Shown here piece after piece: positions 1 through 26,306 of a stretch of 26,306 nt of DNA. Made by a program: the position numbers and the translations under genes. The stretch is taken from positions 1 to 26,306 of IMG/VR virus record IMGVR_UViG_3300008261_000141. One strand, 5' to 3'. The notes under the pieces are model-generated. The model was not told where the DNA came from, made no database searches, and saw nothing but the letters and a program-made list of their open reading frames with translations. Numbering within the stretch: position 1 is the stretch's first letter; each line of letters opens with the position of its first letter. This stretch comes from a virus.

Positions 1-30
1 TCCATCGTACTTTTCTGCTTCTTCAGCCAT
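1..30 (-). CDS. 5' end of an unidentified gene, cut by the window edge
   Basis: Only the first ten codons are visible, reading MAEEAEKYDG. The ATG at 28-30 is preceded by GGAG with a spacing of about 6 nt, and a TATAAT hexamer lies at 59-64. Nothing can be said about function. It is the last minus-strand gene here and follows the methyltransferase after a 65-bp gap. Confidence 0.6.
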   Translation of the reverse strand, partial: MAEEAEKYDG

Positions 31-58
31 GATTTTCTCCAAACGATTGACTGCTTTT

Positions 59-64
59 ATTATA
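59..64 (-). promoter_or_regulatory. Putative -10 (TATAAT) for the edge gene
   Basis: The minus strand reads a perfect TATAAT about 30 nt upstream of the ATG at 30. No good -35 is seen at 17-18 nt, and the operator found at other promoters in this window is absent, so this would belong to a different promoter class. Prediction from sequence only. Confidence 0.4.
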
Positions 65-95
65 GCGGTTGTTAATGTTGACCATTTTAGTCATA

Positions 96-680
96 TTATG
101 TTCCACGTGGAACATTCACAAAGCGAAATGCTAGTTGCCAGTCTTCAATGCTGACAGTGTGCCACACCAACTCTGGAATGTGTTTGTCTACCCATGAGTC
201 AGTTCTAGGGATTTCGTTGATGACATTCTCTATATTTGCAAAACCCATGTCATTGAGTAGGGTTTCCACACGCTTTTCGTGGGCATTCCAGTGATGTGGA
301 GCATTATCCCACCACGGAGCGTCCCCAATGTCCTCTGGCTTCATGTGTTGATGCTCTAACACTGCTTCAACCAACCACCATGGCAACTTACCTTCATGCC
401 ACAGTTTGATGGTTTTGTACGCATCTGGGCACACAATGAGCATTGGAGCGCCTGGTTTAGCCACACGAGACATGTCCCGAAGGAATGCAGGTACTTCAGC
501 CCACGCAATATGCTCTAGAACATGACTCATCAGTACTGCATCAAAGGTTGCGTCCTCAAATGGGTACGGTTCGCCAGGTTTTAGTAGCACATCTGGTCTA
601 GTTTCTTCATTTTGCCATACGTCGGTGTTCACCCAACCGTGTGCGTAGTGCGTTCCACAGCCTGCATTGAGTAGTTTCAT
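96..680 (-). CDS. Class I SAM-dependent methyltransferase (Methyltransf_11-like)
   Basis: The 194-residue protein starts with MKLLNAGCGTHYAHGW, a glycine-rich SAM-binding motif I, followed by NTDV (acidic end of strand 2) and the motif-IV-like FDAVLMSHVLEHI at about residues 46-58. That arrangement is typical of small Methyltransf_11-type enzymes of phages and of glycan or lipid clusters. The substrate cannot be read from sequence. The ATG at 678-680 has no Shine-Dalgarno. Instead TATACT lies exactly 6 nt upstream, which suggests a leaderless transcript. The last codons contain an 18-bp perfect palindrome resembling a ParB site. The methyltransferase fold is well supported and the role is unknown. 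Confidence 0.85.
   Translation of the reverse strand: MKLLNAGCGTHYAHGWVNTDVWQNEETRPDVLLKPGEPYPFEDATFDAVLMSHVLEHIAWAEVPAFLRDMSRVAKPGAPMLIVCPDAYKTIKLWHEGKLPWWLVEAVLEHQHMKPEDIGDAPWWDNAPHHWNAHEKRVETLLNDMGFANIENVINEIPRTDSWVDKHIPELVWHTVSIEDWQLAFRFVNVPRGT
98..115. promoter_or_regulatory. parS-like palindrome 1
   Basis: The sequence ATGTTCCACGTGGAACAT is a perfect 18-bp palindrome. Its 16-bp core differs by one base from the bacterial ParB-binding consensus TGTTNCACGTGAAACA. It lies in the last codons and stop of the methyltransferase gene. A near-copy is at 1408-1423. No parA or parB gene is visible, so a host ParB or another palindrome-binding protein would have to be the partner (inference). Confidence 0.5.
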
Positions 681-686
681 GCACTC

Positions 687-692
687 AGTATA
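687..692 (-). promoter_or_regulatory. -10 of a likely leaderless methyltransferase promoter
   Basis: TATACT ends 6 nt before the ATG at 680, the geometry of leaderless starts elsewhere in this window. The enclosing ATAGGGCTAT (690-699) recurs at 732-741, giving a second -10-like TATTCT at 729-734. No TTGAC -35 is present at 18 nt, so any activator or sigma dependence is unknown. Confidence 0.4.
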
Positions 693-741
693 GGGCTATC
701 TGGGCAGTTGGGCAGGGTAGCCGAATTTAGAATAGGGCTAT
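690..741. repeat. Direct repeat ATAGGGCTAT, two copies
   Basis: Identical 10-mers lie at 690-699 and 732-741, 42 bp apart, in the gap upstream of the methyltransferase gene. Each overlaps a -10-like hexamer on the minus strand. They may be binding sites or chance. Confidence 0.4.
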
Positions 742-788
742 TGGGGGGGTTGGTGACCATTGGCTGGTGTGACCTACCCCCCAGCCGT

Positions 789-802
789 GTGACAAGCGCC
801 AC
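789..802. promoter_or_regulatory. Orphan operator GTGAC-AAGC-GCCAC
   Basis: This site fits the operator found at the twelve cassette promoters (GTGRC-N4-GYCWC on the gene strand), but neither side carries a TTGAC -35. It sits in the 200-bp gap between the methyltransferase gene and the 138-residue gene. The rest of that gap holds G/C runs and the 36-bp palindrome at 828-863. I see no gene in it. Confidence 0.5.
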
Positions 803-827
803 TAAAGGGTGGGGCTACCCCATAGGT

Positions 828-863
828 GCTCGTGTCAAGTGACATCTGCCACTTGACACGAGC
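828..863. repeat. 36-bp palindrome centred on an operator, with TTGAC on both sides
   Basis: Arms 828-843 and 848-863 are complementary with one mismatch around a 4-nt centre (ATCT). The centre is the operator GTGAC-ATCT-GCCAC (839-852), flanked on both strands by TTGACA. No good -10 lies 18 nt away on either side. It begins 18 bp beyond the stop of the gene ending at 881, so in RNA it would also form a long hairpin. There is no T-run after it. Confidence 0.65.
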
Positions 864-880
864 GTTTGGTTGGGGGTCTG

Positions 881-1297
881 TTACAGCGACTGGGTGACTG
901 CCTCGCTGGTGGTCTGTGCCTGTGCACGCTTCGCCTCTTGCTCTGCGATGTACTCGTTCAGAGCGATGTTGCGCTCACGCTTGACACGAGCCTTGCCTGC
1001 CTTGCTGGTGAATACCCACTCCACAAGAGCGTCTGCTAGGCGCTGTGCGTCTGCTGTGTCCAGTTCCAACTGGTCAATGCGTGCGCCCAAGTCGCTCTGC
1101 TCCATCGCCTCTGTCACAGCGTCAGAGAGCAAACTGGAGAACTCGTACGACTCCAGCGCTTCCCTTGCGATGTCGCTGTGGTCAATGTTCTCCTGTACCT
1201 CTGACACGATGTCGCTGATGTCAAAGTTGTCTTTGACTGCTTCCACGATGTCGTCAATGTCCAACTCTCCTGTGAGTGAGACCGTTACCTCTGCCAT
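881..1297 (-). CDS. Unknown acidic helical protein (138 aa)
   Basis: No family is recognised. From the chosen ATG (MAEVTVSLTG) the protein carries repeated short acidic helices with Asp-Ile pairs (ELDIDDIVEAV, FDISDIVSEV, HSDIAREAL), then a helical, basic C-terminus containing KAGKARVKRERN. The repeated DI(V/A) helices suggest a helical repeat or coiled coil rather than an enzyme. A start 20 codons further upstream is open, but that extension is basic and lies in the leader after the 1361-1404 promoter. The chosen ATG is preceded by AAAGG and AGGG. It is a single-gene cassette, closed by the 828-863 palindrome. Confidence 0.75.
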   Translation of the reverse strand: MAEVTVSLTGELDIDDIVEAVKDNFDISDIVSEVQENIDHSDIAREALESYEFSSLLSDAVTEAMEQSDLGARIDQLELDTADAQRLADALVEWVFTSKAGKARVKRERNIALNEYIAEQEAKRAQAQTTSEAVTQSL

Positions 1298-1360
1298 GTT
1301 GTCCCTAACCTTTCGCCTCTCGGCTGTCCTACGGTTGCCCTGTTGCTTCCGTTGCACTCC

Positions 1361-1404
1361 ACAATAGTCTCTGCGCCACCTTCAAGTCAAGTGACATTTG
1401 GCAC
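1361..1404 (-). promoter_or_regulatory. Promoter-operator copy A
   Basis: On the minus strand the operator GTGCC-AAAT-GTCAC abuts -35 TTGACT (1385-1390), followed by an 18-nt spacer and -10 TATTGT (1361-1366). It drives the 138-residue gene through a leader of about 57 nt. It is one of twelve copies of identical 44-bp geometry. Confidence 0.85.
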
Positions 1405-1407
1405 ATA

Positions 1408-1423
1408 TGTTCCATGTGGAACA
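1408..1423. promoter_or_regulatory. parS-like palindrome 2
   Basis: TGTTCCATGTGGAACA has the same 7-bp arms as the site at 98-115 with a TG instead of CG centre. It lies 3 bp beyond the operator of promoter A, in the non-coding gap between the genes ending at 1297 and 1538. Confidence 0.45.
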
Positions 1424-1462
1424 ACTGTGCCCGTTGTCACACTCCCCTACATTTGGGGCTAT

Positions 1463-1476
1463 GTGGCAAGCGTCAC
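1463..1476. promoter_or_regulatory. Orphan operator GTGGC-AAGC-GTCAC
   Basis: This site matches the operator consensus but has no adjacent TTGAC. The surrounding gap (1298-1537) contains promoter A, a parS-like palindrome and C/G-rich short inverted repeats such as GGGTAG/CTACCC near 1494-1522. I see no gene in it. Confidence 0.5.
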
Positions 1477-1537
1477 ACCATGTTGGGGGATATGGGTAGG
1501 GGTCTGCCTACCTGCTACCCTCTCCAGCATTGTTGCC

Positions 1538-1915
1538 CTACCTGTCCCCATGCAGTACTGCGTGCGCCATGTCCAGCATGCGCTCTGTGAACGCCTGCCT
1601 GTATGCGCTCTCGTATGCGTCCAGCGTCCACTCGTCCCATGCGCTCATGCCTAGTTCGCTCAGGCTCTCGCCTGCCCACTCTCCGCTAAGAGGCTCTGGC
1701 AGTTCCCAGACATCGCCTAGTGTGCCCTGCTCGTATGCGTCCAGCCACTCCTTAGCGCTCGCTGGGTGCGTCACCTCGTCCCGATACATCTCGGCACGCT
1801 CTAGTCCGTCCTGCTCTCCTCGCGTGCGTGCGTATGCGTCCGTATGCGTGTGGTCGTGCGTGGTCGTGGTCGCCTGCGTGGTCGTGTGGTCGCTTGCCTG
1901 CGTGGTCGTGGTCAT
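1538..1915 (-). CDS. Unknown protein with Thr/His-rich N-terminus (125 aa)
   Basis: No family is recognised. The first 30 or so residues are low complexity (TTTTQASDHTTTQATTTTHDHT) and are encoded by a cluster of GTGGTCG repeats. The remainder is acidic and helical, with repeated LDAYE segments (KEWLDAYEQG, EWTLDAYESAYRQ). The open frame runs much further upstream, but that part is only the shadow of the preceding gene in another frame. I therefore start at the ATG at 1913-1915, directly after that gene's stop with AGAGGAC in front. An ATG at 1928-1930 is the alternative. Last gene of the promoter-B cassette. Confidence 0.7.
   Translation of the reverse strand: MTTTTQASDHTTTQATTTTHDHTHTDAYARTRGEQDGLERAEMYRDEVTHPASAKEWLDAYEQGTLGDVWELPEPLSGEWAGESLSELGMSAWDEWTLDAYESAYRQAFTERMLDMAHAVLHGDR
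1848..1914 (+). repeat. Cluster of TGTGGTCG-type repeats
   Basis: Six GTGGTCG units plus one GTGGTCA lie in about 65 bp, at roughly 1850, 1860, 1866, 1878, 1886, 1902 and 1908. The motif is dispersed over the window on this one strand (further copies near 3285, 3308, 3620, 3636, 4618, 4630, 5034, 14006, 14096, 14110, 14386 and 14842). It sits mainly at gene edges and is read in more than one frame. Confidence 0.7.
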
Positions 1916-1920
1916 GTCCT

Positions 1921-2223
1921 CTAGTCCCATGTGATTAGCCCAGTCGTTGGGTCTGTGTAGGTCGGCGCTTCTTGTGTGCCCTCGTTCCGTGTGGTGCGTC
2001 CTTGTAAGTTCCGCACCTGTACCAACTGCGCTAGTACGATGTCCACGAGCGTCCGTATGGTCTCGCCTGCGTCCTTGTAGTCCTGCGCTGTGTACTCCAA
2101 GCCTGCCTCTGCTTGGTCTTTGGCTGTGTCCTCTAGGTACTGTGCGAACTTCCCTACAGCGAGCAAGTCGTCCAACTTCTCCCTGTTCACCTCGTACCAT
2201 GTCTCTATGGTGTTTGCGCTCAT
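1921..2223 (-). CDS. Unknown helical protein (100 aa)
   Basis: The protein begins MSANTIETWYEVNREKLDD and is predominantly helical (KFAQYLEDTAKDQAEAGLEY, then ETIRTLVDIVLAQLVQVRNL), followed by a polar tail ending GLITWD. No domain or catalytic motif is recognised. The ATG at 2221-2223 overlaps the stop of the upstream gene as ATGA, indicating translational coupling. The longer frame upstream is a shadow. Second gene of the promoter-B cassette. Confidence 0.8.
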   Translation of the reverse strand: MSANTIETWYEVNREKLDDLLAVGKFAQYLEDTAKDQAEAGLEYTAQDYKDAGETIRTLVDIVLAQLVQVRNLQGRTTRNEGTQEAPTYTDPTTGLITWD

Positions 2224-2384
2224 TTGCCTGTTGCCTTCCTGTGTGCTTGCTTGGCGCACTCTCCGCAGACTGTCCCTGCGAAGTAGCCCAGCATGTCGTG
2301 ATGTCCACACTTGGCAGTCATCTTGTCTACCAACTCGTCTAGCGTGAGACTGTTGTAGTGCTCGGCTTCCTGTTTGGTGAATAT
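2220..2384 (-). CDS. Small Cys/His-containing protein with an apparent AUA start
   Basis: The frame encodes a small protein with CGHHDMLGYFAGTVCGECAKQAH near its end, a plausible CxH...CxxC zinc site. The frame is open up to a TTG at 2415-2417, but that TTG overlaps the -10 of promoter B and cannot be in the transcript. The predicted RNA starts near GGACAACGG and carries a perfect AAAGGAG (2391-2397). The in-frame codon 6 nt after it is ATA (2382-2384), and no ATG, GTG or TTG occurs nearby. The next candidates are a TTG near codon 18 and an ATG near codon 22 of this frame. The reading frame is solid and the start is uncertain. Confidence 0.6.
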   Translation of the reverse strand: MFTKQEAEHYNSLTLDELVDKMTAKCGHHDMLGYFAGTVCGECAKQAHRKATGK

Positions 2385-2415
2385 GGCTTTCTCCTTTGTC
2401 CGTTGTCCTGCGTCC

Positions 2416-2459
2416 AATTTAGTACAATTCCCATGCCCAAGTCAAGAGGCGTAGGTCAC
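2416..2459 (-). promoter_or_regulatory. Promoter-operator copy B
   Basis: Operator GTGAC-CTAC-GCCTC, -35 TTGACT (2440-2445), 18-nt spacer and -10 TAAATT (2416-2421). It drives the genes at 2384, 2223 and 1915. The operator contains the TGA stop of the gene at 2456-2794. Confidence 0.88.
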
Positions 2460-2794
2460 ACTCCCCTGAATAGGTAGTTGCCCAACTCGTAAATGTCTCC
2501 GCTTGCCTCTAGGTCACGCTCGTAGGCTTTGTAATCAATGTAACGCTCTAGGTCTCGTGGCACATCAAACGCCATGTGAAAGGCTTCCTCTGCGAAGTCT
2601 GCGAGCGTGCCCTCTCCAATGTAAGCGTCATGGAACTCGTCCACCAATGCCTCACACTTCTCCAGCGTGTCAGCGTGGCAATTCTCGCAGTACAGGGTAA
2701 AGGCTTCTGCCTCGTCTAGCCCCTGTGCCTCTGCTACTTGCTCGGCTGGTGTTGCTTCCATTTCTTGTAGGAACTCTGTGTGTGTAGTTGTCAT
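2456..2794 (-). CDS. Unknown acidic protein (112 aa)
   Basis: The protein starts MTTTHTEFLQEMEATPAEQ and is strongly acidic and aromatic, with a CENCHADTLEKC segment (three Cys, possible metal site) and GTLADFAEEAFHMAFDVPRDLERYIDY. A similar small-protein style is common in actinophage early regions, but I cannot name a family. The ATG at 2792-2794 lies exactly 7 nt after the -10 of promoter C, so the mRNA is probably leaderless. The GTG three codons earlier overlaps the -10 and is excluded. Single-gene cassette. Confidence 0.8.
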   Translation of the reverse strand: MTTTHTEFLQEMEATPAEQVAEAQGLDEAEAFTLYCENCHADTLEKCEALVDEFHDAYIGEGTLADFAEEAFHMAFDVPRDLERYIDYKAYERDLEASGDIYELGNYLFRGV

Positions 2795-2801
2795 GGCTTC
2801 C

Positions 2802-2845
2802 ACATTAGTCTCTGCGAGAGTGTCAGGTCAAGTGCCAGTTGTCAC
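2802..2845 (-). promoter_or_regulatory. Promoter-operator copy C (leaderless type)
   Basis: Operator GTGAC-AACT-GGCAC, -35 TTGACC (2826-2831), 18-nt spacer and -10 TAATGT (2802-2807), then 7 nt to the ATG. The TGA stop of the upstream gene (2842-2844) lies in the operator. Confidence 0.88.
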
Positions 2846-3156
2846 ACCTCGTCACAAGCGAGCAAGCCTTCCAGCCAACGGTACACCTCTTGGGGGCGTG
2901 ACTCTGCGTATTCTTTCAGAGCGTCTGCGATGAGTGACAATTCCATGTAGCCCAGTACTGGCATTTTGTCCAGTATCGGCTCGCCTATGGTGTCCTCACC
3001 AACTCCCAGCATGTCTAGGTAGACATTGAACGGGTTGTTGGCTGGGTCGTAGTTTGTACCCCAACGGTAGAGCGCTACGGTCTCCTGCACATAGTCAGGT
3101 GCTTTGTCTAGGTAGTCCCACACATTTACGGTTTCAATTTCAGTTTCGTTTGTCAT
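2842..3156 (-). CDS. Unknown acidic protein (104 aa)
   Basis: MTNETEIETVNVWDYLDKA is followed by a helical, acidic protein with the segment ESRPQEVYRWLEGLLACDEV at the end. No family is recognised. The ATG at 3154-3156 is 7 nt from the -10 of promoter D, predicting leaderless translation. The TTG at 3165 falls within the -10. Single-gene cassette between promoters D and C. Confidence 0.8.
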   Translation of the reverse strand: MTNETEIETVNVWDYLDKAPDYVQETVALYRWGTNYDPANNPFNVYLDMLGVGEDTIGEPILDKMPVLGYMELSLIADALKEYAESRPQEVYRWLEGLLACDEV

Positions 3157-3163
3157 GGCTTCC

Positions 3164-3207
3164 AATTTAGTCGCTGGGTAGGTTTCAAGTCAAGTGTCAG
3201 TCGTCAC
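3164..3207 (-). promoter_or_regulatory. Promoter-operator copy D (leaderless type)
   Basis: Operator GTGAC-GACT-GACAC, -35 TTGACT (3188-3193), 18-nt spacer and -10 TAAATT (3164-3169), 7 nt to the ATG. The operator overlaps the stop codon of the upstream gene (3197-3199). Confidence 0.87.
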
Positions 3208-3649
3208 ACATAGGGGCGTGCTGTACTGTCATGCGTCCACCTGTAGGTGCGTCATGGTGTGAGAGCACGCACTCCAGCATGCGTGTGGTCGCCTGTGTGG
3301 TTGCGTCTGTGGTCGTGCTAAGTGTCCAACTCATGTTGTATTCACTTTGTGGTGTTATGGCACGCAGTAGTTCCTCTGCTGTGCGTGCTACGGTCACACC
3401 TGTCACGCCACCTGTCCATGTAGGGAAGTCGGTAACTAGCCACTCATCGGTAGGGTTTTCATCTACCCACTCCTGCATGCAGTTTGTCCAGTCCTCTAGT
3501 TGCTCGTCCCAGCAATAGCCATAGCACTCGTAGTTGTTGTCCTGCTCCTGCTCCAGTTGGTTACAGTTACAGGCATTGGTCATAAAGCCTGTAAGCGCAT
3601 AGCGCTCCTGCGTATGCGTGTGGTCGCTTGTCCATGTGGTCGTGTTCAT
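3197..3649 (-). CDS. Unknown Trp/Cys-rich protein (150 aa)
   Basis: A Thr/His-rich start (MNTTTWTSDHTHTQER) is encoded by GTGGTCG repeats. It is followed by a Cys-rich, acidic, Trp-rich core (NACNCNQLEQ, YECYGYCWDEQLEDWTNCMQ, then WTGGVTGVTVARTAEELLRA) and a second repeat-derived Thr stretch near the C-terminus (TTTDATTQATTR). Cys spacing suggests metal binding or disulfides. No family is recognised. The start overlaps the previous stop as ATGA and has GAGGAG in front. An ATG at codon 23 would omit the repeat-coded part. Confidence 0.75.
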   Translation of the reverse strand: MNTTTWTSDHTHTQERYALTGFMTNACNCNQLEQEQDNNYECYGYCWDEQLEDWTNCMQEWVDENPTDEWLVTDFPTWTGGVTGVTVARTAEELLRAITPQSEYNMSWTLSTTTDATTQATTRMLECVLSHHDAPTGGRMTVQHAPMCDD

Positions 3650-3882
3650 TGTGCTGTCTCCTCGTAGTCAATTTTGGCATTGATGTATGCGTAGGTCAGG
3701 CGATACATTTCGCAGAGCGTGTCATATACTCCTCGTGCGTATGGGTCGCTTGGTACGCCGTCCTCGTTGTCACCTTGTGCCTCGTACATAAGGTTTTTCA
3801 GGTGTCCATGTAGCATGTCCATTGTGTCCCAACCTAATGCTAACAATTTGTCGGTGTGGGGTGGTGCTTGTGTGGTGCTCAT
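3646..3882 (-). CDS. Unknown small helical protein (78 aa)
   Basis: MSTTQAPPHTDKLLALGWDT is followed by a helical stretch with LHGHLKNLMYEAQGD and RGVYDTLCEMYRLTYAYINA. No motif identifies a function. It overlaps both neighbours by ATGA and is the middle gene of the promoter-E cassette. Confidence 0.78.
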   Translation of the reverse strand: MSTTQAPPHTDKLLALGWDTMDMLHGHLKNLMYEAQGDNEDGVPSDPYARGVYDTLCEMYRLTYAYINAKIDYEETAQ

Positions 3883-4091
3883 TGGAACTCCACTTTCCTA
3901 ATGCCTGCGATGTAGAACTCAAAATCGTACTCGCAACCTTTTAGTGGGTGAATTGCTAAAAATCCCACCATTTTGTCGCCTAACGAGCGAATTAGAGCGT
4001 CCTCGTATTCTGACCACTCGGTGGTAATCGTGACTAGTTCGCCAGTTGTATAGGCTTGTTCTAGCACTTCTGTAATTGTTGTTGTGTCCAT
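3879..4091 (-). CDS. Unknown small protein, possibly a beta-barrel (70 aa)
   Basis: MDTTTITEVLEQAYTTGELV leads into alternating beta-type segments (VTITTEW, KMVGFLAIHPL, YDFEFYIAGIRKVEF). The final I-x-x-I/V pattern resembles small SH3- or Sm-like barrels, which is only a fold guess. The ATG at 4089-4091 lies 7 nt after the -10 of promoter E, so the transcript is probably leaderless. First of three coupled genes. Confidence 0.78.
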   Translation of the reverse strand: MDTTTITEVLEQAYTTGELVTITTEWSEYEDALIRSLGDKMVGFLAIHPLKGCEYDFEFYIAGIRKVEFQ

Positions 4092-4098
4092 GCCCTCT

Positions 4099-4142
4099 AC
4101 TTTAGTACTCCGTACTACTTCAAGTCAAGTGACTTACGCCAC
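4099..4142 (-). promoter_or_regulatory. Promoter-operator copy E (leaderless type)
   Basis: Operator GTGGC-GTAA-GTCAC, -35 TTGACT (4123-4128), 18-nt spacer and -10 TAAAGT (4099-4104), 7 nt to the ATG. The upstream gene's TAA (4134-4136) lies in the operator. Confidence 0.9.
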
Positions 4143-4547
4143 AGTATCCCAGTCATGGCGTGACCAAGCCATGAAGTGTGCGTCTGCTAGGTCATGCGAT
4201 ACAGCGTCTAAGTGCTCGCCAGTCTTTGCGTCATACAGGTCAAACCATGAATTATTTACCCAGTCAATGCGTCCCTCGTCAAACAAGTCTGCTAGTTTCT
4301 TGTCTGTGTCAATGCCAGCCTCAATGAGGTCACTCGTGTAACGCCACACACTTGTCTTTGGCTCTCCATTACGCATAGCCTCTGCGCTGTCCCATACATG
4401 GATACGCATTTCACCATCGCAATAGATGTCTGTGCTGTACCCACCTGACCTTACAGTCATTATGTGCGTGCTGTATCCATGCGTATAAAACGCTGGGTCT
4501 TGTTGAGACAATGCTTCTGTTTGTTGAAGTAGTTCTTTTGTGTCCAT
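4134..4547 (-). CDS. Unknown protein (137 aa)
   Basis: MDTKELLQQTEALSQQDPAF is followed by a beta-rich region (HIMTVRSGGYSTDIYCDGEM, RIHVWDSAEAM) and a helical, acidic C-terminal part (KKLADLFDEGRIDWVNNSWF, HDLADAHFMAWSRHDWD). No family is recognised. The start codon is 7 nt from the -10 of promoter F, another leaderless arrangement. Single-gene cassette. Confidence 0.8.
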   Translation of the reverse strand: MDTKELLQQTEALSQQDPAFYTHGYSTHIMTVRSGGYSTDIYCDGEMRIHVWDSAEAMRNGEPKTSVWRYTSDLIEAGIDTDKKLADLFDEGRIDWVNNSWFDLYDAKTGEHLDAVSHDLADAHFMAWSRHDWDTVA

Positions 4548-4554
4548 GAGTTCA

Positions 4555-4598
4555 AGATTAGTACTTTCGTAGAGTTCAGGTCAAGAGACATGCGTCAC
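4555..4598 (-). promoter_or_regulatory. Promoter-operator copy F (leaderless type)
   Basis: Operator GTGAC-GCAT-GTCTC, -35 TTGACC (4579-4584), 18-nt spacer and -10 TAATCT (4555-4560), 7 nt to the ATG. Between this and the stop at 4637 lie two GTGGTCG repeats. Confidence 0.88.
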
Positions 4599-4636
4599 AT
4601 GCCTCGTATGCGTGCGTGTGGTCGTGCGTGTGGTCG

Positions 4637-5074
4637 TCAGCCGTAGACTACTTCGCCTAATGCCACAGCCTGAATAATAGAGTCACAGTCATAAGCGTCT
4701 AGTGTGCATGCCACATCGTCTACTGTGCCTTCAAGGATTACAGCACCTACCAACTGTAGTGCTATGTTTGTTGGCAGAATATCTTTGTGCTTACCTTCCA
4801 CCAATTCCAGCATGTATGTAAGTACATCTTTGCTGTGAATATGGATAGGCATTGGGTAGTCCTCTGACTTTATAGTGGCTCGTGTTGTTGGTGGACTGTT
4901 GCTCTCCCAGTCTGCGTCACGCCACTTGTAGTTTGTGACACTTCCCCACATACTGGGGTAGCCACCTTCAATGGCGTTTATTACAATGTCTGCGCTCAAC
5001 TGCTCTAATGCACGCATGTGTGTGGTTGTGCGTGTGGTCGTAAGCCATGAGAGGTCTGCTGTTGCTGTAGTCAT
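4637..5074 (-). CDS. Conserved-type phage protein of unknown function (145 aa)
   Basis: MTTATADLSWLTTTRTTTHM is partly repeat-coded. Next comes INAIEGGYPSMWGSVTNYKW, which resembles the EGG-x3-YW-x2-V-x2-Y-x-W pattern I recall from small actinophage proteins (from memory). The C-terminal half contains HIHSKDVLTYMLELVEGKHK and a helical hydrophobic stretch. The start at 5072-5074 lies just after the upstream stop with GAGGAAC in front. The longer upstream frame is a shadow. Last gene of the promoter-G cassette. Confidence 0.75.
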   Translation of the reverse strand: MTTATADLSWLTTTRTTTHMRALEQLSADIVINAIEGGYPSMWGSVTNYKWRDADWESNSPPTTRATIKSEDYPMPIHIHSKDVLTYMLELVEGKHKDILPTNIALQLVGAVILEGTVDDVACTLDAYDCDSIIQAVALGEVVYG

Positions 5075-5076
5075 GT

Positions 5077-5280
5077 CTAAAGTTCCTCGCCGTTTGCCAT
5101 GTAGACAATACGCTTCATGTGTATCTGTGGGAAGTCCCACTTGTGGGTTTCTTGAATAACCTCAATGAGGTCGTCCATGTCAAACTCGGTAATGCCACGC
5201 TTCTCCAACACCTCAATGAGATATGCAGTCTCATATTCTTCAATGTGCATGGCTGTGATGTATTCAGGTAGTGCGCTCAT
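5077..5280 (-). CDS. Unknown small protein (67 aa)
   Basis: MSALPEYITAMHIEEYETAY is followed by LIEVLEKRGITEFDMDDLIE, with two short helices separated by turns. No known motif. It starts by ATGA overlap with the gene before it and is the middle gene of the promoter-G cassette. Confidence 0.78.
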   Translation of the reverse strand: MSALPEYITAMHIEEYETAYLIEVLEKRGITEFDMDDLIEVIQETHKWDFPQIHMKRIVYMANGEEL

Positions 5281-5528
5281 TGGTTGTTCATGTCCTTTGG
5301 TGTGCGATAGAGTTCATTTCCGTCAGGGATTGGTGAGTACATAGCGTTGCCACATACTGCGATTGCGTAGTCAGAGCGTTCATCGTCTGCCCAGTTGTCC
5401 CAAATATCCCAGTCCTCTGCTGTCCAGTCTCGTGTTTCTAGGAACTTGATTGAGGAATAGTCGCCACCATATGTGCCACTATCTGTGTCAATCCATATCT
5501 TGTTACTTGTTGGCGATGTCCATGCCAT
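5277..5528 (-). CDS. Unknown Trp/Asp-rich protein (83 aa)
   Basis: MAWTSPTSNKIWIDTDSGTY is followed by IKFLETRDWTAEDWDIWDNW and DDERSDYAIAVC. The acidic, Trp-rich style recurs in this gene array. An upstream in-frame ATG would lie across the promoter. The chosen ATG (5526-5528) is preceded by GGACACAACAAAGGAG, the conserved leader of this phage. First gene of its cassette. Confidence 0.8.
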   Translation of the reverse strand: MAWTSPTSNKIWIDTDSGTYGGDYSSIKFLETRDWTAEDWDIWDNWADDERSDYAIAVCGNAMYSPIPDGNELYRTPKDMNNQ

Positions 5529-5556
5529 GATTACTCCTTTGTTGTGTCCTAGTACT

Positions 5557-5600
5557 ATTTTAGTCAATCGGTAGTGCTGGGGTCAAGTGGCGTGTGCCAC
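5557..5600 (-). promoter_or_regulatory. Promoter-operator copy G (leadered type)
   Basis: The operator GTGGC-ACAC-GCCAC has perfect 5-bp arms. It is followed by -35 TTGACC (5581-5586), an 18-nt spacer and -10 TAAAAT (5557-5562), then 7 nt to a GGACAC leader ending AAAGGAG. The whole element lies inside the 3' end of the upstream 54-residue gene. Confidence 0.88.
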
Positions 5601-5728
5601 AGTTGCCTTGCAAAGCATGAGAGGCAAACTGCTGTGTCGTTGTCCATGTCCATAATTTCAAGATAGGTAGACGACACATTTATGTCACAGACTAGGCACT
5701 CTGTGGTGTACTCATCGTGAGTAATCAT
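5564..5728 (-). CDS. Short two-CxxC zinc-finger-like protein (54 aa)
   Basis: The frame encodes ECLVCDIN near residues 10-17 and VCLSCFAR at 34-41. These two CxxC knuckles about 20 residues apart are a typical four-Cys zinc-binding arrangement. The ATG overlaps the upstream stop as ATGA. The stop falls inside the spacer of promoter G, so the last codons double as promoter DNA. Function unknown. Confidence 0.72.
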   Translation of the reverse strand: MITHDEYTTECLVCDINVSSTYLEIMDMDNDTAVCLSCFARQLWHTPLDPSTTD

Positions 5729-5985
5729 ACTGCTGTGCCCATTTTTACTGGCGCAGATAATAGCAACTCTGCATAGAGTGGTGACGCATATATTTCACCA
5801 TGCTCTGTAATGGTGTAAATAGCCTCGTAGTATTTACCACTTTGCACTCGTGCGTCAAGTGTTTTACCGTGTGTCCAGTTGTCTTTCACAAACTGAACTG
5901 CCTCTGCCACATCGTAAAACCACTCCTCTTGTGAGTTTGCGATTACACGAATTGCTGGTGAGCCGTACATCTTTGGCTTCCTCAT
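5725..5985 (-). CDS. Unknown small protein (86 aa)
   Basis: MRKPKMYGSPAIRVIANSQE is followed by EEWFYDVAEAVQFVKDNWTH and a beta-rich end (YYEAIYTITEHGEIYASPLY). No family is recognised. Coupled to both neighbours by ATGA overlaps in the promoter-H cassette. Confidence 0.78.
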   Translation of the reverse strand: MRKPKMYGSPAIRVIANSQEEWFYDVAEAVQFVKDNWTHGKTLDARVQSGKYYEAIYTITEHGEIYASPLYAELLLSAPVKMGTAV

Positions 5986-6176
5986 GCGCTCACCTGCAAG
6001 TTGTTGTAGTAGTCACGCACACATGAGTGACATAGGTAGTCGTCATGTGGCTCTGACCATGAGGGCATGTATGCGCTGTGGTCATTACGGAAGTTGTCAC
6101 CACATACTGGGCAAGTCCCATTGGTCTCGTTGTCAATGAGTTCCTGTAGTTTTATATCAGCGTACCGATAAAGCAT
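5982..6176 (-). CDS. Zinc-ribbon-like small protein (64 aa)
   Basis: CPVCGDNF near residue 22 and CHSCVRDY near residue 49 form a four-Cys site, with histidines between them. This predicts a zinc ribbon. Partner or target unknown. The leader carries AAAGGAG 4 nt before the ATG, and upstream of it a 12-bp stem-loop that would sit at the 5' end of the mRNA. Confidence 0.78.
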   Translation of the reverse strand: MLYRYADIKLQELIDNETNGTCPVCGDNFRNDHSAYMPSWSEPHDDYLCHSCVRDYYNNLQVSA

Positions 6177-6196
6177 AATTCTCCTTTGTGTCCTGA

Positions 6197-6233
6197 TAGA
6201 GAGGCAGACTGTCGGATATCATCTGCCTCTCTA
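6197..6233 (-). promoter_or_regulatory. Stem-loop at the 5' end of the promoter-H transcript
   Basis: Perfect 12-bp complementary arms at 6197-6208 and 6222-6233 enclose a 13-nt loop. The -10 of promoter H ends at 6242, so a start 7 nt downstream puts the stem at the very 5' end of the RNA. The stem ends about 10 nt before the AAAGGAG at 6181-6187. There is no T-run, so it is not a terminator. Confidence 0.7.
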
Positions 6234-6241
6234 CACCTTCT

Positions 6242-6285
6242 ACTTTAGTATTCCTACAATGCTGGAGTCAAGCGACTTCTGCCAC
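6242..6285 (-). promoter_or_regulatory. Promoter-operator copy H (leadered type)
   Basis: Operator GTGGC-AGAA-GTCGC, -35 TTGACT (6266-6271), 18-nt spacer and -10 TAAAGT (6242-6247). The -35 contains the TGA stop of the upstream gene (6268-6270). It drives the genes at 6176, 5985 and 5728. Confidence 0.88.
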
Positions 6286-6600
6286 ACCACACAGCACATC
6301 TAGGAACTGCACAAATGCGTCCAATGGCTCTGCTTCGTTTGGGTACACAATGTCTGCGTCCCTCACCATCTGCTCGTAGAGTGCCTTGTCCTTGACATGG
6401 TAGTAATTGCTTCCACCGTTGCCAGTATTCTCTACATCACAAATTGCTTTACCGTTGCGCTCAATGCGTGCTGTCCAATGCACTCCAGCAAGTCCCTCAA
6501 TCTCATCAATGATACTAAATAGGTAATCACCTATCACGCTGTCATTGGTTGGTTGTGGTACATAGAACTTGTAATCATCGGGGATTAGTTCGTAATACAT
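6268..6600 (-). CDS. Unknown phage protein (110 aa)
   Basis: MYYELIPDDYKFYVPQPTND is followed by VHWTARIERNGKAICDVENT and GNGGSNYYHV. This looks like a small phage family with ARI.R.GK...V.N.G.GG (recalled from memory), function unknown. The ATG at 6598-6600 overlaps the preceding stop as TAATG with GTAGGAG in front. The longer frame upstream is in the previous gene. Last gene of the promoter-I cassette. Confidence 0.78.
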   Translation of the reverse strand: MYYELIPDDYKFYVPQPTNDSVIGDYLFSIIDEIEGLAGVHWTARIERNGKAICDVENTGNGGSNYYHVKDKALYEQMVRDADIVYPNEAEPLDAFVQFLDVLCGVAEVA

Positions 6601-6818
6601 TATTCTCCTACTACCAATATGATGTCTTTTATATAACAATCCTCGCAAACACGGTCTCCATGTGGAGTGTATAAACCGTGTCCGTTATCTACTTCACGCC
6701 CACATGAGTCACACGCATACTCGCTCGTGCGTGTGGTCAAATTATGGTCACACCAGCGTGCATGTGTCTCGTTGGTACGATGTCCACATGTAGGGCACAT
6801 AGATAGTTTGTTAGTCAT
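6600..6818 (-). CDS. Double zinc-finger-like protein (72 aa)
   Basis: From MTNKLSMCPTCGHRTNETHA the protein shows CPTC...CDH and then ACDSCGRE...CEDCYIK, eight or so metal-ligand candidates in two knuckles. It may bind zinc and a nucleic acid or protein partner, though the target is not visible. The start at 6816-6818 follows TGGAG by a normal distance and overlaps the upstream stop by a few bases. Confidence 0.77.
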   Translation of the reverse strand: MTNKLSMCPTCGHRTNETHARWCDHNLTTRTSEYACDSCGREVDNGHGLYTPHGDRVCEDCYIKDIILVVGE

Positions 6819-7008
6819 GTGAATACTCCAAGTCATAGTCAATGAACTGTGAGTCATAGATGTTCACATCTAGCATACCTAGTTTCTTTTCTAAGTATTC
6901 AGCAATAGCGTTTTCTAGTTCTGTTGGGTTGTCCAACATTTTGTTATCTAACTCCATTGGGAACTTGAAGGTCATGTGTAGATGTGCTTCAATGTCTTTG
7001 TGTGTCAT
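6811..7008 (-). CDS. Unknown small protein (65 aa)
   Basis: MTHKDIEAHLHMTFKFPMEL is followed by a helical stretch (ELENAIAEYLEKKLGMLDV) and the acidic end DSQFIDYDLEYSHD. No family is recognised. It starts by ATGA overlap with the DUF1281-like gene. Confidence 0.75.
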   Translation of the reverse strand: MTHKDIEAHLHMTFKFPMELDNKMLDNPTELENAIAEYLEKKLGMLDVNIYDSQFIDYDLEYSHD

Positions 7009-7745
7009 GCGTAGTTCATCTTTAGTGAGGTATAAACCATGTCAATGCACTCGTCCATTTCCTCGTCCAACTTGAACAGGATTTCACCACGCCACTCTGA
7101 TTGGCGCTCCCACAGTTCGTCATCGTTGTCTTGGTCTGCAAGTTGTTCCCACAACTTTGCTTCCTCGCTGTCGTCAGACGGGTTGGGGTCAATTTCCTTT
7201 TCGGCTACTGTTGTGCCCCTGTAGAACACGGCGAAACATGCGTATGCTTCACTCTCCTCTGTAGTGCTCATGCCAAATACTAAGTTTGGGTACAGTTCAG
7301 AGATTTTACGCAACAGTCCCATTGGTGGCGACCATGCGCTCTCACAATAGAAACCATAGTAATCTTTGGTTTCGTCATAGTCATTAGGGTCAATACGCAC
7401 ATCGCATGCGCCCCACTTGGTGTCCCAGTTGATGTTTGCCCAGTCGTACCAGTCTTTTGCACCGTACTTGGCGAGGTTTGCCTCTTGCTTTGCTTCTAGT
7501 GCAATCTGTTCAGCCTTCTTACTTCCGTCCTCATTGTTGCCATAAAATCCTGACACCGTGTCTGACAATTCAGTTGGAATAGGGAATAGTTGATTGAGTG
7601 AGTGCTCGTAGGTAATGCCGTCAATCTCGTACTTGTTGGTGTTGTTGCTGTCCTCTTTAGACACTACTTTTGTGTCCTCAATGAACTTCAAGATTTCGTG
7701 TGGCTTACCTTTTACGGTAATGTTATTGAACGCCCAATTAGGCAT
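7005..7745 (-). CDS. DUF1281/Api92-like ferredoxin-fold phage protein (246 aa)
   Basis: The N-terminus MPNWAFNNITVKGKPHEI, FPIPTEL near residue 54, the WDTKWGACDVR stretch near residues 107-117 and SAWSPPMGLLRKISELYPNL near 136-155 are the landmarks of the DUF1281 (Api92-like, ferredoxin-like domain) family found on phages and plasmids. Its biochemical role is not established. An acidic insertion (DPNPSDDSEE) lies near the C-terminus. It overlaps the 93-residue gene upstream by 8 bp and is the second gene of the promoter-I cassette. Confidence 0.85.
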   Translation of the reverse strand: MPNWAFNNITVKGKPHEILKFIEDTKVVSKEDSNNTNKYEIDGITYEHSLNQLFPIPTELSDTVSGFYGNNEDGSKKAEQIALEAKQEANLAKYGAKDWYDWANINWDTKWGACDVRIDPNDYDETKDYYGFYCESAWSPPMGLLRKISELYPNLVFGMSTTEESEAYACFAVFYRGTTVAEKEIDPNPSDDSEEAKLWEQLADQDNDDELWERQSEWRGEILFKLDEEMDECIDMVYTSLKMNYA

Positions 7746-8019
7746 AATTGTTGTCCTCGTCTTTCAGTTTGATTTTGTATTGAAGTAACTGTATGAACTT
7801 ACTTGTGTCCATCTGTCCGTCTTTGTCACACTTGTATGCAGTAGCACGCAAGAGATTGTCGCCATAGATATAAAAGTTGATTGCGAAGTCTGTACCGTGT
7901 GGGTAATACCACTCGTCATGGTCTCCGTAGAACTCATAATTGGCTTCGGCAGTCATGTGTGCTAAGTAACCCTCTGCAAAGGTTGTTAGAAACATGAGGG
8001 CTTGTGGTGTGATGTCCAT
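7738..8019 (-). CDS. Unknown protein (93 aa)
   Basis: MDITPQALMFLTTFAEGYLA is followed by DHDEWYYPHGTDFAINFYIY and a Lys-rich end. No family is recognised. The start codon lies 6 nt after the -10 of promoter I, predicting a leaderless mRNA. First gene of a five-gene cassette. Confidence 0.78.
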   Translation of the reverse strand: MDITPQALMFLTTFAEGYLAHMTAEANYEFYGDHDEWYYPHGTDFAINFYIYGDNLLRATAYKCDKDGQMDTSKFIQLLQYKIKLKDEDNNYA

Positions 8020-8025
8020 ATGATT

Positions 8026-8069
8026 AGTTTAGTACTTTGTACTGTTTCAAGTCAAGTGGTAGATGTCAC
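8026..8069 (-). promoter_or_regulatory. Promoter-operator copy I (leaderless type)
   Basis: Operator GTGAC-ATCT-ACCAC, -35 TTGACT (8050-8055), 18-nt spacer and -10 TAAACT (8026-8031), 6 nt to the ATG. The operator carries the stop of the upstream gene (8066-8068). Confidence 0.88.
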
Positions 8070-8299
8070 AGCACAGGGTCTTGAAAGGTAGTGTCGTCTA
8101 CCTTGATGTAATGCGAGATAATCTTGTCTGATGTTTCGCTCATCGCCAATGATGTGACCTCACGACCAAAGAGATTGTCCTCTACGGTATAAACCAGCGT
8201 GTGCATTGGACGCTCGTACTTCTGTCCATCGGGAGTAAAGCACTCCAATGCGATTTCCACACGACTGTTGATTGGTACTACTACTTTTGTTGTATTCAC
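8066..8299 (-). CDS. Unknown small protein (77 aa)
   Basis: MNTTKVVVPINSRVEIALEC is followed by HTLVYTVEDNLFGREVTSLA. It looks beta-rich and no family is known to me. It starts with GTG in a GTGA overlap, with GGAG 7 nt upstream. Last gene of the promoter-J cassette. Confidence 0.75.
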   Translation of the reverse strand: MNTTKVVVPINSRVEIALECFTPDGQKYERPMHTLVYTVEDNLFGREVTSLAMSETSDKIISHYIKVDDTTFQDPVL

Positions 8300-8796
8300 T
8301 TCGGTTCTCCTGTTGCTGTTGTTGTTGATTTTGTATTTCCCCCCACAGTTAGTTTTACTCCTGTGTAACTTACACCTGTACTGCTTACATATGGCTCAAT
8401 GAATAGTACAAAGTTTGGATTGTCTCCATCGCAACCACCTGCACCTTCCATGACATATGCACTAATAGTTGTATAACGGTTTATCTTTTGTAGAAACTGT
8501 TCACTAAAGTTGTTGGCATACATATGCACCATTGACACATTGTCCATAGCGACTATTTTGCCCCACATGAAAGTATCCCTGTATCCATCTACAAACTCAA
8601 TACTAATTAGGTGCTTTTCAATGTATTGAGATACGCTGTCTAACTTAGACAATGCAGTAAGCACTCGTTGGTTTTGAGTTAGTGACAACATTGGCTCATC
8701 TACATAGTAACTATCGGGAATACCTACATTGGCAATACCAATGTTCCCTGTCACGATGTTGTTATTGCCTACTACATTTCCAATGCCAGTAATCAT
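8296..8796 (-). CDS. Unknown protein with Gly/Asn repeat start (166 aa)
   Basis: The start MITGIGNVVGNNNIVTGNIG is a Gly/Asn-rich repeat. Residues about 37-49 read LSLTQNQRVLTAL, which strongly resembles MSLAENQRVHNALSAL in the protein at 15863-16180. The middle is mixed alpha/beta (SIEFVDGYRDTFMWGKIVAM). The C-terminal part is Ser/Thr/Gly-rich. The Gly/Asn motif recurs in the 439-residue protein at 20573-21892, so this might be a virion-associated or binding protein that lies away from the structural module (inference). Confidence 0.75.
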   Translation of the reverse strand: MITGIGNVVGNNNIVTGNIGIANVGIPDSYYVDEPMLSLTQNQRVLTALSKLDSVSQYIEKHLISIEFVDGYRDTFMWGKIVAMDNVSMVHMYANNFSEQFLQKINRYTTISAYVMEGAGGCDGDNPNFVLFIEPYVSSTGVSYTGVKLTVGGNTKSTTTATGEPK

Positions 8797-9017
8797 GCTT
8801 CAATCCACTCTAAGTCAATGTTGTATAAATAAACCACATGCCCTTCAGGTGCGTAGTACTTCACATACCCACCTGAAAAATCGTCCTCAAAATCCTCATT
8901 GACATTTCCAATGTATTTTAGTTTGGAGACTTCCTCTTGCCCGTAGTACTCATTAGTATTCACAGACGGAATACGCAAGCCCTCTGCAATAAGGTCAGGA
9001 CGAACTACATATGGCAT
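8793..9017 (-). CDS. Unknown small protein (74 aa)
   Basis: MPYVVRPDLIAEGLRIPSVN is followed by acidic and Tyr-rich stretches (EDFEDDFSGGYVKYY, VVYLYNIDLEWIEA). No family is recognised. TAATG overlap with the gene before and ATGA with the gene after. Confidence 0.75.
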   Translation of the reverse strand: MPYVVRPDLIAEGLRIPSVNTNEYYGQEEVSKLKYIGNVNEDFEDDFSGGYVKYYAPEGHVVYLYNIDLEWIEA

Positions 9018-9217
9018 TACTCGTCGTCCACTTCTAATTCAATTTCTACAAGTTCATACACCACTTGTTGTAGAACTTCGTTGCCCAATTCAACAACTCG
9101 CTCGTGAACATAGTCGCCAACTGTTTCAAGGGCTTCCATCGCTTGCTTTTGTGTGTAGTGTGGGTACATGGCTTGAATATCGTGCCACGACCACTTGACA
9201 ATGATTTCGTCAGACAT
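9017..9217 (-). CDS. Unknown small phage protein (66 aa)
   Basis: MSDEIIVKWSWHDIQAMYPH is followed by TQKQAMEALETVGDYVHERV and ELGNEVLQQVV. I recall similar short proteins (VxW..xD...PxW...) from actinophages, function unknown. The start at 9215-9217 overlaps the upstream stop as TAATG, with AAGGAG in front. The longer frame is a shadow. Confidence 0.77.
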   Translation of the reverse strand: MSDEIIVKWSWHDIQAMYPHYTQKQAMEALETVGDYVHERVVELGNEVLQQVVYELVEIELEVDDE

Positions 9218-9462
9218 TAGAACTCTCCTTGTTCTGTGATGTCGTAGTTCAAGTATGTCCACACATCTTGATTTACGCTGTCATAACCACCATTGGCATC
9301 AAACACTTCAACAGCCCTCAGCCACTCCTCTGAGTCTGCTGGTAATACTGTGTCATTGACACCATCACCAATGGTGAACAAGTTTGCTTCCCACCATGAG
9401 ATAGCAATTTCCTCGTCAGGGTTTAGTTCCCTAAGTAGTTCAATGGCTTTGCTTACTTTCAT
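9217..9462 (-). CDS. Unknown small phage protein (81 aa)
   Basis: MKVSKAIELLRELNPDEEIA is a start common among small phage and bacterial proteins of unknown function. Further on are SWWEANLF and DSEEWLRAVEVFDAN. First gene of the promoter-J cassette. The leader carries GGACAC and AAAAGGAG. Confidence 0.8.
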   Translation of the reverse strand: MKVSKAIELLRELNPDEEIAISWWEANLFTIGDGVNDTVLPADSEEWLRAVEVFDANGGYDSVNQDVWTYLNYDITEQGEF

Positions 9463-9493
9463 ATAACGCTCCTTTTGCGTGTGTCCTGTAAGT

Positions 9494-9537
9494 AGTTTAG
9501 TTTGTGCCCAATGTTGGAGTCAAGAGACAACCGTCAC
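9494..9537 (-). promoter_or_regulatory. Promoter-operator copy J (leadered type)
   Basis: Operator GTGAC-GGTT-GTCTC, -35 TTGACT (9518-9523), 18-nt spacer and -10 TAAACT (9494-9499), then 7 nt to a leader beginning GGACAC and ending AAAAGGAG. It drives five genes down to 8066. Confidence 0.88.
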
Positions 9538-10019
9538 TAGAAGTGGAAGTCCCAAACAACTGCGTACTGTTCTGCTGGGTTGTCTGCACAGCGCTTACGA
9601 AACGCTTCTAAGTTTGATGTGTACTCAACTGTGTCGTAAATCTGTTTGTCATGGTTGTACTCACCACTAACTAATTGCAATACCTTTTGTGCCCTGTATA
9701 AATCAAGACCATACTTATCGTTCTCGTGCATGAGAATAATTTCAGAGATAGTCATGTCACCAATTTCAGACAAGTAGCGTTCTTTTGTCTGTTGGATTAC
9801 TTCTTGGAACTCTTGCAAGTGCTTGTCAAACAGTTCAGCGTTCTCTGCGTAGCAAACCGTGTCTTTGTCATCAAACATGCCTGCCCAGCGTCCACCTACT
9901 TCTGACCAATCTGACCAATCGCATGGGTTGTAATCCTCTTGATTGACCCACATGGTTGCCATACTTACTGCGTCCTCGTGGCTCTCTGCTTCTACTAATA
10001 ACATGTGTGGTATGTGCAT
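9537..10019 (-). CDS. Unknown phage protein with GGRW motif (160 aa)
   Basis: MHIPHMLLVEAESHEDAVSM starts an alpha/beta N-terminal region. WSDWSEVGGRWAGMF near residues 35-49 and the final YAVVWDFHF match a pattern I recall from actinophage proteins of unknown function. Helices rich in Glu and Gln follow. It has its own leader (GGACACAACAAAAGGAG) and a -10-like TAAAAT, but no operator. Confidence 0.78.
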   Translation of the reverse strand: MHIPHMLLVEAESHEDAVSMATMWVNQEDYNPCDWSDWSEVGGRWAGMFDDKDTVCYAENAELFDKHLQEFQEVIQQTKERYLSEIGDMTISEIILMHENDKYGLDLYRAQKVLQLVSGEYNHDKQIYDTVEYTSNLEAFRKRCADNPAEQYAVVWDFHF

Positions 10020-10048
10020 AACTGCTCCTTTTGTTGTGTCCTAGTTTT

Positions 10049-10054
10049 ATTTTA
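10049..10054 (-). promoter_or_regulatory. -10 (TAAAAT) without the operator, downstream of whiB
   Basis: TAAAAT followed by 7 nt and then GGACAC...AAAAGGAG copies the promoter-G start region, but 18 nt upstream there is no TTGAC and no operator. Instead the spacer has the inverted repeat GGTAAG/CTTACC (10058-10075). The -10 overlaps the TAA of the WhiB gene. It could depend on an activator (inference). Confidence 0.45.
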
Positions 10055-10348
10055 TTTGGTAAGTAACTTCTTACCGTATTTCTTTCGCTCGTGTTCTGAT
10101 GTGCCACCCCATATACCTTTGCATTTGTTGTCTAGTGCGTACTGTAAGCAACTCTTACGAACTACACATTTCATGCAATAGTTTTTCTTTATACTAGTTG
10201 CTTTCCTAGTTTGACCTGCTTCAACAAAGAATATATTTGGGTCTAAGCCCCTACAGGCGCTTTGTTTGCGCCATGTAGGTGGCTCGGACAACACTTCATA
10301 ACTGTCGTACTTGTCTAATGAGTCGTAGTTCAGATATGTACTTGACAT
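10052..10348 (-). CDS. WhiB-like transcriptional regulator (98 aa)
   Basis: Four cysteines in WhiB spacing (C32, C58, C61, C67, the last three as CMKCVVRKSC) would hold a [4Fe-4S] cluster. GIWGG at 78-82 is the family turn, followed by the basic tail ERKKYGKKLLTK. WhiB proteins are actinobacterial and act with the principal sigma factor. Phage copies can alter host or phage transcription. It starts 2 nt after the DUF932 gene and lies beside a promoter lacking the usual operator. Strong family call, target unknown. Confidence 0.93.
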   Translation of the reverse strand: MSSTYLNYDSLDKYDSYEVLSEPPTWRKQSACRGLDPNIFFVEAGQTRKATSIKKNYCMKCVVRKSCLQYALDNKCKGIWGGTSEHERKKYGKKLLTK

Positions 10349-10350
10349 GG

Positions 10351-11358
10351 TTAGGCGAGTACCAAGTCTTTCGCAATACGCATTACTTCTGCGTGTGCAG
10401 TTTCTACCTTGCCAGTAACCATGTTCATCATGTTGCGCTCAACACGGTTGCTGTCTTTGCCTGACACATGTTGTGCGTATGTTGAGAACGCTTGGCTTAC
10501 ACCCAACAGACTTCCCGCCCATTGACTTACACGCTCATCATTTTTATACAACCAGCGCAACTGTTCTTGCTTGTTCTCTGCTTTAGAGATTGACTGCTGG
10601 CGTACTTCGCCCTCTGCGCCGATAGGCACAATGCGATTGACAATAGCGTTCCACTCTGCGTCAGATACTTTGGTGTTTGCCAATGCAGTTACTTCAGCAA
10701 CAACATTTGCTGTGCTGGACTGCAAGATACCCAATGCTTCCCTTGCACGACTAATGCGTGACTCGGAGTTCTTGCTGTGGCGTGTGCGGAAGGTTGGTGT
10801 GTCCTCACGCATGGCTGTCATGTGAGTGTTATCGCACACTACGAAAGTTTGTACTAACTTGTGTGTCGTTGCGATACTTCCGTTGTGACTTGTAGTTGCC
10901 AACAACTTAGGACGGACATCAAAACCTTCCAACACGGTCACATTTTCAGGTGACTCAATGGACACCCATGCGATTGCGCCACCTTTCAACAAGCCTGCGC
11001 TACCAATCTGTAGGTCATCGTCAAGCATGTTGGCTGTGTCCTCTAAGAGCCACTTGTCAAACTGGTGTGCCTTGTATGAGTCCTTGAATACTCCCAATAC
11101 ATCGCCATTATCGGAACGAACGATTGCTTTACGGTCTGCAATCAACTTCTGTTCGCCCATTAGTTGTACGAAAATTGGGGCTTCCTCTGCCTGCCAACTA
11201 AATAAACGGCGAATTACATCTTCTACTGGGATAGCACCCTCGTAATGGTTTGACTCTAAACCTTGTAGATGTTTCTTGTAGTGCCATGCGAAACCTAGTT
11301 TGCCAGTAAAGCCCACTAGGATTTGAGTGTTGTACCACTCGCTGGTTTCCATGCCCAT
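10351..11358 (-). CDS. DUF932 (TIGR03299-like phage/plasmid) protein (335 aa)
   Basis: MGMETSEWYNTQILVGFTGK, the SDNGDVLGVFKDSYKAHQF stretch near residues 82-100, GGAIAWVSIESPE near 126-138 and TTSHNGSIATTHKLVQTFVVCDNT near 155-178 follow the DUF932 phage/plasmid-like family. Its function is uncertain. The C-terminal 150 residues are helical. The leader is long with AAAAGGAG. First gene of the promoter-K cassette, upstream of whiB. Confidence 0.87.
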   Translation of the reverse strand: MGMETSEWYNTQILVGFTGKLGFAWHYKKHLQGLESNHYEGAIPVEDVIRRLFSWQAEEAPIFVQLMGEQKLIADRKAIVRSDNGDVLGVFKDSYKAHQFDKWLLEDTANMLDDDLQIGSAGLLKGGAIAWVSIESPENVTVLEGFDVRPKLLATTSHNGSIATTHKLVQTFVVCDNTHMTAMREDTPTFRTRHSKNSESRISRAREALGILQSSTANVVAEVTALANTKVSDAEWNAIVNRIVPIGAEGEVRQQSISKAENKQEQLRWLYKNDERVSQWAGSLLGVSQAFSTYAQHVSGKDSNRVERNMMNMVTGKVETAHAEVMRIAKDLVLA

Positions 11359-11396
11359 GTATTGCTCCTTTTGTTAGGTTTGTTTTGTTGAATACA

Positions 11397-11440
11397 ACTT
11401 TAGTACTTCTGTAGTGCTGGAGTCAAGAGACATATGTCAC
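11397..11440 (-). promoter_or_regulatory. Promoter-operator copy K (leadered type)
   Basis: Operator GTGAC-ATAT-GTCTC (GACATATGTC is a perfect palindrome), -35 TTGACT (11421-11426), 18-nt spacer and -10 TAAAGT (11397-11402). The operator holds the TGA of the small membrane-protein gene. Confidence 0.9.
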
Positions 11441-11610
11441 TTGCGCTGTTGTTGCTTTATCCACAACGCCATAGTGTAAAACGACAGGGCAATTAGAGCA
11501 CCTGCCCCCATATACCTAAAGCCTTCTGCATACCCATTGTGCACATTGAGCATGGTGATAAGCATGCCAAAGATGATAAATGCGTATGCCTTGAATAGTA
11601 CTGTGAACAT
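11437..11610 (-). CDS. Small two-helix membrane protein (57 aa)
   Basis: Two hydrophobic segments (about residues 4-22, VLFKAYAFIIFGMLITML, and 32-50, GAGALIALSFYTMALW) are joined by a short polar loop and end in IKQQQRK. This suggests a small inner-membrane protein. Its ATG follows the helicase stop directly, with GGGAG overlapping the helicase end. It might be a holin-like or host-membrane effector, but nothing specific supports this. Confidence 0.75.
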   Translation of the reverse strand: MFTVLFKAYAFIIFGMLITMLNVHNGYAEGFRYMGAGALIALSFYTMALWIKQQQRK

Positions 11611-13512
11611 TTATACTCCCTCTATCATTTCTTTTATTACAAGTGCAGTCACGCTTCCAGCGTCAGCATTTAGGGTCTCTGCCCAACCGTCTAGTACTGC
11701 GCTCGTGACTTCGGCTTTGTTGTTTAGGATTTTCCATATGCGTGAGTCAATCGTTGGACGCTCTGTGTCTACTGCCGTCATTACCCACGCCACGACTGGC
11801 TTCTTTTGTCCCAAGCGATACACACGGTCAATCGCTTGCTGTAGTTCTGCTGGCGACCAGCACATCTCTGCAAGTACGACATGTGAACAGGTGTCTGCCA
11901 AGTTCAAGCCTTGTCCTGCGCTGATGTACTGACCGATGAGTAGTTTTGTTTTACCACTCGTGAACTTCTGTACGGCGCTGTCTTTGGCTTCGGCAGTCAT
12001 ACCACCCTTGACCATTACTGGGTTATGTTCAGCGAGTTTGTCACGGTATTCCTGTAATACCTTTGTGTGCCAACCAAACAGTACGACTGACTCACCCTCT
12101 GCAAGTAGTGACTCAACATGCTCAACTACTGCACTAACTTTGGCTTCACCAAGTATTTCACGCAATTTAGTCATGCGAGTAACCACTTCTGCTTTGCTTG
12201 CACGCTCCCACGCCATTACGCCGTACTCCATGAGTATCCAAGCCAAGAAGTCGTCCTCTGCTTTGCGATACACAGACATCGCAGACGCAGACAATTCAAG
12301 GTCAATGTTGGCAACACGCTTTGGTGGCAAGTCTTTCAGCACATTTTCTTTTGTGCGCCGTACCATGCAAGTGCCTCGCAAAGTGCGATTTAGTTCCATG
12401 ATGTTGGTAGCGCCTCGTGCAGTCGGGTAATTACCTACTACTTGGTAATCGCAATAGCGCACTAAAAACTGCTTACGACTAGTGAACACGCTGTCCAATC
12501 GTCCAATAATTTTTAGTGGACTAACTAATTCACTAGGACGATTAGGTGTGATAGTTCCCGACATGAGAGCGATAAGACCGTCTTGTGGAATTGTACGGGC
12601 AATCATGTTCACAGCCCTTGTTCGTTGCGCCTTTTCGTTCTTTACAGAGTGCGCCTCGTCCACAATAAGGTATTGAAACTTATCTAGCAACCTATTTTGC
12701 CAATGACTAATAATTGAGTCCGATACAACCAGCACATCTGATTGAGGAATTGCACGCTGGTCACGACCTGTCACGCTCGCAACTTTCAATGACGGTGCAA
12801 ACTTCTTGAACTCACGCATTACTTGTATGCGTAGTGACGCTGGAACAACAACAAGTGTTTTATATTTCTTATTCTTTGCGTCCAATGCAAGAGCGCATGC
12901 CATCGCAGTCTTGCCAAGTCCCATTGAGTCAGTAATGAGTACCCTGCGAGTGCTCAATGCGTATGCCACGCCTGCTCGCTGATATGGCAATAGAGCATGC
13001 CCGTCCTCTAGGTCAATCGGTGTAATGCCGTCAGTAGCCTGTGACAACTCAATAAGCGCCTCATCTACCAATACAACCTCGTCACGATGTAGTGTCGTGC
13101 AAAATGCTTCAAGGTCTCCACGCAAGCGCTCTGTGTCCCAGCGCAGTTCAGGCAAGGTCGTCACGCATGGACAGTTGTCGCTGGCGTGATAGGTCTGCCA
13201 AGCATTGTCATGTAACGCCAAGAAACCTTGTCCTGCTGGAACAGGTTGGTCACATAGCCAGCATTTGTCCTTGCGTGTATTGACAATGATTTTGGTGGCG
13301 TGCATTGGAATATGCGCCTGTGACATTTGTCGGGATACAGGTAGTTTAGAGAGATAATCTAATAACTCCTCTGCTCCCTTGAACGATAAAGTGTCAAGGT
13401 CTTGTGCAATCAGCCAATCGTCAAGTTCAGCCTCGTCTATGCCCAAAGGCATACAACGAGACTGTAAGGCAGTCAATATCAAGGACTGCTGTTTTGGGAT
13501 AATGCCTGTCAC
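11611..13512 (-). CDS. SNF2/SWI2-family DNA helicase or translocase (633 aa)
   Basis: Superfamily 2 motifs are complete: LLPYQRAGVAYAL (Q-like), DSMGLGKT (Walker A, 195-202), DEAH (285-288), SGT (318-320), VVLFGWH (476-481), GQGLNLAD (533-540) and QQAIDRVYRLGQ (558-569). The last two are typical of SNF2 proteins. Residues 84-116 (CWLCD...H...CPC) look like an inserted zinc knuckle. A duplex DNA translocase for replication, repair or protein displacement is expected. It starts with GTG 7 nt after a -10, so it is probably leaderless. The 57-residue membrane protein follows directly. Confidence 0.92.
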   Translation of the reverse strand: MTGIIPKQQSLILTALQSRCMPLGIDEAELDDWLIAQDLDTLSFKGAEELLDYLSKLPVSRQMSQAHIPMHATKIIVNTRKDKCWLCDQPVPAGQGFLALHDNAWQTYHASDNCPCVTTLPELRWDTERLRGDLEAFCTTLHRDEVVLVDEALIELSQATDGITPIDLEDGHALLPYQRAGVAYALSTRRVLITDSMGLGKTAMACALALDAKNKKYKTLVVVPASLRIQVMREFKKFAPSLKVASVTGRDQRAIPQSDVLVVSDSIISHWQNRLLDKFQYLIVDEAHSVKNEKAQRTRAVNMIARTIPQDGLIALMSGTITPNRPSELVSPLKIIGRLDSVFTSRKQFLVRYCDYQVVGNYPTARGATNIMELNRTLRGTCMVRRTKENVLKDLPPKRVANIDLELSASAMSVYRKAEDDFLAWILMEYGVMAWERASKAEVVTRMTKLREILGEAKVSAVVEHVESLLAEGESVVLFGWHTKVLQEYRDKLAEHNPVMVKGGMTAEAKDSAVQKFTSGKTKLLIGQYISAGQGLNLADTCSHVVLAEMCWSPAELQQAIDRVYRLGQKKPVVAWVMTAVDTERPTIDSRIWKILNNKAEVTSAVLDGWAETLNADAGSVTALVIKEMIEGV

Positions 13513-13519
13513 GCCTTCC

Positions 13520-13563
13520 AGTTTATGCTCTACGCAACTGTCAGGTCAAGAGACAGATGTCAC
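13520..13563 (-). promoter_or_regulatory. Promoter-operator copy L (leaderless type, first of the array)
   Basis: Operator GTGAC-ATCT-GTCTC, -35 TTGACC (13544-13549), 18-nt spacer and -10 TAAACT (13520-13525), 7 nt to the helicase GTG. It is the most upstream of the twelve copies. Confidence 0.88.
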
Positions 13564-13569
13564 ACTATT

Positions 13570-14631
13570 TTAGAGTGCAAGCAATTCACTCCACGCTTCA
13601 ACACCAACTCCGATGTCTCGCTTCTTGACGAGTTCGTACAAAGCGTCACCTTCCTCTGCTCGCACCTTTGGGTCACGCAACGCTTTCAAGTTTCGTATCC
13701 AGTCCTTTGGACGCTTGGCGATGCGCCCCAACTGGAACGACTCTTGAAGCGATACATATGACGGAAGCGCAGACGCTATCCAAGGGATACCTGAAGCGGA
13801 GTATTCAAGCAACTTGATGTCGCTCTTAGCGTGATTGAACGGCACATCCCGCAGAGGCGCTATACCTACATCCATGCTCAATAGCGATGGGTAATTCTCA
13901 GGGTCGGTTGCTGGCACATTGGTGACTTGCTTGTAATCAACTCCAACTGCTTCAGCAAACGATGGTGCGGATAGCGAGAAGCCACTATGTTGAAGTGAAA
14001 TCTGTGTGGTCGTACTTAGCGGAGCAAGGATTCCACGAAGTATTTCCAAGTCGCCACTCCTGTGTGCGGTTGAACCTACCCAACCAACATTGGGGGTGGT
14101 CGTTTCTGTGTGGTCGTGTTTTGTAAAACGCCTGGTGTCTACCATGTTAGGTAACAGAACAATGTCACACTTTGGATTCCATTGTGCAATGCGGTCACGC
14201 AAGAAAGGTGTAGACACTGTGATGATACTACTGGCACAAACAATCTTCTTATAGAAGTGGGTGTTTTCTTCTTTGTTGTACTTGGGGTGAGATGTCTTCC
14301 ACGCCATGTTGTTTGGGTCAAGCCCCCAATACCAGTCGTCTACATCGTTGATAATTATTTGACCGTTGGCACGAGCCTTTCTTGTGTGGTCGTCTAATCC
14401 CTCGTGCATAAGTCGTTGCGTGAGGATTACATCTACATCCATCATTACTTCATCGTCAGTCATAATCTTGAACGAGTCGTAATGCCATACAAGTGAACCA
14501 ACAATTACCTCCGTTGGTAAGTATGGAAGGTATTGACCAAAGCGTGCCCAGCCTGAACCACCCCAATGTGCTTGTCCATCTGGTGAACGGTTAGCCGAAA
14601 TGCGGTCACCGCTTGCGATACCGATACGCAT
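13570..14631 (-). CDS. GT-B glycosyltransferase, GT4-like (353 aa)
   Basis: NDVDDWYW (95-102), ITVSTPFLRDRI near 137-148, LPNMVD (160-165), VGWVGSTAHRSGDL (182-195), DVGIAPL (254-260) and KSDIKLLEYSASGIPWIAS (269-287) match the C-terminal nucleotide-sugar-binding half of GT-B family 4 enzymes. The acceptor is unknown. Phage enzymes of this kind modify DNA or virion proteins. GTGGTCG repeats encode DHT and TTT triplets here. It overlaps the HTH gene upstream as TAATG. Confidence 0.85.
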   Translation of the reverse strand: MRIGIASGDRISANRSPDGQAHWGGSGWARFGQYLPYLPTEVIVGSLVWHYDSFKIMTDDEVMMDVDVILTQRLMHEGLDDHTRKARANGQIIINDVDDWYWGLDPNNMAWKTSHPKYNKEENTHFYKKIVCASSIITVSTPFLRDRIAQWNPKCDIVLLPNMVDTRRFTKHDHTETTTPNVGWVGSTAHRSGDLEILRGILAPLSTTTQISLQHSGFSLSAPSFAEAVGVDYKQVTNVPATDPENYPSLLSMDVGIAPLRDVPFNHAKSDIKLLEYSASGIPWIASALPSYVSLQESFQLGRIAKRPKDWIRNLKALRDPKVRAEEGDALYELVKKRDIGVGVEAWSELLAL

Positions 14632-14828
14632 TAGTCGTTGATGTTTAGTTTACGAGTAGCCCATTTAGCGATATCTAAACGATTCCAAATAGGCGTTGCT
14701 GCAATTTTGATAACTGGTTGTGGAAACTCAGGGTTCTTGCGGAGAGCATGGATGCGCTGTTTAGCGATACCCAAAATCTCTGCTACCTCTGCCGTTCCAC
14801 AAATGTTCTCAACTGAGATTTGTGACAT
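14631..14828 (-). CDS. AlpA/excisionase-like HTH DNA-binding protein (65 aa)
   Basis: GTAEVAEILGIAKQRIHALRK, then FPQPVIKIAATPIWNRLDIA and KWATRKL, is the winged HTH_17 pattern of AlpA/Xis-type proteins, at the usual length. It may be a regulator of the adjacent glycosyltransferase and lysozyme genes or of the operator array (inference). The leader has AGGAGAAC and a GTGGTCG repeat just upstream. Confidence 0.85.
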   Translation of the reverse strand: MSQISVENICGTAEVAEILGIAKQRIHALRKNPEFPQPVIKIAATPIWNRLDIAKWATRKLNIND

Positions 14829-14837
14829 GTTGTTCTC

Positions 14838-14854
14838 CTGTGTGGTCGTGTTTT
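14838..14854 (+). repeat. 17-bp repeat containing GTGGTCG
   Basis: CTGTGTGGTCGTGTTTT is identical at 14106-14122 (inside the glycosyltransferase gene) and 14838-14854 (between the HTH and lysozyme genes). Here it ends 26 nt before the HTH start codon at 14828 on the gene strand. Confidence 0.6.
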
Positions 14855-15362
14855 ACAAATTCCAGTTTCCTAGCCCATTGGACGAATTGTCCATCAAGTA
14901 CTTGGCAACCTTAAGGTTACAATCTACATCAAGTAGTCGCTTTAAGCCACCACCACAGACGTTTTTTGTTACCGTCTTCCAACTGCTGTTGATTTGTAGA
15001 AGTCCTGAATCAAAACTTCCGTCCCTGTTCAATGTCCATACGATTTTGCCATTCTGCCACTTGGCGTTTACTGCCGATGGGTTGCATCGGGATTCACGCC
15101 ATGCGATATACGAAAAGGTGTCCACAGGCTTGAGGTCGTATTGCTTGAATAAGTCCTCAAACTGGGGGCAACGCTTACTTTGGTCTTTTGGTACTCCCTT
15201 TTGAATTACCTCTGGCACATCTAAAGTCCGTTGTGCCACTGTCACTGCATAGTTTGCTGATGGTATTGCCTCTTGTTGAATTTCTGGGGATTGCACTCCC
15301 AATAGTGCGGTAAGCACGACTGAAAGATGTATTGCGACTGAAATTAACGAGCGCTCTAACAA
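14853..15362 (-). CDS. SLT/lysozyme-like muralytic enzyme with N-terminal signal or anchor (169 aa)
   Basis: Residues about 6-23 (LISVAIHLSVVLTALLGV) are a hydrophobic signal or anchor. The catalytic part holds SYIAWRESRCNPSAVN with Glu at 90, then DSGLLQINSSW (118-128) and LGNWNL at the end, as in SLT/lysozyme-fold transglycosylases. Two Cys in VCGGG...DVDCN may pair. I start at the TTG at 15360-15362, which follows AAGGAG by 6 nt. A TTG 10 codons earlier lacks such a site. Secreted peptidoglycan cleavage is likely. Whether it is the lysin or a virion enzyme cannot be decided. Confidence 0.8.
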   Translation of the reverse strand: MLERSLISVAIHLSVVLTALLGVQSPEIQQEAIPSANYAVTVAQRTLDVPEVIQKGVPKDQSKRCPQFEDLFKQYDLKPVDTFSYIAWRESRCNPSAVNAKWQNGKIVWTLNRDGSFDSGLLQINSSWKTVTKNVCGGGLKRLLDVDCNLKVAKYLMDNSSNGLGNWNL

Positions 15363-15390
15363 TATTCTCTCCTTGATCGGTGGATAAAGC

Positions 15391-15432
15391 AAAAACCTGC
15401 AATATTTGGGACCGAGGTCTTGGTATTGCAGG
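15391..15432 (-). terminator. Rho-independent terminator or attenuator after whiB2
   Basis: A 9-bp stem (15396-15404 with 15424-15432) encloses a 19-nt loop with its own short GACC/GGTC pairing, and on the minus strand is followed by TTTTT (15391-15395). It ends the operon upstream and lies 29 nt before the lysozyme start codon. No clear promoter lies between it and that gene. Confidence 0.72.
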
Positions 15433-15449
15433 CTTGTTACAAGTTTACC

Positions 15450-15866
15450 CTATTCAAGAAGGAGTGAAAACCTCAGTTTGGATAAATCGTCAATCGGTTC
15501 TCCCAATTGCGGTAAATACCCAAGAAATAACTGCTTTTCCATTCTTGTGTCGTTTGCCACACAACACTCATCACAGCGACAACCTTGTCTGTACCTTGTA
15601 TTTGTGCCGTGGTTTTTCAATGCAGTCTTTTTTACTTTATCTTTATAAAATACACTGCGTTCGTTTGGTGTAAGTCCACCCCACATGCCCCATGTTTCAT
15701 TTTTACCTTCTTCAAGACATTGTTCCCATACAGGACAGGTAAAACAAACTTCTCTACCAATAGAGTAGTACTGCTCTGGTGAATCTGATTCCATAGGTGG
15801 ATACCAAAATTCACAATTTATCTTTTTACAAAGAGCCTGGTCTCTCCAGTCATCTACCCATCTCAA
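15450..15866 (-). CDS. WhiB-like regulator with Cys-rich C-terminal extension (138 aa)
   Basis: C13, then C41, C44 and C50 (CFTCPVWEQC), give the WhiB iron-sulfur ligand spacing, and GMWGGLTPNER (60-70) is the family turn. Beyond the normal end, HGTNTRYRQGCRCDECC (86-102) resembles a small zinc-binding motif (HGT...Y..GCRC..C) seen in other phage proteins. The protein therefore looks like a WhiB core plus a second metal site. It starts with TTG in a TTGA overlap and is the last gene before the terminator. Confidence 0.88.
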   Translation of the reverse strand: MRWVDDWRDQALCKKINCEFWYPPMESDSPEQYYSIGREVCFTCPVWEQCLEEGKNETWGMWGGLTPNERSVFYKDKVKKTALKNHGTNTRYRQGCRCDECCVANDTRMEKQLFLGYLPQLGEPIDDLSKLRFSLLLE

Positions 15867-16180
15867 GATGAGGTCTTCATTTCACTGAGCATTCTGTTTA
15901 CAACAGCGCTTGTGTTTTCTAGTACATGTACAGCATCGGTAAACTTCTTAAACACTTGAGTGTTTTGTCTTGCCAGATGGTCGTTAGTAATTCTTAAACT
16001 ACGAAACTCATCAAAGAAAGTTTCCCAACCATCTACTATTAGTTCAATCATAGACAGGCCAGTTTTTTCTGATAGTTCTTTAAGACTCATTGATGTACGC
16101 AAAGCATCAGGCAATGCAGATAAAGCATTGTGTACTCGTTGGTTTTCAGCAAGAGACATCTTTTCCATTTCTGATGGCAT
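15863..16180 (-). CDS. Unknown helical protein (105 aa)
   Basis: MPSEMEKMSLAENQRVHNAL is followed by MSLKELSEKTGLSMIELIVD, which reads like a helix-turn-helix, and a long helix to the end. The LAENQRVHNALSALPD piece is shared with the 166-residue protein at 8296-8796 (LTQNQRVLTALSKLD). It may be a small DNA-binding or assembly protein. Low certainty. Confidence 0.75.
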   Translation of the reverse strand: MPSEMEKMSLAENQRVHNALSALPDALRTSMSLKELSEKTGLSMIELIVDGWETFFDEFRSLRITNDHLARQNTQVFKKFTDAVHVLENTSAVVNRMLSEMKTSS

Positions 16181-16500
16181 CAGTTATCCAACTTTCCAAG
16201 AGTTTCATCACGCCGTACACAATCCCATCCGCATGCTGAGTATCCAGCAATGTCTAACCAATGGTCTTCTTTAGAAGGAGTCCAAGACAAGCGAGATACT
16301 TTGAGAAGCATCATCATTGCTGCGATGTCATGTGGCTCAAGCCATTGACCGTCACGCTTCTTTTCAATGCGAGAAAGATATAAGTTCCACAAGCCAGCCG
16401 TCATTGCAAAGTCGTCTAGTGGGTCGCCGTAATCTTCGTTACGGTCTCCGTCTACAAGTTTTGCGGCTGTGTTGAGGAAACGAGTGCGGTCTGTAGGCAT
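16180..16500 (-). CDS. DUF6378-like phage protein (106 aa)
   Basis: DRNEDYGDPLDDFAMTAGLW near residues 19-38, PHDIAAMMMLLKVSRL near 56-71 and KEDHWLDIAGYSACG near 77-91 match the small phage family DUF6378. The conserved acidic and His residues suggest a metal-dependent helical fold related to nucleotide pyrophosphohydrolases, an inference only. It overlaps the HAD gene upstream by 49 bp. Confidence 0.85.
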   Translation of the reverse strand: MPTDRTRFLNTAAKLVDGDRNEDYGDPLDDFAMTAGLWNLYLSRIEKKRDGQWLEPHDIAAMMMLLKVSRLSWTPSKEDHWLDIAGYSACGWDCVRRDETLGKLDN

Positions 16501-17090
16501 GGTATCTCCCTGTTGTTAATTTGTTCTACGAGTTGTGCAAATTCTACTAGATTGGACACTCTTGGTGAATTAGGGTGTGCAATATTCCAGGGTTGATTAT
16601 AAAGGACAGTCAGAACACCTGCACCTTTGAGGTCCTCGTAGTAGTCCACGTGGTCCTCTATTGCCATTGCTGTTCCTGTGGCGACATGTGCCAACATTGA
16701 TTTTTTAGAAGTGAAGTACAAATTATCAGGCACTAAGTAATGGTGGTGTAGCCAATCAGCCGTCTGCTTCCATGCTGTAGTTGGTCGTGCAGTCATTACA
16801 TGAATTCGTACTTTAAGTTTACGAAGTAATTCCCAAGCAAGGTATGAACCCTGCATCGGATAATGGGTACTAAATAAGTTATGTGACTGTGCGCCTTCAT
16901 ACAGCCAGCGGTGGAATGTATCGTCCTCAATACCCCAGTCACGGTAAAAGTTCCATTGCTGTGGTTCTGGGAACTTACCATCAGGCATGTGAATAGAGCA
17001 GTATTCCCTAAAAGCATCTACAAATGGGTACATGACCCCATCTAGGTCAATACCCACATCAGTAATAGTTTTAACGGTTGGATTGGGCAT
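16452..17090 (-). CDS. HAD-fold 5'-nucleotidase (NT5C-like deoxyribonucleotidase, 212 aa)
   Basis: GIDLDGVMYPF (Asp15 and Asp17, motif I), HVMTARPT (motif II Thr100), KKSML (Lys129/130) and AIEDHVDYYEDL with Asp146 (motif IV) give a complete HAD site. Similar phage enzymes dephosphorylate deoxynucleotides and shift pools. The C-terminal 20 residues are unlike the fold and overlap the DUF6378 gene. It overlaps the zinc-ribbon gene by 20 bp. Confidence 0.87.
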   Translation of the reverse strand: MPNPTVKTITDVGIDLDGVMYPFVDAFREYCSIHMPDGKFPEPQQWNFYRDWGIEDDTFHRWLYEGAQSHNLFSTHYPMQGSYLAWELLRKLKVRIHVMTARPTTAWKQTADWLHHHYLVPDNLYFTSKKSMLAHVATGTAMAIEDHVDYYEDLKGAGVLTVLYNQPWNIAHPNSPRVSNLVEFAQLVEQINNREIPCLQTALVSSTQPQNL

Positions 17091-17244
17091 AACCCTCAGT
17101 TGGTATTTTATTCATCACTTCTAATTTATGAGCATGACGTTTTGGGTTTTGACAGGTAGGAGCAGTAGTAGGACGAACATATAACCACACCCGCATCTGA
17201 CAGTTTGGACACTGGTAGGCGTACATTGGTTTCTTTTGAGACAT
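17071..17244 (-). CDS. Zinc-ribbon-like small phage protein (57 aa)
   Basis: CPNC at 12-15 and CQNPKRHAH near residues 31-39, with APTC before it, form a four-ligand site of CxxC...CxxxxxHxH type. The shape resembles short phage proteins that recur in actinophages (from memory). It has the TAATG overlap with the 477-residue gene and GGGAG upstream. Confidence 0.78.
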   Translation of the reverse strand: MSQKKPMYAYQCPNCQMRVWLYVRPTTAPTCQNPKRHAHKLEVMNKIPTEGYAQSNR

Positions 17245-18677
17245 TACTGCTGTTCTCCCAAATCAATTATTTCGCTATACATAGCATCTGTAGCCGAAGG
17301 GCTTAGTCCTCCGTTCGGTAGTTGTTTTGCTGTTTCTCCTGCTTTAGCCCCAAAGAGCCGTGACAATACTCCGCTAGAACCTCGTGCCTCTACCTCAAAC
17401 CGAACCAAGTCACGGGTGTCAGAAATGTTTTTAAACTTCTCAATGAGGTCAAACACCCTGTCCATTTCAGTAGACAGACTGGAGTCAAGACCCTGACCTT
17501 CCAGTTCTTCAGCGAAGCGAGCGAACATCACACGACCTAATTGCATCTCCACAATTGCCCTAAGTGCTGCCTGAAGTTGGTCTTTAGTACGAATCTCAAT
17601 TGGCAACTTAAATGCACATTCAGAATGTTCCTTGAAACTAGGACAACGAGAGGCGAGATAACAATTATCGCACTGCCTTAAAGGGTCAGCGTTGTAGCGT
17701 AAAACGTTGACCTTTTCAGGCTGTAATTCTATAGATTCCCCTTCATTATCAACGGTTTGCGAACCTATTGAGGTGATGGTCTCTACCCCCATTACAGGTA
17801 ATAATAGACGTTCACTCTCGTGCCGCTTCTCAGGCTGTGGGGTAATAATAGAGGGATACCCTGAAACCGCATTTGGGGTAGTAGGTGTAGAAGGTGACAT
17901 AATAATTATGTCGTCGTTTTCGTCGTCGTTATCGCTCATGTTAGTGACCTCACTTGTAGGGTCATAGGCCCCAAATACACGACTCTCATATGCTTGCCAA
18001 GAACGAATAGCGAGCATACCAACTGCCTCTACTTCGTCATCCATCAAGGACTCAAACTGAATACCTAGACGCTCAATATCTGCTTTGTGGCGCTTCCTTG
18101 ATGAGTCCTTTTGCTGTGCTGGGTATCGGCGCAATCCGTGACCATCCCACACCTGTGTCTCTCCGTAGCGAATGGCGCTTGTCCAAGAGCCAACAACCAC
18201 CGTATCCCATTGGATACCTTCTATGAAGTCAGGTTTTGAGGTCAAACCCACAGCCTTTACAGACCAGCGCTGAATCAGTCCGTTAATGCGATTGACAATT
18301 GCAGGGGTAATCGCCTTATCACTGATAGCCACACGTCCGTAACGCTGACAGAGGTGGGCAAGCCTTTCTAAGTCTCCGTCATTCCATACTGGCACGTACT
18401 TATCCCCTAGCCAGTTACCGTCATAGTCAGGGCGACCAACAATAAGAGTAAGTTCGTCTGAATGTTGTCTTAAAAACTCATCAAAACGGTGAAGGTCTTC
18501 GTCGTTCTCAGAGGTGTACAGCAGTACTTCCCCATGGTTAAACATCTCTGGAAGGGTGAGTATCTTCCTTTTAGGGATGTTGAAATGGGTCAGGTTTAAG
18601 GCGTAGCGCTTGACATCGGCAGACACCAGCATTGAACGATGTGTGCCTTTTTCCGCTCCACCAAAGTAGATTTTCAT
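17244..18677 (-). CDS. Multidomain phage protein of unknown function (477 aa)
   Basis: From MKIYFGGAEKGTHRSM the first 230 residues look like a continuous alpha/beta domain with repeated strand-helix units (ELTLIVGRPDYDG, GRVAISDKAIT, VKAVGLTSKPDF, TVVVGSWTSAIR), suggestive of a TIM-barrel-like fold. Then follows an acidic, Ser/Pro-rich linker (about 240-320), a four-Cys motif CDNCYLASRC...C (336, 339, 345, 354) and a helical C-terminal part. I cannot name it. The start at 18675-18677 overlaps the previous stop as ATGA. A longer frame upstream is a shadow. Confidence 0.8.
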   Translation of the reverse strand: MKIYFGGAEKGTHRSMLVSADVKRYALNLTHFNIPKRKILTLPEMFNHGEVLLYTSENDEDLHRFDEFLRQHSDELTLIVGRPDYDGNWLGDKYVPVWNDGDLERLAHLCQRYGRVAISDKAITPAIVNRINGLIQRWSVKAVGLTSKPDFIEGIQWDTVVVGSWTSAIRYGETQVWDGHGLRRYPAQQKDSSRKRHKADIERLGIQFESLMDDEVEAVGMLAIRSWQAYESRVFGAYDPTSEVTNMSDNDDENDDIIIMSPSTPTTPNAVSGYPSIITPQPEKRHESERLLLPVMGVETITSIGSQTVDNEGESIELQPEKVNVLRYNADPLRQCDNCYLASRCPSFKEHSECAFKLPIEIRTKDQLQAALRAIVEMQLGRVMFARFAEELEGQGLDSSLSTEMDRVFDLIEKFKNISDTRDLVRFEVEARGSSGVLSRLFGAKAGETAKQLPNGGLSPSATDAMYSEIIDLGEQQ

Positions 18678-18922
18678 AATGGAAGAACAATTATAGGAGT
18701 TCGTTCTCCAACCCATGCACCAAGACAGTTGTACTCAATGTATTCCATGGCTTCTTCATCACTCATGCCGTCACGTTCCATGAGAATCTTTACCATCAAC
18801 TCCCATGAGTAAACCGCCAATGTAGGGTCGTTAATACGCTGGGAGTACCCAATGATTGCATCGTCAAAACCATCCATTACTAGGATGTCTTCTTCTAGTT
18901 CGGCTAACAATTCCTTATTCAA
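18674..18922 (-). CDS. Conserved-type phage protein (82 aa)
   Basis: MDGFDDAIIGYSQRINDPTL and YSWELMVKILMERDGMSDEE, then AMEYIEYNCLGAWVGERTPI, recall a small phage protein family I know only as hypothetical. It starts at TTG 18920-18922, overlapping the upstream stop by 8 bp. An internal ATG at residue 16 is the alternative. Confidence 0.8.
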   Translation of the reverse strand: MNKELLAELEEDILVMDGFDDAIIGYSQRINDPTLAVYSWELMVKILMERDGMSDEEAMEYIEYNCLGAWVGERTPIIVLPL

Positions 18923-19397
18923 TGTCAGTCCAATTCCTTTCGGCTTTTAGTAATGCTTGTCCGTCTATTTCTTCAATCAAAGAATCCCATTGTTTTATTT
19001 CTTTATCTTGATTCCATTCAGGTCTAGCAACGTAGGGGACACTCACAAGTAGTGATGGTATACCTTCTTTTAGAGTAAGCGCAACCATCTTGGGGTCTAT
19101 GTCTATATACCAATCAACTCGTCCCATGCCTGCATAAATTGCTCGCACACGGTCTAAGCGATGGTCTAAGCCAGTGTCTTGGCTGAAATCAATAGAGCCT
19201 GCCTTATACCCTTCACGCTTTAACCATTCTGTGATGATTGGGTATTTATCTTTAGGTATGCCATCAACAAGTACACAAATGCGTCCATTGTATTTTGTAA
19301 AAAGCATGTTCCATAAGGTGCGCCCATGCTTGCTTGGTTGACGAGCACCTATTTCTTCTGCTGGTAGCGCTAGTACATCGTAAGTAACGATAATCAC
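18915..19397 (-). CDS. HAD-like phage protein, probably not catalytic (160 aa)
   Basis: Segments WNMLFTKYNGRICVLVDGI, VDWYIDIDPKMVALTLKEG and SVPYVARPEWNQDKEIKQWD have the look of the C-terminal half of HAD-like proteins that phages carry beside nucleotidases. The classical DxDx(T/V) nucleophile motif is not evident, so the assignment rests on this pattern only. Overlaps its neighbours by one and eight bases. Confidence 0.72.
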   Translation of the reverse strand: MIIVTYDVLALPAEEIGARQPSKHGRTLWNMLFTKYNGRICVLVDGIPKDKYPIITEWLKREGYKAGSIDFSQDTGLDHRLDRVRAIYAGMGRVDWYIDIDPKMVALTLKEGIPSLLVSVPYVARPEWNQDKEIKQWDSLIEEIDGQALLKAERNWTDIE

Positions 19398-19858
19398 TAG
19401 TCGTATAGCCCCAGTTCAATACGCTGACGATGTGTGTAGTACTCAGCGGCTGGACAATACATACAGAGGTATTGGCGTTTATCTAATGGAATGCCAACCT
19501 TACGTCCAATTGTTTTATCATCATTGCACCAGTCAATGCACCCTTGAGTAGGGCGATTATGTCGGTTGTAGCATTTCAGTGCATCTACTTTAAGTTCATC
19601 ACGGAAATCACGAATGAATACATCTTGCTCTTTCAATTCATTTTTAAGAGCGGTTTCTATATCCAACTTAGACGCTGTGTCTGCATCAGTACGGTAAATG
19701 AGTGCCCTACATTCTTCAGGGTTAGGCACTTGGGCATTGTGTCGGTCACATAGTTCACGCAACTCTTGGTCATACTCTGGTGGACCGTCATATGGTCGCA
19801 TTTTGTACATGACTCCATGAGTCTTACAAACAAGAAGGCGGTTCATTGGTTCTGACAT
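19397..19858 (-). CDS. Cys/His-rich phage protein (153 aa)
   Basis: C11 and H14 near the start, CDRHN (37-41), CYNRHNRP (96-103), CIDWC (107-111) and YLCMYCPA (131-137) give about ten ligands, probably two metal sites. This Cys-rich type occurs in actinophages without known function (from memory). It has TAGGAG upstream. Its mRNA could begin in the 62-bp gap 19859-19920, where I see no clear promoter. Confidence 0.77.
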   Translation of the reverse strand: MSEPMNRLLVCKTHGVMYKMRPYDGPPEYDQELRELCDRHNAQVPNPEECRALIYRTDADTASKLDIETALKNELKEQDVFIRDFRDELKVDALKCYNRHNRPTQGCIDWCNDDKTIGRKVGIPLDKRQYLCMYCPAAEYYTHRQRIELGLYD

Positions 19859-19920
19859 CTAATGCTCCTAGTAGTGGTAGTCACATATGTTACACAATGT
19901 GTCTACAAATCCCTACACGC

Positions 19921-20337
19921 TTACTTTTTCTTTTTACCTTTGCCCCTACGAATGGTTGGGTAACCATCTTCGCCAGTAGTAATAAGGGGTTTTTTAGGCA
20001 CTTGCCCAGTCCCACCTTTAGCCTTGTCAATAAGGTTGCGAGGAGCAATGTCAGACAAACGGGCTTCTTGACCTGTGTATTCTGGCTGTGCACCTGGGTC
20101 ATATGACTCATCAAAGTTAGGGTCAATCTTTTGTGACAACTTTGAGTCAAGTGAGATAATCTTTGCACCAATACGTTCTGCTACTGACTTGCGTTTAGGA
20201 CGCTCAATACCATGAGGTGGTGCATCATCTGGACCAGACTCTGGAATAGGCATTACCGCAGGATGGTTACGGCGTTTAAACGCATTGATGTCTACAATGC
20301 GTGCGTCGTTATGACGCTCATCGTCACCCCTAGCCAT
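19921..20337 (-). CDS. Basic protein with the MAxGxDERHN start (138 aa)
   Basis: MARGDDERHNDARIVDINAF is one of five small proteins with this shared start. The rest is Pro/Lys/Gly-rich and low in hydrophobic residues, ending RRGKGKKKK, so it is probably disordered and nucleic-acid- or virion-associated. Last gene of the structural module. It overlaps the 77-residue gene by one base. Confidence 0.78.
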   Translation of the reverse strand: MARGDDERHNDARIVDINAFKRRNHPAVMPIPESGPDDAPPHGIERPKRKSVAERIGAKIISLDSKLSQKIDPNFDESYDPGAQPEYTGQEARLSDIAPRNLIDKAKGGTGQVPKKPLITTGEDGYPTIRRGKGKKKK

Positions 20338-20570
20338 TAGTGGTTACTGATTCCAGAAACGGTGCGACGGCGGTTTGAGTAAGGAGTTGGGTCGTCTGCT
20401 GCTGGGTTGCGAGTAGAGATGTTGTACTGTTCTTGAAGAACCGAAGCACGCTGTGCTGGGTCAAGGGGTTCTACTTCACCACCACGGCCTGGAGTCAAAC
20501 TTTTAAATGTTCCATCCGTAAGACCCAATGATAGGTCGTGGTTTAGTGAGCGAGATTCATTAACTGCCAT
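20337..20570 (-). CDS. Small polar protein (77 aa)
   Basis: MAVNESRSLNHDLSLGLTDG is followed by a polar tail with SNRRRTVSGISNH. Only the MAVN start is shared with the 439-residue protein upstream. No family is recognised. Likely virion-associated by position. Confidence 0.75.
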   Translation of the reverse strand: MAVNESRSLNHDLSLGLTDGTFKSLTPGRGGEVEPLDPAQRASVLQEQYNISTRNPAADDPTPYSNRRRTVSGISNH

Positions 20571-20572
20571 GA

Positions 20573-21892
20573 TTACTTACCCTTCTTAGTTTGTTTCTTT
20601 ACAGGGGCTTTAGCCTTCAAAGCAACTTTAGGTTTCTGTGAAGTGTTGCGAATTGCAGGAGTTTTTGCTGCGGCTTTTGCAACTGTTTTCTTAGCAGTTG
20701 TTTTTGCTTTTTCTGCTGGTGCTTGAGCCGCTGGTGCTGGAGCAGTGCTTCCTTGTGTATCACGCTTAGGTTGAACTGCTGAAGGCTGTACACCACCGTA
20801 ACCTGGGTCTTCTCCAGCAGGCATCAATCGTTGTCCACCTACGGTGTATTCACGATCATCAACTGTTCCATCTGGATACGAACGAGGTCCAATTTTTCCT
20901 GCGCCTGCTGGCTCAAGTGTACGCTTATCAAAACCAGTTACTGGTCTGCGCTGACGAAGACCAGTAGGTGCTGACGCTTGCGGTGCACTTGGTGCTTGTT
21001 GTTCTGGTGCACTTGGTGCTTGGGTAGCAGGTGCACTAATTGCTGGAGTGGCTGGAGTAGAAGCAGGTGCTCCACTAATTCTTTCTTGTGCTGCTGTTGC
21101 TGCGGCACGCTCACCTGGAGTTGCACCTTGTGCTGCTACGGCTTCAATCTTTTCTTTACGAGTACGCACGTCTTTTGTTCCTTGTGGTTTTGCTGGTGTC
21201 GGCGTTCCTGCTGTTCCAGGCCCCAAAGCACCAATCGGTTTTGGACCTGAGCCTACAGGAGTTGGAGCGGCTGGTCCAGCACCTACTGGGGTTGGACTAC
21301 CACCAGCAGGAAGTGCCTTTGGTGCTGGAGCGCCACCTACTGGAATTGGAGTTCTTCCAGGCTTAGTACCTTTAGGTGCAGGTCCAGCAGGAGCAGGTGC
21401 TGTAGCACCAGCAGTTGGTGCTGGTCCTCCTGCTTGGTAGTTACCAATGCCCATGTTTCCACTGTTGGTGTTGTTATCACCAATCATGTTGCCGATACCA
21501 CCAGCGTTGTTTTGACCGCTGACATTTCCAATACCAAAAGCGTTGTCACCGAATTGGTTCTGAATCGTAATACCACCAGCGCCGCCACCACCTTTACCAA
21601 ATGCTCCACGGCGACCACGAGTGTTTGCAGTTTGTTGTTGCTGTCGCTGGTCAACTTGTTGTGAGCCATAATCAGGACGACCCAAAGCATTAGATACTTG
21701 GAACGGAGCGCCTTGTGCGGCTCCTGGCTCTTTACGACTACCTACAGGTGCGGCTTGTGGAGTTGAACGTGTTTGCCAGCCAGTCTTACCAACTTGCTCT
21801 CCCAATGGACCTGTACGGTCTTGGCCTGATTTCATCATGTTGCGTCCAGCCCATTGTGCTTGTTGAACGCCTTCCCATGGATTTACTGCCAT
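20573..21892 (-). CDS. Low-complexity Ala/Pro/Gly-rich structural-type protein (439 aa)
   Basis: After MAVNPWEGVQQAQWAGRNMM come a polar Gln-rich region, a glycine run (about 99-107), and a Gly/Asn motif region (about 107-152: FGDNAFGIGNVSG, GGIGNMIGDNN, GNMGIGN). Long Ala/Pro/Gly stretches (150-370) lead to a Lys/Ala-rich tail (KTTAKKTVAKAAAKTP, then KKQTKKGK) resembling histone-H1-like tails. Probably disordered, and either virion- or DNA-associated. The minus-strand frame is real and the plus-strand frames opposite it are shadows. Exact role unknown. Confidence 0.8.
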   Translation of the reverse strand: MAVNPWEGVQQAQWAGRNMMKSGQDRTGPLGEQVGKTGWQTRSTPQAAPVGSRKEPGAAQGAPFQVSNALGRPDYGSQQVDQRQQQQTANTRGRRGAFGKGGGGAGGITIQNQFGDNAFGIGNVSGQNNAGGIGNMIGDNNTNSGNMGIGNYQAGGPAPTAGATAPAPAGPAPKGTKPGRTPIPVGGAPAPKALPAGGSPTPVGAGPAAPTPVGSGPKPIGALGPGTAGTPTPAKPQGTKDVRTRKEKIEAVAAQGATPGERAAATAAQERISGAPASTPATPAISAPATQAPSAPEQQAPSAPQASAPTGLRQRRPVTGFDKRTLEPAGAGKIGPRSYPDGTVDDREYTVGGQRLMPAGEDPGYGGVQPSAVQPKRDTQGSTAPAPAAQAPAEKAKTTAKKTVAKAAAKTPAIRNTSQKPKVALKAKAPVKKQTKKGK

Positions 21893-21895
21893 AAA

Positions 21896-22192
21896 TTAAC
21901 CCCACAAACTTTGCATTGAGTATCGGCTAGAACTTGAAAAATTATCTTCCATAAAGCCATTACGAAACATAACTGGTGCCCCAGAAACCCATGACCTATA
22001 GGAAACGTCTTGCCGTGGCATATCAAGAATATCTAAAATTCCCAACTCTTGCTTGCCAAAACCTCGTGATTGGGGCATTAATTGCTGTGGAACTACTGGG
22101 CGAATTTGCCTAATAGTGTCTTGGTCTGAGATGGCTGATTCAAGCGCTAGGTCTACCAGCATCTCTTGACGTGACGCCCATGGTTTAGCCAT
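21896..22192 (-). CDS. Unknown small protein (98 aa)
   Basis: MAKPWASRQEMLVDLALESA is helical, followed by a polar, Arg/Ser/Gln-rich region with RYSMQSLWG at the end. It starts by TAATG overlap with the gene before it. No family is recognised. Confidence 0.76.
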   Translation of the reverse strand: MAKPWASRQEMLVDLALESAISDQDTIRQIRPVVPQQLMPQSRGFGKQELGILDILDMPRQDVSYRSWVSGAPVMFRNGFMEDNFSSSSRYSMQSLWG

Positions 22193-22434
22193 TAATCGCT
22201 TAACTCACCTTCAGAGAAGCCTGTAAGGTCCACCCAGTTCTTACCAGTTGGTCCTATACCTTCATTGTCGTTGTTGCGAGCGTCTTCTACGTCCCAAGGA
22301 GCAACCCAGTTAGAGGGCATCTGAACTTCTTGAGTTCCAGGAAATGCCCTCTTGACCATATGCACAGCACGAAACATCTCTCGTGACATTGGTCGTCGCC
22401 GTAGGTTATCTCGCTCGTCTTTTCCTTTAGCCAT
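22192..22434 (-). CDS. Small protein with the MAKGKDERDN start (80 aa)
   Basis: MAKGKDERDNLRRRPMSREM carries the shared N-terminal signature, then MVKRAFPGTQEVQMPSNWVA and an acidic tail. After the first 14 or so residues it is unlike the other bearers. TAATG overlap with the gene before it. Confidence 0.78.
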   Translation of the reverse strand: MAKGKDERDNLRRRPMSREMFRAVHMVKRAFPGTQEVQMPSNWVAPWDVEDARNNDNEGIGPTGKNWVDLTGFSEGELSD

Positions 22435-22805
22435 TAGTGGGGTACACCATTCCAGTAAGGGCGTGGCTCTGAAGGCTCGTCACCTGGACGGGTACGGTCT
22501 AACTCACCATCTGGCATATTACGATTGTAGAAAGTTTCTTCTAGTACTTCTGATGGCATAGAAGTTCCTAATTTGTTAATTAGTCTTTCGTCATCTGGAG
22601 TTGCTCCACCACTATATGCGTTGTCGCCAAGTTCTTGTTGGTTTTTATAAGCATCAAGAACTCCACTAGCCTCATCGTTGCTAATCCCATACAAACGAGA
22701 CATCCCAGCAACTAGGCGAGGCTGTCGTCGCATAGGTTTGAGGTTATGCCCACCGTGTGGCGTAGATGGGTTTCCGATTATGCGTCCTCGGTGGTCTGTT
22801 GTCAT
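22434..22805 (-). CDS. Unknown protein with DHRGR start (123 aa)
   Basis: MTTDHRGRIIGNPSTPHGGH shares DHRGR near its start with the protein at 24340-24552. Then come RLYGISNDEASGVLDAYKNQ and a polar acidic end. AAGGAG precedes the ATG. The 46-bp gap upstream (22806-22851) holds AT-rich TATTAA and GATAAACT stretches that might be a -10, with no convincing -35. Confidence 0.76.
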   Translation of the reverse strand: MTTDHRGRIIGNPSTPHGGHNLKPMRRQPRLVAGMSRLYGISNDEASGVLDAYKNQQELGDNAYSGGATPDDERLINKLGTSMPSEVLEETFYNRNMPDGELDRTRPGDEPSEPRPYWNGVPH

Positions 22806-22851
22806 GGACTACTCCTTAAAACTGGCTTTTAATACTGCTCTAGTTTATCAG

Positions 22852-23139
22852 TTACAGAGTTTCATCTTTATCGGTGTCTTCTGGCATATCGTTAACCTTT
22901 GGTATTCCTGTGGTCCTACGCATGCGAGATTCCCACGCTATTCTTGCCAAAAGTTGTGACGCAGGGGATGTATATGTTCCTGGTCCTTGTCCTTCCCATT
23001 CAAGGTCGGAAACTGGGACATTTGCCGCATGTCTCTCAGCAATGAATTGTTGGTCAGGTGTCATCCCATGCTCAGACAGGAAATCTTCTTTACCGACTTT
23101 TCTCTTTGGATTATGTCGTTCGTCGTTGCCGTTAGCCAT
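22852..23139 (-). CDS. Small protein with the MANGxDERHNPKRK start (95 aa)
   Basis: MANGNDERHNPKRKVGKEDF is the clearest form of the shared N-terminal signature. It is followed by a helical stretch (SPASQLLARIAWESRMRR) and an acidic tail. I start at the ATG at 23137-23139, which overlaps the upstream stop as TGATG. A start four codons earlier would hide the signature. Confidence 0.8.
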   Translation of the reverse strand: MANGNDERHNPKRKVGKEDFLSEHGMTPDQQFIAERHAANVPVSDLEWEGQGPGTYTSPASQLLARIAWESRMRRTTGIPKVNDMPEDTDKDETL

Positions 23140-23420
23140 CAGCAGTCCCAAGCCCTTAATGACTTGTTGATACGACTATCTGGGTCATTGGCTGTCTTGG
23201 CAGAAGTGTTTTTCTTCTTCATACCTTCCATACGAGCACAAAAAGAGTCACGGCGAGCAGCAGACTTCTTAGACTTAGCAGCCTGTTCCTTCTTAACTGG
23301 CGGTTTAAGGTCTGAACCAGGATTTGCTCTTTCATAAGACTTGCGCCCTTTTTCATTGAGACCACCTTTTTCGTTCTTTCCTTCTTTGCGTTGCCACGCT
23401 TCTGACTTTTTGGTTGCCAT
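23139..23420 (-). CDS. DUF6321-like phage protein (93 aa)
   Basis: NEKGGLNEKGRKSYERANPG near residues 16-35, LKPPVKKEQ near 38-46, then SFCARMEGMKKKNTSAKTAN and DPDSRINKSLRAWDC at the end match the DUF6321 family widespread in phages. It is highly basic. The role is not known, though it is usually near structural genes. TAATG and TGATG overlaps with its neighbours. Confidence 0.88.
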   Translation of the reverse strand: MATKKSEAWQRKEGKNEKGGLNEKGRKSYERANPGSDLKPPVKKEQAAKSKKSAARRDSFCARMEGMKKKNTSAKTANDPDSRINKSLRAWDC

Positions 23421-23584
23421 TACTTTTTACCTTTTTTAGACACAGCCATATTGTCTACAAGATTTGGGTATGGGCGACCAGCAGCCTTGGCACGAGCCTT
23501 GGCTTTTGCCTTTTGGTCTGGTGTTAACTTTGATGATTTCTTTTTAGGATTTTCTTTATCCCATACTTCTTTTTTAGAAGCCAT
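23420..23584 (-). CDS. MASKKEVWDK-type small basic phage protein (54 aa)
   Basis: MASKKEVWDKENPKKKSSKL then PDQKAKAKARAKAAGRPYPN is a short Lys/Ala-rich helix ending in PYPNLVDNMA, a familiar tiny phage protein, probably DNA- or virion-associated. TAATG overlaps on both sides support translation. Confidence 0.82.
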   Translation of the reverse strand: MASKKEVWDKENPKKKSSKLTPDQKAKAKARAKAAGRPYPNLVDNMAVSKKGKK

Positions 23585-23901
23585 TATTCTCCCATTGAAG
23601 CGCCACGTCGTACTTGGTTCTGGTGCTGTGATGTTGTTGTTGAATACTTATCCTCTGGAATTACCCAACCTTGTGACTGACTATGTACTCCAATAGGAGT
23701 TGCATAGGAGTGAACTACGTAGTCAATGTCGTTTAGTGCCTCAATGGACTTGCGGCTACCTTCTGACATTTTTCCAAAATGAAGTTGGTCTCCTGGACCT
23801 GTGTGGGTACGAGCAGAAAGTGCCCCACCCGTCACAAAGGCTTCACGGCGACTGATTGGTTCAAATGCTTTGCGGGCAGTTGTTTTGATTGGCTTTGCCA
23901 T
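23584..23901 (-). CDS. DUF8033-like small phage protein (105 aa)
   Basis: DIDYVVHSYATPIGVHSQSQ and KYSTTTSQHQNQVRR recall the small phage family with SY.TPI...YS.TTS.HQN, here preceded by a basic helical start (MAKPIKTTARKAFEPISRRE). Name given from memory, so the domain number is tentative. TAATG overlap with the next gene. Confidence 0.78.
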   Translation of the reverse strand: MAKPIKTTARKAFEPISRREAFVTGGALSARTHTGPGDQLHFGKMSEGSRKSIEALNDIDYVVHSYATPIGVHSQSQGWVIPEDKYSTTTSQHQNQVRRGASMGE

Positions 23902-23903
23902 AA

Positions 23904-24164
23904 TTACTCCTCATCACTTAGACTAGTGCCTTGATTTTTAAGGCTTTGGGTGGACGCTACTCCTAGGTATTCTCCAGTTTCTGGATTCTCTATGTACTCA
24001 TAACCTTTTGCTGGTTGTTTTACACCACGAGAACTAGCAATACGAACACGAGTTCCTGCTTCTACGTTTGCTATAGGAGCAAAAGCATCAAGACCTACTG
24101 GGTCAAACTCCACTATGCTTGGGCGTCGTTTAGGGTTATGTCGTTCGTCTATACCGTTAGCCAT
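23904..24164 (-). CDS. Small protein with the MANGxDERHNPKRR start (86 aa)
   Basis: MANGIDERHNPKRRPSIVEF is followed by VEAGTRVRIASSRGVKQPAK and YEYIENPETGEYLGV. The shared signature is followed by a body different from the other bearers. TAATG overlap with the gene before it. Confidence 0.8.
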   Translation of the reverse strand: MANGIDERHNPKRRPSIVEFDPVGLDAFAPIANVEAGTRVRIASSRGVKQPAKGYEYIENPETGEYLGVASTQSLKNQGTSLSDEE

Positions 24165-24337
24165 TAGTCCTCCATGTACTGTTCTTCATTGTCTTCTTGT
24201 TCCATGATTTTTCCTTGAGCACGAAGACCAGCCTCAAGCCTGTTCATCAAAGTATCTATTTGAGACATGGAAGCATCCAACTCAGCACGACCAACCTTAC
24301 GCTTAGGATGGTTACGAGTGTCTTCTCCGTTAGCCAT
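24164..24337 (-). CDS. Small protein with the MANGEDTRNHPKRK start (57 aa)
   Basis: MANGEDTRNHPKRKVGRAEL followed by an amphipathic helix (SQIDTLMNRLEAGLRAQGKI) and an acidic end. The start is the ATG at 24335-24337 with GGAG upstream. The earlier in-frame ATG lies in the end of the upstream gene. Confidence 0.78.
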   Translation of the reverse strand: MANGEDTRNHPKRKVGRAELDASMSQIDTLMNRLEAGLRAQGKIMEQEDNEEQYMED

Positions 24338-24339
24338 GT

Positions 24340-24552
24340 TTATTTGCTCCAACCTTCTGGAAAATCATCGTCGTCTAGTCCTTCAGTTGGGTAGTTATTT
24401 TGAGTACCCTTACCCTCAGACTTCCATGTATCCTTTGAGTCTTTTTTACTGTCGTCTTGCTTTGGCTCGTAGGGTGCTTCCCAGTCTGGCTCATGTAATG
24501 GGTAAGGGTGATGGTTTGGATTAATCCACCTACCACGATGGTCAAAAGGCAT
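24340..24552 (-). CDS. Polar small protein with DHRGR start (70 aa)
   Basis: MPFDHRGRWINPNHHPYPLH shares DHRGR near its start with the 123-residue protein downstream. The rest is a Lys/Asp/Ser/Gly-rich acidic tail, probably disordered. Function unknown. Confidence 0.76.
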   Translation of the reverse strand: MPFDHRGRWINPNHHPYPLHEPDWEAPYEPKQDDSKKDSKDTWKSEGKGTQNNYPTEGLDDDDFPEGWSK

Positions 24553-24563
24553 AAAACTGTTCC

Positions 24564-25619
24564 TTACTCGTAACGAGGGCGTTGTTTAGGGTATGCACCA
24601 ATTTTACCGTAACTTGTATCAACCCTGTAATCTTTTGAATGTTGTCCAAAGTGGCTGTAGTCGTAGTCTTCATCTAGTGGTTCTTGTATAAACCTTGATG
24701 GCATACCCATAGCATCAGCCCTATTGTCTGTGTACTCTTGCGGCTCAAACACGCCTTGGTCTTCATCCATAGCGTAAACATCACTTGGACGCATACTAAG
24801 TACGCTTCTCCCACCTTCTGCTCTTTTATATTTAGTCTTTAACTTTTCTGCTTCTTTTGCAGCACCACGTGCTGTAACAAAACCACGACTGGTGTGTACA
24901 GGTGCACCTGTTTCGTATGTCCAGCCACCTTCTTCTGGTCCACCGTAAGCATCTGATAATTCGTGAACTACTGCACGATATGGAGCAATCTTTTCTTTTA
25001 GGCGTTGCCCACGAGTAAGGTTTCTTGTACTGGCACGGTTTGTTGCTTTTGCCTCACCCAAATCCTTGGCTTCGTAAATACCTTTAGGACCTTCTGGTGT
25101 TTCATAACTTGGAGTACGCATACCATATGGTTGGGCAGTTTCTTTACGCATTTCAGGGTTTGAATCGCTTAAAGCGTAACCAACGGCATGCTTTCCTAAA
25201 ATGGCTGCAAGTGTGGTGTGTCTGGATGTTTGACCAGGTTTTGGAGGAACAGACAAGTTTTTAACTTTATCTGATTCCTGTTCGTATAGTTGCTTTAGCC
25301 CTAGTACGTCTTCTGGACTGTCCTCATATTGGTGTATGAAACCGTTATATAGTTCTGCTTTGCCCATTGCATCTGTTAGTTGTTTATCCCTACGTTTAGC
25401 AATAAACTTGTCATCTTCAATACTTTTTGAAAAAGTATTAGGTCCTACACGGTCTCCATAATCTTCGTAATCTTTTAGTATTCCACGCTGTTCACCAGTA
25501 CTGGCAGAGGTTGGTCTAATCAGAGCAGTAGCAACACGACGCTGAACTTTGGCGGTACGGGACAACTTATCAGGGTCATCGCCTACCATGCGGTCTGTGT
25601 CTACTCGCTTAAAGCGCAT
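24564..25619 (-). CDS. Unknown structural-region protein with an internal YGGPEEGGW domain (351 aa)
   Basis: The N-terminal 200 residues are helical, charged and Lys/Arg/Asp-rich. Residues about 214-275 (APYRAVVHELSDAYGGPEEG, GWTYETGAPVHTSRGFVTAR, AAKEAEKLKTKYKR) look like the small phage family known for YGGPEEGGW, here inside a larger protein. The C-terminal part is acidic and Tyr-rich. I start at the ATG at 25617-25619, 6 nt after GGAG. A GTG one codon upstream is closer to it than usual. Confidence 0.78.
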   Translation of the reverse strand: MRFKRVDTDRMVGDDPDKLSRTAKVQRRVATALIRPTSASTGEQRGILKDYEDYGDRVGPNTFSKSIEDDKFIAKRRDKQLTDAMGKAELYNGFIHQYEDSPEDVLGLKQLYEQESDKVKNLSVPPKPGQTSRHTTLAAILGKHAVGYALSDSNPEMRKETAQPYGMRTPSYETPEGPKGIYEAKDLGEAKATNRASTRNLTRGQRLKEKIAPYRAVVHELSDAYGGPEEGGWTYETGAPVHTSRGFVTARGAAKEAEKLKTKYKRAEGGRSVLSMRPSDVYAMDEDQGVFEPQEYTDNRADAMGMPSRFIQEPLDEDYDYSHFGQHSKDYRVDTSYGKIGAYPKQRPRYE

Positions 25620-25621
25620 CA

Positions 25622-26107
25622 CTATCTCCAGGCTGGGGCTAGGGCTTTGAGCCTAGAGCGACGCTCAGGACTCATTTGTTGGGCATCATCGTAGTTTTGG
25701 TCGCCACGAGTAATTCCTTTAGGTCCTACTTTACCATCATTGGTAAGTCTGACTGGTTCAGCACCTGGAGGAGCAAACTTCATACCTTGTGATTGAAGAT
25801 TTAGACCAGTCCATTTGTTGAACTCATCAGGCCAAATGTAATCACCTGGATTAATACGCTCACCTTTGTGCACACCACGTGAGTACTGACGAGCGTTATT
25901 ACGACTGAGAGTGCCCAGTGTTTTATCTTGTCGTCGGTTAGACGACATTGTGCCAAGGTATCCATCTGGGTAAGTAGTGTCTGGCTGGGACTTATAACCA
26001 GACAGCATCTGGTCTTTTGCACTACGAAATACTGGAGACAATCCAAAACCACCGCCACCATTACTTTGGTCTGGATTAGACCATGAGGTAAAGGTATTCG
26101 CAGCCAT
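25622..26107 (-). CDS. Unknown structural-region protein (161 aa)
   Basis: MAANTFTSWSNPDQSNGGGG is followed by SRGVHKGERINPGDYIWPDE and MKFAPPGAEPVRLTNDGKVG. Polar, Gly/Asn/Arg-rich. No family is named. TGATG overlap with the preceding 45-residue gene, stop adjacent to the next gene's start. Confidence 0.78.
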   Translation of the reverse strand: MAANTFTSWSNPDQSNGGGGFGLSPVFRSAKDQMLSGYKSQPDTTYPDGYLGTMSSNRRQDKTLGTLSRNNARQYSRGVHKGERINPGDYIWPDEFNKWTGLNLQSQGMKFAPPGAEPVRLTNDGKVGPKGITRGDQNYDDAQQMSPERRSRLKALAPAWR

Positions 26108-26244
26108 CAGCGAAGACCTGTATTAGAAGCAGTTGAACTTAATACTCCACCCTGACCACCACCTACTGGTGAGATAGGACGAACTTGACCACGCTTACGC
26201 CAGTAACGAGAGTTGTTACGACTAGATGGTTTGCGTGAAGACAT
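26107..26244 (-). CDS. Small Arg/Ser/Gly-rich protein (45 aa)
   Basis: MSSRKPSSRNNSRYWRKRGQ and VGGGQGG show a highly basic, short protein without hydrophobic core. The ATG at 26242-26244 overlaps the upstream stop as TAATG and its stop overlaps the next ATG as TGATG, supporting real translation. Confidence 0.68.
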   Translation of the reverse strand: MSSRKPSSRNNSRYWRKRGQVRPISPVGGGQGGVLSSTASNTGLR

Positions 26245-26306
26245 TAACCACCCATACGCTTGCGGTTTTGTGCTTGACGGTAGGATTGTTCAGCCTTAGC
26301 GCCACC
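26244..26306 (-). CDS. 3' end of an unidentified gene, cut by the window edge
   Basis: The last 20 codons (GGAKAEQSYRQAQNRKRMGG then TAA) are visible. The end is basic and polar, as in the neighbouring small virion-region proteins. The start lies beyond 26306. Confidence 0.6.
   Translation of the reverse strand, partial: GGAKAEQSYRQAQNRKRMGG

Follow-up and report, generated by a model that had tools for sequence, protein, structure and literature searches.

What holds a short N-terminal peptide constant on several small proteins that otherwise differ? The question is raised by the window analysed here, a linear 26.3 kb fragment of a virus contig without a near relative among deposited phages. 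The sequence-only reading had reported five genes with a common N-terminal signature, differing bodies and DNA that differs at synonymous sites, and we found the signature in all five ORFs where it had been placed, with the consensus M-A-x-G-x-D-(E/T)-x-x-(N/H)-(P)-x-R-x (tag A; Table 1). For the genes ending at 22852 and 24164 the listed ORFs begin further upstream at TTG, the natural starts being the ATG codons at 23139 and 24337. A degenerate DNA pattern of the tag matched four of the five genes at three or fewer mismatches, compared to 0.00 matches expected from 100 dinucleotide shuffles.

Table 1 Tagged genes of the window and the conserved or leader-bearing genes around them
Feature	Coordinates	Strand	Description
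Tagged protein 1	24164..24337	-	57 aa; MANGEDTRNHPKRK; tag MANGEDTRNHPKRKVGR then body; tag score 39; ORF calling
Tagged protein 2	23904..24164	-	86 aa; MANGIDERHNPKRR; tag MANGIDERHNPKRRP, small beta-barrel-like body
Tagged protein 3	22852..23139	-	95 aa; MANGNDERHNPKRK; tag MANGNDERHNPKRKVGK then body; profile match
Tagged protein 4	22192..22434	-	80 aa; MAKGKDERDNLRRR; tag MAKGKDERDNLRRRP then body; profile match
Tagged protein 5	19921..20337	-	138 aa; MARGDDERHNDARI; tag MARGDDERHNDARIVDINAFKRR, DDAPPHGIERP motif, basic tail
Second leader MPFDHRGR	24340..24552	-	70 aa; DHRG leader family
Second leader MTTDHRGR	22434..22805	-	123 aa; DHRG leader family
Conserved block marker	25622..26107	-	tblastn homologue of Streptomyces phage BRock gp48
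gp47-like conserved block protein	21896..22192	-	same block in 5/5 larger freshwater-type contigs
gp45-like conserved block protein	20337..20570	-	block comparison
gp42-like protein	19397..19858	-	DpdA-side boundary of tagged block
Small basic protein	23139..23420	-	homologous to C-terminus of a cyanophage protein annotated structural (T4 GC0119)

About 90 related loci were gathered by querying with window positions 24564-25622 plus the conserved neighbour 25622-26107, and 80 related loci were fetched with the latter as marker. Running the 14-residue signature search that had been proposed for the tag over related IMG/VR contigs, we recovered 186 starts, which belong to 113 distinct proteins on 52 contigs. 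The distribution of profile scores had no middle ground and reversed peptides gave no match above 10 bits, so that this control and the shuffles together rule out chance likeness. The core of the tag approximates D-(T/E)-R-x-(H/N)-P-x-R-(K/R)-(V/P); Gly occupied position 4 in 95 of the 96 distinct tags, and every tag had Arg at position 13, though both residues are largely fixed by the seed pattern and therefore describe the family without testing it. Bodies behind the tag formed ~41–46 sequence clusters at two cut-offs, or 58 once the variant leaders MxGHRDDG..AHHPGRQV and MDxQxxHPxRKTDR were counted, with up to six tagged proteins per genome. Identity between different bodies ranged from 0.22 to 1.0 over residues 1–15, was 0.35 at residue 17 and lay at a background of 0.05–0.08 from residue 18 onward, which bears out the claim that the bodies differ. 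An unbiased N-terminus comparison of all block proteins likewise gave one leader cluster of 126 proteins, 58 body clusters and 65 contigs; MAGHRDDGTFAEDKAHHPGRQVSR and MDSQSQHPARKTDR are examples of the variants that it takes in. Some misjoins are present in the leader clusters, which were built by single linkage. Tag A is a peptide common to dozens of otherwise unrelated small proteins of one tailed-virus family.

Searches beyond this family returned little. A first wide tag pattern gave mostly chance matches, and two looser patterns, applied to the full set of virus contigs, recovered this clade again together with a single contig of 62% GC (G018). Among the cellular genomes of 84,980 species the tag pattern had three matches, no excess over chance, with loci judged by count alone, while tblastn against known phages gave no match to the 22-aa tag, a query so short that power is low. 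The 52 tagged proteins compared with PHROGs and Pfam had no meaningful match and belonged to no recognised family that would show a role, and the open-access literature searched, with subscription journals and preprints outside its scope, held no description of the tag. Two further motifs were seen within the proteins: an internal D-x-(T/A)-P-x-x-G-x-x-R-P that recurs in numerous block proteins with or without a tag (window 19921-20337; L010, L051, L053, L061, L093), and a weak C-terminal motif, approximately NDGxxPxSGFSxxE, common to several tagged proteins (window 22192-22434; L014, L086).

We then considered the kind of conservation. In the five window genes Gly4 was encoded by GGT, GGA or GGC and Arg13 by CGA, CGT, AGA or CGC, in line with the reported synonymous differences, and the bases ahead of the start codons were unlike among the tagged genes. 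Because synonymous codons differ, conservation is at the peptide level; recent (tandem) duplication, which had been named as a competing explanation, is ruled out by the differing codons and the unlike flanking DNA. Tag identity between different bodies was higher within genomes than across genomes (0.58 vs. 0.47), and the within-genome likeness was significant in all 30 random genome sets that shared no close bodies (permutation p ≤ 0.001). A binding partner common to the tags of one genome would enforce such likeness at the peptide level.

Gene position was assessed in two groups of relatives, a low-GC group labelled freshwater-type and a high-GC group labelled soil-type, names that are not based on sample records. 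The clade is contractile-tailed, with matches to portal (phrog_64), major head protein (phrog_1357), sheath and baseplate. In the five larger freshwater-type contigs (G002, G012-G015; 69–97 kb), which may be incomplete, all tags within the contigs as given were in a single block and none in the structural module. This block is bordered by SpoVS/Cas4/RecA/PolA on one side and by gp42-like/DpdA on the other, and its set of tagged genes is hypervariable between relatives. Since replication genes and DpdA flank the freshwater-type block, away from the head genes, the term "virion region" that the sequence-only reading had applied to the window is wrong.

Other genes of the window were characterized alongside. 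The gp48-like protein (25622-26107) has more than 50 invariant columns in 30 phages and no confident AlphaFold2 fold (pLDDT 54), as would be seen if its folding required a partner. The small basic protein at 23139-23420 is 57–99% identical in the larger freshwater-type contigs, placed differently in different genomes and apparently mobile; its relatives include cyanophage and Pelagibacter phage proteins, which resemble it in their C-terminal part. A link to the virion through the "structural" annotation of its cyanophage homologue was set aside, as T4-GC119 is called hypothetical by Sullivan (2010). Window genes 17244-18674, 10052-10348 and 15450-15866 include a DpdA-like tRNA-guanine transglycosylase homologue, which points to possibly modified phage DNA, and two WhiB-like proteins, recognised by inspection, which point to an actinobacterial host. 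Hosts are probably actinobacteria, judging from the WhiB-like genes and from kinship with Streptomyces phages.

Among the high-GC relatives, tagged genes had a different position. The 62% GC contig carried three of them between terminase and portal-scaffold-capsid, and a scan of 80 portal relatives gave 8 distinct tagged proteins in high-GC contigs. In contigs that span both ends, all of these were encoded after terminase, or after p117 next to it, and before portal. In shorter high-GC contigs without TerL, the tagged genes were just upstream of portal, and the sole credible tag of a 115.7 kb contig (G019) was in the terminase-portal interval. Searched as a regular expression, the core motif had 10 matches (5 distinct proteins) inside this interval (31,504 aa) vs. 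0 outside it (152,634 aa), with the core internal or near the C-terminus in some interval proteins. Low-GC portal relatives in the scanned set had no tag in the interval, and low-scoring TTG matches over the scaffold gene (G019, L266, L270) were dismissed as out-of-frame artefacts. Tag-bearing high-GC lineages are few and several loci are near-duplicates, so that gene position gives good but not conclusive support for a connection of tag A with the head.

Cultured relatives have the same framework. The block backbone, in the order gp48/47/45/42/DpdA, is common to the window clade and the Streptomyces phages BRock, LuckySocke and GiJojo; in the Borockvirus-like phages among these (BRock, LuckySocke) the block and head genes are homologous and collinear, with portals 53–54% identical to that of G018. 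No tag was found in the terminase-portal proteins gp71-75 of LuckySocke, one of the closest isolated relatives, and no tagged start in the translated block proteins of all three phages.

On balance, we consider it probable that tag A is a docking signal that brings small variable cargo into the phage head, working like the T4 capsid targeting sequence. A signal for loading cargo fits best the combination of a constant short leader, fast-changing bodies, a shared partner and a position beside head genes in relatives. The capsid-targeting idea of the sequence-only reading is thereby retained in part, since the peptide is conserved, the constant leader, variable bodies and hypervariable gene set are as in T4 internal proteins, and high-GC relatives carry their tagged genes in the interval from terminase to portal; its placement of the window's own genes among virion genes is the part that did not hold. 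Points that count against the docking signal are the position of the tagged block outside the structural module in the window's own clade, the untagged head interval of LuckySocke, the negative S78 protease search in six larger records, the small number of tag-bearing high-GC lineages and the lack of a recognised family for any tagged protein. Mechanistically, a short flexible docking signal on small, fast-changing accessory proteins would bind an assembly partner in the head, which may be scaffold, portal, capsid interior or packaging complex. Tagged proteins would then be loaded into or onto the particle, probably to be delivered with the DNA, and the cargo could have an early role in infection, such as countering host defence.

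A partner inside the cell could account for many of the same observations, if the tag were a short linear motif recognised by host RNA polymerase, the ribosome or a replication or host-takeover complex and not by the virion. The freshwater-type block, between RecA/Cas4/PolA/SpoVS and DpdA and away from head genes, is consistent with this, as are the several bodies that are zinc-ribbon-like or disordered, and the likeness of tags within a genome suits any shared partner. The restriction of tag and core motif to the terminase-portal interval in high-GC relatives argues against it, and we regard an intracellular partner as a credible but rather unlikely alternative.

Leaders other than tag A bear on whether the shared starts need a binding function at all. 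The two window genes in which the motif DHRGR had been noticed (22434-22805 and 24340-24552) are indeed related, as members of a second leader family that comprised 45 proteins and 30 body clusters in the unbiased comparison. This leader, M-x-x-(D/N)-H-R-G, precedes ~30 different bodies in 37 contigs (including L012, L053, L063, L069, L077, L101), at times on bodies that bear tag A elsewhere. A third leader, approximately (D/E)H(L/I)xxxQ(F/L), was observed in G002 (7432-8964), G011 (9187-9846), G012 (19898-20527), L241 (791) and L270 (9436-9992), on other proteins; two of these gave weak matches, one PARP-like and the other ParB-like. High-GC relatives carry this third leader in the same terminase-portal interval as tag A. 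When leaders were compared across whole genomes (9 contigs, 1,022 predicted proteins), only tag A, EHLxxxQF-type leaders (two small clusters) and DHRG were on at least three bodies. The body SAESTGGGxTDSH was found behind four kinds of leader (tag A, a short form of tag A, an HRG leader and a RGGAGAGRGDNPH leader), and the body of 22852-23139 has the untagged start MPRKRKRK in L008/G005. As read from these sequences, leaders are exchanged between phages on the same body.

Such exchange would also occur if the 5′ ends of genes, and the shared starts with them, had spread through recombination or gene conversion, as a scaffold for gene birth without any binding function. Within-genome codon identity at shared residues was slightly above that expected from codon usage (0.48 vs. 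0.40), which is in the direction of this explanation, and was 0.57 when one body was compared between genomes. These values give little sign of recent DNA copying among the tags of a genome, while some gene conversion among them may have occurred. The same residues are, however, written in different codons behind upstream sequence that is not shared, residue preferences are sharp at most of the 14 positions, and the core motif is also found inside proteins and close to a C-terminus, all of which make spread without function improbable.

Structure prediction is relevant to a further alternative, that tagged proteins are one ancient paralogous family whose common fold can now be recognised only at the N-terminus. 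AlphaFold2 gave tagged protein 2, which has 9 homologues among related contigs, a mean pLDDT of 46 over residues 1–10 and mostly 73–88 over the body, so that the tag is predicted to be disordered ahead of a small barrel body. Fold-search matches to this SH3-like body were weak (best E 0.03) and uninformative. A few bodies do share weak C-terminal motifs such as NDGxxPxSGFSxxE, as common ancestry would leave, but bodies range from apparently disordered through zinc-ribbon-like to SH3-like, identity is at background by residue 18 and the same body occurs behind other leaders, which leaves this origin very doubtful. An RNA-level signal, with the first codons conserved for translation initiation or coupling, is least plausible of all, as some tagged genes overlap the preceding gene's stop but wobble positions are free to vary and flanking bases are unconserved.

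If tag A is a loading signal, it may remain on its cargo: the HK97-type prohead protease (Peptidase_S78) was not found in six larger records, which gives no sign of processing, while a search for the T4-type protease (S77) was uninformative because no control gave a match either. More speculatively, and with less confidence than in the docking signal itself, the leaders could form a modular system for addressing cargo across an extensive and largely uncultured clade of actinophages with contractile tails, in which interchangeable, uncleaved leaders (tag A, DHRG, EHLxxxQF) would each bind a head component and dozens of injected accessory proteins would be swapped between two genomic cargo sites. 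If tag A is a docking signal, it would provide a sequence handle by which virion cargo could be recognised directly in metagenomic sequence of uncultured phages, in which such proteins carry just the label "hypothetical" at present, as the T4 leader did for internal proteins of T-even phages. It would also be a natural, exchangeable loading tag for capsids beyond the T4 lineage, and would turn what freshwater and soil actinophages inject into a testable question.

Like tag A, the T4 capsid targeting sequence (IpI-III, Alt) is a short N-terminal peptide on several small, unrelated, variable accessory proteins whose bodies turn over quickly; we take its sequence to be different from that of tag A. 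Bodies are more numerous here (~41–58 in the clade as a whole and as many as 6 in one genome), tag A is evidently exchangeable with other leaders, and its core may be internal or near the C-terminus. T4 internal proteins are a diverse set with only the targeting sequence in common, encoded by ip genes in two separate loci, and are injected, with Ip1-3 inhibiting type IV restriction enzymes (PMC3012670, PMC12373910). The T4 leader is cut off by the prohead protease (PMC5694885), whereas here six larger records had no S78 protease, there is thus no sign of cleavage, and packaging of the tagged proteins is putative. Extracellular contractile injection systems of the PVC type resemble the proposed system in that an N-terminal signal loads varied cargo into a phage-like particle (PMC11495950) and differ from head loading in that cargo enters the tail tube with help from an AAA ATPase. 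In the giant phage SPN3US, N-terminal segments of inner-head and ejection proteins are likewise thought to steer proteins into the prohead, though these propeptides are mostly >100 residues long and cleaved by the prohead protease (PMC5694885), compared to ~15 residues for tag A.
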